In this document: positions 1-64,000 of the stretch, one piece after another
Numbering within the stretch: position 1 is the first letter of the stretch
Layout: each line of letters opens with the position of its first letter
DNA from: Chitinophaga pinensis
GTDB lineage: Bacteria > Bacteroidota > Bacteroidia > B-17B0 > Aurantibacillaceae
Assembly (NCBI GenBank): GCA_945860225.1
Contig: CAMAPT010000009.1
Span: forward strand, 1-64,000
Length of the DNA: 64,000 nucleotides
Direction of reading: 5' to 3'
Position numbers and translations under genes: made by a program
Notes under the pieces: generated by a model
Database searches by the model: none
What the model was told of the DNA's origin: nothing
Seen by the model: the letters and a program-made list of their open reading frames with translations, nothing else

Positions 1-67
1 TACTTTTTAGTAGTTTTTTTAGTTCATTAACTGACTCTTTTACCTGTATTGATTTTGGCGCAGACAT
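1..67 (-). CDS. N-terminal 22 codons of a possible IS630-type transposase (runs off the window)
   Basis: An ATG at 65-67 on the minus strand opens a frame that stays open to the window edge. It reads MSAPKSIQVKESVNELKKLL, a short charged helix start. Many IS630-family transposases and related HTH proteins of Bacteroidota start with an isoleucine-valine-lysine-glutamate-serine segment followed by ELKKLL, so a transposase is my best guess. With only 22 residues visible this is resemblance, not proof. It lies directly downstream of the beta-lactamase gene in the same orientation. Confidence 0.35.
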   Translation of the reverse strand, partial: MSAPKSIQVKESVNELKKLLKS

Positions 68-80
68 AATGATTTAATGT

Positions 81-129
81 TTAGTCCAAAAATAATAAAA
101 AGAAATCCAATATGCAAATATTGGACTAA
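81..129. repeat. Nested inverted repeat between beta-lactamase and the putative transposase
   Basis: TTAGTCCAA at 81-89 is perfectly inverted as TTGGACTAA at 121-129. Inside it, CCAATAT and ATATTGG form a second hairpin at 107-124 with a 4-nt loop. The nested dyad lies in the 70-bp gap after the beta-lactamase stop codon. It could be a transcription terminator, an operator, or the end of a mobile element; the sequence does not decide between these. Confidence 0.5.
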
Positions 130-137
130 TTATTTAT

Positions 138-950
138 TCACATTGGTATTACTTGAAGGTCGCTCAATATTCTATATGTAATTTCAATTCTTGCTCTTGC
201 AAAATCTTTATTTTCAAGGTCAGTAGATTGAATGCAATTTGCAAAATAGTATACATTATTATTTTTTTCTACGTAGCCAACATACCATCCCACAATCCTT
301 TTATCTTCATCAGACCATCCCGTTTTTGCTCTAATAACATAATCTAAAGTGTCTTTTGTAATCATTATTTTTTTTACAATATCTACTGTACGCTTGGAAA
401 ATGGAAGTTTATTATTTCGAAGACGTTTTAAAAAATCAATTTGCTGCTCGGGTGTCACACGAAGACCGCCTTTTAACCAAAATAGGTCTAAACCTCCTGT
501 TGTGTCTGCATTTCCGTATTGTGCTTTTTCTAGCCAAAATTTCATTTTTTCTTTACCCACACGTCTTGCAAGTTCTTTATAATACCAAACGGTTGAATTT
601 TTAAAAGCTAATTTCAAATCGTGGTTTTGGTTCCATTTAGGGTTAGGTCTTACTACACTATCCCAAGGAATAACAAAATTTTCATCTTTAATTACTCCGG
701 TCTCAAGGCCAATTAGCGAGTTGCAAATTTTGAAAGTCGAAGCTGGTGAATATTTTTCTTTAAATTGTGATTGATTATAAAAAGTAAACTTGTCATTCCT
801 TTGGTCGTAAAGTACAAATGAACCTTCAACTTTAAATTGGTCGTAATACTTTTTGAAGTCGTCAAGATTTTCAGTCGATTGTTTTTGATAAAAGCCTGTC
901 AATCCGAAAAATACTAAAATCAAGAATAATAACGGCCTTGTTTTCTTCAT
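138..950 (-). CDS. class D (OXA-type) beta-lactamase
   Basis: Exported serine beta-lactamase that hydrolyses beta-lactams through an acyl-serine intermediate, with a carboxylated lysine as general base. All class D signatures are present in order: STFK (nucleophile Ser, about residue 71), S-T-V (SxV motif), YGN, the conserved tryptophan in DLFWL, and KTG near residue 212. Length (270 aa) is normal. ATG at 950 is preferred to a GTG at 965 because AGGA lies about 7 nt upstream and the protein then begins with Lys-Lys-Thr-Arg and a hydrophobic signal segment. It follows hemA by about 40 bp on the same strand and precedes a possible transposase, so it may be acquired. Asp codons are often GAC, unlike many neighbours. 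Substrate range cannot be read from sequence. Confidence 0.95.
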   Translation of the reverse strand: MKKTRPLLFLILVFFGLTGFYQKQSTENLDDFKKYYDQFKVEGSFVLYDQRNDKFTFYNQSQFKEKYSPASTFKICNSLIGLETGVIKDENFVIPWDSVVRPNPKWNQNHDLKLAFKNSTVWYYKELARRVGKEKMKFWLEKAQYGNADTTGGLDLFWLKGGLRVTPEQQIDFLKRLRNNKLPFSKRTVDIVKKIMITKDTLDYVIRAKTGWSDEDKRIVGWYVGYVEKNNNVYYFANCIQSTDLENKDFARARIEITYRILSDLQVIPM

Positions 951-991
951 ATTATTCCTGCTCACTTTATGGTAAAAGAAGCAATTACAAA

Positions 992-2221
992 TTACAGCTC
1001 ATCTTGCAGAAAAACTTTTTTAGCCGTTTTAATTGCTAATGCGTTATATTTTTTTTCCATATAACTCAACACTTTATCTAAAACCTCTTTACCTTCTGCA
1101 TCCAATTTATTCATTTCCTTGGCAAATACTTCGTTTAAAGCAGTTTCCTTAATGTATTTAATTTGTCGGGGAATTTCGCCAAAGGCAAGCTCTATTTTGC
1201 GTTCTTGAAACAACTGTTTGAATTCTTCGACCTTATCAGCAATAATTTTTCTGCAAGATTCGACTTCTCCTTCGCGTTTCAATAAATTTTCGGCTGCTTG
1301 TTTTTTTAATGATTCAATATCAATATAGCACACATCATACAACTCAATCACTTTAGGGTGTATATCAGCAGGAATGGCTAAGTCAATAATCACTTTTTTA
1401 GACGAATCGTTGGCGAGCAATGTATTATAAATTTCGTCCGTAATAATGGCTTCTTGTGCTGAGGTGCAAGTAATTAATACATCAAACCCATCTTTAAAAT
1501 CCTCAATATTTGTTAGTGGATATGCTTTCCCATTCAAGTCCTTGGCTAACTTTTCAGCATTAGTCAATGTTCTGTTAAATACAGTAAAATTGGCATATTG
1601 ATGCTTTTTTAAGTATTTAGCCATATTGGCATTTGTTTCGCCAGCGCCAATAAACACAATTCTGGCATTATTTTTAATGCCTAAACTCCTAAGTTGGCGG
1701 TAAGCCAAAGAAACAATTGAAACCGGATTTTTAGCAATGTCTGTATCGGTATATACTTGTTTAGCTGTTTCGATAGTTTGCTTAATAGCCAAACGAATGG
1801 TATCTCCGGTAAGTCCTAATAAATTACAAAATTCGTAAGCTTTTCGAACTTGTGTAATGATTTCTCTTTCCCCTACTACCAATGAATCTAAGGAGGCAGA
1901 TACTTCAAACAAATGGGTTAACGCCTCATCACCTTCATATATAAAGGATTTCTCAATAAGAGATGTCAAATCTTGAACCGTTAAACGGGAATTAACCGAC
2001 TGAAACAATTCGGAAAGAAATTTTGAGGTTATTTCAACATCTGTGTTAACGATAAACTCTACACGATTACATGTGCTCAAAAACATCAACTCTTTCAATT
2101 CCATCTTGATTTTCAAACCTCCCAAGTAATCAGCCTGATGGTTTTCATCTAAATGCAATTTACCAATCAGTTCTAAAGGAGCTGATTTATGAGTAATTGA
2201 AATGATTTTGAACGAGTTCAT
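992..2221 (-). CDS. hemA: glutamyl-tRNA reductase
   Basis: Catalyses NADPH-dependent reduction of glutamyl-tRNA(Glu) to glutamate-1-semialdehyde, the first committed step of C5 tetrapyrrole synthesis, in the cytoplasm. The catalytic cysteine sits in STCNRVEF near residue 50. The signature around SLVVGEREI and an NADPH-binding segment with VFIGAGETNANMA follow, then a helical dimerisation domain. Length is 409 aa from the ATG at 2221, which begins MNSFKIISITHKSAPL as in relatives; an ATG 45 nt upstream (2266) would add an untypical extension. The other hem genes are not nearby. Upstream on the same strand is the ATP-grasp/decarboxylase run, 111 bp away. Confidence 0.95.
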   Translation of the reverse strand: MNSFKIISITHKSAPLELIGKLHLDENHQADYLGGLKIKMELKELMFLSTCNRVEFIVNTDVEITSKFLSELFQSVNSRLTVQDLTSLIEKSFIYEGDEALTHLFEVSASLDSLVVGEREIITQVRKAYEFCNLLGLTGDTIRLAIKQTIETAKQVYTDTDIAKNPVSIVSLAYRQLRSLGIKNNARIVFIGAGETNANMAKYLKKHQYANFTVFNRTLTNAEKLAKDLNGKAYPLTNIEDFKDGFDVLITCTSAQEAIITDEIYNTLLANDSSKKVIIDLAIPADIHPKVIELYDVCYIDIESLKKQAAENLLKREGEVESCRKIIADKVEEFKQLFQERKIELAFGEIPRQIKYIKETALNEVFAKEMNKLDAEGKEVLDKVLSYMEKKYNALAIKTAKKVFLQDEL

Positions 2222-2332
2222 AAATACAATAACAAATTTCGGTAACTCAATGCTTTTATGTGTCATCGTATTGTCATAAAATCATATTTAAATTGATTCT
2301 AAATAAAATTTTACGGAATTATTTATGAGGGA

Positions 2333-3799
2333 TTACATCACCTTAAACCCTCCTGCATCAAACAAATCTTCCTCGGTTAATGTTCCTAAATCAATAATTT
2401 CTGACTCATATTGAGCCCTTAAAGCTTTTAGCCAACGTTTGGCTCGTTCTGATAATTGAAAATCGTCCGACATCAAACGTCCTCGCATCACCAAAATTCC
2501 CAAATCAGCTCCCTCATACAAATAATCATCTTTTTGAGTAATCTGAAGAAAAAATGCCTCATTATCATCAACCACAGACTGGCGATGTGCGTCCATTTTT
2601 TTGAATTGAATATGGCCATTTTTTTTCATTTCCCAGATACCCGACTCTGGCACTTTGATAGCCAATTCTAATGATTTTTTAGTATGCTTAATCACCAATT
2701 GACTCCAACTATCCATATTTTCGGCCTCAGACCAACGATTAACTAGCTCATTCACATTGATTTCATAAGGAACATCCATCCACTCCAACAGATGGAATAG
2801 AAATAAAGGAACATCCGTCATGGCAAATTTTGAATGGTTAGTCAGAGAACTCACGCCCGAAATACGAGGATTTAATTCTCCTAAATATATTTCACCATTA
2901 TCCTTATCAATTAAAAAATCTAATTCAAAATAGCCTTTGTATCCTTCTTTGCGCAATTGATCGCCGAATTGTTGTGTATATCGCTTTGCTTTTTCACGAA
3001 TATCTGCATTAAATGCATGACCGAAAATTTCGTTCCCACACCAGCCACCTTTGTAAGGTGTTAATTCTTTAAATCCAACTAACTCGGTCATTAAAGGAGC
3101 AACTAAAGTACCATGTCTCGTAACACATCCTTCTATAGCTGTTCCATAACAATGAATACGTTTCATGATTTTCACTTCACGTTCAGCAATAATTTCTTCT
3201 TTATATAAATTAAAATCATCTTCGTTAGATATAAAAAAAGTAGTGTGCCCCGAATCTCCGTAAGGGGTTTGAATGACTAAATCCTGACCTAATTGATCTG
3301 CTACCTTTCGTAAATGATGGTAATCATTTACAGGAGAAAGTACATAAGGCACGCAAGCTACACCGGCTTTTTCGGCCGTTCGATTGGTATTCACTTTATT
3401 ATCTAAAAAAGAACGTAATTGCGCTGAGGGAAAACAAACATCTAAACCCAGAGCTCTTGCTAACTTTTCGGTTTTTTCATCAAACATCAAAAATAAGGCC
3501 TTTCCCATTTCACCATCAACACTGCGCGACTTGATAAACTGAATGACTTCAGGATGTTGTAACAAATAATTATTAATGTCTTCTATCCCGGTAAATTCTT
3601 CGTGGGGCATTTCCTCTTTTGGAGAAAACACATTAGGATGCTGGCCATTATATGAATCAATATGACTGATGAATTTGAAATTTGAAATCCATTCATCCAT
3701 TCCCAATAAATTAAAATTAGTTGCACTAATAAAGTAAATTGGTGTTCGATTTGATTTGAAAAAATCTCTTATATCTGATAAAGTATGTAACGTTTTCAT
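2333..3799 (-). CDS. ATP-grasp domain carboxylate-amine ligase-like protein
   Basis: A 488-aa cytoplasmic protein with an ATP-grasp fold. A pre-ATP-grasp region (about 1-125) is followed by the nucleotide-binding lid with glycine-rich TPYGDSGHTTF (about 178-188) and the metal-binding segment EIYLGELNPRISG (about 305-317), whose Glu and Asn normally bind Mg. The family couples ATP hydrolysis to joining a carboxylate to an amine, thiol or bicarbonate; related proteins are often labelled biotin carboxylase, but no biotin carboxyl carrier is nearby. The 49-bp gap to the upstream decarboxylase and shared strand suggest an operon. I infer that it acts on the amine product or the amino-acid substrate of that decarboxylase. 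The substrate is unknown. Confidence 0.75.
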   Translation of the reverse strand: MKTLHTLSDIRDFFKSNRTPIYFISATNFNLLGMDEWISNFKFISHIDSYNGQHPNVFSPKEEMPHEEFTGIEDINNYLLQHPEVIQFIKSRSVDGEMGKALFLMFDEKTEKLARALGLDVCFPSAQLRSFLDNKVNTNRTAEKAGVACVPYVLSPVNDYHHLRKVADQLGQDLVIQTPYGDSGHTTFFISNEDDFNLYKEEIIAEREVKIMKRIHCYGTAIEGCVTRHGTLVAPLMTELVGFKELTPYKGGWCGNEIFGHAFNADIREKAKRYTQQFGDQLRKEGYKGYFELDFLIDKDNGEIYLGELNPRISGVSSLTNHSKFAMTDVPLFLFHLLEWMDVPYEINVNELVNRWSEAENMDSWSQLVIKHTKKSLELAIKVPESGIWEMKKNGHIQFKKMDAHRQSVVDDNEAFFLQITQKDDYLYEGADLGILVMRGRLMSDDFQLSERAKRWLKALRAQYESEIIDLGTLTEEDLFDAGGFKVM

Positions 3800-3848
3800 C
3801 GTGTAAATATGTATAGTTTAAAAGGCTGTTGTTTATGGTAATAATCCT

Positions 3849-6593
3849 TTATTTTTTCGATTTAATTTTTGTATCGGTACCCGAAACAGCATGCATCATA
3901 CCCATAGCAGAAATCGTATTTTTTCTATTCAAGGCCTCCATCGTAAATACTTTTAATCCCAATTCGGCTCTGTAGCCATGAATTTCTTTGACATCTAATG
4001 CAATCATAAACCGGATAATTTCTTCACTTACTACTTGCCCGGGGACTAATATCGGAAATCCCGGAGGATAAGGAATAACAAACGAAGTGGACACTAATTC
4101 TTTATGATTGGCTAATTCCTTGAGGCAATCTTTTAATAGCACATATTCACATAATTCTTCTTCATATGCGAGGAAAAAAGCTTCGCGAATGTTGCCTCCC
4201 GGTACACCGGGAGATGCCTGAAATGACCGATGAAAGTAACTGAAATCAGGCAATGGTGGCACGTCTTTAATTAAAGCGGTAATGTGTTTCTCGGAAATTT
4301 CAGTCTCACGTTTATTTAAAGATCGTATACTTTCATCTAACTCATCGGCTATTTGCAACAACGCATTAATTAAAAAGGTAATGCTCCCTCTTGTTGTTCC
4401 AATATTAGTCATTAACAACACCGTATTTCTGGACGTTTTATTTACCTGTATGTTAAAACGATCCATCAAGTAATTATTTTTAAAAGCATCACCTGTAATG
4501 CCTGCCTTACCTACTGATAATGTGACTTTGGTAGGATCTAATACAAACTCATCTTTCTCCCAAGCTTCCTCCATCCTGTCCCATCCATCTTGTTCTGTAT
4601 AATACTCACTTAACCCACAAGTACGAAATTCTGCAGGAATAATATCTTTCACACCAAGTACATGAAAATATTTACTAAGACGGGGATGGTCTTGGATTTT
4701 AGAACGTAATACCATCGCCATTTCGATGCTTTTTTCTACCAGTTCATATCCTTCTAATTCAACTTGTCTTCTGCCTACATCTAATGATGCTAGTATTTGG
4801 TAATTGGCCGATGTAGTAGTGTGGGTCATATAAGCTTCCTGAAAATTATCAGCCACTCTTCTGCTAAATTCTTCATCCCAAATTTGAATCATAGAACCTT
4901 GACGAAAACTTGACAATGTTTTATGGGTACTTTGTGTAGCATACACTCTTATTTTTACTTTATCAGGATCTGGCATCATCGGTATTTCTCCGGGATTTAA
5001 CGAAGCGATATGGGCTTCGTATTCTGCTCTGTATGCCGCACTTCTATATTTATGAAATAACTTTTGAGCCACATACATTCCGGTGCGTTGCTTATACGTG
5101 TAGGTGAAACTTGCAAAAGCAAACCAGGCCTCATCCCACAAAAACACCATGTCGGGTTTTATGGCCAATACTTCCTGCATAACACGCTCTGCGTTATACA
5201 CCAATCCATCAAAAGTGCAATTGGTTAATAATAACATTTTAACCTTATCCAACCTTCCTGCCTTACTCAGGGCAATTAACCGTTCCTTAATAATACTCAA
5301 CGGAACAGCACCATACATCGAATATTTTTGAATTGGATATGAATCGAGATAGGCCGGAAATGCACCCGCCAATACCAATCCGTAATGATGTGATTTATGG
5401 CAATCTCTATCTACTAAAACAACATCTCCGGGTTTAATTAATGCCTGTTGTACAATTTTGTTTGCGGTAGATGTACCATTAGTCACATAAAAAGTATGCT
5501 CGGCCCCATAAGCTTTTGCAGCTTTTTCCTGCGATTTTTTTAATGGACCTTTTGGTTGCAACAACGAATCTAAGCCGCCATTAGTAGCCGACGTTTCTGC
5601 TAAAAAAACATTTCGACCATAAAAATCTCCGAAATCGGAAATCCAACGAGACTTAAATACAGAATTACCGCGAGAGATGGGCATAGCATGAAAAACACTG
5701 GTTGGCTTTTTGCTATACTCGGTTAATGCGGTGTAAAAAGGTGTTTCGAAACGTTCATTAATACCACTGATGATACTGAGATGCAATTCTTGCACATCTT
5801 CCATCCGATAAAAAATGCGGCGAAAAGCCTTAAGTGTCGAATCATGCAAATGAGTAAGCGACGAATCTGTGATGTAATAAATATCTAACTCAGGCCTGAA
5901 TTGATGAATATAGTTTCCTAACAATGGTCCAATATCAGCATCAGACACATTGGTTAAATCGATTTTTAAAACATTTTGAATAAATGGTTTAATCAACTTA
6001 GTTATATTGGTTGAAAAATGAAGGGGTGCATAACGAATACAAGCGGCTTGTATATTATAATTAAAAAACAGACAAATTAGCGCGTCCTGAAAGGAACGTT
6101 GCACAACAATATCATAAGTCAAAGAACCATGTGGATTAATAAATTCTTTGAATTTATTTTTAAGAATTAATTCTTCCCTCGATGACAAATCCTCCACATA
6201 TAGCACTTCAAAATAATTTTTTTTAAGCGTGCCTTGTAACTTTTCTTTTGGAATTTCATTGGCATAACCACCATTAAATTTTTCACTTAATACTTCGGGA
6301 TGTGTTCTGTAATTATCACTTACCAAAAGATACACAATCTCAGACAATTGATTACTAACAGCCTTTAGCTCCCGCTTATCAACTGATTTAATAATTTTTC
6401 GAACTAATGCAGCGCCCGGAAATGAAAAATATTGTTCGATACTTAATAAATTTTGGAGCGCTTCATATAATTCTGTTAATCGACTCTCCACCATGGCCGA
6501 TTGCTGAACCCGGGTTATTTGATTTGATTTTTCTTTCAGTTCATTCCATAAATCAATTCTTAATTGATTGATGTTATAATGTTTCGAGTTCAT
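3849..6593 (-). CDS. large PLP-dependent Orn/Lys/Arg-type decarboxylase
   Basis: A fold-type I PLP enzyme of the ornithine/lysine/arginine decarboxylase group, 914 aa. The core starts near TSATNGGLDSLL, where alternating Ser/Thr and Gly residues bind PLP phosphate. DEAWFA supplies the pyridine-contacting Asp, and STHKTL carries the Schiff-base lysine. A C-terminal wing domain ends the protein. It is longer than the 710-750 aa enterobacterial enzymes; most of the excess is an N-terminal region of about 330 residues that I do not recognise. ATG at 6593 is used; a GTG lies two codons upstream. It sits 12 bp after the VOC gene and 49 bp before the ATP-grasp gene. The actual amino-acid substrate cannot be assigned. 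Confidence 0.8.
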   Translation of the reverse strand: MNSKHYNINQLRIDLWNELKEKSNQITRVQQSAMVESRLTELYEALQNLLSIEQYFSFPGAALVRKIIKSVDKRELKAVSNQLSEIVYLLVSDNYRTHPEVLSEKFNGGYANEIPKEKLQGTLKKNYFEVLYVEDLSSREELILKNKFKEFINPHGSLTYDIVVQRSFQDALICLFFNYNIQAACIRYAPLHFSTNITKLIKPFIQNVLKIDLTNVSDADIGPLLGNYIHQFRPELDIYYITDSSLTHLHDSTLKAFRRIFYRMEDVQELHLSIISGINERFETPFYTALTEYSKKPTSVFHAMPISRGNSVFKSRWISDFGDFYGRNVFLAETSATNGGLDSLLQPKGPLKKSQEKAAKAYGAEHTFYVTNGTSTANKIVQQALIKPGDVVLVDRDCHKSHHYGLVLAGAFPAYLDSYPIQKYSMYGAVPLSIIKERLIALSKAGRLDKVKMLLLTNCTFDGLVYNAERVMQEVLAIKPDMVFLWDEAWFAFASFTYTYKQRTGMYVAQKLFHKYRSAAYRAEYEAHIASLNPGEIPMMPDPDKVKIRVYATQSTHKTLSSFRQGSMIQIWDEEFSRRVADNFQEAYMTHTTTSANYQILASLDVGRRQVELEGYELVEKSIEMAMVLRSKIQDHPRLSKYFHVLGVKDIIPAEFRTCGLSEYYTEQDGWDRMEEAWEKDEFVLDPTKVTLSVGKAGITGDAFKNNYLMDRFNIQVNKTSRNTVLLMTNIGTTRGSITFLINALLQIADELDESIRSLNKRETEISEKHITALIKDVPPLPDFSYFHRSFQASPGVPGGNIREAFFLAYEEELCEYVLLKDCLKELANHKELVSTSFVIPYPPGFPILVPGQVVSEEIIRFMIALDVKEIHGYRAELGLKVFTMEALNRKNTISAMGMMHAVSGTDTKIKSKK

Positions 6594-6605
6594 ACGCACT
6601 AGTTT

Positions 6606-7034
6606 TTAATGTTTGGAATGGAGCGCTAATCTATTTCCTTCTGAATCAATAAATAAAGCAAAATAACCAGCTGTTTCGCTCAGAAATGTTTTTCCCATCA
6701 ACACTCTTCCGCCGGCTTCATTCACCTTAGATAATACGTTGTTTAAATCTTCACCTCCATTGAGATAAATCAATGGACCAACTTCACTCGGAATACATCC
6801 ATTTCCTGTAACAATAGCGCCTCCTATACCGCTATCAGCCGGAAAAAAACCCATCGCGTATCCATTTAATTCAACCGTTGTTATTTCAATACCATAGATA
6901 TAATTAAAAAATGCCACCGAACGATAATGGTTATAAGCAGGTATTTCAAACCATGTCACAAAATTCTTGAATGTAGATGGCTGTTTTAACTGAGCCTCTT
7001 TTATTCTCTTTTTTAAATTAACCGTTGACCCCAT
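6606..7034 (-). CDS. VOC (glyoxalase/dioxygenase fold) protein
   Basis: Small cytoplasmic protein of the vicinal-oxygen-chelate superfamily, 142 aa. It begins its domain with FVTWFEIPAYNHYRSVAFFNYIYG, the usual beta-strand then helix of a glyoxalase repeat, and ends with FALFIDSEGNRLALH, where the final Glu is a typical metal or substrate residue position. No enzymatic function can be assigned from this. ATG at 7034 (MGSTVNLKKR) fits the family; an upstream in-frame ATG at 7079 would add 15 residues. It is the first gene of a minus-strand run with the decarboxylase and ATP-grasp genes. Confidence 0.75.
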   Translation of the reverse strand: MGSTVNLKKRIKEAQLKQPSTFKNFVTWFEIPAYNHYRSVAFFNYIYGIEITTVELNGYAMGFFPADSGIGGAIVTGNGCIPSEVGPLIYLNGGEDLNNVLSKVNEAGGRVLMGKTFLSETAGYFALFIDSEGNRLALHSKH

Positions 7035-7271
7035 AATTATCCTTATTTTATTGAACCACTTTTTGATTATGCACGGCATACACCATCTGATGTCTTAGCC
7101 GTTTAATTTTTATGTAAAGATCATTTTTTAAATTAAAATCGCCTTATCATTTCGGCGCAACATTTCCGTGATTCACCTCATTTTTAAGCTTTCTAACTAA
7201 TGTGCTACAAAAAACCGTGATTTAAATTCTAATTTTACAGAAAGATTAAAACACCCTATTTACTTTTTTGC

Positions 7272-9482
7272 TTGAAAACATTACTCCATAAAATCAGTTC
7301 CAATTATTGGATTCAAACGATGCTAAACAGTTATGGTTTGATGTTTTTTTCATTAAACCCTGTTTTTGCGTCCATTATTATTTTGGTTACTTTCTTTTCG
7401 CCAGCTGTTGGGTTTTGTGGATTATTAGCAGTTGCGTTAATTAATGTATTTGCATATGCTATAGGCTTTCAAAGAGATGATATTCAAAAAGGGCTTTTTG
7501 GTTTTAATGCCTTGTTTTTGGGCTTAGCTTTAGGGTATGAATTTGCATTTAATATTCCCTTTGTTTTGTTATTCATTAGTGCCATTTTGGTTTTACTTTT
7601 AATAACCGTATGGCTCAAAGGCTTGTTGGCAATTCATAATTTACCTTTTCTTTCCTTTCCTTTTATACTAACGTATTGGGCTGTTTCATTGGCTGCTTCT
7701 CATTTTTCTAATATTCAACTTGATGAGCAACATATTTATATCATCAATGAAACTGCTCGCCATCAATCCTCATTTTTCTATCACATCGTTCATTCACTCG
7801 ACCATATTCATTTAAACCCTATTTTATTAAGTTATTTTAAAACACTGGCCGGCACATTTTTTCAAACCAGCATATTAGGGGGCATTCTACTTGCCTTGGG
7901 ATTACTTTATTTTTCACGCATTGCTTTCTCATTAAGCATTATTGGATTTTATTTGGCTTATTGGTTTTATGGTTTATTTGGGGCAGACGCGAATGATTTA
8001 AACTATAATTTGATAGGCTCTAATTTTATATTTTTAGCCATTGCTATTGGATGCTTTTTTATCATTCCTAACACGTATAGTTATCTTACCGTCGTCGTGC
8101 TCATTCCCATCTTGATGATTATTTTATTGTCCCTAGCAAAAATACTAAGCGTTTTTCAACTAAAAGCCTACTCTCTCTCATTCAGCTTAGTTTGCACGGC
8201 TTTTTTATATGCGCTAAATCAACGATGGCGTCATCACTACTTAAATGTGGTAACCTTGCAATATTTTTCGGCCGAAAAAACTATATACAAATACCTCAAT
8301 TCAATTCAACGATTTAAGTATGAACATTTGTATAAACTGTCTCTGCCTTTTTCGGGAGAATGGTATGTGAGTCAGGGTTATAACGGAACAATCACCCATT
8401 TGGGTGATTGGAGTAAAGCGCTTGATTTTGTCATTATGGATTCTAAATCAAATACCTATCGACTACCAAGCAGCTCGAGAGAGGGGTTTAACAGAGAACA
8501 TTTTTATTGTTATAACAAGGAAGTGTATGCACCTTATGATGGTTACATTTACGATATATTAAACACTGTTGAAGAAAATGATATTGGAGATGTGAACACT
8601 GAAAGAAATTGGGGGAACACCGTCATCATTAACCATTTGAATGGATTATTTTCCCAAATCAGTCATCTAAAAAAAGATTCTTTTGGCGTGTTTATTGGTC
8701 AGTATGTAACTAAAGGCACTTACATTGCTACTTGTGGTAATTCGGGTCGTTCGCCAGAACCCCACATTCACTTTCAATTACAAACTATCCCTACAATTGG
8801 TGCGCAAACATTAGAATATCCTATTTCATATTTTATTGAAAGACATGAGTCGGATAAAAAACTAAAAATATCTGAAATACCAAAGGAAAACACATTCATT
8901 AGCAATGTTCAGGTAAACGAATTATTGACAATTGGTTTTTCGTTTTTACCCGGACAAAAACTCACATTCAAGAAAGAAAACTCTGATACACCTGTTGATT
9001 GGGAAGTATTAACGGATGCTTACAACCGAACGTATATCTACTGTCAAGAATCTGATTCATTTGCCTATTTCGTAAATGATGGCGTTATGCTGTATTTTAC
9101 GGATTTCGAAGGAAATAAAAACTCGCTATTATTTCATTTCTACTTAGCGGCTTATCGCCAACTATTAGGATATTATGACGATATAACCATTGAAGATAAA
9201 GTCCCATTAATTCACTTCAATCATTCTTGGATACAATTTTTTCAGGATTTCGTGGCACCGTTTTATGTATTTACCAAGGCCAATTACTCGTCTAAATTTA
9301 CATATACCGATAACGCTTATGCTCCTCAACATTTAATTATTCAATCTCATGTCGAAACAAGGCTGATTAACCATCCTTTCAAAAGCATTTATTTTGAACT
9401 TGAATTAAAAAATTATAAACTAAACCGCTTTACCATTCATCATAAACACGAGTCAGAAACTTATTTTATTCAATCACATTAA
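7272..9482 (+). CDS. urea transporter fused to M23-type metallopeptidase domain
   Basis: A 736-aa two-part protein. Residues 1 to about 320 are a urea-transporter (UT) domain with about ten hydrophobic segments, including the family-typical GLFGFNALFLGLAL. From about 350 a LytM/M23 domain follows, with THLGDWSKALDF, a central HLKK segment and SPEPHIHFQL carrying the HxH pair, consistent with an intact zinc peptidoglycan endopeptidase site. About 200 C-terminal residues look beta-rich and are unrecognised. The start is TTG at 7272, because the first ATG (7320) would cut the first transporter helix. Nineteen bases separate it from the next gene. No urease is in the window, so the role of urea is open. 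The peptidase part should face the periplasm. Confidence 0.8.
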   Translation: MKTLLHKISSNYWIQTMLNSYGLMFFSLNPVFASIIILVTFFSPAVGFCGLLAVALINVFAYAIGFQRDDIQKGLFGFNALFLGLALGYEFAFNIPFVLLFISAILVLLLITVWLKGLLAIHNLPFLSFPFILTYWAVSLAASHFSNIQLDEQHIYIINETARHQSSFFYHIVHSLDHIHLNPILLSYFKTLAGTFFQTSILGGILLALGLLYFSRIAFSLSIIGFYLAYWFYGLFGADANDLNYNLIGSNFIFLAIAIGCFFIIPNTYSYLTVVVLIPILMIILLSLAKILSVFQLKAYSLSFSLVCTAFLYALNQRWRHHYLNVVTLQYFSAEKTIYKYLNSIQRFKYEHLYKLSLPFSGEWYVSQGYNGTITHLGDWSKALDFVIMDSKSNTYRLPSSSREGFNREHFYCYNKEVYAPYDGYIYDILNTVEENDIGDVNTERNWGNTVIINHLNGLFSQISHLKKDSFGVFIGQYVTKGTYIATCGNSGRSPEPHIHFQLQTIPTIGAQTLEYPISYFIERHESDKKLKISEIPKENTFISNVQVNELLTIGFSFLPGQKLTFKKENSDTPVDWEVLTDAYNRTYIYCQESDSFAYFVNDGVMLYFTDFEGNKNSLLFHFYLAAYRQLLGYYDDITIEDKVPLIHFNHSWIQFFQDFVAPFYVFTKANYSSKFTYTDNAYAPQHLIIQSHVETRLINHPFKSIYFELELKNYKLNRFTIHHKHESETYFIQSH

Positions 9483-9500
9483 CAACTAAAAAAAATACCC

Positions 9501-10118
9501 ATGAAATCCTTGCAATCTATCTTCTTATCAGCCATCTTATTAGTAAGCATCGAAACAAATGCCCAAACAAACAAGGCCCTAAATTCAGCCTTTATACAAT
9601 CTTACGAATTAGAAGCGACCAAAAATTATGAAGCAGCCATTAACTCCATTAATGCCCAATATAGCGCAAATTCATATGAAATGAATTTGCGCTTGGGTTG
9701 GCTAAATTATTTAGCAGGCAAGCATAAAGAATCGGTTAACTATTATGAAAAGGCAAGTAAAATTATGCCGGCTGCCATCGAACCATTGTGGGGTGCCATC
9801 AATCCATTAACCAGATTAGAAAGCTGGAGTGAAATCGAAAAAATATATGGTTCTATACTAAAAATAGACCAAAAAAATACTCAAGCAAACTATTATTTAG
9901 GTTTGATTTATTATTACAGAAAAGACTATATCAAAGCAAAAAAACAATTTGATGTCGTTCTTAATTTATACCCATTCAATTACAATTATATGCTTATGAG
10001 CGCTTGGACTAACTACTTTTTAGGCAATAAAAATGAAGCGTCTATATTGTTTAACAAAACATTGTTATACACACCCAACGATAAATCTGCCTTAGAAGGT
10101 CTTAGCCTAATTAAATAA
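9501..10118 (+). CDS. exported TPR-repeat protein
   Basis: A 205-aa protein with a signal peptide (MKSLQSIFLSAILL, likely cut after NAQ) and several tetratricopeptide-like helical pairs. Recognisable repeats include NYEAAINSINAQY, NLRLGWLNYLAGKHKESVNYYEKA, ANYYLGLIYYYRKDYIKAKKQF and AWTNYFLGNKNEASILFNKTL. These form protein-binding scaffolds, here in the periplasm. It lies 19 bp after the urea transporter/M23 gene and 6 bp before the next TPR gene, so the three are almost certainly co-transcribed. No enzymatic motif is seen. Confidence 0.75.
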   Translation: MKSLQSIFLSAILLVSIETNAQTNKALNSAFIQSYELEATKNYEAAINSINAQYSANSYEMNLRLGWLNYLAGKHKESVNYYEKASKIMPAAIEPLWGAINPLTRLESWSEIEKIYGSILKIDQKNTQANYYLGLIYYYRKDYIKAKKQFDVVLNLYPFNYNYMLMSAWTNYFLGNKNEASILFNKTLLYTPNDKSALEGLSLIK

Positions 10119-10124
10119 CCCATC

Positions 10125-11441
10125 ATGATACTTCGTAGAAATATCCATATCATTCTGTTTTTTACCTGTTCATTTTTCAATGTGATGGCGCAGGAAACGA
10201 TGTATTCCGAATCGATTGAACAAAAAAGTTACCAACTTTATTTAGATAAAAAATGGGATGAATTGATTTGTGTTGGAAACAATGCTATTAAAAATGATAT
10301 GGATTATTTTTATTTGCGCATGAGAATTGGTATAGCCTATTATGAAAAAAAAGACTACGCATTAGCAGAAAGTCATTTCAGAAAAGCCATCACATTTAAT
10401 TCGAGCGACGACTTAGCTTTAGAATATTTATATTATAGTCTTTTACTAAATGGAAGACAAGAAGAAGCTCGGTTATTAAGCAAAAAGTTTAGTGCGGAGC
10501 TCGCAGAAAAAACCGGTACCAATAAATCATCAAGCATCCAATTTATAATCATTGAAGGAGGCACTAAAAAAACAGATAGTAGTGACTATTACAATGCTTT
10601 CACAAAAACAAAATCCAACTATTTCAAACCGCCCGTTTATTTTCAAATAGGAATAAACCACTCTCTGAAAAATTGTTTTTCATTATTCCACGCATTCAGC
10701 TACTATAAACAAAAAAATTACATTGGTAATGTCAGCCAACTGCAGTATTACCTGAAAGCTACTGTTCCTCTTAAAAAAAACTGGATGCTTATCCCTGCTT
10801 TGCACATCATACAGTCAAACTTCTCTTCCGAAACAATAACAAGTATAACAGATACCTTGTGGCCTCCGGGTTTTCCAGCTCACTCATTGCCTCCACCAGG
10901 TGCCCCTCCATTAAAAACAATAACTCACACAGTATCTACTACGACCGATTCGAAATCTAATTACCAAGTAGGTTCATTATCGTTCCAAAAAAATTATAGG
11001 TCTTATGTTTTTTCTTTAGGAACAAGTCTATATAACATGGGAGGCGTTATGCAATATATTCACAGTGGCTTTGTATCTTATTCGGTATTTGGAAATTCGA
11101 AATTAATTGTAGGAGCTACGGGATACCTGCATCAGTTACAACATGAGTCATCTATGCACACAGCAATGGCTCCTTTTGTGTATTTACAACCCTACAATCA
11201 ATTATCATTAAAATTAAGTTATTTCCACAATTCGACTAACAACATAGTGGAAGACAATGGCTACTTGGTAAATAATTCCATCGATTTAACTACATCTAGA
11301 TATTCGGCATTGGTAAACTTTACAATCAATAAGCACATCAGTTTGTATGGCTTATACCAACTAGAACATAAAACAGAAAGTTACCAGTCATTTCAATACA
11401 AATACCACATGATATTAGGAGGATTGAAAATAACGCCATAA
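10125..11441 (+). CDS. exported TPR protein with probable outer-membrane barrel
   Basis: A 438-aa protein with a signal peptide (cut near VMAQ). Residues about 30-130 resemble TPR helices (YFYLRMRIGIAYYEKKDYALAESHFRKAI). The rest, from about 150, alternates hydrophobic and polar residues with many aromatic strand ends (PPVYFQIGINHSL, YGLYQLEHK, YHMILGGLKI), which suggests an outer-membrane beta-barrel. A proline-rich loop with PPPGAPP lies near residue 260. It is the last gene of the urea transporter/M23/TPR operon. A barrel partner for a periplasmic TPR scaffold is my inference. It converges on the DUF4153 gene with an 11-bp gap. Confidence 0.65.
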   Translation: MILRRNIHIILFFTCSFFNVMAQETMYSESIEQKSYQLYLDKKWDELICVGNNAIKNDMDYFYLRMRIGIAYYEKKDYALAESHFRKAITFNSSDDLALEYLYYSLLLNGRQEEARLLSKKFSAELAEKTGTNKSSSIQFIIIEGGTKKTDSSDYYNAFTKTKSNYFKPPVYFQIGINHSLKNCFSLFHAFSYYKQKNYIGNVSQLQYYLKATVPLKKNWMLIPALHIIQSNFSSETITSITDTLWPPGFPAHSLPPPGAPPLKTITHTVSTTTDSKSNYQVGSLSFQKNYRSYVFSLGTSLYNMGGVMQYIHSGFVSYSVFGNSKLIVGATGYLHQLQHESSMHTAMAPFVYLQPYNQLSLKLSYFHNSTNNIVEDNGYLVNNSIDLTTSRYSALVNFTINKHISLYGLYQLEHKTESYQSFQYKYHMILGGLKITP

Positions 11442-11452
11442 AAAACAACGTC

Positions 11453-13363
11453 TCACTTCATTTTAATAAATAGATTTCCGGAAATAGAATTTATTTTGAG
11501 TGTGTCTTTTCTATTCTCTAATTCAATATTACTAAACTCACATTTTACCTCCATGAAATCATTATCGTTTTCTATTCGCATTTTATATTCAGGTATTGTT
11601 TGATCTGTGGTGCCAAATTCTTTGTTCAATCGTACAACTAAGTCATTTAATAGTAACGGTAAAGACATGTCTTGTGTTTTTAACCAAAGGGTATCAGCAG
11701 GTGTAAAGGAATACATAAAATTATAATCAGTACCACCTATTTTAAAATTTATTATTGAATCATTTGGCTGCACATCTTCTCTATTTTGATTAAAATAAAT
11801 TAGGTAATCATAATTTTTAATTGCGGTTACATTATTTGCGGTGGACGAATAGTTGTAATAAGCATTTACCAGTTCCTCCTCTTCCTCTTGATAACGGTAT
11901 TCGTTAGTGAGTCCAAGTGCCATAGTATATAATTCGGACTCGCTATAATAACCCCATTTTTCCTTATTGAGGACTGAGGTATTAAATTTAAATATTGAAT
12001 CAATATCCTGCTTGTACCATGACTTGATTGAACCGAAACCATGGTGTTTATCAAGGTAATTAAGAATTGACAGAACCTCGTTGTGCAAAGAATCTGATAA
12101 TAGGCCTTCATTTATGTGCTCTGCTTTAAATAGGAAGCCATCTGTAGTGTCACTTTTTAAAATAGCTTCTTGGCATATTTTTCCATTTTTCAGCATGTTA
12201 TTACCCTCTAAAAGTTTCTGCAAGCGATTTACTTGATGTCTTTCACTTAACGAAAACATACCCCATGGGCCAAAAGAAATGAGTATTAACAAAGTCGCTA
12301 ATGAGATAGGTATAAATTTAATGTTGGTTTTGCCTGTAATAAAATAGAGGCAAACTACCGTTAACCATACACCAAGCATCAAAATTAAATAACGAGAAAC
12401 GGTTATGCCATAATCGTTAATTCGCATAAAAATGGCGATAAACAATAGGACAATTAATGGTAATAAGGTAAAATAATATATTTTGGAAATGCGTTTAATC
12501 CAAGTGTTTTCAGTTGAATTTCCATAAGGGTAAATTAACAAAAAAGTAAGAATACCAAGGATTGAAACGAAAATTATTAAATAGGATACCAGACCACTTG
12601 GCCAACTCCAATAAAATAAAATTTTTGTTCCATAAAGGTATAGTATAGCTAAGTATAAAATCAATAGAGGCAATAAAATATACTGACTAAAAATTTTTAA
12701 ACCTTTCGGGTATTCATAAATCTCATCTAATACATCAAAGTTTTCGGGTATACCAGAAACAAAAAACCAGGTATTGAAAAATCCATAGGTCAATATTTGA
12801 ATATCTAAATATAACCGATCGTTCATTTTTAAATTAAATAATTGATTGACTGCAAATAGCGCCATGCAAAGACCGCAGCAGATAACCGATGAGAATAAAA
12901 ACGAGGTCCAAAACCTTAAAAAAAGAATTTTATTATAGTTCCAAAAGCCGTTGAGTTTTTGTTTGGATACAAATGGGATAAAGGAAACTAACAAATGAAT
13001 ACTAATATTATAGATAACATATTTAGCATAAGGTTGGCTTGTTATTTGGGCAGACTGACTATTTGGAAAGGACAAATAGATTAAAACCAAAATAACACTA
13101 GAAACTAAAAAAAGGAGAAGAGCGATTTTTTTATTTAATTTTTCTTTATCAACCAATATGGTTACACAAAAATATAATGGAATGCCTATGGCAAAACAAA
13201 GCATTAAATTAACGTAAGGAAAAATATTTAAAGTTTCGTTTTTGTCTTCAAGCAAATAGATTCCTAATACGCTTGCCATTAGAGATGATATAATACTCAA
13301 AGGAAATCTTAAAAAAGATGTTTTTGCACTTGACATCAAATAGTTCAAAGAAGGTAATTTCAT
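11453..13363 (-). CDS. DUF4153 family membrane protein
   Basis: A 636-aa inner-membrane protein. The N-terminal start MKLPSLNYLMSSAKTSFLRF is characteristic of DUF4153 proteins. About eleven or twelve hydrophobic segments occupy residues 20-380, followed by a soluble C-terminal domain of about 250 residues with FKIGGTDYNFMYSFTP. No catalytic motif is evident and the function of the family is unknown. It stands alone on the minus strand, with no gene for 368 bp upstream (the tRNAs). Confidence 0.75.
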   Translation of the reverse strand: MKLPSLNYLMSSAKTSFLRFPLSIISSLMASVLGIYLLEDKNETLNIFPYVNLMLCFAIGIPLYFCVTILVDKEKLNKKIALLLFLVSSVILVLIYLSFPNSQSAQITSQPYAKYVIYNISIHLLVSFIPFVSKQKLNGFWNYNKILFLRFWTSFLFSSVICCGLCMALFAVNQLFNLKMNDRLYLDIQILTYGFFNTWFFVSGIPENFDVLDEIYEYPKGLKIFSQYILLPLLILYLAILYLYGTKILFYWSWPSGLVSYLIIFVSILGILTFLLIYPYGNSTENTWIKRISKIYYFTLLPLIVLLFIAIFMRINDYGITVSRYLILMLGVWLTVVCLYFITGKTNIKFIPISLATLLILISFGPWGMFSLSERHQVNRLQKLLEGNNMLKNGKICQEAILKSDTTDGFLFKAEHINEGLLSDSLHNEVLSILNYLDKHHGFGSIKSWYKQDIDSIFKFNTSVLNKEKWGYYSESELYTMALGLTNEYRYQEEEEELVNAYYNYSSTANNVTAIKNYDYLIYFNQNREDVQPNDSIINFKIGGTDYNFMYSFTPADTLWLKTQDMSLPLLLNDLVVRLNKEFGTTDQTIPEYKMRIENDNDFMEVKCEFSNIELENRKDTLKINSISGNLFIKMK

Positions 13364-13690
13364 TTTTTATATATTTAATCGTTTAGCCAGTTTATATTCG
13401 TTTTTGTTTTCGTAAACAGGACTACTGTGAATTTGGTATTTTGAAATGTTTTTTTCTCAAATCATATTTTTATTTAGCAAAAGCCAAGTACTTATTGTAG
13501 CCAATAATTATAAATCTGTCAATTCAAAAATATTTCAATAACTATGCAAGATATGATGACTTTATAATACTTCATTTAACTAAACTTTTACTGTAAAGTA
13601 ACATGATTCCTTAAAATTACTATCATCAAATATAATCTAACATTTACCGACCATTATAATAACATCTAAATAACACGAAGAAAGAGAGAT
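13364..13690. other. AT-rich non-coding stretch upstream of the DUF4153 gene
   Basis: No open frame with coding character is seen on either strand. A -7-like element CAAAAATA (TATTTTTG on the minus strand) lies at 13525-13532, but it has no matching -33 box and is about 160 bp from the start codon, so I do not call a promoter. The DUF4153 promoter is probably somewhere in this stretch. Confidence 0.4.
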
Positions 13691-13697
13691 GAAAATA

Positions 13698-13718
13698 AAA
13701 CCGCCTATTTGGCGGTTT
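13698..13718 (-). terminator. intrinsic terminator after tRNA-Val
   Basis: AAACCGCC (13698-13705) and GGCGGTTT (13711-13718) pair perfectly around a 5-nt loop, with a short T-rich run following on the minus strand. It lies 12 bp beyond the 3' end of tRNA-Val. Confidence 0.8.
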
Positions 13719-13730
13719 ATTTGCTTTGGG

Positions 13731-13805
13731 TGGGCAATACCGGGTTCGAACCAGTGACCCCTATCTTGTCGAGGTAGTGCTCTAAACCAGCTGAGCTAAT
13801 TGCCC
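13731..13805 (-). tRNA. tRNA-Val (anticodon GAC)
   Basis: A full cloverleaf can be drawn on the minus strand. The acceptor GGGCAAT pairs with ATTGCCC, the D stem is GCTC/GAGC, and the T loop TTCGAAC is flanked by a T stem. The CCA end is not encoded. The seven-base anticodon loop is TCGACAA, giving anticodon GAC (valine). Two things are odd: position 33 is C rather than the nearly universal U, and the anticodon stem CTACC/GATAG has a C-A mismatch at the fourth pair. Confidence 0.85.
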
Positions 13806-13809
13806 AAAA

Positions 13810-13836
13810 AAAAGCGAATATAATATACCCGCTTTT
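13810..13836 (-). terminator. hairpin with U-tract between tRNA-Ala and tRNA-Val
   Basis: On the minus strand AAAAGCG and CGCTTTT form a 7-bp stem with a 13-nt AT-rich loop. A run of eight T residues follows, ending 4 bp before tRNA-Val. It looks like an intrinsic terminator for tRNA-Ala. If so, tRNA-Val depends on read-through or on its own promoter, which I cannot find. Confidence 0.55.
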
Positions 13837-13837
13837 G

Positions 13838-13911
13838 TGGAGAATACCGGATTCGAACCGGTCACCTCTTGCCTGCCAGGCAAGCGCTCTAGCCAAATGA
13901 GCTAATCCCCC
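13838..13911 (-). tRNA. tRNA-Ala (anticodon GGC)
   Basis: Minus-strand cloverleaf: acceptor GGGGGAT pairs with ATTCTCC, including the G3-U70 wobble that identifies alanine tRNAs. The D arm is GCTC/GAGC, the anticodon stem CTTGC/GCAAG encloses loop CTGGCAG, so the anticodon is GGC. The T loop is TTCGAAT. No CCA is encoded. It is downstream of infB on the same strand. Confidence 0.95.
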
Positions 13912-13920
13912 ATTTTAAAA

Positions 13921-13959
13921 ATTTCGGAGACAAATGTAGTAATTTTTCATCTCCGAAAT
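13921..13959 (-). terminator. infB terminator hairpin with an embedded promoter-like element
   Basis: ATTTCGGAGA (13921-13930) and TCTCCGAAAT (13950-13959) form a perfect 10-bp stem just 8 bp after the infB stop, followed on the minus strand by TTTTT. The 19-nt loop contains TACATTTG (complement of 13931-13938), a match to the Bacteroidota -7 element TAnnTTTG placed suitably for tRNA-Ala. No clear -33 box accompanies it. Confidence 0.7.
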
Positions 13960-13967
13960 CCAGTTTA

Positions 13968-16871
13968 CTATAATTTAGCTTTTATCTCAACCATATCATA
14001 TCCTTCAATAATATCGTCCACTTTAATATCGTTAAAGCCGTCGATGTTCAATCCACACTCATAATTAGTTGTCACTTCTTTAACATCATCTTTAAAGCGT
14101 TTCAATGAGCCTAATCCTCCAGTAAACAATACGATACCATCTCGAATAACACGCACCTTAGTATTACGCATTACTTTACCATCTAACACATAACAGCCGG
14201 CAATTGTACCAACCTTACTAATGTTGAATACTTCACGAACCACAATGTTACATACAATTTTCTCTTCGTATTCAGGTGCCAACATACCTTCCATGGCAGC
14301 TTTTACTTCGTTAATAGCGTCATAAATAATTGAATATAATCGAATATCAATTTCTTCTGTTTCAGCTAATTTACGAGCTGTAACCGACGGACGAACCTGG
14401 AACCCAACAATAATAGCATTAGATGCACTTGCCAACATAACATCCGTTTCACTAATAGCTCCAACCGATTTATGAATAATATTAACTTGTATTTTTTCAG
14501 TAGATAATTTCAATAATGAATCTGATAAGGCCTCAATAGAACCATCCACGTCACCTTTTACAATAACATTTAATTCTTTGAAATCACCAATTGCTAAACG
14601 TCTTCCTATCTCATCCAACGTAATATGTTTTTGAGTACGAATACCTTGTTCACGCTGTAACTGTAAACGCTTGTTAGCCAACTCACGCGCCTCACGTTCA
14701 TCAGTCATCACATTGAATTTGTCTCCTGCAGTAGGGGCTCCATTTAACCCTAACAACTGCACTGGAATAGAAGGTCCGGCTTCTTTAATATGAACACCAT
14801 GTTCATTTGTCATAGCTTTTACTCTACCGCTATAACAACCTGCTACTAAAATGTCCCCAACACGTAATGTTCCTTTTTGAACAATTACATCCACCACATG
14901 TCCTCTTCCTTTATCTAATTTTGCCTCTACCACAGAACCAGCAGCCTTTGTTTTAGGATTTGCTTTTAATTCTAAAATTTCAGCTTCCAAAATCACTTTT
15001 TCTAACAACAAATCGATGTTTTTTCCAAATTTTGCTGAAATTTCTTGACATTGCACTTTACCACCCCACTCTTCTACCAAAATATTCATAGTAGATAAAG
15101 CTTCACGAATTTTATCCGGATTTGCACCTGGTTTATCAATTTTATTAATTGCAATAATCATTGGTACGCCGGCTGCTTGCGCATGGTTAATGGCCTCTTT
15201 CGTTTGTGGCATCACGCTATCATCGGCAGCAACCACAATAATAACCACATCCGTTACTTTAGCACCACGGGCACGCATCGCTGTAAAGGCCTCGTGTCCT
15301 GGAGTATCTAAGAAAGTAATAGATTTTCCACTTTCCATTTTAACATTGTAACTACCAATGTGCTGGGTAATACCCCCTGCCTCACCGGCCAAGACATTTG
15401 ATTTACGAATATAATCCAACAAAGACGTCTTACCATGATCAACGTGGCCCATGATTGTTACAATTGGAGGACGTTCAACTAAATCATCTTGATTTTCAAT
15501 TTCCTGTTCTTCAATAGCTTCTTGTACCTCAACGCTTACAAATTCTGTTTTGTATCCAAACTCTTCTGCTACAATAGCTAAAGTTTCAGCATCTAAACGC
15601 TGATTAATAGATACAAATAAACCTAAACTCATACAAGTTGAAATGATTTGAGTAACTGAAACGTTCATCATTTGAGCCAACTGATTAGCCGACACAAACT
15701 CTGTCACTTTCAATATTTTCTTTTCCAAATCTGATTGCTCTTGCTCTTCTGCAATCCTATCTCTTACATCATCACGCTTATCTCTTCTGTATTTGGATGT
15801 CTTAGACTTAGCTCCCTTGCTACTCAAACGAGCAAGCGTTTCTTTGATCTGTGCTTGAATTTCAACATCAGTCAAAGCTGGTCTAGCTTCTCTGGTTGCT
15901 GGCTTCTTCGCACGCGGATCACCATATTTTTCTTTAGCTCTGTCCTTTGCCAACTGAGCTTGTTCCGTTCCAACTTTTTTAATTTCTTCCTGACTTAAAC
16001 CTCCTTTACGAATACGTTTACGTTTTTTCTTATCGGCGCCAGCAGCAGTATTTGCTGGAGCAGTCGTTTTTTTAGTGTCTTTAGCTACAGGCAATTCAAT
16101 TTTGCCCATAATTTTTGGCCCCTCCAATTTTTGATATACTGTTTCATGAAACACTTCTTTAGGTGCTTCCACTTCAGGTGTTGGAGTGCTTACAACTATT
16201 GGTGTTTCAACAATTACTGGTGTTTCAACTACCGCCGATTTAGCAGCTAATGCTAAATCCTCTTCAGCTTTTTTCTTTTTATCCTTAGCCGCTTTTTCTT
16301 CTGCTAATCTTTCTTCTTCGCGTTCTTTTCTAGATTTTTTATCTGGCTTAGTTTTTTGATTTAACGTGCTTAAATCTAATTTACCCAAAACTTTAGGCCC
16401 AGTAATAACAATAGGAGTTTCTTCAGATTCTGCAACTACTTTAGGCGGCTCAGGGGTTACAATAGGTGCTTGCTGTACAATTTCAACAGCATCCTGAGCT
16501 GCTTTTTCAGCTATCAGCTTCGCTTCCTCAGCGCGCTTTTTTTCTTCAACAGCCTTTAACGCAGCCGCAGCTAGCTCTTTTTCACGAAGCTCCTCAAGTT
16601 CTCTAGCTTTTACGACTTTTATATCCTCGACTACAATGGATTCACGTTTTAATTTATTAAGACTAAGTCCCACATGTTGCGCCTCTTCTCTTGCAGACTT
16701 ATCGCTAGAAAATTCTTTAGATAATAAAGCATATTCTTCATCGCCTATTTTGGCATTTGGATTATTTTCAACTGGGCGACCCTTTGCAGCCAAGAATTCG
16801 GTAATTTTACCTAAGGATAAATTAAATTCCTTTGCTACTTTACTTAATCGCATTTGTTTTGCGTCTGACAT
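13968..16871 (-). CDS. infB: translation initiation factor IF-2
   Basis: GTPase that places fMet-tRNA on the 30S subunit and promotes subunit joining. The 967-aa length is typical for Bacteroidota. Residues 1-55 form an IF2 N-terminal helical domain, followed by a long charged Ala/Lys/Glu/Pro-rich linker to about 380. The G domain has GHVDHGKTS (G1), DTPGHEAF (G3) and NKID (G4), then the beta-barrel, central and C-terminal initiator-tRNA-binding domains. It is the last protein gene of the rimP-nusA-infB operon, 81 bp after nusA. The start ATG at 16871 matches the family ([17 protein letters not shown]). Confidence 0.98.
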
Positions 16872-16952
16872 ATTTTTATTTTCTCGTCTTTATTATATTG
16901 CAAATGTGCTTTTTTTATTCTTAAAAAGAAAGCTAACTTTTTATCTATTCGA

Positions 16953-18215
16953 CTAATCTTCAAATTCAGATTGTAAAACCTGTTTTACATCTTCAATGAT
17001 GTCTTCCGATAATCCTGTTCTACGCACTAACTCGGAAACTTGTAATTCTAAAACAGACTTTGCTGTATCGCATCCAATTTTTTGAAGAGCATAAATAACA
17101 GATTCTTCAATTTCATCAGAAAACTCAATCAAATCAACATCTTCAATATCGACAACAGCATCCTCACTATCGCGGAACACATCAATTTCATATCCTGTTA
17201 ATTTGCCAGCCAACTTAATATTATACCCACCTTTTCCAATGGCCAATGAAATTTGATCTGGCTTTAAAAACACTTCTGCTCTTTTTGTATCTTCGTTCAA
17301 TTTAACAGAAGTAACTTTAGCCGGACTTAATGCTCTTTGAATTAATAATTGTGCATTAGAAGTATAATTAATAACATCTATATTTTCGTTTTTCAATTCA
17401 CGAACAATACCATGAATACGAGACCCTTTCATACCAACACACGCGCCAACCGGATCTATACGGTCATCGTATGACTCAACTGCCACCTTAGCTCTTTCTC
17501 CTGGTTCACGAACAATTTTCTTAATGGTGATTAACCCATCAAATACCTCTGGCACTTCCATCTCAAATAAACGTTCTAAGAAAGAAGGAGCTGTACGAGA
17601 AACTATCACCGAAGGTGTGCCATTTTTTAATTCAACTTTATAAACAACCGCCTTTACAGAGTCTCCTTTTTTAAAGAAATCAGAAGGAATTTGTTCAGTT
17701 TTAGGCAACAATAATTCATTTCCCTCATCATCCAACAACATAATTTCTTTTTTCCAAACTTGGTACACTTCAGCATTGATGATGTCTCCAATGCGTTCTT
17801 TGTATTTATTATAAATACCCGTTTTTTCTAATTCAAGAATTTTTTGAACTAAATTTTGACGAACAGACAATACATTACGACGGCCAATTTCATCTAATTT
17901 AACTAATTCTGTTACTTCTTCTCCAATTTCAAAATCTGGCTCAATTTTATGAGCATCTGTTAAACTAATGTGTTTATTTGGATCGAAATCAAAAGAATCT
18001 TCAGCAAAATCATCATCCACAATGGTTCTGTTTTTATAAATTTCGATATCTCCTTTATCAGGATTTACAATGATGTCAAAGTTTTTATCCGTTCCAAACT
18101 TTTTGATTAACATCGTACGAAAAACATCTTCGATAATACTCATTAACGTTGCGCGATCAATGTTTTTATCTTCTTTAAATAACGAGAATGATTCGATTAA
18201 ATTTACACTTTCCAT
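16953..18215 (-). CDS. nusA: transcription termination/antitermination factor NusA
   Basis: RNA polymerase-associated factor controlling pausing, termination and antitermination. The 420-aa sequence has the N-terminal RNAP-binding domain (MESVNLIESFSLFKEDKNID), an S1 domain around 130-200, and KH domains with VGACVGMKGSRIHGIVREL and ISLAIGKGGYNIKLAG. An acidic C-terminal helix-hairpin region replaces the extra repeats of enterobacterial NusA. It sits between rimP (12 bp) and infB. NusA is a known autoregulator of this operon in other bacteria, which is relevant to the leader hairpin described here. Confidence 0.97.
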   Translation of the reverse strand: MESVNLIESFSLFKEDKNIDRATLMSIIEDVFRTMLIKKFGTDKNFDIIVNPDKGDIEIYKNRTIVDDDFAEDSFDFDPNKHISLTDAHKIEPDFEIGEEVTELVKLDEIGRRNVLSVRQNLVQKILELEKTGIYNKYKERIGDIINAEVYQVWKKEIMLLDDEGNELLLPKTEQIPSDFFKKGDSVKAVVYKVELKNGTPSVIVSRTAPSFLERLFEMEVPEVFDGLITIKKIVREPGERAKVAVESYDDRIDPVGACVGMKGSRIHGIVRELKNENIDVINYTSNAQLLIQRALSPAKVTSVKLNEDTKRAEVFLKPDQISLAIGKGGYNIKLAGKLTGYEIDVFRDSEDAVVDIEDVDLIEFSDEIEESVIYALQKIGCDTAKSVLELQVSELVRRTGLSEDIIEDVKQVLQSEFED

Positions 18216-18227
18216 TGTTTTTGTTTT

Positions 18228-18698
18228 TTAAAATGGTAATACTGATTTTGTTTCTTTAACTTGATTATATAATAGTGTTATGTTTTCTATAACGGTATGA
18301 TTCCCTTTGCCTATGGCTTTTTTTTCTCTACGTGTTTGCTCAATAATAAATTGATTTTGATCGGCACTTAATAAAACGCCCTCATAACTCACCCCCTCCT
18401 TAGTTATCGATTTCACTTTTGTGCCAAGATATTTTAAATACTGTTGAAGGACTTTAAAAGATTCGGTAGCACCAGGAGAAGAGACCTGCAATTCAAAATC
18501 TTCTTTTTCTCTATCTAAAGACCCCTCTACATGTCTACTTAAAGCCACACAATCTGCAATAGCTATGTGGTTAGGAGCATCAATGTATATTTCTATTTTA
18601 TTTCCCGCCAAAACCTTTACATCTACAAGAAATTTATCGGTTCCTTCAAAATGAGCTTCTATTAAATCAATAATGGTTTGTTTTTTTATCATTTTCAT
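18228..18698 (-). CDS. rimP: ribosome maturation factor RimP
   Basis: Assists late maturation of the 30S ribosomal subunit. The 156-aa protein has the two-domain RimP fold: an alpha/beta N-terminal part with KIEIYIDAPNHIAIADCVALSRHVEGSLDRE and LQVSSPGATESFK, then a small Sm-like C-terminal barrel (GTKVKSITKEGVSYEGVLLSADQNQFIIEQ). It is the first gene of the operon with nusA and infB. Two in-frame ATGs (18698 and 18692) lie two codons apart; either may serve. Confidence 0.95.
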   Translation of the reverse strand: MKMIKKQTIIDLIEAHFEGTDKFLVDVKVLAGNKIEIYIDAPNHIAIADCVALSRHVEGSLDREKEDFELQVSSPGATESFKVLQQYLKYLGTKVKSITKEGVSYEGVLLSADQNQFIIEQTRREKKAIGKGNHTVIENITLLYNQVKETKSVLPF

Positions 18699-18708
18699 CC
18701 AAACAAAA

Positions 18709-18730
18709 AAGGGACTTTTTCAGGTCCCTT
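18709..18730 (-). terminator. terminator-like hairpin in the rimP leader (possible attenuator)
   Basis: On the minus strand AAGGGAC and GTCCCTT form a perfect 7-bp stem around an 8-nt A-rich loop, followed by six T residues. The hairpin ends about 10 bp before the rimP start codon. It lies inside the predicted 5' leader, since the promoter is at 18756-18787. There is no upstream minus-strand gene to terminate. Premature termination control is therefore a reasonable inference. Confidence 0.65.
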
Positions 18731-18755
18731 GTTCTTTATTCTATTTACAATCGTT

Positions 18756-18787
18756 CAAAATTACAAGAAAATTTCTTAAACACCAAA
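18756..18787 (-). promoter_or_regulatory. Bacteroidota-type promoter for rimP-nusA-infB
   Basis: On the minus strand TTTG (complement of 18784-18787), a 20-nt spacer, then TAATTTTG (complement of 18756-18763) match the TTTG/TAnnTTTG consensus. Transcription would start near 18749, giving a leader of about 50 nt. The -7 region TTGTAATTTTGAAC is identical over 14 bases to the one upstream of radA. Confidence 0.75.
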
Positions 18788-18899
18788 TATTATATTCATG
18801 AGCGAGGCTAAACATCCTCTTTTATTAAACTATAAAAAGTGTAATTTCACCCTCGGTAAATAGAATTATTATCCTGAAAGAACTATAAACTTAATAACC

Positions 18900-19463
18900 A
18901 TGAAAAACATTGCCATATTTGCTTCAGGAGAAGGAACTAATGCTGAAAATCTATTTAATTATTTCAATAACGACAAGCGAGTAAAAATCAAGTTGGTATT
19001 TACTAATTCTGATACGGCAGCCGTCATTGAAAAAGCTGAACGTTATAAAAAAAATGTTCAAATTATTAGTAAATCTTCCTTGAGAGAATATACAAGTCAA
19101 ATTATTGAATTTTTAAAAGCAGAACAAATTCACCTAATTGTATTAGCAGGATTTTTGTTGCATATACCGGAATCATTAGTGAAAGCATTTCCAAATCAAA
19201 TTATTAATATTCACCCATCTTTACTACCTCAATACGGAGGAAAAGGAATGTACGGAAAACATGTTCATGAAGCCGTTATTAATAATAACGAGAAAGAAAG
19301 TGGCATTACCATTCATTATGTGAACGAAGAATACGATAAAGGCGAAATCATTCTTCAAGCTAAATGCGAGGTATTTGCTTACGATACACCTATATCCTTG
19401 TCAGAAAAAATAAAAAAACTTGAATTTGAATATTTACCAAAAGCCATTGAAAAAATGATTTGA
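18900..19463 (+). CDS. purN: phosphoribosylglycinamide formyltransferase
   Basis: Transfers a formyl group from 10-formyltetrahydrofolate to GAR in purine synthesis. It has the N-terminal phosphate-binding ASGEGTNAENL, the folate and catalytic signature NIHPSLLPQYGGKGMYG with the Asn-His pair, and the catalytic Asp in EEYDKGEI. Length, 187 aa, is normal. It is divergent from rimP with a 201-bp gap holding the rimP promoter. It is followed by a 415-bp non-coding stretch, so it appears monocistronic. Confidence 0.95.
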   Translation: MKNIAIFASGEGTNAENLFNYFNNDKRVKIKLVFTNSDTAAVIEKAERYKKNVQIISKSSLREYTSQIIEFLKAEQIHLIVLAGFLLHIPESLVKAFPNQIINIHPSLLPQYGGKGMYGKHVHEAVINNNEKESGITIHYVNEEYDKGEIILQAKCEVFAYDTPISLSEKIKKLEFEYLPKAIEKMI

Positions 19464-19610
19464 TTGACTTCATATAACTAAATGTTATGCGTTATTTCTC
19501 CGTAAAGATTAAAAAAATATGATATCAAAATATAAAAAACATGTTTAACAAAACAAACATGATCATTTAAACTAACTACACCCTATTTAAACTAAAAAAT
19601 AATATTGAGG
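19464..19610. other. non-coding spacer with a CATGTTT hairpin
   Basis: This AT-rich stretch follows purN and precedes the tandem repeats. CATGTTT (19540-19546) and AAACATG (19555-19561) form a 7-bp hairpin with an 8-nt loop. No promoter consensus is seen on the plus strand. No protein frame is credible. Confidence 0.4.
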
Positions 19611-19877
19611 TATGAAATAGCCATTTGCTGAACGCACAAACACAAATGAAGATAAATGGCGTATAACATATGACAACTAAAAAAAATAAAAATATACTTA
19701 TGAAATAGCCATGTTTTCCGAAACACAAGCACAAATGAAGATAAACTGGCTAAACCATATGACAACTAAAAAACAATAAAATCTACGTATGAAATAGCCA
19801 TGTTTTCCGAAACACAAGCACAAATGAAGATAAACTGGCTAAACCATATGACAACTAAAAAGCAATAAAAATATACA
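19611..19877 (+). repeat. three tandem 88-90 bp repeats abutting the aminopeptidase P start codon
   Basis: Units start at 19611, 19699 and 19788 (88, 89 and 90 bp), each with TATGAAATAGCCAT, and the array ends exactly where TATGAAATACACAG begins the gene. Units 2 and 3 are nearly identical; unit 1 is diverged. Each unit has ATG-AAA-TAG, a copy of the gene's start region closed by a stop. Each can form a hairpin: ATAGCCATTT with AAATGGC-TAT in unit 1, TAGCCA-GTTT with AAACTGGCTA in units 2 and 3. Units 2 and 3 also encode an identical 14-codon frame, MKINWLNHMTTKKQ (19735-19779, 19824-19868). There are no unique spacers, so it is not CRISPR. Confidence 0.9.
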
Positions 19878-19878
19878 T

Positions 19879-21168
19879 ATGAAATACACAGCTATAAAAA
19901 AAGAATTATTTATTGATAATCGGAAAAATTACTCAAAACATCTAAAACCAAATTCATTAGCCTTATTCGTAAGTAACGATATTCTTCCAACAAATGGAGA
20001 TGGGTCTTTGGGATTTGTCCAAAATAGTGATTTATTTTACTTAACAGGCGTTGATCAAGAAGATACCATTTTAATGATTTTTCCTGACGTAAAGGACGGA
20101 AAACATAAAGAAGTATTATTTATAAAAGAAACTAGTGAGCTGATTGCTATATGGGAAGGCGCTAAATTAACGAAACAGCAAGCAACCGAAACTAGCGGAA
20201 TTGAACACGTATATTGGCATCATGAATTTGAAAAAGTGTTTAAAACATTTGCTTTTCAAGCAGAACATTTTTATCTAAACAGCAATGAACATGCTCGCCG
20301 TTACATCAATATGGAAACAGCAGAAATGCGATTTATTAAAACGATTCAAAGCCAATTTCCTTTACATCGTATCGAACGCTCGGCGCCAATTATGCACCGT
20401 ATACGATCTATAAAACATCCTCTTGAAATTGAATTAATGCAACAAGCTTGCGACATTACTGAAAAAGGATTTCGTCGTTTATTAAGTTTTACCAAGCCGG
20501 GAGTAATGGAATATGAAATTGAAGCCGAATTAATTCATGAATTTATCCGTAATCGTAGTAGAGGATTTGCATATGGCCCAATAATAGCGAGTGGTAAAAA
20601 TGCCTGCGTATTACATTATGTTGAAAATAATAAACCTTGTAATGATGGGGATGTTATCCTACTAGATGTAGCTGCCGAGTACGCAAACTATGCGAGTGAC
20701 ATGACTCGTGCAATACCTGCCAATGGAAAATTCACAAAGCGTCAACGCGAAGTGTATGATGCCGTTTTACGCGTTATGAAATTTGCGACTAACCTCCTTC
20801 AAGTTGGAAATACCTTTGACAAATACAATAAAGCTGTTGGAGATTTCATGACTGAAGAATTATTACAACTTGAATTAATAAAAGCCGAAGATGTAAAAAA
20901 CCAAAATCCAGCATGGCCTGCTTATAAAAAATATTTTATGCATGGTACTTCTCATTTTATAGGGTTAGATGTGCATGATGTTGGTTTTTTTACAGAACCC
21001 ATGCAAGTTAATATGGCTTTTACAGTAGAACCTGGAATTTATATACCAGAAGAAAACCTCGGAATTAGGTTAGAAAACAACATTATTATCACTCCAACAG
21101 GGAATCTTGATTTAATGAAAAACATTCCATTAGAAGCTGATGAAATTGAAGCTTTAATGGATAAATAA
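19879..21168 (+). CDS. aminopeptidase P family (Xaa-Pro) metallopeptidase
   Basis: Cytoplasmic M24 peptidase that removes an N-terminal residue preceding proline. The 429-aa protein has an AMP_N-type domain (about 1-165) and a pita-bread M24 domain. The metal ligands are visible: two Asp in LLDVAAEYANYASDMTR, His in MHGTSHFIGLDVHDVG, Glu in FTVEPGIYI and Glu in GIRLENNI. No signal peptide. The start is the ATG at 19879; its 5' flank is the last unit of the tandem repeat array, so translation or transcription may be influenced by those leader repeats. Confidence 0.93.
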   Translation: MKYTAIKKELFIDNRKNYSKHLKPNSLALFVSNDILPTNGDGSLGFVQNSDLFYLTGVDQEDTILMIFPDVKDGKHKEVLFIKETSELIAIWEGAKLTKQQATETSGIEHVYWHHEFEKVFKTFAFQAEHFYLNSNEHARRYINMETAEMRFIKTIQSQFPLHRIERSAPIMHRIRSIKHPLEIELMQQACDITEKGFRRLLSFTKPGVMEYEIEAELIHEFIRNRSRGFAYGPIIASGKNACVLHYVENNKPCNDGDVILLDVAAEYANYASDMTRAIPANGKFTKRQREVYDAVLRVMKFATNLLQVGNTFDKYNKAVGDFMTEELLQLELIKAEDVKNQNPAWPAYKKYFMHGTSHFIGLDVHDVGFFTEPMQVNMAFTVEPGIYIPEENLGIRLENNIIITPTGNLDLMKNIPLEADEIEALMDK

Positions 21169-21244
21169 TCTATCATCCTGTACGATTTAATACAAAATTT
21201 CTCAAAAAATACAGTTAATCATATAAAAAAATAGCTTTTTGGGT

Positions 21245-21265
21245 TACCTTAAACCAATTAAGGTA
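21245..21265 (+). promoter_or_regulatory. inverted repeat upstream of the sigma factor gene
   Basis: TACCTTAA (21245-21252) is inverted as TTAAGGTA (21258-21265) with a 5-nt loop, ending 20 bp before the ECF sigma start codon. It follows a TTTTTGGG run. It could be an operator, a leader hairpin or part of an ECF-dependent promoter (GGTTACC-like); the sequence alone does not decide. Confidence 0.45.
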
Positions 21266-21285
21266 TAAAAGCTAACATCGACTTT

Positions 21286-21843
21286 ATGCCTAAAGTAACG
21301 TACACAGACCTTGAATTTATTGAAGGGCTCAAGCATAATAATCATGCGGCGTTACGTGCTTTATACAAAAAGTATTATAACCTCGTTCTTAAATATGTTG
21401 TAAACAACAGTGGTAGCAGTGAAGCGGCAGCCGACATATATCAGGAAACATTAATTGTTTTATATGAAAATGTCCAAAAACCAACATTTCAACTAAATTG
21501 CCAACTACAAACTTTTATATTCTCAATTGCCAAGCGCTTGTGGTTAAAACAACTAAGAAACAATGGCCACACAACTCGATTTAAAGAGGATGGAGAAGAT
21601 GATTTAGTAGATGTTTCAGATGAATTAACTGATCACCTAAAAAAAGAATCTGATATAGAAAAAATGAATGTTTGTATGGAAAATTTAGGGGAACCCTGCA
21701 AAACTATATTAAAAGATTTCTATATCTACAAACTAAGCATGGAGGAGATTTCCGACAAATTTGGATATACGAATTCTGATAATGCAAAAACCCAAAAATA
21801 TAAATGTTTACAGCGTTTAAAACGTACGTTTTTTGATGAATAA
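21286..21843 (+). CDS. ECF-type RNA polymerase sigma factor
   Basis: A 185-aa sigma-70 family protein with only regions 2 and 4. Region 2 covers about residues 10-90 (HAALRALYKKYYNLVLKYVV, then AADIYQETLIVLYEN). Region 4 is a helix-turn-helix at about 125-180 (EPCKTILKDFYIYKLSMEEISDKFGY). It directs RNA polymerase to a specific regulon. The next gene starts 20 bp downstream and encodes a membrane-anchored trypsin-like protease with an anti-sigma-like N-terminus, so the pair is likely co-transcribed and functionally linked. Confidence 0.9.
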   Translation: MPKVTYTDLEFIEGLKHNNHAALRALYKKYYNLVLKYVVNNSGSSEAAADIYQETLIVLYENVQKPTFQLNCQLQTFIFSIAKRLWLKQLRNNGHTTRFKEDGEDDLVDVSDELTDHLKKESDIEKMNVCMENLGEPCKTILKDFYIYKLSMEEISDKFGYTNSDNAKTQKYKCLQRLKRTFFDE

Positions 21844-21863
21844 TATGATTAACTGAGAGAGAC

Positions 21864-22958
21864 ATGAGAGCAACCGATTTATTTGATAATTACATTTTTA
21901 ATCAATTATCTCTAGAAGAGAAAAGAGATTTTGAAAATCGTTTAAAAACAGATCCTGCCTTTGCAGCCGCCTTTGAAAAACATCAAACACTAATTGATAC
22001 CATTAATCAACACGAACAAAGGCAGCATTTAAAACAAATTCTAAATACCATTCATCAGCAAGAATTTGGAAAAGAGGGTAAAATTCTTTCTATCAAAAAA
22101 GAGAGTTTTATTCAAAAACATGGAAAAATGTTTGCCGTAGCAGCTTCGGTTACGATCATTGCTGTAATGAGTACTATAACCGTCTTGAGTGCAGGTGGTT
22201 ATTTATTAAAACAACAAGGAAATGCTATCACAGATTTGAAACGAGATGTTACAGAGCTTAAATATTCACAAGATGCACTTATCAAAGGAATTACAAATGC
22301 TAATAATCAACGTTTTAAAAAACAATATGCCCCTGCTAATATCGAAGGAACTGGCTTTGCACTAAATAATAAAGGATACTTTATTACTAGTTATCATATG
22401 GTGAAAAATTCTGATTCGGTATTTGTAACTAACAACGAGCTGGATAGAGCATCAGCAAAATTAGTAGCTAGTGAACCTAGTTTAGATATAGCTATATACA
22501 AAATAGAAAACTATGATGCCATAAAAAATATATCTTTCCCTTTTTGCTTTAAGGAAAAATATTCTGACATCGGGGATAAAATTTTTACTTTAGGTTATCC
22601 TAGAAGAGATATTGTTTATGGCGAAGGAAGTTTAAGTTCTATGACCGGTTTCAATAATGATACCACTATGTATCAAATTTCAATTCCTGTTAATCCAGGT
22701 AATAGCGGTGGTCCATTGATGGACGAACAAGGCAATGTTATCGGAGTTATTCGTGGTAAACAAAGTTCGGCAGAGGCTACTGGATTTGCCATTAAATCTA
22801 ACTTTATCAAACAAACTATTGAAAACCTTAAGAATGACACGTTGCAAAAAGAGCTATTGTTAAGTACAAAAAAATCAAATTTAAAGGGATTGAAACGTAG
22901 CGAACAAATCAAAAAAATTCAACCATTTGTGTTTAACGTAATGGTTTACAAAAAATAA
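21864..22958 (+). CDS. membrane-anchored trypsin-like serine protease with anti-sigma-like N-terminus
   Basis: A 364-aa protein. Residues 1-80 are helical and resemble the cytoplasmic part of Bacteroidota anti-sigma factors (LFDNYIFNQLSLEEKRDFENRL). One transmembrane segment follows at about 90-115 (MFAVAASVTIIAVMSTITVLS), then a short coil and a periplasmic trypsin-like domain from about 150. The catalytic triad is visible: His in FITSYHMV, Asp in EPSLDIAIY, Ser in PGNSGGPL. No PDZ domain is present, unlike DegP. Its position 20 bp after an ECF sigma gene and its topology suggest a one-protein sensor that binds the sigma factor and has protease activity outside; that role is inference. Confidence 0.85.
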   Translation: MRATDLFDNYIFNQLSLEEKRDFENRLKTDPAFAAAFEKHQTLIDTINQHEQRQHLKQILNTIHQQEFGKEGKILSIKKESFIQKHGKMFAVAASVTIIAVMSTITVLSAGGYLLKQQGNAITDLKRDVTELKYSQDALIKGITNANNQRFKKQYAPANIEGTGFALNNKGYFITSYHMVKNSDSVFVTNNELDRASAKLVASEPSLDIAIYKIENYDAIKNISFPFCFKEKYSDIGDKIFTLGYPRRDIVYGEGSLSSMTGFNNDTTMYQISIPVNPGNSGGPLMDEQGNVIGVIRGKQSSAEATGFAIKSNFIKQTIENLKNDTLQKELLLSTKKSNLKGLKRSEQIKKIQPFVFNVMVYKK

Positions 22959-23003
22959 GATTAATCACTTCTCTTAAATTATAGCGTTTACTTAATTTCA
23001 GGA

Positions 23004-23615
23004 CTATGGTTTTTGGGATTTTTTAACTTCATTCCATGTTTTATACTCATCTTGTTGTTCAGGTCTAAAAGCAGGCATTCTTCTTAATGGCTCACATGGT
23101 TTTAAACTTGCATAACAATCAGCCGGCAATTGCTGATAAAGGGCAGTTCCTTTTGTTTTCCAAGCAATCATTTCATCACTGACGTCTTTTACAATTTTTC
23201 CTGGATTTCCCACTACCACTTTTCTTGGATCTATTATGGTTTCAGCCGGCACAAAACATAAAGCTCCTACTATGGAATTATCTCCGATTAAACAATTATC
23301 CATAATAACAGCATTCATTCCTATCAAAACGTTTTCACCAATAGTAGCGCCATGAATAATAGCGCCATGCCCAATGTGGGCGCCTTCTTTCAATAAGACC
23401 GTTGTGCCTGGAAACATATGTATAGTACAATTTTCCTGTATATTACAACCATCTTCAATAATAATTTGTCCCCAATCACCACGAATAGCAACACCAGGGC
23501 CAACATAAACATGTTTCCCAATAATAACATTGCCGGTTACAGTGGCATTTGGATGTATAAATGATGTTTTATCTATCACCGGTTTATACCCATTGAATTC
23601 GAAAATATTTGCCAT
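23004..23615 (-). CDS. PaaY-like hexapeptide-repeat protein (gamma carbonic anhydrase fold)
   Basis: A 203-aa left-handed beta-helix protein with many hexapeptide repeats. The segment HIGHGAIIHGATIGENVLIGMNAVIMDNCLIG and the upstream IHMF histidine give the His residues that bind metal in gamma-class carbonic anhydrases, and the C-terminal part (MIAWKTKGTALYQQLP) is typical of PaaY, a thioesterase linked to phenylacetate degradation. No other paa genes are in the window, so the physiological substrate is uncertain. It converges on the protease gene with a 45-bp gap. Confidence 0.85.
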   Translation of the reverse strand: MANIFEFNGYKPVIDKTSFIHPNATVTGNVIIGKHVYVGPGVAIRGDWGQIIIEDGCNIQENCTIHMFPGTTVLLKEGAHIGHGAIIHGATIGENVLIGMNAVIMDNCLIGDNSIVGALCFVPAETIIDPRKVVVGNPGKIVKDVSDEMIAWKTKGTALYQQLPADCYASLKPCEPLRRMPAFRPEQQDEYKTWNEVKKSQKP

Positions 23616-23696
23616 TGTTTTTTTCTTATTATGTTTTAATTTTAGTAAATATCAATATAGATGACTGGTTTATTTTCAATAAATAACTGAAACTGT

Positions 23697-24098
23697 CTAT
23701 TTAACAGAGTAATGGTTTGATTTTTTTAATTCCTTAATCCAAATCATAGCCGCTTTTTCATCATTAAACATCCTTGCAGGAATCTCTGGACGTTGGAATG
23801 TAATATAAAAATTGACTAATAGCCGCATAGCTAATGAGTTAACAATAAAAGCATCCGCATAGCGATAAACCTTGTGCGGACTTTCTGCATAAAGTTTTCT
23901 AGTTTCCGAACTGGCGTTATATATTAATCTAGTATCAATGATAACGTAATGTTTTTTATATTCAACAAATTCCATAGCTTGGTCTAACAAGTCATTAAAT
24001 TCATTGGGTTCCAATTCTGAATTTTCTTTGAGCAAAACTGTTAATACATCCTCCTGAAAACTTAATTTAGCAACCAGGGTATCTATTTGTTTTATCAT
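23697..24098 (-). CDS. small STAS/SEC14-like protein
   Basis: A 133-aa protein starting at the ATG at 24098 (MIKQIDTLVAKLS); a more upstream ATG (24134) would add 12 hydrophobic residues of doubtful value. It has the alternating strand-helix pattern of SpoIIAA/STAS-like folds: KKHYVIIDTRLIYNASSETRKLYAES, then ADAFIVNSLAMRLLVNFYITFQRPEIPARMFNDEKAAMIWI. Proteins of this pattern are common in Bacteroidota and of unknown role. No conserved phosphorylatable serine is obvious. It is on the minus strand upstream of the PaaY-like gene, 81 bp away. Confidence 0.65.
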   Translation of the reverse strand: MIKQIDTLVAKLSFQEDVLTVLLKENSELEPNEFNDLLDQAMEFVEYKKHYVIIDTRLIYNASSETRKLYAESPHKVYRYADAFIVNSLAMRLLVNFYITFQRPEIPARMFNDEKAAMIWIKELKKSNHYSVK

Positions 24099-24168
24099 AT
24101 AAGTAAAAATAATTAATATAGTTTGATAAAACAATGATGATTATTGTTTGCTTTAAATAACTAAAAAT

Positions 24169-25581
24169 TCACCTTATACCAATCACTACATTTCTTTTTC
24201 GTGGTCGAAATAAGGCATTGAATTTATATTCAATTCCTTCGCTTGGCATCAATGCAGGCGATTGCACTAACTCCATTTTTGGATTGATGAGAAAAAAACC
24301 AGACAGAGATTTGACATTATACGCTTGCCTTGCTGAACTATTTTTTTCTTGATGTAAAATAATCCAATCTTGTTTAGGATTTGCTTTCAAATACTCTATG
24401 TAATTCTTCACACTATCGTCTAAACACACACTAATAAATGTGACCTTATCATTAAATTTTTTTCTTAAATCAACCATTTTCTTCATTTCTTTTTGACTGA
24501 TTTCGCTTTCTGTAGAGAAAAAATTCAAATAAATATACTTTCCTGTATAACTTGATAAATAAGTCTTAGTTCCTGTCTTATTGTTGGCTAAAAAATCAGG
24601 CGCTTTTGCTCCGGGTTGCAAATGATTAATAGTTTGTAAAATATTAGAAGCTATTTTTTTATGTTCTTGAATCAACGATTCGTGATATATTTGTTCAATG
24701 ACGCCTTTTACCTGCATTTGATCAAACCCAGGACTATAATAAAAATCTAATAACCCTTTTAAAATAACCAATTCACGAATCGTGTCATTAAAAATCATAT
24801 TATCAGATTTAAATTGTTTTTTCAAATCCTGATAATCCGAAAATTGATTAATACTATTATAAATATTCCCTCCATTTTTGGATGAGGCAAATGCATTTAA
24901 ATACCCTTTAAAATAAGCATTAAAAAATTGCATATACTCATAATTATCATACTGAATATACTTTCCTTCGAGGTAATTTTTGTTTAGAAAATTTCTACCA
25001 CGCGACATAGCTGAATAAAAATTTGCAAAAGAATATTCAATATAATTCTTAAAGTAAGTATTCTTAATCGAAACATACCTTTTTTTACAAGTTAACAAAA
25101 AGGTATCTAACAAAGGATTTAATTTTGAAGGGGATAGATAGTTATCCTTCACTTTCATAAACACATTATTATATTCTGTATTAAAATCGATAATCAGGGA
25201 ATTTAACTCAGTACTATCTTTTCCATATACACTAATATCAACAATCGTCTCTGTTCCTTCCTGATTATTAGTTAATGAGTCTTTTTCAGGGAAATAAATG
25301 CCATATACGAAATTTGGCTGTACATATATTTTACCTACTAGATTATCAATATTGATTAATATTGGTTTTGTAATCGATGATTGAAACTTAAGTTCAAAAT
25401 AACCATTACTATCTACGGTGTCTGCACTTTCCTTCATAATACCGTAAGTAATATAATCGGTATAATCACTCAATACAATTTCTTTACCAATATGAGACGC
25501 ATGAGCCTTGCCCCTAATTGTGATATTTTGGGAATAGCTTTTTGCTAAGAAACTTAACATAAAAATGATGAAATACCTCAT
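24169..25581 (-). CDS. exported thioredoxin-fold (TlpA-like) protein lacking the CxxC pair
   Basis: A 470-aa protein with a signal peptide (cut near SYSQ). Residues about 20-120 form a beta-rich DUF4369-like domain, about 130-320 are helical, and 330-450 are an AhpC/TSA or TlpA-type thioredoxin fold (PGAKAPDFLANN, YIYLNFFSTESEISQKEMKKM, VTFISVCLDDS). Where TlpA proteins have the redox WCxxC motif this protein has FFSTESEIS, with no cysteine. It is therefore unlikely to act as a dithiol oxidoreductase. The role may be structural or binding. It has its own possible promoter. Confidence 0.75.
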   Translation of the reverse strand: MRYFIIFMLSFLAKSYSQNITIRGKAHASHIGKEIVLSDYTDYITYGIMKESADTVDSNGYFELKFQSSITKPILINIDNLVGKIYVQPNFVYGIYFPEKDSLTNNQEGTETIVDISVYGKDSTELNSLIIDFNTEYNNVFMKVKDNYLSPSKLNPLLDTFLLTCKKRYVSIKNTYFKNYIEYSFANFYSAMSRGRNFLNKNYLEGKYIQYDNYEYMQFFNAYFKGYLNAFASSKNGGNIYNSINQFSDYQDLKKQFKSDNMIFNDTIRELVILKGLLDFYYSPGFDQMQVKGVIEQIYHESLIQEHKKIASNILQTINHLQPGAKAPDFLANNKTGTKTYLSSYTGKYIYLNFFSTESEISQKEMKKMVDLRKKFNDKVTFISVCLDDSVKNYIEYLKANPKQDWIILHQEKNSSARQAYNVKSLSGFFLINPKMELVQSPALMPSEGIEYKFNALFRPRKRNVVIGIR

Positions 25582-25597
25582 AATGAAATTATAACAT

Positions 25598-25605
25598 CAA
25601 ATATA
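25598..25605 (-). promoter_or_regulatory. -7 element upstream of the thioredoxin-fold gene
   Basis: TATATTTG on the minus strand matches TAnnTTTG and lies 17 bp before the start codon. No -33 box at normal spacing is seen, so this is weak. Confidence 0.3.
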
Positions 25606-25623
25606 TCATAAGTTACAAATTTT

Positions 25624-26175
25624 TCACTGAGATTTATCATTTATAGCATGGAAGAAACTAAAATGAACATTTCCATATTTACGGGTTTCCAAATACGCTG
25701 GCTTTGGACTTAAATCTGTTTTCGGGCCATGTTCAATAATGAGAATACCATCATCATTAAGTAACTTATTTTTGAATACTAAATCGTAAATAACCCCTAT
25801 ATTCTCTAACTCATAAGGAGGGTCAGCAAAAATTAAGTCAAAACTTGTATGTGATTTTTCAAGATACTTGAATACATCCGCTCTCTCAGTATAAATAGTA
25901 TTCAAGTCAAGTGATTTTGCCGTGCCTTTTAAAAAATACAAACAAGGAGAATGTTTATCGATAGCCAGTATTTTTTTTGCTCCACGCGATGCAAATTCTA
26001 AACTAATATTACCAGTTCCGCAAAATAAATCTAAAACAGTAAGTTCTTCAAAATCAATTCTATTATTCAAGATATTGAACAATCCTTCTTTTGCAAAATC
26101 AGTAGTGGGCCTAACGGGTAAATTTTTAGGGGCTACTATTTGTTTGCCTTTATGTATTCCTGCTATTATTCGCAA
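25624..26175 (-). CDS. rsmD: 16S rRNA (guanine966-N2)-methyltransferase
   Basis: Methylates G966 of 16S rRNA using S-adenosylmethionine. The 183-aa protein shows the family start MRIIAGIHKGKQI, the SAM-binding motif VLDLFCGTGNISLEFASRGA and the catalytic N-methyltransferase motif FADPPYEL. The start codon region overlaps the 3' end of the DUF3822 gene by 10 bp, implying translational coupling; this pairing is common in Bacteroidota. Confidence 0.95.
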   Translation of the reverse strand: MRIIAGIHKGKQIVAPKNLPVRPTTDFAKEGLFNILNNRIDFEELTVLDLFCGTGNISLEFASRGAKKILAIDKHSPCLYFLKGTAKSLDLNTIYTERADVFKYLEKSHTSFDLIFADPPYELENIGVIYDLVFKNKLLNDDGILIIEHGPKTDLSPKPAYLETRKYGNVHFSFFHAINDKSQ

Positions 26176-27002
26176 AATAATCTATTTATAAGTGTATAAT
26201 TAAAATGTTGAGGCATCCCTTTTATTCCTGTCCAATCTATCGATTTATGCCCTATGCCTAAACGAATATTTTTGATGTATTTTTTTAAAGAATTTATTAA
26301 TCCTGTGTTAGCCTCCGAATTTCCAACTAGTGTAATAGTCACAGTTAAAGGATTTAATTGATATTGTTCTAAAATAAATAACACATAATATAATATATCT
26401 TCCTGAGTTTTTACAGAGAATTGATTAATTAACACGATTGAATGCCCTTGCTTTAAAACGATCTCAATATGAGATGGATTAACTACCATAATCATATTAT
26501 CCTTTGACAACTCATCTGATGAAAGCATAAGCTTTGATAGTATAGTAAGTTTATGTCTTATTTGATGATTTGGAAAATATTGATCCATCATTGATTTTAA
26601 GTCGTCTTCGATAGCATAAATTAATGTCATGTTAGCATTGACATCATCATTTAATAGTATTTTATCAGTTGCAGAACCTGTATTAAATTCAAGTAACAGG
26701 CGGTTATGCTCGATGTTGCAAAATGAAGTTGGACAAACAGTAAATTGCAAATTAGAATAATTGACGTATATGTGAGGATATGTTTTTCTAAAAAACTGAA
26801 AATGTTTAATCGCATTCATGAAATGGTCACCCAAAACATCGCGAGTTTTATCTTCAATTGGATAATGACAAATGAATAGCGGTTTATTTTGTTCTGACTG
26901 AATTTCACAAAACGATATGATATCACTAGACAATTCAATAATCAGAGTATCTGCTAATTCAGATATTTGACCAAATGACTTATGAGTTATTTCAAATGAC
27001 AT
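26166..27002 (-). CDS. DUF3822 family protein
   Basis: A 278-aa cytoplasmic protein of the DUF3822 family. It has repeated strand-helix elements suggesting an actin-like ATPase fold (FNTGSATDKILLNDDVN, LTVTITLVGNSEANTGLINSLKKY), though no full nucleotide site can be proved by eye. Its last 10 bp overlap rsmD, and it follows the TrmH-family gene by 18 bp, so the three likely form one operon. The function is unknown. Confidence 0.8.
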   Translation of the reverse strand: MSFEITHKSFGQISELADTLIIELSSDIISFCEIQSEQNKPLFICHYPIEDKTRDVLGDHFMNAIKHFQFFRKTYPHIYVNYSNLQFTVCPTSFCNIEHNRLLLEFNTGSATDKILLNDDVNANMTLIYAIEDDLKSMMDQYFPNHQIRHKLTILSKLMLSSDELSKDNMIMVVNPSHIEIVLKQGHSIVLINQFSVKTQEDILYYVLFILEQYQLNPLTVTITLVGNSEANTGLINSLKKYIKNIRLGIGHKSIDWTGIKGMPQHFNYTLINRLFCE

Positions 27003-27020
27003 GACGTAATTAAAATTAAA

Positions 27021-27794
27021 TTAACTGTGATATCCATAGTTTAATTGCCTATGAAATTCAGAGCAAATAATAGCACAAGCATTAGCCGCATTGAGCGATT
27101 CGCTACCATTGCCATTTGCCGCTGGAATAGTGATGTGATGAGAAATATATTTCATAACCGATTCAGATATCCCATTCGCTTCATTACCAATCACAATCAA
27201 TCCGTTTTGCAAACGTTCAGTATATATATTTTCGCCTTTTAAAATTGCACCATAAATAGGTTTGTTCTTTACATTAGGCCATAATTGTTCAAAATCTAAT
27301 GCTATTATATTAACTCGAAGTATTGCACCCATTGTTGCCTGCAAGGTTTTTGGGTTATATAATTCAGAGCAGTTTGGCGAACATATCACCTGTTTAATTC
27401 CAAACCAATCGGCTATACGAATAATTGTACCCAAATTACCAGGATCTCTGATATCATCCAAAAACAAAGTTGTAGATGTATCTAATAAAGAAACATCTAA
27501 AGAACATTCTATTTGTTTGATGACAGCTAAAACCTGATTAGGAGTTGTAAGTAAACTTATTTTATTAAGTTCATCAACGGTGATTTCAGTGTAACGAATC
27601 TGACAATGATCTAAAGTTTTTTTATGCTGATGAATATAATCAGATACGGCAAATAACTCTTTAACTTCGTAATATTGATTGTGAATAAATTCCGTAACTA
27701 GTTTAACACCTTCAACAATAAACAAGCCGAAATGTTCCCTATTTTTTTTAGAGTGCAAGGCTTGTACATGTTTTATCTGATTTTTACTAATCAT
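27021..27794 (-). CDS. TrmH/SpoU family RNA 2'-O-ribose methyltransferase
   Basis: A 257-aa SPOUT-fold methyltransferase. It has an N-terminal substrate-binding domain (QIKHVQALHSKKNREHFGLFIVEG) and the three SpoU motifs: DDIRDPGNLGTIIRIADWFG, VIGNEANGI and IPAANGNGSESLNAANACAI. The knotted fold binds SAM and methylates ribose in tRNA or 23S rRNA; which site cannot be read from sequence. Divergent from the tamL-like gene, an arrangement frequently seen in Bacteroidota. The start is the ATG at 27794. Confidence 0.93.
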   Translation of the reverse strand: MISKNQIKHVQALHSKKNREHFGLFIVEGVKLVTEFIHNQYYEVKELFAVSDYIHQHKKTLDHCQIRYTEITVDELNKISLLTTPNQVLAVIKQIECSLDVSLLDTSTTLFLDDIRDPGNLGTIIRIADWFGIKQVICSPNCSELYNPKTLQATMGAILRVNIIALDFEQLWPNVKNKPIYGAILKGENIYTERLQNGLIVIGNEANGISESVMKYISHHITIPAANGNGSESLNAANACAIICSEFHRQLNYGYHS

Positions 27795-27885
27795 ATTTTA
27801 AACTTAAATTAGTAGGCTATAAATGTAAGTAAACCATTTGACCTATCTGCAGGATATAAGAAGATTTTTAAATCAAACTCATGAG

Positions 27886-30378
27886 ATGAAAAGGGTTTAT
27901 TGTTTTGCTATATTGTGTGTTTTATTATTGAGTTCATGTAATATCAATAAACATCTCCAAAAAGATGAATTTTTACTGATACGAAATTCCATTAAACAAA
28001 ATGGTACTCAAATTGACCATGCAGAGTTGGAAGCTTTTATCAGACAAAAACCAAATCGAAAAATTTTAAAATTAGTTCGCTTTAATTTATGGTTATACAA
28101 TCAGGTCAATCAGCAAAAAATGCTCCTTATAAAGGATCAACGAAACATAAAATTTGACCACATCAATGCGAAGCGTATCAAAAAAAATGACCAAAAAAAC
28201 AAAAAACGTCTTGCAAAAGGTAAAGCATTAAAACAACCCCATCTTAAAAATAAAGAAAAATTAACTTTCAGAGAAAGTCTCTTAGAAGCTGGGGAGCCGC
28301 CGGTTATTTTAGATACTGTCTTATCTAAAATAACTAAAAATCAATTACAAAAATTTATTTTCTCAAAAGGTTATTTCGACTCTAAGGTTAAAGATAGTTT
28401 AGTAATAGATAGCGCAGACAAAAGGGCCAAAATTTTTTATTCAATTACCAAGTCTAACCCTTATTATATAAATCATATCAATTATGATATGGAAGACCCC
28501 TTAATTAGTTATTTTATATTAAACGACACAACCTCTTCTTTAATTAAATATCAGGATGTATATGATGAGGATGTTCTGCAAAAAGAAAGAGAACGCATTA
28601 CAGAAAGTCAGTTAAATAATGGCTATTTTTATTTTGCTCCGGAGTATATCAATTATTCAGTAGATACAAATTTAACCGGACAACGTGTAAATCTAAGCAT
28701 TGGGATTAAATTATTTTCAAAATCTTATAGCGAAACTAATGATTCATTAATATATACAAGCCATCCACGTTATTATATCGAAAATGTATTTATTATTCCA
28801 GAAACTATTCCTGATTTTAAAGGAAAAGCAAATGATGCTTATCTAAAAGATACATTAGAATATAACGGACTAAAAATTCTTCATAATAATCCTTTGTTAT
28901 TTCATGAAAAAGATTTAACAAGAGATATTTCCATTTCACCAGGTCAATTATACCAACAATATTTTGCCGAAGAGACTTACAAAGCTTTAAGTACTTTGAG
29001 AGTATTTAAAAGCGTGTATATACAATATGTGAAAAACCCTTACTTTTCCGACAAACTGGATTGTTACATTGTATGCCAGCCGCTTGTTCGACAAGCCTTA
29101 ACCATAGAGACAGAAGGCACTAATACTTCAGGTAATCTTGGTATTGCCGGAAGTTTAGTTTTTCAAAACAAAAATGCTTTTAAAGGTTATGAACTTATTG
29201 AACTTAAATTAAAAGGATCTCTTACGGCTCAAAAACAATTCAATTCCAGTCAAACAACCGATATTAGTAATGTCCAAAATACATTTAATACAGTACAATT
29301 TGGTCCTGAACTAAATTTTTATTTTCCTAAACCATTATTTCCATTTACTTTATTGTATCTAAATAAAAATATTGGCGAAAAAAATTATTTTAGTCAACCC
29401 AAAACAATGGTCAATTTATCTATTAATTATCAGTCGAGACCAGAGTTTAATAGAAGCATTTCAAATATTTCATACGGGTTTAAATTCAAAAACAAGAATG
29501 GCTTATTAACTTACGACCTTATTCCTTTAGAAGCGTATATTGTAAAAGCCAAATTATTTGGCAATTTTCATCGTGAGTTAATCACCTTAAATGACTTCTT
29601 CTTATTAAATTCATTTCAAGATCACATCACTACATTATCAAAAATTTCAGCTACATTTAATAATCAAGGTATGGTTAAGAAAAAAAACTTGATGTTTTTA
29701 AGAGGAAGTCTCAGTTCATCAGGCAATCTATTAAGAAGCATTTACTCATCAACGAAACAACCTCAGGATGCGCAAGGACGCTACTTAATTCAAGATATTC
29801 CTTTCTCGCAATTTGTTAAATTAGATATAGACTTTCGTTTTTACGCTCAAATCCGTAAACTCAATAAATTCGCTTATCGTTTTGCCGGTGGGTTTGGCAA
29901 ACCATTAAAAAATTTAAACACTTTACCCTACGAACAAAGTTTTTTTGGCGGAGGACCAAATAGTAATAGAGCTTGGCGTGCCCGAACTTTAGGACCAGGT
30001 AGCTATTCGCAACCAGATTCTATTAATGCCCGATACGATAAAATAGGTAATATTCAACTTGAAAGTAACATTGAATACCGTTTTCATATTTTTAAATCTA
30101 TTTACGGCGCCTGGTTTGCCGATGCCGGTAATATTTGGTTATCTTATATAGATCCTACTAAGCCAAATGGTTTATTTAAAATCCATCAATTTTATAAAGA
30201 AATTGCCCTAGGTTCGGGTTTTGGGTTGCGTTACGATTTCAGTTTCTTTGTTTTACGATTAGATGCCGCAACTCGCATTCATGATCCTCAGATGATTGAG
30301 TCAAAACGTTGGGTCATTGGCAAAAAACCCTTACGTGAAACCACCATCCTAAATTTTGGAATTGGATATCCATTTTAG
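27886..30378 (+). CDS. TamL-like BamA/TamA family outer-membrane lipoprotein
   Basis: An 830-aa outer-membrane protein. The ATG at 27886 opens a lipoprotein signal (MKRVYCFAILCVLLLSSC) with the lipobox cysteine at residue 18; an in-frame TTG at 27838 would bury this signal. POTRA-like domains span about 90-390, and a surface-antigen/Omp85 barrel covers the rest, with EQSFFGGGPNSNRAWRARTLGPGSY and C-terminal strands ending in phenylalanine (GIGYPF). Lipidated TamA-like proteins (TamL) replace TamA in Bacteroidota and act with TamB in envelope biogenesis. No tamB-like gene is adjacent. Confidence 0.92.
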   Translation: MKRVYCFAILCVLLLSSCNINKHLQKDEFLLIRNSIKQNGTQIDHAELEAFIRQKPNRKILKLVRFNLWLYNQVNQQKMLLIKDQRNIKFDHINAKRIKKNDQKNKKRLAKGKALKQPHLKNKEKLTFRESLLEAGEPPVILDTVLSKITKNQLQKFIFSKGYFDSKVKDSLVIDSADKRAKIFYSITKSNPYYINHINYDMEDPLISYFILNDTTSSLIKYQDVYDEDVLQKERERITESQLNNGYFYFAPEYINYSVDTNLTGQRVNLSIGIKLFSKSYSETNDSLIYTSHPRYYIENVFIIPETIPDFKGKANDAYLKDTLEYNGLKILHNNPLLFHEKDLTRDISISPGQLYQQYFAEETYKALSTLRVFKSVYIQYVKNPYFSDKLDCYIVCQPLVRQALTIETEGTNTSGNLGIAGSLVFQNKNAFKGYELIELKLKGSLTAQKQFNSSQTTDISNVQNTFNTVQFGPELNFYFPKPLFPFTLLYLNKNIGEKNYFSQPKTMVNLSINYQSRPEFNRSISNISYGFKFKNKNGLLTYDLIPLEAYIVKAKLFGNFHRELITLNDFFLLNSFQDHITTLSKISATFNNQGMVKKKNLMFLRGSLSSSGNLLRSIYSSTKQPQDAQGRYLIQDIPFSQFVKLDIDFRFYAQIRKLNKFAYRFAGGFGKPLKNLNTLPYEQSFFGGGPNSNRAWRARTLGPGSYSQPDSINARYDKIGNIQLESNIEYRFHIFKSIYGAWFADAGNIWLSYIDPTKPNGLFKIHQFYKEIALGSGFGLRYDFSFFVLRLDAATRIHDPQMIESKRWVIGKKPLRETTILNFGIGYPF

Positions 30379-30442
30379 TACTCAAATATTCTTTTTAGTT
30401 CAAGACTAATCTCCATATTTATTTTTGTCTTTCAAAAAAGGC

Positions 30443-30450
30443 TATCTTTG
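30443..30450 (+). promoter_or_regulatory. -7 element of the prfC promoter
   Basis: TATCTTTG followed by CA is a strong Bacteroidota -7 match, 21 bp before the prfC start codon. A TTTG lies at 30424-30427, but the 15-nt spacing is shorter than usual. Confidence 0.6.
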
Positions 30451-30471
30451 CAACCTTATTTTTAATGTTCC

Positions 30472-32055
30472 ATGAGTTTTACAGAAGAATTACATAAAAG
30501 AAAAACATTTGCCATTATTGCTCATCCTGATGCCGGTAAAACCACACTAACCGAAAAATTATTATTATTTGGCGGTGCTATTCAATCGGCAGGAGCCGTT
30601 AAATCCAATAAAATCAAAAAATCAACCACCTCCGATTTCATGGAAATTGAGAAACAACGTGGTATTTCCGTTTCAACTTCCGTTATGGCTTTTGATTACA
30701 GAGATTTCAAGGTTAATATTTTGGATACACCAGGTCACGAAGATTTTGCAGAAGATACATACCGAACATTATCGGCTGTAGATAGTGTTATCATGGTTAT
30801 TGATTGCGTGAAAGGTGTGGAACCTCAAACACGTAAATTATTAGAAGTGTGCCGTATGCGCAATACACCTGTTATTGTTTTTGTAAATAAAATGGATCGT
30901 GAAGGCCAAAATGCCTTTGATTTATTAGATGAAATTGAAAAAGAACTAAAAATAAAAGTAAGACCTTTAACTTGGCCCATTGGGATTGGTAAATCATTTA
31001 AAGGGGTTTATAATTTATATGAAAAAAAATTATCACTTTTTCAAGGCGACAGTAAAACGACCGTAGAAGAAAGTATTGTATTGAATAATGTCAATGATAG
31101 TGAAATTGAACAATACATTAGTCCTGACTTTGCGAATCAATTACGAAGCGATATCGAATTAATTGATGGTGTATATGATGATTTTAATAAATCTGAATAT
31201 TTAAAAGCCAATGTAAGTCCAGTATTTTTTGGTAGTGCGGTTAATAATTTTGGTATTAAAGAATTATTGGATTGTTTTGTTGAAATTGCCCCAACACCTC
31301 AAGGAAGAGATACCGATGTGGCGGGACACATTGAGGCTGAATCACCAAAATTCAGTGGTTTTATCTTTAAAATTCATGCCAACCTTGACCCTAAACACAG
31401 AGACCGAATCGCCTTTTTACGTATAGTTTCCGGAAAATTTGAACGAAACAAATATTACCACCATGTGCGCGAACAAAAAGAAATGCGATTTAGTAATCCT
31501 ACAGCTTTTATGGCGCAACAAAAATCAGTGATTGATGAATCATTTCCAGGCGACGTTATTGGTTTATACGACGCGGGTAATTTCAAAATTGGAGACACAT
31601 TGACAGAGGGTCCAAAATACAACTTCAAAGGCATACCAAGTTTCTCTCCGGAGTTATTTAAATATGTCACTAACCTTGACCCTATGAAAACTAAACAATT
31701 ACAAAAAGGATTAGAGCAATTAACAGATGAAGGAGTTGCTCAATTATTTACTAAAAAAGCAGACGGAAGAAAAGTTGTTGGAACAGTCGGAGCTCTTCAA
31801 TTCGAAGTAATTCAACATCGTTTAAAATCTGAATATAATGCCTCTTGCGGTTATGATTCTATCAATTTGTACAAAGCTCTTTGGATTGAATGTAACGACA
31901 AGAAAAAATTAGATGAATTTTTAATTGATAAATCAAACCATATCGCATATGATAAAGAAGGTCGTTTAGTATTTTTAGCAGAGTCGGCTTGGTTACTTGA
32001 AATGGCACAAACTAAATTTCCAGATATTAAATTTCACTTAAAAAGTGAGTTTTAA
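30472..32055 (+). CDS. prfC: peptide chain release factor 3
   Basis: GTPase that recycles RF1/RF2 from the ribosome after peptide release. The 527-aa length is standard. The G domain has [15 protein letters not shown] (G1), [10 protein letters not shown] (G2), [16 protein letters not shown] (G3) and NKMDRE (G4), followed by two beta-barrel domains and the RF3 C-terminal domain. The long FAEDTYRTL segment separates it from EF-G. It has its own promoter and appears monocistronic. Confidence 0.97.
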
Positions 32056-32157
32056 CGTCATTCGCTCATTTAATTTTTTCTATTTATTACCCTATTAACT
32101 GGACATTTTTCAAGATAAATAAGGCATTTGTCCTTTTGATATTTATATACTTAAAAT

Positions 32158-33090
32158 ATGCAAAAAATTTTAATTACAGGTTCTAATGGTTTATTAGGAC
32201 AAAAATTAGTTTACAAATTAAAAGATAAGACTAACATAACTTGCATAGCAACGGCGAGAGGCGAAAATAGGTTAGTCAAAAACACAGGGTATGAATTTGC
32301 AGAATTGGATATCACAAATTACGAGCAAGTAATATCTGTTTTTAGCCAATTTATGCCTGATGTCGTCATCAATACAGCTGCTATGACGAATGTAGACGCC
32401 TGTGAAACAGATAAAGAAAATTGTTGGTTATTGAATGTGACTTCCGTTGAAAATCAAATTAAAGTTTTAGAAAAATTATCCAAAGAACACTCAGGATACC
32501 AACCTCATTTTATTCATTTATCAACCGATTTTATTTTTGATGGTACTCATGGCCCGTTAGACGAAAATGAAACTCCCAATCCATTGAGCTATTACGCCGA
32601 GAGTAAACTGGCTGCTGAAAAAATTGTTCAATCAAGTTCATTGCATTGGGCCATAGCACGCACCGTTTTGGTATATGGCATTGTGGATAATATGAGCAGA
32701 AGCAACATTGTTTTATGGGTAAAACAAAATTTAGAACAAGGTAAAACTATTAATGTTGTAGATGATCAATACAGAACCCCCACTTTAGCCGAAGATTTAG
32801 CAGATGGTTGTATTTTAATAGCAGAAAAAAAAGCAAGCGGTATTTACAACATTTCAGGAAAAGATTTTTTAAATATATTAGAAATTGCTCATGAGGTAGC
32901 TGATTATTACCAGTTAGATAAATCGCTCATTAAACCATCAAAATCTACAGATATCAAACAACCAGCCAAACGACCACCTATTACAGGTTTTATTATTGAA
33001 AAAGCCAAGCGCGATTTAGGATACAATCCACATAGTTTTTCTGAAGGTATTAAATTTTTAGAAGAACAACTAAAAATGATGAATCAGTAG
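32158..33090 (+). CDS. SDR-family NAD(P)-dependent sugar reductase (RmlD-like)
   Basis: A 310-aa extended short-chain dehydrogenase. The N-terminal dinucleotide motif is ILITGSNGLLGQKLVYKL, followed by DVVINTAAMTNVDACE and STDFIFDGTHGPLDE, which are characteristic of dTDP-4-dehydrorhamnose reductase. The catalytic Tyr-x-x-x-Lys is YYAESKLAAE. No other rhamnose genes are nearby, so the substrate may be another nucleotide sugar. It stands alone between prfC and the convergent LRR gene (1-bp gap). Confidence 0.85.
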   Translation: MQKILITGSNGLLGQKLVYKLKDKTNITCIATARGENRLVKNTGYEFAELDITNYEQVISVFSQFMPDVVINTAAMTNVDACETDKENCWLLNVTSVENQIKVLEKLSKEHSGYQPHFIHLSTDFIFDGTHGPLDENETPNPLSYYAESKLAAEKIVQSSSLHWAIARTVLVYGIVDNMSRSNIVLWVKQNLEQGKTINVVDDQYRTPTLAEDLADGCILIAEKKASGIYNISGKDFLNILEIAHEVADYYQLDKSLIKPSKSTDIKQPAKRPPITGFIIEKAKRDLGYNPHSFSEGIKFLEEQLKMMNQ

Positions 33091-33091
33091 T

Positions 33092-33721
33092 TTACCATTT
33101 ACATTTACAACTTGGAGATAAATGTACCTTGGTATTCGGGAGCATATTTTGTATTGTTAATTGATCTTCGTCGCTAATCAAAATATTTCTTAAATCCAAC
33201 ACGCGAAGGGATTTTAAATCAGATAGTGTAGATGGATATTCATCAAAATTATTACTCCATAAATCTAAAACTTGCAAATTCTCGAGTCTTCCGATTTGAG
33301 GAGGAAGGCTTTCCAAATCATTCTGATTAAGATTGAGATATTTTAAATGATGTAATTTTCCTATTTCTTTTGGCAAATGTTTTAAGCCTGTTTTACTGCA
33401 AGCTAAATACTGTAGATTTTGCAATAAATATATACTATCAGGTAACTCAGCAATTGTATTTTTACTAATATCCAAATACTGAATGTTCTTACATTTCAGA
33501 ATTTCTTTTGGAAACGACTTTAAATGTTGTTTTCTCAGCACTAACTTAACAACAGCCTCTGGATTTTTAAGTGCGTCATTTAAGTTACTAATAGGTGTTA
33601 ACGTATCGAGAGTTAAGGAATCTAATAATTGAGCATTGGATGTATTAAAATGACAAAATAAACCAATGAATAAAACTACTTTGAATAGTTGACTATATAT
33701 TTTCACAAGCAATTTGATCAT
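33092..33721 (-). CDS. exported leucine-rich-repeat protein
   Basis: A 209-aa protein with a signal peptide (cut near NAQ) and about five leucine-rich repeats of 23 residues, e.g. LQYLDISKNTIAELPDSIYL, LKYLNLNQNDLESLPPQIGR and LQVLDLWSNNFDEYPSTLSD. It ends with a Cys-Lys-Cys capped tail. Such repeats form a curved protein-binding surface, here probably in the periplasm or on the surface. The 5' end overlaps ribF by 29 bp, implying coupling in the order ribF then LRR gene. Confidence 0.8.
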   Translation of the reverse strand: MIKLLVKIYSQLFKVVLFIGLFCHFNTSNAQLLDSLTLDTLTPISNLNDALKNPEAVVKLVLRKQHLKSFPKEILKCKNIQYLDISKNTIAELPDSIYLLQNLQYLACSKTGLKHLPKEIGKLHHLKYLNLNQNDLESLPPQIGRLENLQVLDLWSNNFDEYPSTLSDLKSLRVLDLRNILISDEDQLTIQNMLPNTKVHLSPSCKCKW

Positions 33722-34616
33722 TGGCTAGGGCTCGTTTGAGTTCATCTAAGTTAGAAAATTTTTGTTCACTCCGAATACGTTTTACAAATTCAACTTTCAA
33801 TTGCTCGCCGTAGATATCTTGATTAAATTCAAAAATATGAACTTCAACTTTAATGCTTTTTTCAACATCTGTCGTTGGATTCATTCCAATATTTAACATG
33901 CCTCTGTGTGTTTGATGACCAATTATCACATTCACAGCATAAACTCCAAGCTTTGGGAGTAATTTATCCGCATCTTCAATCAAAATATTTGCAGTCGGAT
34001 AACCTATCGTTCTTCCGAGTTGCTTTCCTTTAATAACCCTACCACTGATAAAAAAATGGTAGCCGAGAAATTCATTCGCTGTTTTTATATCTCCATCATC
34101 AACGGCCTTCCTGATTCGTGTGCTACTAATATTTAATTGATTAATCTCCTCAGCTGGAATTTCTTCTAAATCATACTTATATATTTCAGCAAACGTTTTC
34201 AAAGTATGAATACTCCCCTCACGATTAGCCCCAAACCGGTGATCATACCCAATGACAAGATGCTTTGTTTTTAATGCCGAAACAATAATATCCGATATAT
34301 AATTGCTCGCATTCATCTGAGCAAACTCTTTAGTAAAGGGATAAACCAACACGTGGTCAACACCTAAATTTTTTAACAAATGACATTTTTCATCCGTTGT
34401 TGTAATCAGTTTCAAATCTTTCTGATCCGGAAACAATACTTTTCTAGGATGCGGGTCAAAGGTAAAAAGTACAATTTCACCACCCAGCCTGTGTTTTATT
34501 TCTCCTAAACGTTGTATAATTTTTTGATGTCCTAAATGAACACCATCAAAAGTTCCAATAGTAACAATAGAATTGGAGAGATTTGATAGTTCGGATATGT
34601 GATGGTAAATTTTCAA
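33693..34616 (-). CDS. ribF: bifunctional riboflavin kinase/FAD synthetase
   Basis: Phosphorylates riboflavin to FMN and adenylylates it to FAD. The 307-aa sequence has the adenylyltransferase domain with GTFDGVHLGHQKII and FTFDPHPRKVLF, the IGYDHRFGANREG segment, and then the flavokinase domain (about 185-305) with GRTIGYPTANI and RGMLNIGMNPT. It overlaps the downstream LRR gene and follows the MORN-VWA gene by 26 bp. Confidence 0.96.
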   Translation of the reverse strand: MKIYHHISELSNLSNSIVTIGTFDGVHLGHQKIIQRLGEIKHRLGGEIVLFTFDPHPRKVLFPDQKDLKLITTTDEKCHLLKNLGVDHVLVYPFTKEFAQMNASNYISDIIVSALKTKHLVIGYDHRFGANREGSIHTLKTFAEIYKYDLEEIPAEEINQLNISSTRIRKAVDDGDIKTANEFLGYHFFISGRVIKGKQLGRTIGYPTANILIEDADKLLPKLGVYAVNVIIGHQTHRGMLNIGMNPTTDVEKSIKVEVHIFEFNQDIYGEQLKVEFVKRIRSEQKFSNLDELKRALANDQIACENI

Positions 34617-34642
34617 TAAATTAAAAATAAAGATAAGCGTTT

Positions 34643-35800
34643 TTAGAACACTTTAACGCTACCGTTCTTGATTATATAATCTACGCCATTGATGTTAAAC
34701 TTTTTACCAGTACTTTGTTTCATCAAATCTGTAATGTCTTGTTCAATTGTGTGCACAGAACCTTTTGTTTTATAAGCAATATTTAAATAATCTTCGTTAA
34801 TTTCCATGCCTTCATAAACACCACACAGAACAACACGAACTGGTACTTTAACACGAGATAATAATTTAATATCTCTTGCTTTAGCCCAGTTATCTGCAAT
34901 TAAAATAATATCATCCACCTTACCACTTTTTCCTAACCCAAAAAGAATTGCTTCTATAGGATTCTCGGGCGCATCTCCTCCCTGCCCTTTCTTAATTGTC
35001 AATTCCATAGTGGCAATTAATTCTTCCATCGCCTTTGCCCTACAATGGTATACTCCACCGGTAGCCCCTATTTTTTTATTTTCATCCTTTTTTTTGTCAC
35101 CATCATTAAAGAATACAAAATGTTGACTGGTACTATCCTTAATAAAGTGTAACTTAAGCCAAGTGCTAATTTGAGAGGCATACGGATACATACTTCCGCT
35201 TAAGTCAGCCACAATTAACTTATTTTTCCATTGAGAATTTCGCTTAAAAACAGTATAAACAACATTTGTACTCGTATCGTTAAAATTTGGCTTTAAATTA
35301 GTTTCACTTTCTGTACTGCGACTTTCAAATGCAAATTTTCCATTTTTATCATATACTTTATAAAAACCATTCAGATTTCCCTTTTTAAAATATCCCTCAG
35401 CTTTTATATTCCCATTGGGATAATACGATAATTCTAAGCCTTCTTTAACGCCGTTTTTAAATGTTTCGAAAAAATCTTTCTTACACCTTCTGGAATAATA
35501 AATGGAGGGCCCATCAAGTACCCCATCTTTAAAATAAGACTCATGCTCTAAGCAATCTGGTTCATCAAACCAAGCAATTTCTAAACCTTGTTTTTTATTG
35601 TTTTTATAGGTTACCTCACTCTTTAGATCACCATTAGACCAAAATTCTTTCCATACACCTTGTTTTAAGGTGTCATGATCCACCACATTTATGGTATCAT
35701 TTTCATAAACATTAAAACTTAGCATTGTTTGAGAGTTTAATAAAAAACTAAAAAACAAACTGCTAATCAATAAAATATATGCCAAAAAATTATGTCTCAC
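34643..35800 (-). CDS. exported MORN-repeat protein with a von Willebrand A-like domain
   Basis: A 385-aa protein with a signal peptide. Residues 45-170 hold about four MORN_2-type repeats, e.g. GVWKEFWSNGDLKSEVTYKN, GLELSYYPNGNIKAEGYFKK. From about 190 a VWA-like fold begins with KLIVADLSGSMYPYASQI, which contains the metal-ion-dependent adhesion motif DxSGS, followed by a strand IILIADNWAKARDI and a last strand with VRVVLCGVYEGM. Neither domain has an enzyme motif; a ligand or envelope-binding role is likely but unproved. MORN_2 proteins are often mislabelled YwqK antitoxin; no toxin is adjacent. Confidence 0.75.
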   Translation of the reverse strand: MRHNFLAYILLISSLFFSFLLNSQTMLSFNVYENDTINVVDHDTLKQGVWKEFWSNGDLKSEVTYKNNKKQGLEIAWFDEPDCLEHESYFKDGVLDGPSIYYSRRCKKDFFETFKNGVKEGLELSYYPNGNIKAEGYFKKGNLNGFYKVYDKNGKFAFESRSTESETNLKPNFNDTSTNVVYTVFKRNSQWKNKLIVADLSGSMYPYASQISTWLKLHFIKDSTSQHFVFFNDGDKKKDENKKIGATGGVYHCRAKAMEELIATMELTIKKGQGGDAPENPIEAILFGLGKSGKVDDIILIADNWAKARDIKLLSRVKVPVRVVLCGVYEGMEINEDYLNIAYKTKGSVHTIEQDITDLMKQSTGKKFNINGVDYIIKNGSVKVF

Positions 35801-35966
35801 TTTAAAATTTTCAACCCAAAAATATTAAGTTTTTGTTTATTAAGTACTCATAAAAAACATTAAACAGACTATTTCAATCATCTATTCAACAAAATAAGTA
35901 ATTATAAATTTACTCAGCCGTCCTTGTTTAACGTGAATTTCGGGATTAAATTGGTATAAAAATGCT

Positions 35967-35974
35967 TAAATTTG
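35967..35974 (+). promoter_or_regulatory. -7 element upstream of pheS
   Basis: TAAATTTG matches TAnnTTTG and lies 19 bp before the ATG at 35993. No good -33 box is present. Confidence 0.4.
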
Positions 35975-35992
35975 GTAAATTATCAACTTATT

Positions 35993-37018
35993 ATGTTAGA
36001 AAGAATACATACCCTATTACAAGAAGTAGAAGATTTTGCAGCAACTAGTAAAGAACATGTTGAAGAATACCGAATCAAATGGTTAAGTAAAAAGGGCGAG
36101 ATTACCTCTTTATTTGATGATTTTAAAGTAGTTGCTCCTGAAATTAAACGTGAAGTTGGCCAAAAACTTAATGAATTAAAAAATAAAGCTCAGGATAAAA
36201 TTAATGAACTGAAAAATCAGTATGAAGAATCCTCCAACAAGGATGCTTTTAAACACCTTGACCTAACTCTACCTTCAGATCCAACCATTCAGATAGGTTC
36301 CCGTCACCCACTATCTTTAGTGAAAAATCAAATTATTGATGTATTTGCGCGAATTGGTTTTACAGTAAGTGATGGCAGAGAAATTGAAGACGATTGGCAT
36401 AATTTTACGGCTTTAAATACTCCTGAAAACCATCCGGCTCGAGATATGCAAGATACATTTTATGTGGAATTGAACCCTGAGATGGTTTTAAGAACTCAAA
36501 CTTCTTCTGTGCAAGTTCACATAATGGAAAATCAAAAACCACCCATTAGAACCATTTCTCCTGGAAGAGTTTATCGTAACGAAGCCATCAGTGCTCGCGC
36601 ACATTGTCAATTTCACCAAATAGAAGGCTTATATATTGACGAAAAAGTATCATTTGCTGATTTAAAACAAACATTAAATTTCTTTGCAAAAGAATTATTT
36701 GGAACAGAAACTAAAATTAGAATGCGCCCTAGTTACTTCCCATTTACCGAACCAAGTGCAGAAGTTGATATCAGTTGTACTATTTGTAAAGGAGAAGGTT
36801 GTAATGTTTGTAAACATACTGGATGGGTAGAAATATTAGGTTGCGGTATGGTGGATCCTCAAGTGTTAGATAATTGTGGCATTGATAGTAAAAAATATAC
36901 CGGCTTTGCTTTTGGTATGGGTATTGAACGTATTACGATGCTAAAATACCGTATCAAAGATTTACGCTTATTTTTTGAAAATGATGTTCGCTTTTTAAAA
37001 CAATTTTCCGGCGAATAA
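35993..37018 (+). CDS. pheS: phenylalanine-tRNA ligase alpha subunit
   Basis: Catalytic subunit of the alpha2-beta2 phenylalanyl-tRNA synthetase. The 341-aa sequence starts at ATG 35993 (MLERIHTLLQEVEDF); a TTG seven codons upstream (35972) overlaps the promoter-like element and is less likely. After the N-terminal coiled coil come the class II motifs, with HPARDMQDTFY, RTISPGRVYRNE and FGMGIERITMLKY. A cysteine-containing loop (CTICKGEGCNVCKHTGW) is common to Bacteroidota PheS. The beta subunit gene is not in the window. Confidence 0.97.
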   Translation: MLERIHTLLQEVEDFAATSKEHVEEYRIKWLSKKGEITSLFDDFKVVAPEIKREVGQKLNELKNKAQDKINELKNQYEESSNKDAFKHLDLTLPSDPTIQIGSRHPLSLVKNQIIDVFARIGFTVSDGREIEDDWHNFTALNTPENHPARDMQDTFYVELNPEMVLRTQTSSVQVHIMENQKPPIRTISPGRVYRNEAISARAHCQFHQIEGLYIDEKVSFADLKQTLNFFAKELFGTETKIRMRPSYFPFTEPSAEVDISCTICKGEGCNVCKHTGWVEILGCGMVDPQVLDNCGIDSKKYTGFAFGMGIERITMLKYRIKDLRLFFENDVRFLKQFSGE

Positions 37019-37020
37019 TC

Positions 37021-37341
37021 ATGGAAAAACTTGCCAGAAAAGATATGATTTTCCACATGCTGGAAAAAGAACCCAATGATGTGTTTTTGAATTATGCTTT
37101 GGCTATGGAACAAATTGCTTCATCTGATTTTAAAGAAGCTGATATGCAACTTAAAAAAGTTTTATCCATTAATCCCCATTATCTACCTTGCTTCTATCAA
37201 TTGGGACAAATTAATGAAAAGCTTAATAATGTGGAAATAGCTTTAGATTATTACAAACAAGGAGTTACAATAGCAAAATCTCAAAACAATATAAAAGCTC
37301 TAGGTGAATTAAATGAAGCAATATGGCTATTGGAAGATTAA
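37021..37341 (+). CDS. small TPR-like protein
   Basis: A 106-aa cytoplasmic protein made almost entirely of tetratricopeptide-like helices (NDVFLNYALAMEQIASSDFKEADMQLKKVLSINP, FYQLGQINEKLNNVEIALDYYKQGV). Starts 2 bp after the pheS stop, so it is translationally coupled to pheS. No catalytic motif; a chaperone-like or scaffold role is plausible only as inference. Confidence 0.75.
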   Translation: MEKLARKDMIFHMLEKEPNDVFLNYALAMEQIASSDFKEADMQLKKVLSINPHYLPCFYQLGQINEKLNNVEIALDYYKQGVTIAKSQNNIKALGELNEAIWLLED

Positions 37342-37399
37342 TTTTTATACTTTGTAATAGCTGCTGCTCTTAACGACTTGATTGGTTTAATTACTCTCT

Positions 37400-37999
37400 A
37401 TGGAACAAGAACAACAACCTAGAAGAAAAAATCGTATTCCACTTTCTTCTGAGGAATTGTATTATCTAAAAAAAATTAAAGAATTAAAGAAGATTAAACA
37501 TATTGAGGGATTCAAAAAAACCAAATTTTATCAAATAATCAATCGCATCAATATTATTCTTGCTTGTTTTTTATCTTATACCTTATTTACAATTTTGTTT
37601 TTTTGTCACTGGCAAACTGCCACCATTTCAAAAGTCAATTGTTTTTATGGAGATAAGAATCCGAAAACACTCTTAAGAGCTGTTAAAGAATTTACGGTTA
37701 CAACTACTAACGGTGATGTGATTCCTGTAAAATCGAATGCTTTATTTCGAACACCCGCAGAACTCGAAACCTTTTTTATCGGAAAAGATTTACTGTTTCG
37801 GAAAATATTGAAAATTAGGTTAATCGATCAACATCAATCATTTTGGCACATTAATACTTACCCAAAATTATCATTATGTATATTTTCGTTATGCCTTGGG
37901 TTCTTAATTTACGTCGTCAATAAGCATTTAACAGTAAATGGATTATTGACAGTATTTGGATTATTTACGCTCACAAGCCTTTATTTTGTGACAGTATAG
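37400..37999 (+). CDS. conserved-looking hypothetical membrane protein
   Basis: A 199-aa protein with a positively charged N-terminal helix (about 1-45), one transmembrane segment at about 50-70, a short extracytoplasmic domain (about 75-150) and two more hydrophobic segments at about 155-195. I do not recognise the family. The 3' end overlaps the convergent MATE gene by 29 bp. The coding statistics resemble its neighbours, and the gene follows the TPR gene by 58 bp. Confidence 0.65.
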   Translation: MEQEQQPRRKNRIPLSSEELYYLKKIKELKKIKHIEGFKKTKFYQIINRINIILACFLSYTLFTILFFCHWQTATISKVNCFYGDKNPKTLLRAVKEFTVTTTNGDVIPVKSNALFRTPAELETFFIGKDLLFRKILKIRLIDQHQSFWHINTYPKLSLCIFSLCLGFLIYVVNKHLTVNGLLTVFGLFTLTSLYFVTV

Positions 38000-39332
38000 T
38001 TTTTAACTTCAATAAGTATCTAATTCTAAACAATAATGCTATGGAAACAAAACCTAGGCCTACGCTCAACCCCAGCCACACACCATATACTTTATAATCA
38101 AAAACAAAGGCCAATATATAACACAAAGGCAGTGCGATAAGCCAATAACCAATAAAGGCTATATAAGAAGAAAACTTATAATCATCCATGCCTCTTAATA
38201 CCCCTGCCGCAGCAACCTGTGTTCCATCAAACAATTGAAAAAATGCAGCCATTAATAATAACTTAGATGCAATTAAAATAATTCCTTGATCATTACTAAA
38301 AATAGATGGTAAATACTTGTTGAAACAAATAAAAAATATAGCCATCAATCCCATAGTAAAAATGACAGATTTATACGACGCTTGAATTGCTAATTTCATG
38401 TCATTTACACTTTTCAAAGAATTAAAATTTCCCACTCTAATTGTTGTTGCACTGCTAATACCACTAGCAAACATATAAGTAAAAGCGGCCATACTTAAAG
38501 CAATTCCATGTGCATCGAGTTGTTCTTTACCAAATACTCCTGCAAATAACCCGGCAATAGCAAATGCCGCTACCTCAAATGTAAATTGTAAAGCCGAAGC
38601 CAATCCATCTTTAAATAATGGCCAAAACTGTTGGGCGTTTAATTTGGCATTCTTATAGAATACTGCAAATGAATTAACCGATGGATGTTTGAAAACAAAT
38701 ACCAAAAAGCCAATTCCCATAAAACATCGTGCTATAAAAGTGGCCCAACAAGAACCCATGTATCCCAATTTAGGTAACCCTAAATGACCATAAATAAGTA
38801 AATAATTTAACACAATATTCAGCAAATTTCCGGCTATACTGATATACATAGCCGCCTTCGTATTACTCAACCCTTCAGTATATTGCTTACATACAAAAAA
38901 TAGTGCTACGGGAATAATGGAAAAAATCAACACATCAAAAAATGGAATCGCTAACTCAACCACATCTTTTGGCTGCTGCATGTAAGTTAATAAAGGTGAA
39001 GAAAAAAATAATATGACAAATAACAAAACAGCCACCGTCATATTAATAAAAAGAGAATTCTTAAACAAAGAAGCTTTCTCCTTTTCATTTTGATTAACAT
39101 GCGCATCTGTAACAGCTGGTGTTAAAACATAACTCATCCCAATACTAAATACTAGTAGAATAACAAATAAATTATTAGACAATATTCCCGCTGCTTGTTC
39201 TGTATTTCCAAGATTTCCTAAAAAAATATTATCAACCATGCCGGTTATGATATGACCAATTTGAGTTAATACCAAAGGAATGGACAAAGAAATAGTTTCC
39301 TTTAAATGAATTTGATGAGCTGTTTTTTTCAA
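37971..39332 (-). CDS. MATE family efflux transporter
   Basis: A 453-aa inner-membrane exporter with twelve predicted helices in two MatE halves. Typical residues include LTQIGHIITGMVDNIFLGNLG in helix 1, and AVYGVWLGL-like segments in the second half (VYGVWLGLSVGLGF). Members expel drugs or metabolites using Na or H gradients; the substrate is not predictable. The start codon appears to be TTG at 39332, because the next ATG would delete helix 1. A TACATTTG element lies 8 bp upstream, which would make the transcript nearly leaderless. Confidence 0.9.
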   Translation of the reverse strand: MKKTAHQIHLKETISLSIPLVLTQIGHIITGMVDNIFLGNLGNTEQAAGILSNNLFVILLVFSIGMSYVLTPAVTDAHVNQNEKEKASLFKNSLFINMTVAVLLFVILFFSSPLLTYMQQPKDVVELAIPFFDVLIFSIIPVALFFVCKQYTEGLSNTKAAMYISIAGNLLNIVLNYLLIYGHLGLPKLGYMGSCWATFIARCFMGIGFLVFVFKHPSVNSFAVFYKNAKLNAQQFWPLFKDGLASALQFTFEVAAFAIAGLFAGVFGKEQLDAHGIALSMAAFTYMFASGISSATTIRVGNFNSLKSVNDMKLAIQASYKSVIFTMGLMAIFFICFNKYLPSIFSNDQGIILIASKLLLMAAFFQLFDGTQVAAAGVLRGMDDYKFSSYIAFIGYWLIALPLCYILAFVFDYKVYGVWLGLSVGLGFVSIALLFRIRYLLKLKTILSQNKGL

Positions 39333-39339
39333 GATGCAA

Positions 39340-39347
39340 CAAATGTA
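39340..39347 (-). promoter_or_regulatory. -7 element directly before the MATE gene
   Basis: TACATTTG on the minus strand matches TAnnTTTG and ends 8 bp before the TTG start; no -33 box is obvious. If used, the transcript would start at about the start codon. Confidence 0.35.
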
Positions 39348-39419
39348 ACAGATTTTTAAGTGCTAAATTAATTTACTGAAAAGTCTTACTTTTAAAAAAC
39401 AATATATCTAAAAGACCTA

Positions 39420-40286
39420 ATGAATGATTCTATATCTGTTGATGATGCCATAAAAAAGGGAAAGCGCTTAGTGAACTATCCCGGAACGACAATTATGTTG
39501 GGAACACTTGGGATTTGTTTTTACTTAGGAATTCAACACATAATGCCATTTTGGATTGTGCCTCTAGGTTTTATTCTTTCTTTTGTTTTTGCATGGATTT
39601 ACTGGAGTTTCATGATTACCAAATGGAGACTGTGGGCTTTTGATAATGTTCGTAATGTTCATGAATTAAAAAAAAGAGCCATTCACGAAAAATTAATTTG
39701 GCCGGACGATAGCTTTTTTGAAAAAACTGAAATACGCAGTATGGCTGACAAAGAAAAATGGAATGCGTTACAATACAAATTTTCAAAAAAAGATATGTTT
39801 ATTGATGATTTTACGATTCCGAATGAAACCATCATTTATTTTTCAAAGAGTAAAAATTTAACTGAAATGGCCATTTGCGTCGGTTGTATAATTGTAGGAA
39901 TATGCCTCATTATAGTGAATAACAATTATTTACTTGGAATTATTATGTGTGCAATTGGTATTTACTACGGATACAAAAAATTTAAAAATGCTACCAATAC
40001 AAAACCTCAAATTATTATAAACGAAAAAGGCATTAAAACTGCTTCTACTAATTTTTTTGAATGGAAAGATATTAAATATGAAGATGTGGTTAGTACTGGA
40101 AGCGGAAAGCATACGAAATATTTTTTCAAGTACAATTATCCCAATGGTTGTGTAGAATTACAAATTGATGACCTCGATACTAATTATGATAAATTAAACA
40201 AATTACTCATTCTTTACCGAGGGCGAAACACAAAAAGAAGCAAACATCATTCTAACTCAATGAACCTAAAAGCTAATGGCAACTAA
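39420..40286 (+). CDS. hypothetical membrane protein with PH-like domain
   Basis: A 288-aa protein. Two hydrophobic segments near residues 20-65 (TIMLGTLGICFYLGIQHIMPFWIVPLGFILSFVF) are followed by a soluble stretch, a second pair of membrane segments at about 142-182, and a C-terminal domain of about 90 residues with strand-rich PQIIINEKGIKTASTNFFEWKDIKYEDV, reminiscent of bacterial PH-like domains. I do not recognise a named family. It precedes radA by 76 bp on the same strand but radA has its own promoter. Confidence 0.65.
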   Translation: MNDSISVDDAIKKGKRLVNYPGTTIMLGTLGICFYLGIQHIMPFWIVPLGFILSFVFAWIYWSFMITKWRLWAFDNVRNVHELKKRAIHEKLIWPDDSFFEKTEIRSMADKEKWNALQYKFSKKDMFIDDFTIPNETIIYFSKSKNLTEMAICVGCIIVGICLIIVNNNYLLGIIMCAIGIYYGYKKFKNATNTKPQIIINEKGIKTASTNFFEWKDIKYEDVVSTGSGKHTKYFFKYNYPNGCVELQIDDLDTNYDKLNKLLILYRGRNTKRSKHHSNSMNLKANGN

Positions 40287-40335
40287 AAAATACATATAGC
40301 TACAAAACATGGCAATGAACAATCTTAACTTATTG

Positions 40336-40343
40336 TAATTTTG
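40336..40343 (+). promoter_or_regulatory. -7 element of the radA promoter
   Basis: TAATTTTG lies 19 bp before the GTG start of radA. The surrounding TTGTAATTTTGAAC is the same 14 bases as in the rimP promoter, which supports both. The -33 region is not conserved. Confidence 0.55.
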
Positions 40344-40362
40344 AACCTATAAATACAATCTC

Positions 40363-41742
40363 GTGTCTAAAACCAAAACTTCTTATTTCTGTCAAAATTG
40401 TGGCGCACAAGCGGCCAAGTGGGTTGGAAAATGCCATAGCTGTGGCGAGTGGAATACCCTTGTGGAAGAAATCGTTCATAAAGAAACTAAAAACGATCGC
40501 CTTCAATTATTTTCCGGGAATAAAAACAATCAACAATCGAATAAACCTGTTTTATTACAAGAAATCGGATTAACTGAATACCCACGCATTCAAGTACCGG
40601 GTCAAGAGTTGGCTAGAGTTTTAGGTGGTGGTGTGGTGCCTGGTAGCTTAGTATTATTTGGTGGCGAACCGGGTATAGGAAAATCTACTCTGATGCTACA
40701 ATTAGCATTACGACTTAAAAATCTCAAAGTACTGTATGTGAGTGGGGAAGAAAGTGAACAGCAAATAAAAATGCGAGCCGAACGTATTGGTGTTACAACC
40801 CAAAATTGTTTTATTCTTCAAGAAACCAATACTCAAAATATATTTACACAAATCAATGCCATTCAACCTCAATTAGTAGTTATTGACTCTATACAAACAA
40901 TTCACACTAGCTATATCGACAGTAGCCCTGGAAGTGTCAGTCAGGTAAGAGAATGCGCTGCAGAATTTTTGAGATTTGCCAAAGAAACCAATGTGCCTGT
41001 TTTTATGATTGGCCATATTACCAAAGAAGGCAGTTTGGCCGGGCCTAAAGTACTAGAACACATGGTTGACACAGTTTTACAATTTGAAGGCGATAGAAAT
41101 CACATTTATCGTTTACTAAGGGCTACCAAAAATCGTTTTGGCAGTACCAACGAAATGGGAATTTATGAAATGAACGGAGATGGTTTAAAAGAAGTATTAA
41201 ACCCATCCGAGATTTTAATTACCAATAGAAAAGAAGCAACAAGTGGGGTTACTATTGCTGCCACATTAGAAGGAAACCGACCTTTACTAATAGAAACTCA
41301 AGCTTTAGTTAGTACAGCAGCTTATGGAACTCCTCAACGTTCTTCCACCGGATTTGATTTACGCAGACTATCGATGTTACTAGCCGTATTAGAAAAACGT
41401 TGCGGATTCCGATTAGGAGCCAAAGATGTATTTATTAATATTGCGGGAGGAATAAAAGTTGAAGACCCGGGAATTGATTTAGCACTAGTATGTGCCGTAT
41501 TATCGAGTAACGAAGATTTACCGATTGCCCAAAATGTATGTTTTGCGGCCGAAGTTGGACTAACCGGAGAAATAAGACCAGTGAATAGAATAGAACAACG
41601 CATTTCAGAGGCTCAAAAACTAGGCTTCGAAAAAATTTATATTTCTTCATATAACCTAAAAGGATTAGATACTAAACAATATAAAATAGAGATTGTAGCT
41701 GTTTCTAAAATGGAACAAGTTTTCACACATCTATTTGGATAA
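40363..41742 (+). CDS. radA: DNA repair protein RadA
   Basis: A 459-aa hexameric ATPase that helps process recombination intermediates. It starts with a C4 zinc finger (CQNCGAQAAKWVGKCHSCGEW, split as CxxC...CxxC), then a RecA-like core with Walker A GGEPGIGKSTLM, the RadA-specific KNRFGS motif in LRATKNRFGSTNEMG, and a Lon-protease-like C-terminal domain. The start is GTG at 40363, since no ATG precedes the zinc finger. Confidence 0.97.
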   Translation: MSKTKTSYFCQNCGAQAAKWVGKCHSCGEWNTLVEEIVHKETKNDRLQLFSGNKNNQQSNKPVLLQEIGLTEYPRIQVPGQELARVLGGGVVPGSLVLFGGEPGIGKSTLMLQLALRLKNLKVLYVSGEESEQQIKMRAERIGVTTQNCFILQETNTQNIFTQINAIQPQLVVIDSIQTIHTSYIDSSPGSVSQVRECAAEFLRFAKETNVPVFMIGHITKEGSLAGPKVLEHMVDTVLQFEGDRNHIYRLLRATKNRFGSTNEMGIYEMNGDGLKEVLNPSEILITNRKEATSGVTIAATLEGNRPLLIETQALVSTAAYGTPQRSSTGFDLRRLSMLLAVLEKRCGFRLGAKDVFINIAGGIKVEDPGIDLALVCAVLSSNEDLPIAQNVCFAAEVGLTGEIRPVNRIEQRISEAQKLGFEKIYISSYNLKGLDTKQYKIEIVAVSKMEQVFTHLFG

Positions 41743-41800
41743 AAAACGTCCGTTTTCTTTTTCACTTAAACTACTTCCTATCAAGTTGTTAAATGATCTT

Positions 41801-41828
41801 ACACTAATACCTAGTGTATAATTTATAC
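41801..41828. repeat. overlapping inverted repeats in the radA-DUF3108 gap
   Basis: ACACTA (41801-41806) and TAGTGT (41812-41817) form a hairpin with a 5-nt loop, overlapping the near-palindrome GTATAA-T-TTATAC (41816-41828). They lie about 100 bp upstream of the DUF3108 gene. They may be a terminator remnant or an operator. Confidence 0.3.
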
Positions 41829-41929
41829 TTTAACAAATAAACTGCTTTTAAATTGGCACAAGATTTGGAACTGTTAAATTAAAATCTCTGATTTAAATAT
41901 TAAGGAGTTTTTGTTCAATACTTTGACTT

Positions 41930-42751
41930 ATGAAAACGATAAAAAATTTCTCTCGCTTAACTCTTGCCATTTCAATAATTGTGGCATTCAGTTCATCTAC
42001 AACCTCTATTCAAACTAAAGATTACCCTAAAAAAGAACTTCCATTAAAATCAAATGGGGCATTTAAGGGTGGCGAGATGTTATCTTATCGTTTGCATTAT
42101 GGACTCATGGATGCCGGGATTATTTCTGTAGAAGTAAAGCCCGATATTTTGGAAGTAGGGGGACGTAAAGTGTATCATATTGTGGGAAATGGTTATTCGA
42201 AAGGAACTTTTGATTGGTTTTTCAAAGTAAGAGACCGATACGAAAGCTATATTGATAAGGATGCCATGTTGCCTTGGTTGTTTGTTAGGCGTGTAAACGA
42301 AGGGGGATATATCATCAATCAAGATTACACATTTAACCATTACAACAATAAAGTTGATATTGGAGGAGGACAAAAAGTAGAAATTCCTGAAGGAACACAA
42401 GATATGATTTCGTCATTTTATGCGGCCCGAAATCTCGACTTAACTAATGCCAAAGAAGGTGATGTTTTCACAATTAATAGTATAGTAGATAAAGAAATTT
42501 GGCCACTCAAAATTAGATTTGTAGGAAGAGAAAAAATCACTTGTGATATAGGTACTTTTAATTGTTTAAAATTCAGACCAATTGTACAAAAAGGACGAAT
42601 TTTTAAACGTGAAGATGATTTGAATGTATGGATAACCGACGATAAAAATCATGTGCCTCTAAGAGCTCAAGCTAAATTAATGGTAGGGTCTATCCTATTG
42701 GATATTTCGAGCGCCAAAAATCTAGCTAATCCAACGTCTGAAGTGAAGTGA
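41930..42751 (+). CDS. DUF3108 family exported protein
   Basis: A 273-aa protein with a signal peptide (MKTIKNFSRLTLAISIIVAF). The rest is beta-rich and follows the DUF3108 pattern: GGEMLSYRLHYGLMDAGIISVEV, HIVGNGYSKGTFDWFFKVRDRYESYID, IVDKEIWPLKIRFVGREKI, and a C-terminal RAQAKLMVGSILLDI. These resemble periplasmic lipid- or polymer-binding folds; the exact function is unknown. It lies 2 bp before the attC-like repeat. Confidence 0.8.
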   Translation: MKTIKNFSRLTLAISIIVAFSSSTTSIQTKDYPKKELPLKSNGAFKGGEMLSYRLHYGLMDAGIISVEVKPDILEVGGRKVYHIVGNGYSKGTFDWFFKVRDRYESYIDKDAMLPWLFVRRVNEGGYIINQDYTFNHYNNKVDIGGGQKVEIPEGTQDMISSFYAARNLDLTNAKEGDVFTINSIVDKEIWPLKIRFVGREKITCDIGTFNCLKFRPIVQKGRIFKREDDLNVWITDDKNHVPLRAQAKLMVGSILLDISSAKNLANPTSEVK

Positions 42752-42753
42752 CA

Positions 42754-42890
42754 TATAACGTTTTGCACTTTTAGCGATGGGCTATTCCGAGTCAAAACAC
42801 CCAAAACCCGAAGCGAGATTTATTTCAAAAGTAGTAAATATTTATTCGAAGTGGAGCATAAGAGCCTAGAGCTAAGGCGCTGTTATAGGT
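42754..42890 (-). repeat. attC-like imperfect palindrome at the 3' end of a gene cassette
   Basis: The 137-bp element has TATAAC at 42754-42759 and its inverse GTTATAG at 42882-42888. Inside, 42771-42783 (TTAGCGATGGGCT) and the complement of 42863-42875 (TTAGCTCTAGGCT) match at 10 of 13 positions. On the minus strand this reads CTATAAC...palindrome...GTTATAT, the order of an integron attC site downstream of a cassette gene. A GTTATAG core also precedes the gene at 43477-43483. No integrase is in the window. Confidence 0.5.
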
Positions 42891-42911
42891 AGCTTTTTTC
42901 TCTCCATTGAG

Positions 42912-43433
42912 TCAAGGTTTAATTTCAATTTGTGTCCCAATTTTTACTGCGTTATAAAGTTCGTCAATTTCTTCGTCTGTCACAGCTATACATCCTAGTG
43001 TCCAGTCATACCAACGATGAAACTTACTAATAAATCCTGTCTTGTTTCTAAGTCCGTGTATTTTAATGTCACCACCAGCTGGCTTGCCAAGTAGTTTTGC
43101 ATTTTCAATGTCGTCTTTGTCAGGGTACGAAATGCCTAAGTTTTTATGATAGCCACTATTTGGATTTTTGTCGTTGATGAAGTAAAGTCCTTCGGGAGTT
43201 TTTTTATCTCCTTCAAATTCTTTGTCTCCCATTGGTTGTCTGCCAAGTGAAATTTTATAGGTCTTTACAAGTTGTCCGTTTGAGTATGCCAACAATTGTC
43301 TTTTTGATTTGTAAACTACAAGTTTGTCAATTTTAATATCGGCTGGAAGTTTATCTTCTGGATAAAAATAATATACAGTCAAACCAAAAATTATGAGAGA
43401 AATTGTCAGCCTGATTATCTTTCTTTTCGTCAT
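42912..43433 (-). CDS. L,D-transpeptidase (YkuD/YafK-like), possible cassette gene
   Basis: A 173-aa protein with an N-terminal signal anchor (MTKRKIIRLTISLIIFGLTVYYFYP) and a YkuD domain. The catalytic segment has KIHGLRNK for the His and DWTLGCIAVTDEEIDEL for the nucleophilic Cys. Such enzymes cross-link peptidoglycan stems or attach proteins. Asp is mostly encoded by GAC, unlike most neighbours. The gene is isolated on the minus strand between attC-like cores, so I infer a mobile cassette insertion between the DUF3108 gene and aroB. Confidence 0.85.
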   Translation of the reverse strand: MTKRKIIRLTISLIIFGLTVYYFYPEDKLPADIKIDKLVVYKSKRQLLAYSNGQLVKTYKISLGRQPMGDKEFEGDKKTPEGLYFINDKNPNSGYHKNLGISYPDKDDIENAKLLGKPAGGDIKIHGLRNKTGFISKFHRWYDWTLGCIAVTDEEIDELYNAVKIGTQIEIKP

Positions 43434-43495
43434 TTTTTAGATGTTGCCATTCGTTTTTGCGGTCTGCTAAAGTTGCCTATAACAAATCAACAATG

Positions 43496-44551
43496 CTAAT
43501 ATTTCTCTAATATCCGTTTTACCAATTCCATGTCCATACCTCTATATAGTTCATAATGACCAACTAAATTGGGTAAAGCAAAACATAAATCGCCTCCTTC
43601 ATTTTTTTTATCGTGCAACATATAGTTTAAAAGCAATGCTTTCGTTTTTTTAGTCAACGTTATTGGTTTATATACGGATGAAACATATTCGGAAATATTC
43701 CTGAAATCTTTTGCTGAAATACGTTTGAGCACCATCGCTAATTCGCTCTCTATAAGCATACCAACTGCAATGGCCTCGCCATGAAATATGTCTTTTTTTT
43801 GTTCTAAAAAAGCACTTTCAAGAGCATGTCCTATAGTATGCCCAAAATTTAACGATTTTCGGATATTCTGTTCATGTAAATCTTTTTTCACGATACTATT
43901 TTTCAACTCAATCGCTTTTGTGATGATTGCGTCTGAAAAAAACTCATTTTTCTGCTTCAATTTTTGCAATGTTTTCCAAAATTCGGCATCTGCTATTAAT
44001 GCAATTTTTATGACCTCAGCATACCCATTTTTTAATTGACGCTCCGATAAAGTTTCCAAAAATTCAGGGTTCACAAAAATACCTTTAGGCTCGGCTGTGG
44101 TTCCAATATGATTCTTGATGCCTTCAAAATCAACACCGGTTTTCCCGCCAACACTTGCATCTACCATGCTTAATAAAGTGGTTGGTATATTAATACAGGG
44201 TATACCTCTTTTGTAGGTAGATGCTACAAATCCTCCCAAATCAGAAATAACACCTCCTCCCAAATTGATCAATAAGCTTGTTTTGTCAGCTCCACTATCA
44301 GTTAAAGCTCCCCATACCTGCAAACACGTCTCTAAGGTTTTTTTATCTTCTCCACTCTCTAACTCTATAATTTCAGCCTCATGGAGGAGTGGGGAATGAA
44401 ATAATAGAGTAGGTAAACAATATTGAAAAGTGTGTTCATCGCACAAAATAAAATATTTGGAATACTTGTTTTTTTTAAGAAACGTATTCAGTGCCTTCAA
44501 ACTATTGTGTCCTATATAAATATTGTATGAAGTAGATTTGATAACTGCCAT
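43496..44551 (-). CDS. aroB: 3-dehydroquinate synthase
   Basis: Second enzyme of the shikimate pathway, converting DAHP to 3-dehydroquinate with NAD and a divalent metal. The 351-aa protein has GGGVISDLGGFVASTYKRG and PTTLLSMVDASVGGKTGVDFEGIKNHIG, and metal ligands in LNFGHTIGHALE and HGEAIAVGM. No other aro genes are adjacent. The 3' end is 13 bp from the core site of the cassette, and the next gene upstream (cytochrome) ends 1 bp away. Confidence 0.96.
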   Translation of the reverse strand: MAVIKSTSYNIYIGHNSLKALNTFLKKNKYSKYFILCDEHTFQYCLPTLLFHSPLLHEAEIIELESGEDKKTLETCLQVWGALTDSGADKTSLLINLGGGVISDLGGFVASTYKRGIPCINIPTTLLSMVDASVGGKTGVDFEGIKNHIGTTAEPKGIFVNPEFLETLSERQLKNGYAEVIKIALIADAEFWKTLQKLKQKNEFFSDAIITKAIELKNSIVKKDLHEQNIRKSLNFGHTIGHALESAFLEQKKDIFHGEAIAVGMLIESELAMVLKRISAKDFRNISEYVSSVYKPITLTKKTKALLLNYMLHDKKNEGGDLCFALPNLVGHYELYRGMDMELVKRILEKY

Positions 44552-44552
44552 A

Positions 44553-46616
44553 TTAAACGAATTGTTTGATGTGTTGTAATGCTTGTTTAGCTTGTGAATG
44601 ATTCGGGTTTCGTTTTAGAAGTTTATTTAGATAAAATTGTGCACGTTTATACTCTTTTTTATACGCATGTAATCCTGCCACATTCAACAATAAAGGTTCA
44701 TAATCAGGATCAATGGAAAGCGCTTGGAAATATAATTCTTCTGCCACTTTAATCTTACCTTTTGATAATTGAATGTACCCTAAATTTGTAAGTGCCGAAA
44801 CATGTTTAGGATGTTCTTTACGTATTTCTTCAAATGTTTTTTCTGCTTCAGCTAACAATCCTTGTGAAGCCAGAACTAATCCATATTTGTGTTTAAAATC
44901 CAATACAAAAGGAGCTAAATTAACGGCCTGCTTATAGTAGGTTGCGGCGCGTTGAATATTACCTAAGTTGTAAAATGCTTCTCCAATGCGATAACATGTC
45001 CACGCATGTTCATTTGAATATGTTTTTTTAATCAAAAATTGTTGTAATATGAATGAATCTGAAAGTTTATTGACATAAAAAATCAGTTTATTAAAATCGT
45101 TTTTTATAAAATACAATTGTATCAATAATTCAAAATTCAACTTTAACTCTGCTTCTGTTTTATCTTTTAAGTAATAAAAAGCACTATCTAAATAATAGGA
45201 TTGATTTTCAAATTTCTCATACTGATTTAAATAGGCTTTTGCTTTCAATTTACCATCAGGATTTTTTTCATTAATTGCATACAAGCCAATGAATTTTTTC
45301 AATGCTTGTTTGTCTTTTTGCGTGACTGGTTTACGAATATAATGATCATGAACGGTTACGTGAGGAATGTCAATGGAGCCAGACTTTGGCATATGACAAC
45401 TCACACAATTTGCCGATTGTTTGTTCTTTATTTGTTTTATAACAACCGAATTACTACACATTAATGATGATAGGTTTTTCTTGTTATTTAACGAATGAGG
45501 TTCATGACATTGATTACACGCATCGTTAAATATATTGGGATTGGTTTCTCTGACGCTTACATGAGGATTATGACAAGTTACACAAGTTAATGCATTTTGA
45601 TATGGCTTTAAACTTTTAGTATTTTGAGATTTTTTTAAGGATTGGATGAAGCATTGGCTTTGCTTTAACCTATCGGCATGTGAAGCCATTATAAACTCAT
45701 CATCGGCATCCTTATATTTTGGCAAAAACACCGTCATGTAATCACTCAGTTTCATGCCTGGTTTAAAATCATAAAATGATTTTCCTTCTTTTAATACGGT
45801 ATTTCCTTGTAAATGGCAGCGCTGACAAATATCAAACTGAGCATCAATAGTCAATTTCGCAGGATTAACGATACTATAATCAATATATTTTGATGTATCT
45901 ACTTTACTACCTGTTTGCCTTTGCGCCACATGGATACTACCCGGCCCATGGCAACGTTCACAATTTATACCTTCCGGTATTGATGCGTATTTATTCTCTG
46001 AACCCAATACAAACTCCGGATAACTATTATGACAACTCATACATTCTAACCCTATCTTTCTCAAAAACCGACTATTATGGCCATTTTCAAAACCTGGTGG
46101 CAAATCCCATTTTTTCTTCTGGGTATAAAATGTCATAGGCATTTGATTCAAATATCCGTTTACAGATTGAATGTGAGAATTGGTATGTTGTCCTGAGCCG
46201 ACAATAAAATCAACCGTTTCCTGACGTTTATATATAGTATCCCTTCCTTGTAAGCGGTACTCTAATATCTGTAAACTGTCGTATAACCAAAAAGCCTTAT
46301 AATAAAAGTCTCCTATTTTATCTTGTATAACTGACTGATGGTAATCAGCCGATGATTTTTGTTTGGTGGCTTTATCAAAAGATTGTCCCATTCCGGTTTT
46401 AATAAACGTTTCATAAATAGACTGATGACAAAGCTTACATGTATTCATACCCACATACCTGGCAGAATCTGAATGATTAAGATAACTAGAGGTTTCTTGT
46501 TGAATAACTAACTTTTTAACAGACTGATTATCCGAACTACAACCCATAAGAATAAACACCATCCAAATACAGATGTGATAAAATAAGGTCGTATATCTGC
46601 TACAAAAAGTCATCAA
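44553..46616 (-). CDS. seven-heme c-type cytochrome with TPR domain, lipoprotein
   Basis: A 687-aa exported protein. The N-terminus has a lipobox-like MGCSSDN near residue 26. Seven CxxCH heme motifs occur in order: CKLCH, CMSCH, CERCH, CQRCH, CVTCH, CNQCH and CVSCH, spread over about residues 60-410. The spacing and the second half of the heme region resemble multiheme cytochromes with a c554/octaheme-like core. Residues about 540-687 are TPR repeats (AWTCYRIGEAFYNLGNIQRAATYYKQAV). Electron transfer or sensing in the periplasm is likely; the redox substrate is unknown. It is 1 bp before aroB and 20 bp after the WG-repeat gene. Confidence 0.85.
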   Translation of the reverse strand: MMTFCSRYTTLFYHICIWMVFILMGCSSDNQSVKKLVIQQETSSYLNHSDSARYVGMNTCKLCHQSIYETFIKTGMGQSFDKATKQKSSADYHQSVIQDKIGDFYYKAFWLYDSLQILEYRLQGRDTIYKRQETVDFIVGSGQHTNSHIQSVNGYLNQMPMTFYTQKKKWDLPPGFENGHNSRFLRKIGLECMSCHNSYPEFVLGSENKYASIPEGINCERCHGPGSIHVAQRQTGSKVDTSKYIDYSIVNPAKLTIDAQFDICQRCHLQGNTVLKEGKSFYDFKPGMKLSDYMTVFLPKYKDADDEFIMASHADRLKQSQCFIQSLKKSQNTKSLKPYQNALTCVTCHNPHVSVRETNPNIFNDACNQCHEPHSLNNKKNLSSLMCSNSVVIKQIKNKQSANCVSCHMPKSGSIDIPHVTVHDHYIRKPVTQKDKQALKKFIGLYAINEKNPDGKLKAKAYLNQYEKFENQSYYLDSAFYYLKDKTEAELKLNFELLIQLYFIKNDFNKLIFYVNKLSDSFILQQFLIKKTYSNEHAWTCYRIGEAFYNLGNIQRAATYYKQAVNLAPFVLDFKHKYGLVLASQGLLAEAEKTFEEIRKEHPKHVSALTNLGYIQLSKGKIKVAEELYFQALSIDPDYEPLLLNVAGLHAYKKEYKRAQFYLNKLLKRNPNHSQAKQALQHIKQFV

Positions 46617-46636
46617 CTGATTAGGCGTACAAATGA

Positions 46637-48724
46637 TTATAATTTTACCTTATTTTTAGTTCTTGTGTCAAACAAATAAAGTTCACCATTTTTAAAACAA
46701 GCAAACAAAAAAGAATCAATTGGTTCAATACTATCAAATTCGATACTAATAAGAAGTTTTGTCGACGAATCCAACAGCCCTACAAGTTCGTTTTGCTTTA
46801 CGATGAATAAAGAATTAAAAGTAGTTTGAATATCACCATTCTTAATATTGTAAATAGTTTTTCCTGATTTATCAATTATAGAAGAAGAACCACCTTTTGA
46901 AACGATAGCTAAATTATTTTCAAAATCTTGAGCCTTATCAAATTCAACAGAGGTTATCGACTTTAATTTTCTGTCAACAAATCCGTATTTATTGTTTTTT
47001 TGTATTCGGATCATCTCGCACTTGGCAAAAAATATATTTGTATATGAACCAAAATTAATGCTATATCTTCCGTTGGCATCTACCAAGGCAACTTCATCCA
47101 TTTTTAGCAACTTAAAATATTTACCATTTGTATAGTAATTAGTTTCAAAAGTTGGATTATAATCATACTCTACTGCTGTTACAAAACATTTTTCTTTCAC
47201 GTTAAAAAACCCATAAAAATCATTCTTAACAACTAAATATATTTCACCGACGCAAGGTGTAATATAGCTGTAATCTGTTGAAATAACCATTTCTTCCGAA
47301 ACGGTCATTAATCCAAACCGGTTATTTTTTTTCACAATAACAATCGAATTCGTATCAACATCAGATATCCAATCCCATTGAGCAATTAACGGTTTATTGT
47401 ATAAATCCACTAAACCATATAAGGTTGACATATAATAGGCATATCCATTTTTAAAATTTCCCAATTTGGCATAAGTAAAAGGCACAACTATCTCTCCTTT
47501 GGCATTAATAGCGCCGTACATCGCATTACTTTTACACACAAATAAATTTCCTGAAGAGGGATTTATGTCCTCGTACCCCTTTGATACGATTTGTCCTGAC
47601 CGATTCATCAAGAAATAATATCCGCCTTTTTTAACAATAGCTATGCCGTCTTTATAATTTTCCGTCTCCTCAAAAACAGCATCAGTTGTTTTATGTCCCT
47701 CTTTATCGATGTAAACACAACTATCATTCTTGCACACAGCTGCAAGACCATCTTGATAAAAAGCAGCATCATCAAACTGAGGTTTAATAATCCAATTTCC
47801 TAATGTATCAATGTATCCAAATTTATCATTCGTGTACTTTAACGGAATGAGTTTATTTTGTGACAACATAATTTCTTTAATTACTGTTTGATGATAGGGA
47901 TAATCAGGATATTTAGTTAAAAATGCAGTTAACTCATCCTTGCCGTAACTATTCACAGATAAACTATACAATAATTTCCAAGCATTTTCTTGGGTTAATT
48001 GTGTGCTATATTTTTTTATAAAACGGTATAAACTATCGGCAGAATGGTCGTTTTTCACCATGTTAAACAAATTTAATTCTGCATCATCTACATTTGGATT
48101 ATGCGAAAATTTTTGAATAAAATTTTGATACTGAACGCGTGTTTTAGCCATTGTTTGCTCTGCATATTCAAAATCATGATAGTTATTTTTAGCTTGAGAA
48201 TATAAACTGCTTTGCGGATAATCCAACATAAATTCTTTAACCTTTTTACTCGATTGACTGGTTAAAGCTTGAGCCAAAACCAAACTGTCTCTCAAAAAAT
48301 AACTTATTAGCAATAACGAATCGGTAGCAAAATAAAAGTGCACCAAAAAATAATGAATTTGTTCTACGGACCTATTATTGCAGTAAACCTCAAATCCTTT
48401 ATCAGCTATTTTAACCGACAATTCCGTAATACTTTTTGAATTAATATGATAACCAGAATAACTAACAGAATCTTTAAAATAATTTTTAGAAATAGAAATA
48501 TACTTAGCAGCGCTATCTATATTCGAAAATGGATTATCCGTTCGTGAAAAAATTGTTGACAAGCCATAAGCAGATGCAGACGGATATTTTGAAATTGATT
48601 TATAAAATAATTGCTTGGCTTTAAAATAGTCAAAAATAGAAAGGGCCTTATATGCATCGGATAATTTATTTCCCCATGCTGTTGAAGTCAAACAAAGTAT
48701 TAAAATAACAATTATTTTTCTCAT
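46637..48724 (-). CDS. exported WG-repeat protein
   Basis: A 695-aa protein with a signal peptide (MRKIIVILILCLTSTAWG). The first half is helical; from about residue 295 it has about eight WG-type repeats such as NDKFGYIDTLGNWIIKPQFDDA, NDSCVYIDKEGHKTTDAVFEE and NKYGFVDRKLKSITSVEFDKA. These form beta-propeller-like or solenoid binding surfaces. Function unknown. It likely shares a transcript with the multiheme cytochrome gene (20-bp gap), suggesting a binding role for that protein. Confidence 0.8.
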   Translation of the reverse strand: MRKIIVILILCLTSTAWGNKLSDAYKALSIFDYFKAKQLFYKSISKYPSASAYGLSTIFSRTDNPFSNIDSAAKYISISKNYFKDSVSYSGYHINSKSITELSVKIADKGFEVYCNNRSVEQIHYFLVHFYFATDSLLLISYFLRDSLVLAQALTSQSSKKVKEFMLDYPQSSLYSQAKNNYHDFEYAEQTMAKTRVQYQNFIQKFSHNPNVDDAELNLFNMVKNDHSADSLYRFIKKYSTQLTQENAWKLLYSLSVNSYGKDELTAFLTKYPDYPYHQTVIKEIMLSQNKLIPLKYTNDKFGYIDTLGNWIIKPQFDDAAFYQDGLAAVCKNDSCVYIDKEGHKTTDAVFEETENYKDGIAIVKKGGYYFLMNRSGQIVSKGYEDINPSSGNLFVCKSNAMYGAINAKGEIVVPFTYAKLGNFKNGYAYYMSTLYGLVDLYNKPLIAQWDWISDVDTNSIVIVKKNNRFGLMTVSEEMVISTDYSYITPCVGEIYLVVKNDFYGFFNVKEKCFVTAVEYDYNPTFETNYYTNGKYFKLLKMDEVALVDANGRYSINFGSYTNIFFAKCEMIRIQKNNKYGFVDRKLKSITSVEFDKAQDFENNLAIVSKGGSSSIIDKSGKTIYNIKNGDIQTTFNSLFIVKQNELVGLLDSSTKLLISIEFDSIEPIDSFLFACFKNGELYLFDTRTKNKVKL

Positions 48725-48770
48725 CTATTGACTGTAAAATTATAAATTGCACCCAAAATAACCGTAAAAG

Positions 48771-48962
48771 ATGTTGACAACCGGAAAATTAATCTTCGCT
48801 ATCAGTTTTGTTTTAATTTTTGTGTTGACTATGCTATGGTCATACAAAAAAGACAGCATTGTTAATTCTCTTCATTTTAAGGGAGCCTCGAAAATACTCA
48901 TCATTGTTTTTGTTACACTTTGCGTATTGGTTTTATTTGTAAAACTTCGACACTTGCTTTAA
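48771..48962 (+). CDS. small two-helix membrane protein
   Basis: A 63-aa protein with two hydrophobic segments (about 5-25 and 40-60) separated by a charged loop (YKKDSIVNSLHFKGASK). It has an ATG start and occupies the 447-bp gap between the divergent WG-repeat and TSP3 genes. I do not recognise the family; it looks genuine because the hydrophobic segments are well formed and no better frame exists. Confidence 0.5.
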   Translation: MLTTGKLIFAISFVLIFVLTMLWSYKKDSIVNSLHFKGASKILIIVFVTLCVLVLFVKLRHLL

Positions 48963-49209
48963 CAGGATTAACCAATTTAAATTAAAATTGTTTTTTAGAC
49001 TTTTCTAGCCTAAACAAACATTTTTCGATAAACCTGTCTAATTTATATCTAAAATTCTACTCTTTTTTTACTTTGGTTTTGTTTTAATTCGAAAAACAAG
49101 TAATTTAAACCTTTATTAAATAATGTTAAAAACATGTTCATATTGTTAATCTTAATCAGATTATTAAAATATGGAGATGCTCATAATAACTAAACGTAAT
49201 TTGATGCTT

Positions 49210-50487
49210 ATGAACAGATTTTCTACGAAACTTACTTTATTGGCTGTATGCCTGAGTTTTTTCAATTCATCTTTTTCCCAACTAGGGGTTACGGCTCAAG
49301 TTGGAGGTCTAAAATTTTTAGGCGACGTGGGCAAGAAAAATAGCAACGGTTTTTTAAATGGTATTAAAGGAAGTGTGGCTCTTGGTGCTGAATACCGCAT
49401 TGGTAAGGTGTTGGGAGTAGGTGTTGAAGGTATGTACGGTAAACTTTCGGGTTCTGATAATGATAAAAACGCCCCACGTTTAAATTTTGAATCAAAAATT
49501 ATGGGTGGTGGTTTAAATGTTTTTGCCTTTTTTGATAAACTTGGTCAAGAACAAAAAGATGCCTCGCCTTATATTCACGCTGGCGTTGGATATTTAATGT
49601 TTGATCCATATGGCGACTTAAAAAATAAAAACAATATTTCCTACAACTATTGGAGCGACGGTTCTATCCGAGATATGATTGAATCTGCTGACACAAAAAC
49701 GCTCTCTATGGTTATAAAACGTGACTATACATACGAAAGTCAATTAAAAGATAGCACAGTTACTTATGCTCGCAACACCATTTTCTTTCCGGTTGGCATT
49801 GGTGCTACTTTCAAAATGGGCGATCATGCTAATTTCAGAATTGGCGCTATATATAATGTTTGTTTAACTGATTATTTAGACAATCACAAAGAAGGCGGTA
49901 ACGACAGTTGGGCTTCTCTCAACGTGGGTATTAATTTTCATTTTGCCAAAAAAGAAAAAGACGAATACAGTGATGTTGATTTTGCTGCCATCGATAATGC
50001 AGATTCGGATGGAGACGGCGTAAAGGATTTAGATGATAAATGTATGGGAACGCCAAGTGGTGTAAAAGTAGATGCAACCGGTTGCCCTGAAGATAACGAT
50101 GGCGATGGTGTTTTTGATTACATGGATAAAGAATTAAAAACAGCTAAAGATGCGAAGGTTGATGCTAATGGCGTTACTATTAACGAAGAAGAAGTAGCAA
50201 AACAACAATTAGAATGGATGACATCGAGTGCTAAAAGAAGAGAAAAAATAGTCGTTGAACCTCCTGTTCAAGAACAACAAGCTGCCCCCACTCCAGAACA
50301 AGCAGCTCCTGTAATAATGAAAAAAACAAGTTCATTGCCGGCACAATTTGCGTCAATCGATTACAACAGTGATGGCTTCATTTCATCGGATGAAATTAAA
50401 ATGACTCTTGATGATTTTTCGAAAGGAGAAAGTTCTTTCAAACAAGCAGATTTAAACAAATTAATTGACTTTTTCTTCGAACAATAA
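49210..50487 (+). CDS. exported outer-membrane protein with TSP3 repeats and a C-terminal EF-hand
   Basis: A 425-aa protein from the ATG at 49210, which opens a normal signal peptide (MNRFSTKLTLLAVCLSFF, cut near SFSQ); ATGs upstream at 49171 give an awkward extension. Residues about 20-260 look like an outer-membrane barrel. Thrombospondin type 3 calcium repeats follow (DADSDGDGVKDLDDKC, DNDGDGVFDYMDKE), then a proline/glutamine-rich linker and a C-terminal EF-hand-like loop, DYNSDGFISSDEI. It is a tandem paralog of the next gene, sharing the YYWSDGS-type segment. Calcium binding is inferred from the acidic loops. Confidence 0.75.
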   Translation: MNRFSTKLTLLAVCLSFFNSSFSQLGVTAQVGGLKFLGDVGKKNSNGFLNGIKGSVALGAEYRIGKVLGVGVEGMYGKLSGSDNDKNAPRLNFESKIMGGGLNVFAFFDKLGQEQKDASPYIHAGVGYLMFDPYGDLKNKNNISYNYWSDGSIRDMIESADTKTLSMVIKRDYTYESQLKDSTVTYARNTIFFPVGIGATFKMGDHANFRIGAIYNVCLTDYLDNHKEGGNDSWASLNVGINFHFAKKEKDEYSDVDFAAIDNADSDGDGVKDLDDKCMGTPSGVKVDATGCPEDNDGDGVFDYMDKELKTAKDAKVDANGVTINEEEVAKQQLEWMTSSAKRREKIVVEPPVQEQQAAPTPEQAAPVIMKKTSSLPAQFASIDYNSDGFISSDEIKMTLDDFSKGESSFKQADLNKLIDFFFEQ

Positions 50488-50519
50488 TTAAAAAAAACGG
50501 ATAATTTTTGTAAAAAATA

Positions 50520-52724
50520 ATGCTCAAAAAAATACTGTTCATATCTCTTATTTTGACAAGTGTTTTTGCGAATGCTCAACTTGACTCTATTCCAAAAAAA
50601 GATACGATTCAAGCTGTAATTATTAACAAGTTAGCTGTAAAAAAAGACAGTCAACTTGTCTCTGATCCAATCCCAAGTTTAGGAGAAATTTTTAGACCAA
50701 AAATTTCGCTCGGAGTTGGTATGCTTTCTTTTCACGGCGACTTATATTCTAAACATTTTCAAGCGCCTTGGACAGCTCGTATCGGGTATGATTTAAATTT
50801 TTCTCAGAGATTGTTTAAATCTGTTCAATTAAACTTTAACATACTTTTCGGGAAATTAGGTGCTAACGAATGGTTAAATAACCGGCAAGAAAATTTTCAA
50901 TCCGAAATCCGCTCTGGAGGGATTAGTGTTCTTTATGATTTTAGTAATTTAATTTCTGAATACCATCGTGTTCGTCCTTGGATTTCCTTAGGTGTCAATT
51001 CTATTGAATTTTTATCTAAAACGGATGCTTACGACCAATATGGAAATAAATACTATTATTGGAGTGATGGTTCCTTGAAAAACATCGCCGAGACCGCTCC
51101 TACGGCCTCATTGGCAGTTAACTTAAATCGAGATTATTACTACGAAACCGATATTCGTGAATTAAACAAAGATGGATTTGGCCGATACCAAGAAAGAGCT
51201 TGGTCATTTCCTATAGGTATAGGAACCTTAGTAAAAATAACCGATCGATTTGATGTTAAACTTGGGGTTCAATACTATTGTACCACAACAGATTACATCG
51301 ACGGAATCACCAACAAAAGTAAGGGTACAAGAGCCGGAACCAACCAAAAGGATAATTTTGTTTACTCGTCATTTTCTCTTCAATATGATTTATACTTCAA
51401 AAAAACATCCAAATCCGACACTTTGCCCGATGGCTATTTTGACAATGTAGATTGGTTGGCTGTTGATGACGGCGATTACGATGAGGATGGTGTAAAAGAT
51501 TTTGATGACAAATGTCAGGGAACACCAAAAGGAGAAAAAATTGATGAATTTGGATGTCCGTTTGATGACGATCAGGATGGGGTTCCAAACTACGCTGACG
51601 AAGAATTAGAATCTCCAACAGGTGTGGATGTTAATATAAAAGGTGTTGCTCTAACTGATGAGTATTGGCAAAACTGGTACAATCAATATATGGACAGTGG
51701 TTATGTGGCACCAACAGAAGTGATTGAAAATTTTTATACCGCCAAAAAAGACTCTACTAATAGCAAAAAAATTAATAAACCTATTGACGATAAATTGTAC
51801 ACAGTTGAATTAGTGAGGTATAATGGGCCAATACCTAACGACGAAATGGCTTATTTATTAAGTATCGGAGACATCGAATCAACGGTTTTACCAGATAACC
51901 AAACAGTTATGTACACCGCGGGTAGTTACAAAGAAATACTAAATGCAATTAAACGTCGTGACGAATTTTTGTCGGAAGGGGTTAATAGTGCGAAAGTTGG
52001 ATATTTCAAAAATGGGAATATCGTTCATCTAAGTGATGACGAACTAAAAAAATTAAATCAGTTAGAAACCGAGAAAAATGCCAGCTCACCTAACGGCACT
52101 AGCAAAGAAGAATCCGAAAACAATGAAAATGAATTTGCCAAAGGTGACATTGTTTATCGCGTTCAGTTAGGAGCATATAAAAATCGTATCTCTAAAGAAA
52201 TATTTAAAAATGCAGGAACAGTCATCGAATTAAAAACAGATGATAATTATTATCATTATGCTTCAACCGGCTACAAATCCATAGAAAACGCCGCTCATTC
52301 AAAAGCTGATTTAGTTTTAGAAGGCTACAGTGATGCTTTCATTACCGCTTATAAAGACGGAAAACGAATTCCGATGAGTGCCACCAAGGCTACCATGGAA
52401 ACAAACGAAAAAGAAAATATTGACAAAATAGAATCATTTAGTTCCATCGACAAATCTTTAGTGAGCTTCAAAATTCAATTAGGAGCCCTTCGAAAAGCCA
52501 ATGCGCCTGATGTGGAGGAAAAAATGAAAGAAATTGAAGGATTAGAAAAACAAACTACTTCTTCGGGTATGATTAGATACACCGTAGGTTTATTTAATAA
52601 TTATGAAAAAGCAGATACTTACCTACAAGAACTAGCAAATAAAGGTTTTTATGAAGCCTTTGTTATAGCCATTTTTAAAGGTGAAATTATTTCAATAGAA
52701 GAGGCAAAAGAGCTTTTAAAATAA
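50520..52724 (+). CDS. outer-membrane TSP3 protein with C-terminal SPOR-like repeats
   Basis: A 734-aa exported protein (signal peptide cut near ANAQ). The N-terminal half parallels the preceding gene: a barrel-like region with YYYWSDGSLKNIAE, then TSP3 repeats (DGDYDEDGVKDFDDKC, DDDQDGVPNYADEE). The C-terminal half has three repeats of SPOR pattern, about 420-500 (YTVELVRYNGPIPNDE), 540-610 (YRVQLGAYKNRISKEIF) and 645-730 (FKIQLGALRKANAPDVE). SPOR domains bind denuded glycan strands of peptidoglycan. An envelope-anchoring role is inferred. It follows the first paralog by 32 bp. Confidence 0.75.
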   Translation: MLKKILFISLILTSVFANAQLDSIPKKDTIQAVIINKLAVKKDSQLVSDPIPSLGEIFRPKISLGVGMLSFHGDLYSKHFQAPWTARIGYDLNFSQRLFKSVQLNFNILFGKLGANEWLNNRQENFQSEIRSGGISVLYDFSNLISEYHRVRPWISLGVNSIEFLSKTDAYDQYGNKYYYWSDGSLKNIAETAPTASLAVNLNRDYYYETDIRELNKDGFGRYQERAWSFPIGIGTLVKITDRFDVKLGVQYYCTTTDYIDGITNKSKGTRAGTNQKDNFVYSSFSLQYDLYFKKTSKSDTLPDGYFDNVDWLAVDDGDYDEDGVKDFDDKCQGTPKGEKIDEFGCPFDDDQDGVPNYADEELESPTGVDVNIKGVALTDEYWQNWYNQYMDSGYVAPTEVIENFYTAKKDSTNSKKINKPIDDKLYTVELVRYNGPIPNDEMAYLLSIGDIESTVLPDNQTVMYTAGSYKEILNAIKRRDEFLSEGVNSAKVGYFKNGNIVHLSDDELKKLNQLETEKNASSPNGTSKEESENNENEFAKGDIVYRVQLGAYKNRISKEIFKNAGTVIELKTDDNYYHYASTGYKSIENAAHSKADLVLEGYSDAFITAYKDGKRIPMSATKATMETNEKENIDKIESFSSIDKSLVSFKIQLGALRKANAPDVEEKMKEIEGLEKQTTSSGMIRYTVGLFNNYEKADTYLQELANKGFYEAFVIAIFKGEIISIEEAKELLK

Positions 52725-52852
52725 GTATAATATGCCCCACCAAATAATGTTAATCATTTTATTTTTATTCTGTTTAAACTACATTTCAAATAGTTTGTTA
52801 TGATGTCACATAGTTTGAATTAAAATCCATCATCATTCATTCAAAAAAATAC

Positions 52853-53725
52853 ATGAAACACCTTATACCATTAGTTGCACTATTTTTAATCATTGGATTA
52901 TCATCCTGTGAAGATGTCATTCAAGTTAAACTTGACAAAGGAGAACCTATTATCACCATTGATGCATTTATTAATAATCTCCCATCTACTCAAAAAATAC
53001 GTCTAACTAAAACAAGCGATTATTTTAGTCAAGGTTCAAACGTACCAATTAGCGATGCGTCTGTAAAAATCACAGACATTGATACAGATATTAGTTACAT
53101 GTTCAACGAAAAAAGTGCCGGAAACTACGTGTATGAGCCCTCTGTTTCAGATAACTTTTGTAAAATCGGGCATCGCTATGAATTAACCGTTACTTACCAA
53201 GGACAAACATTTACCGCAACTACCCGCCTAAACAGGACTACCAAAATAGATAGTTTGATTGCTAAATATGAAGATGGTGGCGGTTTTGGTAACGGTGAAA
53301 CCGGTTACAGATTTTCTTTTTTAGGATTTGATATTCCGGGAGATACAATAGATTATTACTGGATAAAATCGTATAAAAACGGTGTTTTTTTTAATAAAGG
53401 CTCCAATATTAACATTTGTATAGATGCCGCTTATGGAAACGGGGCTGATGGGTTTCCCTTTATCCCACCGATTGCAGAAGGCATTACTCCTTTTGGTGAA
53501 CTATTTAATAAAAATGATACCTGCCGTGTAGAAATCCATTCGATTAACCGAGAAACCTTTAATTTTTTGACTCAGGTTCAAAACCAAACTACCAATTCGG
53601 GTTTATTTGCCACCAATCCTGAAAACATTAAAACAAACATTCGTTGCACTTCTAATAATCAAGTAAAGGTGATAGGATGGTTTGAAATGAGTTCAGCGAA
53701 ATTTCGAGAAAAAATTACTCCCTAA
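52853..53725 (+). CDS. DUF4249 family lipoprotein
   Basis: A 290-aa lipoprotein with lipobox LSSC near residue 19 and the family start CEDVIQVKLDKGEPIITIDAFINN. The body is beta-rich (IRLTKTSDYF, YELTVTYQGQTFTATTRL). DUF4249 proteins are often paired with TonB-dependent receptors in Bacteroidota, but none is adjacent here; the upstream TSP3 proteins are the nearest outer-membrane genes (128 bp). Function unknown. Confidence 0.8.
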   Translation: MKHLIPLVALFLIIGLSSCEDVIQVKLDKGEPIITIDAFINNLPSTQKIRLTKTSDYFSQGSNVPISDASVKITDIDTDISYMFNEKSAGNYVYEPSVSDNFCKIGHRYELTVTYQGQTFTATTRLNRTTKIDSLIAKYEDGGGFGNGETGYRFSFLGFDIPGDTIDYYWIKSYKNGVFFNKGSNINICIDAAYGNGADGFPFIPPIAEGITPFGELFNKNDTCRVEIHSINRETFNFLTQVQNQTTNSGLFATNPENIKTNIRCTSNNQVKVIGWFEMSSAKFREKITP

Positions 53726-53762
53726 TTTTTGTCTTGTGTTGTGCTAATATAACCGACTCTTT

Positions 53763-54413
53763 TTAATCCTTTGGAAAATACACTGGATGTTTTTCATTAT
53801 ATAGCCTGATGTAACGCGTAGCTAAATCACGTTTCTTTTTCCTACTCAATTCACTATACTCTTTGTACAAAACCTGGTCACGTTTCAAAAATAATTCTAA
53901 CTTCTCTATAGAAAACAATACCATCCCACCGCTATAAAAATCAAACAAATACTGTCTCATTTCTTGAGTTTTCACTGTAGTTCCGGACATAGGTGAAGTC
54001 ATAAAAGGATCGTAAGCCGCGGAATAATTAACGACTTCAACCGTGCCAACAAAATAACTGATTGCTCCAAAAACAGGTATCCTTAAAAAGTGCCGGTCAT
54101 GATGAACATAAATACTATTATTCTGGCAATACCCCCAAATATCGTCCGTTTTCACTTTGGTTAAAGAACCGTCTCTTTCTATATAATCAATATAATCTTG
54201 CTCTATCGTTTTAGAATAAAAATCAAGTTGATCTTTACTAATTTTAGTTTGAATTTTTTCTCTTGAAATCGGCCAATTGTACCTAAAATCTTGATAACTG
54301 AGGTAAATACCCTCATACAATCTGAAATCTTTACTGTACGCAATAGAATCTTGTGCAGGTAAAATTGCATGAAAAGATAAAAAAGCTACTACTAAAAAAA
54401 ATCCCAATCGCAT
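53763..54413 (-). CDS. exported hypothetical protein
   Basis: A 216-aa protein with a signal peptide (MRLGFFLVVAFLSFHAILPAQ). The rest has a beta-rich middle (DIWGYCQNNSIYVHHDRHFLRIPVFGAISYFVG) and a lysine/arginine-rich C-terminal helix ending YNEKHPVYFPKD. I do not recognise a named family. It is convergent with the DUF4249 gene and stands alone. Confidence 0.6.
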   Translation of the reverse strand: MRLGFFLVVAFLSFHAILPAQDSIAYSKDFRLYEGIYLSYQDFRYNWPISREKIQTKISKDQLDFYSKTIEQDYIDYIERDGSLTKVKTDDIWGYCQNNSIYVHHDRHFLRIPVFGAISYFVGTVEVVNYSAAYDPFMTSPMSGTTVKTQEMRQYLFDFYSGGMVLFSIEKLELFLKRDQVLYKEYSELSRKKKRDLATRYIRLYNEKHPVYFPKD

Positions 54414-54602
54414 ATCGTAAATATGTGAATTTTTATGGATTTACGCGTCATGTTTTTAACTTTGAATAGCAATCTTACCATTTTTCATAAACCCCTTTCT
54501 TAACAAAAAAATGAGTGTAATTTTTCATAACAGTATTATGTTAGTCATTATATCTTTATGGTTTCTTAGTATCTTCACCCACATTAATTTTAAACTCAAA
54601 TC

Positions 54603-57440
54603 ATGCATTCAGATAAGCCAACTAAAAAGAAAAGCGTTCTTAAACAAATCCTGAAATGGTCAGGAATTTCAGTCTTATTGCTATTAATTGTATTAATAAT
54701 AGCTCCTTTTTTATTTAAAGATAAATTAATTCAACTTGTAAAAGAGGAAACCAATAAAAACTTAAATGCTAAAGTAGATTTTGGCGATTTTGATTTAACA
54801 TTATTCAGTTCGTTTCCAGATTTCAGATTCAAAATACAACATGTTAGCGTTATCAATGTCGAACCTTTTGCAGGAGACACACTGGCTTATATCAAAGAAC
54901 TATCGTTTGACATGAATATTAAAAGTGTTATTAATGGCGACCAATACCAAATCAACTCCTTAATTTTAGATGAGCCAGTTATAAATGGTATTGTATTGGC
55001 TGATGGTAAGGCAAATTGGGATATTGCCAAACCAAGTACAGACACCTTAGGTAGTGAACCGGTTGATACCGCCGCCACTAAATTTGCCTTAAAACTAAAA
55101 TCACTCGAAATTAAACATGCCAATATTCGTTATGACGACAAACAAAGCAATATGTCTTCCGTATTAAAAGACATGAATTATTCACTCAGTGGTGATTTTA
55201 CCCAAGATAATTTCCTATTAAGTAACTTATTAGAAATCGCTGAATTATCATATAACATGGATGGGATTGGTTATTTAACTAAAGCCAAAACTCGTTTCAA
55301 AGCCGATTTGGATATGGATATGCCCAACATGAAATTTACCTTTAAAGATAATGAACTCGACTTAAATGAACTCGGTTTCTCATTTGATGGGTCTGTCTCA
55401 ATGCCAAAAGAAGACATAGGCATGGATTTGAAATTTGCTGCAAAACAAACAGACTTTAAATCTATTTTATCATTAATTCCTAGCGTGTACGCCAAAGATT
55501 TTGCGGATGTTCAAACAAAAGGAAACCTGAAATTAAACGGATTTGCAAAAGGAACCATGCACACAAGCGTGGACGGAAAAAGTGATACTTACCCATCTTT
55601 TGAACTGAATTTAGGAATTGCAGATGCCATGTTTAAATATCCATCATTACCAAAATCAGTTAATAATATCAATATAGATGTACATATAGAAAACAAAAAA
55701 GACGATTTAGATGCTACTGTGGTTGATGTGAATAAATTTCACCTCGAAATGGCAGGCAACCCCATTAATATGTGGGCACATGTTAAAACACCTATTTCAG
55801 ATCCTGATGTAGCCGCCGAAATAAAAGGTATCATCAACCTTGCTTCGGTTAAAGAATTTGTTCCACTAGAAAAAGGGGATGAAATGAGTGGTATTGTAAA
55901 ATCAGACATAGCCATTGCCGGACGAATGAGTAGCCTTGACAAAGAAGCATACGATGAATTCAAAATGGCCGGTAGTTTAGAAATAGACAAAATGAATTAC
56001 AAAACAACTACTTTGCCTTATCAAGTATTGTTAAATACCATGAAATTAAACTTCACCAATCAATACGTTGAACTTGCCGCATTTGATGCCCTAATGGGAA
56101 AATCGGACATCAAAGCCAATGGAAAAATTGAAGATTTTATGCAATATGTTTTTAAAGATTCTTTATTGAAAGGAACCTTTAATATGCAATCAAATTATAT
56201 CGATTTAACAGAATTAATGAGCAGCCCTTCCACTTCAACCTCAGCCACTACGACAACTGCAGTTGCTGACACAACAGCTATGACGATTGTGGAAGTTCCT
56301 GGAAATTTGGATTTTAACCTAAATGCAAATTTTACAAAAATGCTTTATGATAACCTCACCATTGATAATATGGTAGGCAACATCGTTGTGCGCCAGCGCA
56401 AAGTAGATATGACAAACTTAAAATTGGGGATTTTAGGGGGTAATGTACTAATGAACGGGTATTACGAAACATCAAACCCTAAAAAACCAACGGTTGATTT
56501 AACTTTTAAGGTCGAAAATTTTGATATTCAAAAAACATTCAACACGTTTAATACCGTAAAAAAACTAGCCCCTATTGGACAATATGCCAAAGGAATGTTT
56601 ACTGCTACTCTTGAAAATTTTAAAGCAGAATTAGATTCCAAAATGGAACCGGTGTTATCCTCTCTTCGAGGTAACGGTGTCTTTAAAACCAGCAGTGTGT
56701 CCATTGGAGGATTCCCTGCATTTGTAAAATTAGGAGAAGCATTGAAAATTGAACAATTGAAAAACGTAACCCTTCAAAATGTAACAGCCGATTATGAATT
56801 TAAAGATGGTCGTGTAAATTTACGCAATCCAGTAAAAGTGAAAATGGATAAAGTATCCGCTGAAATTACCGGTTCAACAGGATTTGACCAAACCATTGAT
56901 TACAATTGGAAAATGGATATTCCGACTGAATTGTTTGGCGCACAAGCTAACAATATGGTAGCTGGTTTACTGGGTCAGGCAAGTTCTGCCATTGGCACAA
57001 CCGTCAGTATGCCTAAATCTGTAAAAGTTAATGTTGGTTTTGGAGGCACGGTGATGAAACCAACGGTTAAAACCGGAATGAAATCAGATGGCAAATCGGC
57101 TACCGAAGCAGTAAAAGAACAAGTTATCTCAGTAGTAAAAGACAAAGCGAATGAAGAAGCTCAAAAAATATTAGCAGATGCTCAAGCACAAGTAGAAAAA
57201 CTAAAAGCCGATGCTCAAATGGCATCAGATAAATTAAAAGCCGAAGGTTATGCTGCTGCAGACAAACAAGTAGAGGGAGTTAAAAATCCAATTGCAAAAA
57301 TTGCGGCTAAAAAAGCAGCTGAGTTAGCTAAAAAAGAAGTAGACAAAAAAGCACAAAAAATACTAGATGAAGCGGAAGTTCGTAGTCAAAAAATATTAGA
57401 AGACGCTAAAGCAAAAAGTGCAAAAACTACCGGTCACTAA
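54603..57440 (+). CDS. AsmA family protein
   Basis: A 945-aa envelope protein with a positively charged N-terminus and one transmembrane segment at about 17-37 (WSGISVLLLLIVLIIAPFLF), followed by the AsmA start DKLIQLVKEETNKNLNAKVDFGDFDL. The long middle is beta-rich, as in lipid-transport bridge proteins of the AsmA/TamB superfamily. The last 100 residues are an Ala/Lys/Glu coiled coil with heptad-like repeats (EEAQKILADAQAQVEKLKADAQ). Inner-to-outer membrane lipid transfer is inferred from the family. The 3' end overlaps the next gene by 23 bp. Confidence 0.85.
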   Translation: MHSDKPTKKKSVLKQILKWSGISVLLLLIVLIIAPFLFKDKLIQLVKEETNKNLNAKVDFGDFDLTLFSSFPDFRFKIQHVSVINVEPFAGDTLAYIKELSFDMNIKSVINGDQYQINSLILDEPVINGIVLADGKANWDIAKPSTDTLGSEPVDTAATKFALKLKSLEIKHANIRYDDKQSNMSSVLKDMNYSLSGDFTQDNFLLSNLLEIAELSYNMDGIGYLTKAKTRFKADLDMDMPNMKFTFKDNELDLNELGFSFDGSVSMPKEDIGMDLKFAAKQTDFKSILSLIPSVYAKDFADVQTKGNLKLNGFAKGTMHTSVDGKSDTYPSFELNLGIADAMFKYPSLPKSVNNINIDVHIENKKDDLDATVVDVNKFHLEMAGNPINMWAHVKTPISDPDVAAEIKGIINLASVKEFVPLEKGDEMSGIVKSDIAIAGRMSSLDKEAYDEFKMAGSLEIDKMNYKTTTLPYQVLLNTMKLNFTNQYVELAAFDALMGKSDIKANGKIEDFMQYVFKDSLLKGTFNMQSNYIDLTELMSSPSTSTSATTTTAVADTTAMTIVEVPGNLDFNLNANFTKMLYDNLTIDNMVGNIVVRQRKVDMTNLKLGILGGNVLMNGYYETSNPKKPTVDLTFKVENFDIQKTFNTFNTVKKLAPIGQYAKGMFTATLENFKAELDSKMEPVLSSLRGNGVFKTSSVSIGGFPAFVKLGEALKIEQLKNVTLQNVTADYEFKDGRVNLRNPVKVKMDKVSAEITGSTGFDQTIDYNWKMDIPTELFGAQANNMVAGLLGQASSAIGTTVSMPKSVKVNVGFGGTVMKPTVKTGMKSDGKSATEAVKEQVISVVKDKANEEAQKILADAQAQVEKLKADAQMASDKLKAEGYAAADKQVEGVKNPIAKIAAKKAAELAKKEVDKKAQKILDEAEVRSQKILEDAKAKSAKTTGH

Positions 57441-58062
57441 AGTCAAATTAAACTCTGTATTGAAAGCTTTTAGTATAATCGTTTGTTTATTAATTGGCAG
57501 TATTTGTTTGGCGCAAACAGATACTGCCAAATTTAACATCAAAGAAGAAATTGCTTACGATGGCAAACGCTACAGAGTCCATAATAGTTGGTTGTCGGTA
57601 GGGGCAGGAGCAGGCTACAACACCAAATGGCCAAAAGATGAAAAGAATTTGGGAGTTGATTTTAGCTTCTTCATCAAACAGTATTATTTCAGAGTAGGCG
57701 CTTTTTCGAGTGGCACCGAATTTACAACTAGCAATAATTATAGTTTTCATGCGTGTTATGGACTAAGAAAAGAAACAGAAACTTATAATTTATCAGGTTT
57801 TATTGGTCCTTCAAGTTCGTACTTCAGAAGACCTCTCTCTGATTCCATCACACATAATTTAAACACCGTGTATAACAACTTAGGATTACACGCTTGCCTC
57901 GAAGCCGTTTATAAATTAAAATATGATATTGGAATAGGTGGCCAACTATTTTGTGATTATAATCAGGTACAACTAATTTACGGCGTGAGATTAATTGCTT
58001 ATTTTTCGGGTGCTTATCGAGGAATTAAATATGGATACCGTGCCCCTGTCAAAAAAAAGTAA
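57418..58062 (+). CDS. exported hypothetical protein, probable outer-membrane barrel
   Basis: A 214-aa protein with a hydrophobic signal (SIIVCLLIGSICLAQ). The mature part alternates short strands with aromatic residues (FFIKQYYFRVGAFSS, YGLRKETETYNLSGFIG, LIAYFSGAYRGIKYGY), suggesting a small beta-barrel. There is no ATG near the N-terminus; GTG at 57418 or TTG at 57460 must serve, and GTG overlaps the AsmA stop by 23 bp. It also overlaps the next gene by 32 bp, so the three genes seem translationally coupled. Confidence 0.6.
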   Translation: MQKLPVTKVKLNSVLKAFSIIVCLLIGSICLAQTDTAKFNIKEEIAYDGKRYRVHNSWLSVGAGAGYNTKWPKDEKNLGVDFSFFIKQYYFRVGAFSSGTEFTTSNNYSFHACYGLRKETETYNLSGFIGPSSSYFRRPLSDSITHNLNTVYNNLGLHACLEAVYKLKYDIGIGGQLFCDYNQVQLIYGVRLIAYFSGAYRGIKYGYRAPVKKK

Positions 58063-59125
58063 ATTAAATGTCGATGTCGTTATTGTAGGACAAGGCATAG
58101 CGGGTTCAGTGCTTGCTTTATCTTTAACTCGCGCCGGTTACAACGTTTGCGTTATTGATCAACCCTCTCTTTCATTAAGCTCAAAAGTAGCAGCAGGCAT
58201 TTGGAATCCAATTGTGTTTAAACGACTAACCAAAAGTTGGCTTGCTGACGATTTGGTGCCAGAATTAATCCATTTTTACAGTCATTGGGAAAAAGAATTT
58301 CAAACGGCGCTTATACACCATCGCCATATTATTAAACCATTTTCGGAAGAGCATGAAAAAAGTTTTTGGCTTAAAAAAGCTAATGATACACTCACAAAAA
58401 ACCAATTTCTGGATTCAGTAACATATGAGAATCTACAAATAGATAATAACTATTTCGTTAAATCCTACTCAAAAGTATTACAGGCCGGGAATTTAGATGT
58501 CGTTAATTTCCTTGAAAACACAAAAACCTATTTATCAAATCATCACAATTACCTCAGTGAGGTATTTGATTTTTATGAATGTCACATTTCCTCTCAGGAA
58601 ATTAATTACAAATCAATTAGTGCTAAAACCATCATTTTTTGTGAGGGGCATTTAATTTCAAAAAATCCTTATTTCAACTGGATTCCGATGAAACCTGCCA
58701 AAGGTGAAACTTTAACCATACGAAGCGAAAACCTCAAACTCGAACAAGATATTTTTAATAAAGGTTTTTTTATCATGCCTTTAGGAAACAATCTGTATAA
58801 AGTTGGTGCAACCTACGAATGGAACGAACTCAATGACCTTGCCACCGAAAAAGGACGATTAGAACTCATTCAAAAACTAGAATCAATCATTCATTCGCCT
58901 TACCAAATTATATCTCATGATGCTGGCGTACGTCCTTCGGTCATCGATAGAAGACCTGTTATTGGGCATCACCCACATTATCAAAATGTTATGGTATTTA
59001 ATGGCTTAGGTACAAAAGCTGTGATGATAGCACCTTACTTTGCTAAAAAACTAGTAAATGCTATATCATACCAAGCCCCTATTGACTTAGAAGTAGACCC
59101 TTTGCGGTTTAAAAAATTGATGTAG
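58031..59125 (+). CDS. FAD-dependent oxidoreductase (DAO family)
   Basis: A 364-aa flavoenzyme starting at the ATG at 58031; the frame is open further upstream only inside the preceding gene. The Rossmann dinucleotide motif is VDVVIVGQGIAGSVLALSLTRAGYNVCVID. A C-terminal DAO-type segment reads DAGVRPSVIDRRPVIGHHP and VFNGLGTKAVMIAP. Members oxidise amines or D-amino acids; the substrate is unknown. The 32-bp overlap with the preceding barrel gene is odd partnering for a cytoplasmic enzyme. Confidence 0.85.
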   Translation: MDTVPLSKKSKLNVDVVIVGQGIAGSVLALSLTRAGYNVCVIDQPSLSLSSKVAAGIWNPIVFKRLTKSWLADDLVPELIHFYSHWEKEFQTALIHHRHIIKPFSEEHEKSFWLKKANDTLTKNQFLDSVTYENLQIDNNYFVKSYSKVLQAGNLDVVNFLENTKTYLSNHHNYLSEVFDFYECHISSQEINYKSISAKTIIFCEGHLISKNPYFNWIPMKPAKGETLTIRSENLKLEQDIFNKGFFIMPLGNNLYKVGATYEWNELNDLATEKGRLELIQKLESIIHSPYQIISHDAGVRPSVIDRRPVIGHHPHYQNVMVFNGLGTKAVMIAPYFAKKLVNAISYQAPIDLEVDPLRFKKLM

Positions 59126-59143
59126 TGTAACTACTACTAATAT

Positions 59144-60001
59144 TTATTCGAAGCCGAAAAATTTGTGCCACCATCTGCGCCCAGGCTCTTGAGAAATTCT
59201 ATAAGATTTCGTTTCTGTTTTGAGATGTTGTCTGTAATGATTAAATAATTCTTCAAGTCTATTATCCCATTTGCCAATTATAAAAGTAATATCGTCAAAT
59301 GGAACATCTCTTACTTTGTCAAAACGGTCATAGGAAAATTCAACTTCTGAAATAATCTCATGTCCTTTAATTTCTCCTGTAGATACAAACTGAGTTGTCC
59401 CATTGAAAGTTATTAAATTACCCGTATTTTTCTTTACCGTAAATGGGTAAAATGACATTCTAATTTCGTCGGCTAATGTACTTGCAAGCCTTAATTCGTG
59501 GGCAAGTGCAAGTTCGCTTGGTTTAATGTCGGCAATTTCGCTCAACAAAAGAACTTTTTTAAAGTAACGTTGGAATGGTGGCGCTTGTGAGAAATGGAAT
59601 AAGCATAAGTCGATTTGTTGTCCGCTATGAGTTTTAACTAAAGCGGGAAATTGAAGATTTTCCAGACACATCGAATATTGATCGGACGGAAGGCCTCCAA
59701 TGTGTTTAAGCATTTCAAATTGCTGGTCACTTGGCAATAAAATCTGCTTGTCCCATTTGTAAAATAATTCGAGTTGGTCTTTAGTTATAAATCTTGCAAT
59801 TATTTCATCAGGATCTATATACCAAAGGTCTCCAGTATCTTGTCGTCTGTGAATTTTACCAAAACTAATTTCTTCTTGATAGATCAACTGATCATAAATC
59901 GTTTTAATTTCTTTATTATTAATATCCTTCGAAGATTCAATATTGAACTCAATTATTTGTCCGGAAGGATAGTCTGTTGTGGATAAAAACATAATGCTCA
60001 T
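59144..60001 (-). CDS. hypothetical protein next to an attC-like core
   Basis: A 285-aa protein of no family I recognise. The start is best placed at ATG 60001 (MSIMFLSTTDYPSG), because the longer frame reads through a GTTAGGT core motif. The sequence is soluble, with strand-helix alternation, FHFSQAPPFQRYFKKVLLLSE in the middle and a basic aromatic C-terminus (RRWWHKFFGFE). It converges on the FAD-oxidoreductase gene with an 18-bp gap. Its isolation and the upstream GTTAGGT suggest it may have arrived as a cassette, but no second core is clear. Confidence 0.55.
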   Translation of the reverse strand: MSIMFLSTTDYPSGQIIEFNIESSKDINNKEIKTIYDQLIYQEEISFGKIHRRQDTGDLWYIDPDEIIARFITKDQLELFYKWDKQILLPSDQQFEMLKHIGGLPSDQYSMCLENLQFPALVKTHSGQQIDLCLFHFSQAPPFQRYFKKVLLLSEIADIKPSELALAHELRLASTLADEIRMSFYPFTVKKNTGNLITFNGTTQFVSTGEIKGHEIISEVEFSYDRFDKVRDVPFDDITFIIGKWDNRLEELFNHYRQHLKTETKSYRISQEPGRRWWHKFFGFE

Positions 60002-60363
60002 AATGTCGTAATAAATTACACCTAACGCCAACATACAAAAAACTCAACGATACCAATACTTGCTATTTACTATTAATGAAATAAAAATACGAATAATAAA
60101 CGATGCAAATCCTCACATAGTTTATTGAAAAATTGCCGTTGCAAACCGCAAAATAATTATTGAATCCCCATGACTTAATATAACATGGTGAATTTCGCTC
60201 AACACAAGCTTTAATCTAAGTATCGTTCCTCGACTTCCTTTAAGCCTTATATATTAGCAGTTAGAGGTCTTTATTTATGATTTCTGCATCACCCCAAGTT
60301 AACACCTCTTAAGGGAAACCTGAACCGTTAAAATATAAATATTCTGGATTTGGTCGAGGCCCA
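60002..60363. other. 362-bp non-coding stretch with a GTTAGGT core
   Basis: No credible protein frame is seen. On the minus strand TTGGCGTTAGGTG lies at about 60021-60033; GTTAGGT fits the attC core GTTRRRY. A short minus-strand frame ends RPNPEYLYFNGSGFP just after the HxlR stop codon and resembles the tail of a coding sequence, but I cannot assign it. Confidence 0.35.
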
Positions 60364-60714
60364 TCATTTCTTGTTTTTTGGCATATTTTCTAAAGCCCAC
60401 TTTGACATACTATCAATTATTGGAAGTAAAGTGCTTCCGTATGGTGTAATTTTATATTCAACCCTTGGAGGTATTTCCGGATAGATTATACGTTCAATTA
60501 TGCCATCTGTTTCTAATTCGCGCAACTGATTAGTTAGGGTTTGTTTGCTAATTTCTGTTATGTTTTTTAGTAAAAGGCTATAACGGTTTCTCTCTGTTCG
60601 TATCATATAAATAATACTTGGCTTCCATTTACCTCCTATTATATTCATAGTAAATCCTACGGGGCAGTTGCCTGGAACAAAATCTTTATTCTTTCTAACT
60701 TTAGTATTCGCCAT
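60364..60714 (-). CDS. HxlR family transcriptional regulator
   Basis: A 116-aa winged-helix regulator. The family signature is clear: CPVGFTMNIIGGKWKPSIIYMI near the N-terminus with the conserved Cys, then ISKQTLTNQLRELETDGIIERIIYPEIPPRVEYKITPYG. Members usually repress or activate adjacent redox or aldehyde-detoxifying genes. It is divergent from the old yellow enzyme remnant, whose control it probably once held. TAGACTA direct repeats before its start codon may be its operator. Confidence 0.92.
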   Translation of the reverse strand: MANTKVRKNKDFVPGNCPVGFTMNIIGGKWKPSIIYMIRTERNRYSLLLKNITEISKQTLTNQLRELETDGIIERIIYPEIPPRVEYKITPYGSTLLPIIDSMSKWALENMPKNKK

Positions 60715-60733
60715 TAGTCTAAAATTTTAGTCT
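60715..60733. promoter_or_regulatory. direct repeats before the HxlR start (possible operator)
   Basis: TAGTCTA occurs at 60715-60721 and again at 60727-60733, a 12-bp period, immediately upstream of the HxlR start codon. A related inverted TTTAGAC follows at about 60762-60768 next to a TACATTTG -7 element (60768-60775, minus strand). Autoregulation is inferred. Confidence 0.4.
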
Positions 60734-60811
60734 ATACACATAAATTTTGTATATCCTTATTATTTAGACAAATGTAATACATTTAACCACGTATTAATTT
60801 AATAAATAAAT

Positions 60812-60862
60812 AATGAAACTTTTAAAACCCATAAAAATAGGTAATCAAATATTAAAAAATAG
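60812..60862 (+). pseudogene. 5' remnant of an old yellow enzyme-type gene
   Basis: The ATG at 60812 opens MKLLKPIKIGNQILKN, the typical start of NADH:flavin oxidoreductases (OYE), which should continue RIVMAPMTR. Here the frame instead reads into unrelated sequence and stops at about 60890. HxlR is divergently placed, a common OYE partner. I read this as the left side of a deletion junction near 60860. Confidence 0.55.
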
Positions 60863-61090
60863 CAAGCGAGGCCTACTGATTTTGACTTAACTTCTTCTAA
60901 TAAAATAAATTCAATCGGTCACACTACAGGACTCATTATGTTAAACGTTACATCAAGAGAAGAAGCTGAAGAGTGGGCTTTTAAAGATCCTTTTCATATA
61001 AATGGCTTTCGAAGAAATGCTGTATATTCTATGAAAATCACTATGACCGATAATTCGCTACTTGAGCCGTTAAACCAATTGGTAAAATAA
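60863..61090 (+). pseudogene. 3' remnant of a YciI-like gene
   Basis: After a TAG at 60860-60862, an open frame without a proper start encodes about 75 residues, RPTDFDLTSSNKINSIG... then LIMLNVTSREEAEEWAFKDPFHINGF, which is the C-terminal half of YciI-like dimeric alpha/beta-barrel proteins. The first ATG (60938) lies inside the domain. It is joined directly to the OYE remnant, so a deletion removed most of the OYE gene and the front of this one. Confidence 0.55.
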
Positions 61091-61117
61091 TTTTATAAAA
61101 TTTAAACTTTTAAAGAC

Positions 61118-61390
61118 ATGAACAGAATATTAGTAATCTTAACAATTGATACAGAAAATTTACCCGAAAATTTTCAAGAAATCATAAAACATGAGCGTGA
61201 AGTAGTAGCTCAATGGAAAGAAGCCGGTTTTTTAGACCAATTATTTTTAAGACAAACCAAAAACGGTGCAGTCCTTATTTTTAAGAATATTGACGAAGAA
61301 CAAGTAAATCAATTAATGCCTACACTCCCACTTTATCAACTAAAAAAATCAATAGAAATATTTCCTCTAATTAAAGATAAGGAGTTTTAA
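61118..61390 (+). CDS. small dimeric alpha/beta-barrel (muconolactone isomerase-like) protein
   Basis: A 90-aa cytoplasmic protein with the ferredoxin-like pattern of muconolactone isomerase/YciI relatives (RILVILTIDTENLPENF, EREVVAQWKEAGFLDQLFLRQTKNGAVLIFKN, LPLYQLKKSIEIFPL). No catabolic gene is nearby, so muconolactone chemistry is unlikely to be the real activity. It is 27 bp after the YciI remnant and was likely part of the same HxlR-controlled cluster. Confidence 0.75.
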   Translation: MNRILVILTIDTENLPENFQEIIKHEREVVAQWKEAGFLDQLFLRQTKNGAVLIFKNIDEEQVNQLMPTLPLYQLKKSIEIFPLIKDKEF

Positions 61391-61447
61391 TTGCCAATAA
61401 ATAATGATATTATTAACGAGAAAACTTTCATTTTTTCTTGCTAAAAC

Positions 61448-61488
61448 CCTAATATAAAAACCCCTGAATCAGGCGTTTTTATATTAGG
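61448..61488. terminator. bidirectional intrinsic terminator
   Basis: CCTAATATAAAAAC (61448-61461) pairs perfectly with GTTTTTATATTAGG (61475-61488). After a C-C mismatch the inner CCTG/CAGG pair closes a 3-nt loop. It sits between the convergent YciI-like gene and the CDF transporter gene. Confidence 0.8.
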
Positions 61489-61572
61489 CTCCCTAAAATT
61501 TAGATGCAGCAGCTTTTTAAATGATTTTTTATCGATTAGAATTTTGCCTCTCTTGCACATCGCAAGAAAAGC

Positions 61573-62442
61573 TTAATTATTAGGCTCAATATGAATAAGT
61601 ACATGTCCCAACTCAGGATTATTCGCTCTTAATTGATTTTTCAACTTATGCGCCAAATCATGGCCTTCTCTTACAGAAATAGTGGCATCTACAATAGCGT
61701 GTAAATCTACATGAAATTTCATGCCTGCCTTTCGAATAAAACATTTTTCTGTACCAATAATGCCCTCCACTGTCAGCGAAACCCTGCGTATCTCTTCTTC
61801 AAGATCATCATATAAATGTTCATCCATAATTTCGCCTAGAGCAGGTCTAAAAATTAAATAACTATTGTAAAAAATAAAACCAGAGGCAAATAAGGCAGCC
61901 CAATCATCTGCTGTTTCATAACCTTTTCCAAAGAATAATGATACAGAAATCCCTATGAAAGCTGCTACAGATGTAATAGCATCACTTCTATGATGCCAGG
62001 CGTCAGCTTTTAAAGAAGAACTATTTGTTTCTTTAGCCTTTTTCATAACCAATCTAAACGAAATTTCTTTCCAAATAATCATCGGGGCAATAACAAAAAG
62101 TGTCCAGGTTTTAGGCAATTCATGCGGGGTTTGAATATTTTTGATGCTTTCGTATGCAATAATAGTTGCAGATGTTATAAGAAAACCAACCACTAAAAAT
62201 GTAATTAAAGGTTCTGCCCGACCATGCCCATATGGGTGGTTTTTATCTGCTGGTCTATTCGCATATTTTAATCCAAATAAAACCAATATGGAGGCAAATA
62301 TATCCGTAGTAGATTCAATAGAATCAGCAATTAATGCGTATGAATTGCCAAAAAATCCGCTAAATCCTTTTAGTAAGGCTAAACTTGCATTTCCTATAAT
62401 ACTAAAATAAGTCGCCTTTATTGCGGTTTGTTCATTCGTCAT
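61573..62442 (-). CDS. cation diffusion facilitator (CDF) family transporter
   Basis: A 289-aa inner-membrane metal/proton antiporter with six predicted helices. Metal-site motifs are ALIADSIESTTD (helix 2) and DAWHHRSDAITS (helix 5 HxxxD). The C-terminal cytoplasmic domain has the usual ferredoxin-like fold (RKAGMKFHVDLHAIVD, LGHVLIHIEP). Substrates are usually Zn, Fe or Co; not predictable here. A TCTTGC/GCAAGA hairpin (about 61551-61566) lies just past its stop codon. Confidence 0.93.
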   Translation of the reverse strand: MTNEQTAIKATYFSIIGNASLALLKGFSGFFGNSYALIADSIESTTDIFASILVLFGLKYANRPADKNHPYGHGRAEPLITFLVVGFLITSATIIAYESIKNIQTPHELPKTWTLFVIAPMIIWKEISFRLVMKKAKETNSSSLKADAWHHRSDAITSVAAFIGISVSLFFGKGYETADDWAALFASGFIFYNSYLIFRPALGEIMDEHLYDDLEEEIRRVSLTVEGIIGTEKCFIRKAGMKFHVDLHAIVDATISVREGHDLAHKLKNQLRANNPELGHVLIHIEPNN

Positions 62443-62702
62443 TTTAAAATGTTTTGCTCACTAATTGCAATTCTCTTTTTTTAAATATAAACATTCTAAT
62501 ATTATAAATTCCGATTTTAAGCATGAGCATTGTCTTTAGATGTATTCAAATCTTGATTTATAATAGGAACTTTAAAAAGAATGAAATATGCAACGTAATT
62601 AAGTCGACTGATATTCAACTTGTAACTATCATCACCATTTATTTAACATAGTGTTTGATTCAAGATTTTTTTCGAAATAAAAAAGATGAAATATAACCCA
62701 AA

Positions 62703-62740
62703 TAAAAGAGGCCACTCATTTTATGAAGTGACCTCTTTTA
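62703..62740 (-). terminator. intrinsic terminator after tRNA-Leu
   Basis: TAAAAGAGG (62703-62711) pairs with CCTCTTTTA (62732-62740), and inner CACT/AGTG extends the stem, with one wobble on the minus-strand RNA. It begins 9 bp beyond the tRNA 3' end. Confidence 0.8.
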
Positions 62741-62748
62741 TGTTTCCG

Positions 62749-62828
62749 TACGCACGAAGGGACTCGAACCCCCACCCTCACGGACCAGATCCTAAGTCTG
62801 GCGCGGCTACCAATTACGCCACGTGCGC
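62749..62828 (-). tRNA. tRNA-Leu (anticodon TAG)
   Basis: Minus-strand cloverleaf with a long variable arm, as for leucine. Acceptor GCGCACG pairs with CGTGCGT (closing pair G-U), anticodon stem CCAGA/TCTGG encloses CTTAGGA, giving anticodon TAG. T loop is TTCGAGT. No CCA is encoded. A promoter is found just upstream. Confidence 0.92.
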
Positions 62829-62840
62829 ATTTTAGGATTG

Positions 62841-62871
62841 CAAATATAATTAAGTTTATCAAAACAAACAA
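62841..62871 (-). promoter_or_regulatory. promoter for tRNA-Leu
   Basis: On the minus strand TTG (complement of 62869-62871), 20 nt, then TATATTTG (complement of 62841-62848) fits the Bacteroidota consensus. The -7 box ends 12 bp before the tRNA. Confidence 0.6.
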
Positions 62872-62959
62872 GTGTTCTTTTACATACCTGTCATTGTTTT
62901 TTTAAGCACATTACTTGTTATTGAAATGAAATTCGAAATTTTGTAGTATAAAACAAAGT

Positions 62960-62990
62960 TTTGAAAACATTGAGTTTAACCATAAATTTG
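62960..62990 (+). promoter_or_regulatory. promoter for the DUF3050 gene
   Basis: TTTG (62960-62963), a 19-nt spacer and TAAATTTG (62983-62990) match the Bacteroidota consensus exactly. The start codon is 41 bp further. Confidence 0.7.
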
Positions 62991-63031
62991 ATGCCTCTTA
63001 AAACGATTTATAAAAGTAAACTCAATATTAA

Positions 63032-63823
63032 ATGACCGAACAGATAGAAAAAATACGAAAAAGTATAGAACCCTTAAGGCAAGAAATCATGAATCACAAA
63101 GTGTATTCAGTGATTAAAAGCAAGGAAGACTTAACTTTATTTATGCAACACCACGTATTTGCAGTTTGGGATTTTATGTCCTTACTCAAATCTTTACAAA
63201 ATAATTTAACCTGCACTTCTATTCCTTGGTTTCCAAAAGGATCAGCGGAAACTAGACACCTAATTAATGAGATTGTAGTAGGCGAAGAGTCGGATATAGA
63301 CCTATCAGGTAATAGAAAAAGTCATTTTGAACTGTATTTAGACGCCATGCATCAATGTGGGGCCAATACTACGCAGATAAATACATTTATTGAGGTCTTA
63401 AAGAAATCAAACGATTTTAAAGAGGCTTATGATATTTCTTCTGCCCCAAAAGCTGCTCAACATTTTGTTGATTTTACATTCAGCATTATTAATAGTAATA
63501 AAGATTACTTACAATCAGCTATTTTTACATTTGGAAGAGAAGATTTAATCCCGGGCATGTTTATGTCGATTATCAATGACATCAATAAAACTTTTCCGGA
63601 TACAATTACAGTTTTCAAATATTATTTAGAAAGACATATCGAAGTTGACGGCGATCATCACAGTCACTTAGCATTGAAAATGACCTATAATTTATGCGGA
63701 AACAGCGAAGAAAAATGGCGAGAAGCAGAACAGGCTACTATAGAATCATTAAAAAAGCGAATTGCCTTGTGGGATAGTGTTTATGAAGAAATTACGACTA
63801 AACAAAAATCATTTGTAGTTTAA
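63032..63823 (+). CDS. DUF3050 family protein, heme-oxygenase-like fold
   Basis: A 263-aa cytoplasmic protein. The DUF3050 pattern is clear: HKVYSVIKSKEDLTLFMQHHVFAVWDFMSLLK, then GEESDIDLSG, and the C-terminal ERHIEVDGDHHSHLA. The Glu and His residues in these three segments are placed as in heme-oxygenase-like diiron enzymes, so an oxidase role is possible, but I cannot show that both iron sites are complete. It has its own promoter. The protein ends 177 bp before the window edge. Confidence 0.8.
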   Translation: MTEQIEKIRKSIEPLRQEIMNHKVYSVIKSKEDLTLFMQHHVFAVWDFMSLLKSLQNNLTCTSIPWFPKGSAETRHLINEIVVGEESDIDLSGNRKSHFELYLDAMHQCGANTTQINTFIEVLKKSNDFKEAYDISSAPKAAQHFVDFTFSIINSNKDYLQSAIFTFGREDLIPGMFMSIINDINKTFPDTITVFKYYLERHIEVDGDHHSHLALKMTYNLCGNSEEKWREAEQATIESLKKRIALWDSVYEEITTKQKSFVV

Positions 63824-63938
63824 ATAGACTTGGCTAATAATACATTAATCTCATAACTATATTTTCAGCTAATAAGTAACTTTTTATTAGGTTATTCATA
63901 ATCACAAACTGTTTTTTCAAAAAAAACCCGACTGAATT

Positions 63939-63967
63939 TTTGATTTACAATAAAAACTATATCTTTG
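63939..63967 (+). promoter_or_regulatory. strong Bacteroidota-type promoter at the window end
   Basis: TTTG (63939-63942), a 17-nt spacer and TATCTTTG followed by CAC (63960-63967) is a near-ideal match. The gene it serves begins beyond the window. Confidence 0.7.
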
Positions 63968-64000
63968 CACCCCGATTTTTAATTTTAAATCGCTGATTAT

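Follow-up and report, generated by a model that had tools for sequence, protein, structure and literature searches.

Hairpin-bearing repeat units at start codons in Bacteroidia: a probable small insertion element with (T)ATGAA as its target

The leader of the aminopeptidase P gene (pepP) in the stretch analyzed here (the window, 64,000 nucleotides of a contig assigned to Chitinophaga pinensis) is made of three copies of a dispersed repeat. These units very probably represent a small, non-autonomous insertion element that carries a hairpin and has (T)ATGAA as its target; it would be moved in trans, and its effects on translation would be a by-product. The element is about 89 letters long, occurs across Bacteroidia and is apparently undescribed so far, as no description of such an element was found in the literature searched.

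Repeat Units at the pepP Locus

The original prediction placed three units of 88-90 bp directly against the gene start, and this arrangement was borne out. Positions 19611-19877 are taken up by three units in head-to-tail order, 88, 89 and 90 bp long (TRF score 418); each of them opens with TATGAAATAG, and directly 3' of the third stands TATGAAATAC, the pepP start, with its ATG at 19879 (Table 1). The profile score of unit 1 is 59.3 bits, against 71.6 and 72.8 bits for units 2 and 3, which suggests that unit 1 is the oldest of the three. Its left-end ATG would then mark the place that the pepP start held before insertion, as judged from the leaders of relatives.

The 14-codon frame that had been noticed in units 2 and 3 is also present (MKINWLNHMTTKKQ) and makes up the last part of a 22-codon frame that begins ATGTTTTCC. 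This frame of the subtype-B units is disrupted by indels in other subtypes, and a conserved small ORF was rejected since the frame is not kept there. A different small frame, MFAxTQTxxIKLAIPYDKK..., runs through some units of relatives (L047 and L048), where its TGA overlaps the ATG that follows, whether this opens another unit or the gene; it is likewise broken by indels in other unit copies.

Table 1. Coordinates of the repeat units, their parts and the gene behind them (positions in the window)
Feature	Position	Strand	Remarks
Unit 1, diverged subtype A	19611..19698	+	88 bp; insertion unit proper ATG...CTT 19612-19699
Unit 2, subtype B	19699..19787	+	89 bp; insertion unit 19700-19788
Unit 3, subtype B, gene-proximal	19788..19877	+	90 bp; insertion unit 19789-19878
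Left-end ATG of unit 1 (ATGAAATAG, MK-stop)	19612..19614	+	leader comparison with relatives
Hairpin of unit 1, ATAGCCATTT ... AAATGGCGTAT	19617..19664	+	folds, arm-swap tests
Hairpins of units 2 and 3	about 19705-19751, 19794-19840	+	counterparts of the unit 1 hairpin
A/T-rich right part of unit 3	19841..19878	+	present immediate translation leader of pepP
pepP, aminopeptidase P (AMP_N + Peptidase_M24), ordinary host gene	19879..21168	+	Pfam

Dispersal of the Family

A BLAST search with units 2-3 as the query gave 46 matches on many contigs of this genome, and a profile built from 66 units detected 40 units in it. Purely local duplication as the full explanation is refuted by this dispersal. 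Slippage or unequal crossing-over before pepP might account for the near identity of units 2 and 3, which could stem from one insertion and one duplication, but as the sole cause of the array it is exceedingly improbable, given that some 40 places in the genome carry the unit and that subtypes are mixed within single arrays.

Of 120 related genomes searched with the profile, 62 had unit matches; they belong to several families, the highest counts being 122 (genome G102) and 48 (G118). Arrays comprise one to six units, often of mixed subtypes. Exact-pattern matches in the reference-genome collection fell in metagenome-assembled Bacteroidota, one of them labelled Sphingobacteriaceae, while the phage and plasmid collections yielded no unit match and the Rfam covariance models no match at the units. 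Three pattern matches in viral contigs were discarded, as they span just 44 bp and have no profile match. Another assembly (L188; CANHHZ010000226.1) was rejected as a strain comparison: its locus is 99.4% identical to one of the present genome, holds the assembly's sole unit and looks misbinned.

Two further features were observed among the copies. Some old units (L004, L007, L035, L041) contain a further dispersed repeat, CCTTCGATAAACTCAGGACAAG with its variants. At the end of several arrays of G102 (L271-L285), the place of a gene start is taken by a shared extension, ATGCTTTAGCATTC; this is perhaps a longer unit subtype.

Hairpin Structure and Covariation

The pairings predicted for units 1-3 exist, and folds of their RNAs against shuffled sequence gave z-values of -2.8, -1.7 and -1.9, respectively. 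The accompanying proposal, that both arms had changed together, stood in part. Two 3'-arm subtypes occur in this genome, ACATGGCGTAT and AAACTGGCTA; relative to the first, both arms of unit 1 have truly changed, from CCATGT/ACATGG to CCATTT/AAATGG. Units 2-3 have the 5' arm that is common in the genome (ATAGCCATG).

RNAalifold returned no pairs on a MAFFT alignment of the units, a result of the misalignment of the two 3'-arm subtypes, and covariation was measured by arm-swap tests instead. Matched arms fold at -10.05 kcal/mol and shuffled arms at -8.61 kcal/mol across 105 distinct arm pairs (z -10.2, a value that is no probability, since related sequences are not independent). The signal is drawn from the relatives, which taken alone give z -6.4; this genome alone gives z -1.5, which is not significant because most copies carry one common 5' arm. 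The tests thereby support the view that the hairpin is kept as a structure across copies.

Codon 3 after the left ATGAAA is a stop (MK-stop) in 185 of 192 units. This codon is situated within the hairpin stem, and the four distinct foldable units that lack the stop all retain the stem; thus, selection on the stop is inseparable from selection on the stem.

Evidence for Insertion

Relatives carry no units at pepP, thyA and UPF0173. At UPF0173 a conserved GTTTAAATTTAC block lies about 35 nt from the ATG in relatives, and the same spacing separates this block from the left end of the array in the present genome. The gap between ccoQ and ccoP measures about 9 nt in most relatives (e.g., TCTATGCTT before ATGAA) and is filled by arrays in this genome and in a second one, G015. 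Taken together, the unit-free pepP, UPF0173 and ccoQ-ccoP loci are consistent with insertion exactly at the ATG.

Units also occur inside ORFs. A RAYT/Y1_Tnp gene of another genome (L230) is interrupted by a unit at an internal ATGAA, as is an unnamed ORF (L290), and a gene for a SpoIIE-type phosphatase (L283) is interrupted twice in the same manner; the outer pieces of the latter align with positions 2-51 and 100-190 of the SpoIIE profile, each piece alone staying below the curated cut-off. The inserts in these three ORFs are 88-90 bp long, and at each junction the reading frame becomes continuous once the unit is taken out. Therefore, a start codon is not obligatory, and ATGAA is the factor common to all sites. 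A unit between ffh-like and folD-like genes (L027/L188), common to two assemblies, likewise stands at an ATGAAA that is not a start.

Position at Start Codons and Target Motif

An intact right end is found in 107 of the 120 pooled arrays, and 93 of these 107 begin an ORF, counted as such if it has 50 aa or more or runs off the contig end. Nearly all of the ORFs behind intact arrays start with ATGAA (90/93), most of them with ATGAAA (75/93), and a T precedes the left ATG of the arrays in 81%. Among the called ORFs of the window, ATGAA starts number only 14 of 51 (p 3e-19 for the array-borne excess), which identifies the motif as a target preference.

The motif is accompanied by an excess at start codons. 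Under a similar criterion, background sites in this genome begin an ORF in 11 of 24 eligible cases for TATGAAA and in 22 of 55 for TATGAA, against 93 of 107 for the arrays (p 4.5e-5 and 1.1e-9, respectively, or 0.002 when degenerate right ends are counted as non-starts); these values treat arrays as independent and take the background from this genome alone. The share is lower in G102 and G118, where 31 of 59 arrays stand at ORF starts, contig ends being left out.

Most arrays of this genome stop at the ATG of an ORF, with a like picture in relatives. The genes behind the arrays were named by sequence recognition, Pfam having been applied to pepP and its neighbours. In this genome we take them to be pepP, thyA, a superoxide-dismutase-like gene, UPF0173, a ccoQ-like gene and ccoP, together with a pseudouridine synthase, a universal stress protein and many lipoprotein or secreted genes; in relatives, array-led genes presumably include gcvH-, gcvT-, pyrH- and pirin-like ones.

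The units had originally been proposed as a possible leader or switch of pepP, which does not agree with their presence before dozens of unrelated genes and inside ORFs. Moreover, they are absent from the same-genus pepP loci examined, and elsewhere they precede pepP in only two genomes, both of another genus (L223, L243). A pepP-specific regulatory role is not supported, and it fails for pepP in this genus by the criterion given with the original proposal, which counted unit-free relatives as a refutation. A wider form of this idea is that the units are domesticated leaders, kept or spread because they tune the translation of whatever gene follows: the upstream ATGAAATAG would capture ribosomes, and the hairpin and the A/T-rich end would govern re-initiation. 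Such a role would account for a start-codon share above the motif background and for the stop at codon 3 in 185/192 units, and it agrees with the finding that pepP, universal stress protein, ccoP and pseudouridine synthase genes are unit-led in more than one lineage. Yet the unit-led genes have no evident common function, orthologues of the same genus work without units, ORFs are interrupted as well, and right ends stay while hairpins decay. On balance we regard domestication as unlikely, although it deserves some weight.

Element Ends and Array Growth

The element is laid out as ATGAAATAG-hairpin-CCATATGACAAC-A/T-rich-CTACAT and measures 88-95 bp in most copies. Arrays before genes that start ATGGA (L011), ATGAC (L228) or ATGAG (L255) still open with ATGAAAT, and the left ATGAA is therefore the element's own. 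It follows that no target duplication is visible past the ATG: the flank is a fixed (T)ATGAA with no separable duplication, and any duplication of the ATG itself is masked by the element's left ATGAA.

A comparison of 30 multi-unit arrays showed a tendency for the unit nearest the gene to outscore the leftmost one (Wilcoxon p 4e-4; sign test alone 20/30, p 0.1). Where the two differ by more than 10 bits, the leftmost unit is the worse in 15 of 15 arrays, as read off the score table (p 6e-5). Arrays thus seem to grow at the gene-proximal end, newcomers landing at the gene's own start codon rather than at the ATGAAATAG copies further upstream. Decayed remnants in which only the A/T-rich right end is left precede several ORFs, including a metF-like one, as expected if the right end serves as the leader and the hairpin is needed for movement only.

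Proposed Mechanism and Mobilizing Enzyme

According to the interpretation preferred here, the element would insert in a single orientation immediately before (T)ATGAA, the target being TATGAAA, and since genes very commonly start with ATGAAA, most insertions would fall at start codons. Because the left end re-creates ATGAA and the right end provides an A/T-rich stretch, the coding sequence would stay intact and acquire a new leader; insertions within genes would be disruptive and presumably purged. Repeated insertion at one start codon would build a head-to-tail array whose newest unit adjoins the gene. The hairpin would matter for movement only, the A/T-rich right end would act as the leader, and effects on translation would arise as a by-product of insertion. 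In Bacteroidetes, which lack Shine-Dalgarno sequences, initiation is tuned through structure and neighbouring bases (PMC6847099); an exchange of leaders of this kind is thus plausible.

Movement would depend on a trans-acting enzyme, perhaps a single-strand HUH/Y1-like recombinase that recognizes the hairpin, with TTCAT on the other strand as its target; a Y1/HUH enzyme would suit a short target combined with a hairpin (compare PMC6006769). No candidate emerged from the PF01797 and RVT_1 searches or from the flanks of Y1/RAYT genes. PF01797 (Y1) had no match at E up to 1 in this genome (G000) or in G015, both of which are rich in near-identical units, and RVT_1 had none in G000, G015 or G102. 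Derivation from a retroelement or a group II intron was set aside, as RVT_1 is undetected in this genome; reverse transcriptase genes are present in G118, G005 and G014 (L308-L311). A longer autonomous copy was also rejected, since left- and right-end pattern searches gave no convincing unpaired, well-preserved end.

The units might instead belong outright to the REP/RAYT or IS200/IS605 families, as a REP-like hairpin moved in trans by a Y1 tyrosine transposase. A short multi-copy element with a hairpin, a one-sided, short, AT-rich target and no visible target duplication would fit this assignment, and Y1 genes occur in 32 of the 46 genomes of the first survey. The absence of a Y1 match from the two unit-rich genomes argues the other way, as do the flanks of the Y1/RAYT genes inspected, which carry other repeats and never the unit, the missing GTAG foot, and the presence of a single hairpin where two would be expected; membership in these families is doubtful, though not far-fetched.

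A simple motif-target model does not explain the start-codon excess and the polarity of the arrays, which leave room for steering by expression or selection on translation. Insertion might be steered to functional start codons through a novel enzyme coupled to gene expression or translation initiation, an idea put forward because new units land at the real start and not at equivalent upstream copies of ATGAA. We think this rather improbable.

Significance

An element that targets the commonest start-codon context would find hundreds of genes in each genome at which it can land safely. Leaders would be replaced wholesale, and upstream AUGs and hairpins would be added, even within operons, while the proteins stay unbroken. 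The family would contribute to regulatory variation across Bacteroidia and cause wrong start calls and spurious small-ORF annotations; it would also provide a series of natural experiments on initiation in bacteria without Shine-Dalgarno sequences. The putative mobilizing enzyme would represent a DNA integration system aimed at start codons.

Comparison with Known Systems

Like REPs and REPINs, which are associated with RAYTs, the units are short, multi-copy, hairpin-bearing and mostly extragenic, and they may cluster or occur inside ORFs (PMC3733652, PMC6006769). They differ from REPs in their length of about 89 bp, a long single-stranded tail, the ATGAA target, the location at start codons and a foot that reads AAATA instead of GTAG or GTGG. 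In addition, no cognate RAYT was found: none was detected in this genome, and those of relatives are accompanied by other repeats. The Y1/RAYT-like genes of relatives (L153-L156, L158-L166) have distinct flanking repeats of their own, e.g., AACCTGACAGGTT, ACCTTTCGGGTC and CGGATTTGTAATCCG.

With non-autonomous members of the IS200/IS605 family, the units share a hairpin near an end and a short, one-sided AT-rich target (PMC6006769); those elements also show no clear target duplication, a trait that the left ATGAA of the unit would mask. In contrast to IS200/IS605, which has one hairpin per end, the unit has one conserved hairpin, near the left end only. No tnpA/tnpB copy with the ends of the unit was found, the present genome has no detected Y1 gene, and unit-like ends were absent around the Y1 genes inspected.

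MITEs of DDE transposases are also dispersed non-autonomous insertions. The unit, which ends in ATGAAATAG and CTACAT, differs from them in having no terminal inverted repeats past ATG...CAT and no target duplication separable from its own ATGAA. Integron attC arrays are unlikely by anatomy alone, as the units lie at scattered gene starts and not between cassettes.

By location, the nearest precedent is the TAACTGA heptamers of Beggiatoaceae, Cyanobacteria and some Bacteroidetes, which likewise form direct repeats of variable number directly upstream of the starts of unrelated genes; unlike the units, these are 7-nt, hairpin-less repeats of another sequence, for which that study describes no insertion target or empty sites (PMC4679880). 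Because the unit does not show the defining features for which it was tested against IS200/IS605, REP/RAYT and DDE MITEs, it is classed as a distinct small dispersed insertion element, set apart by its start-codon niche.
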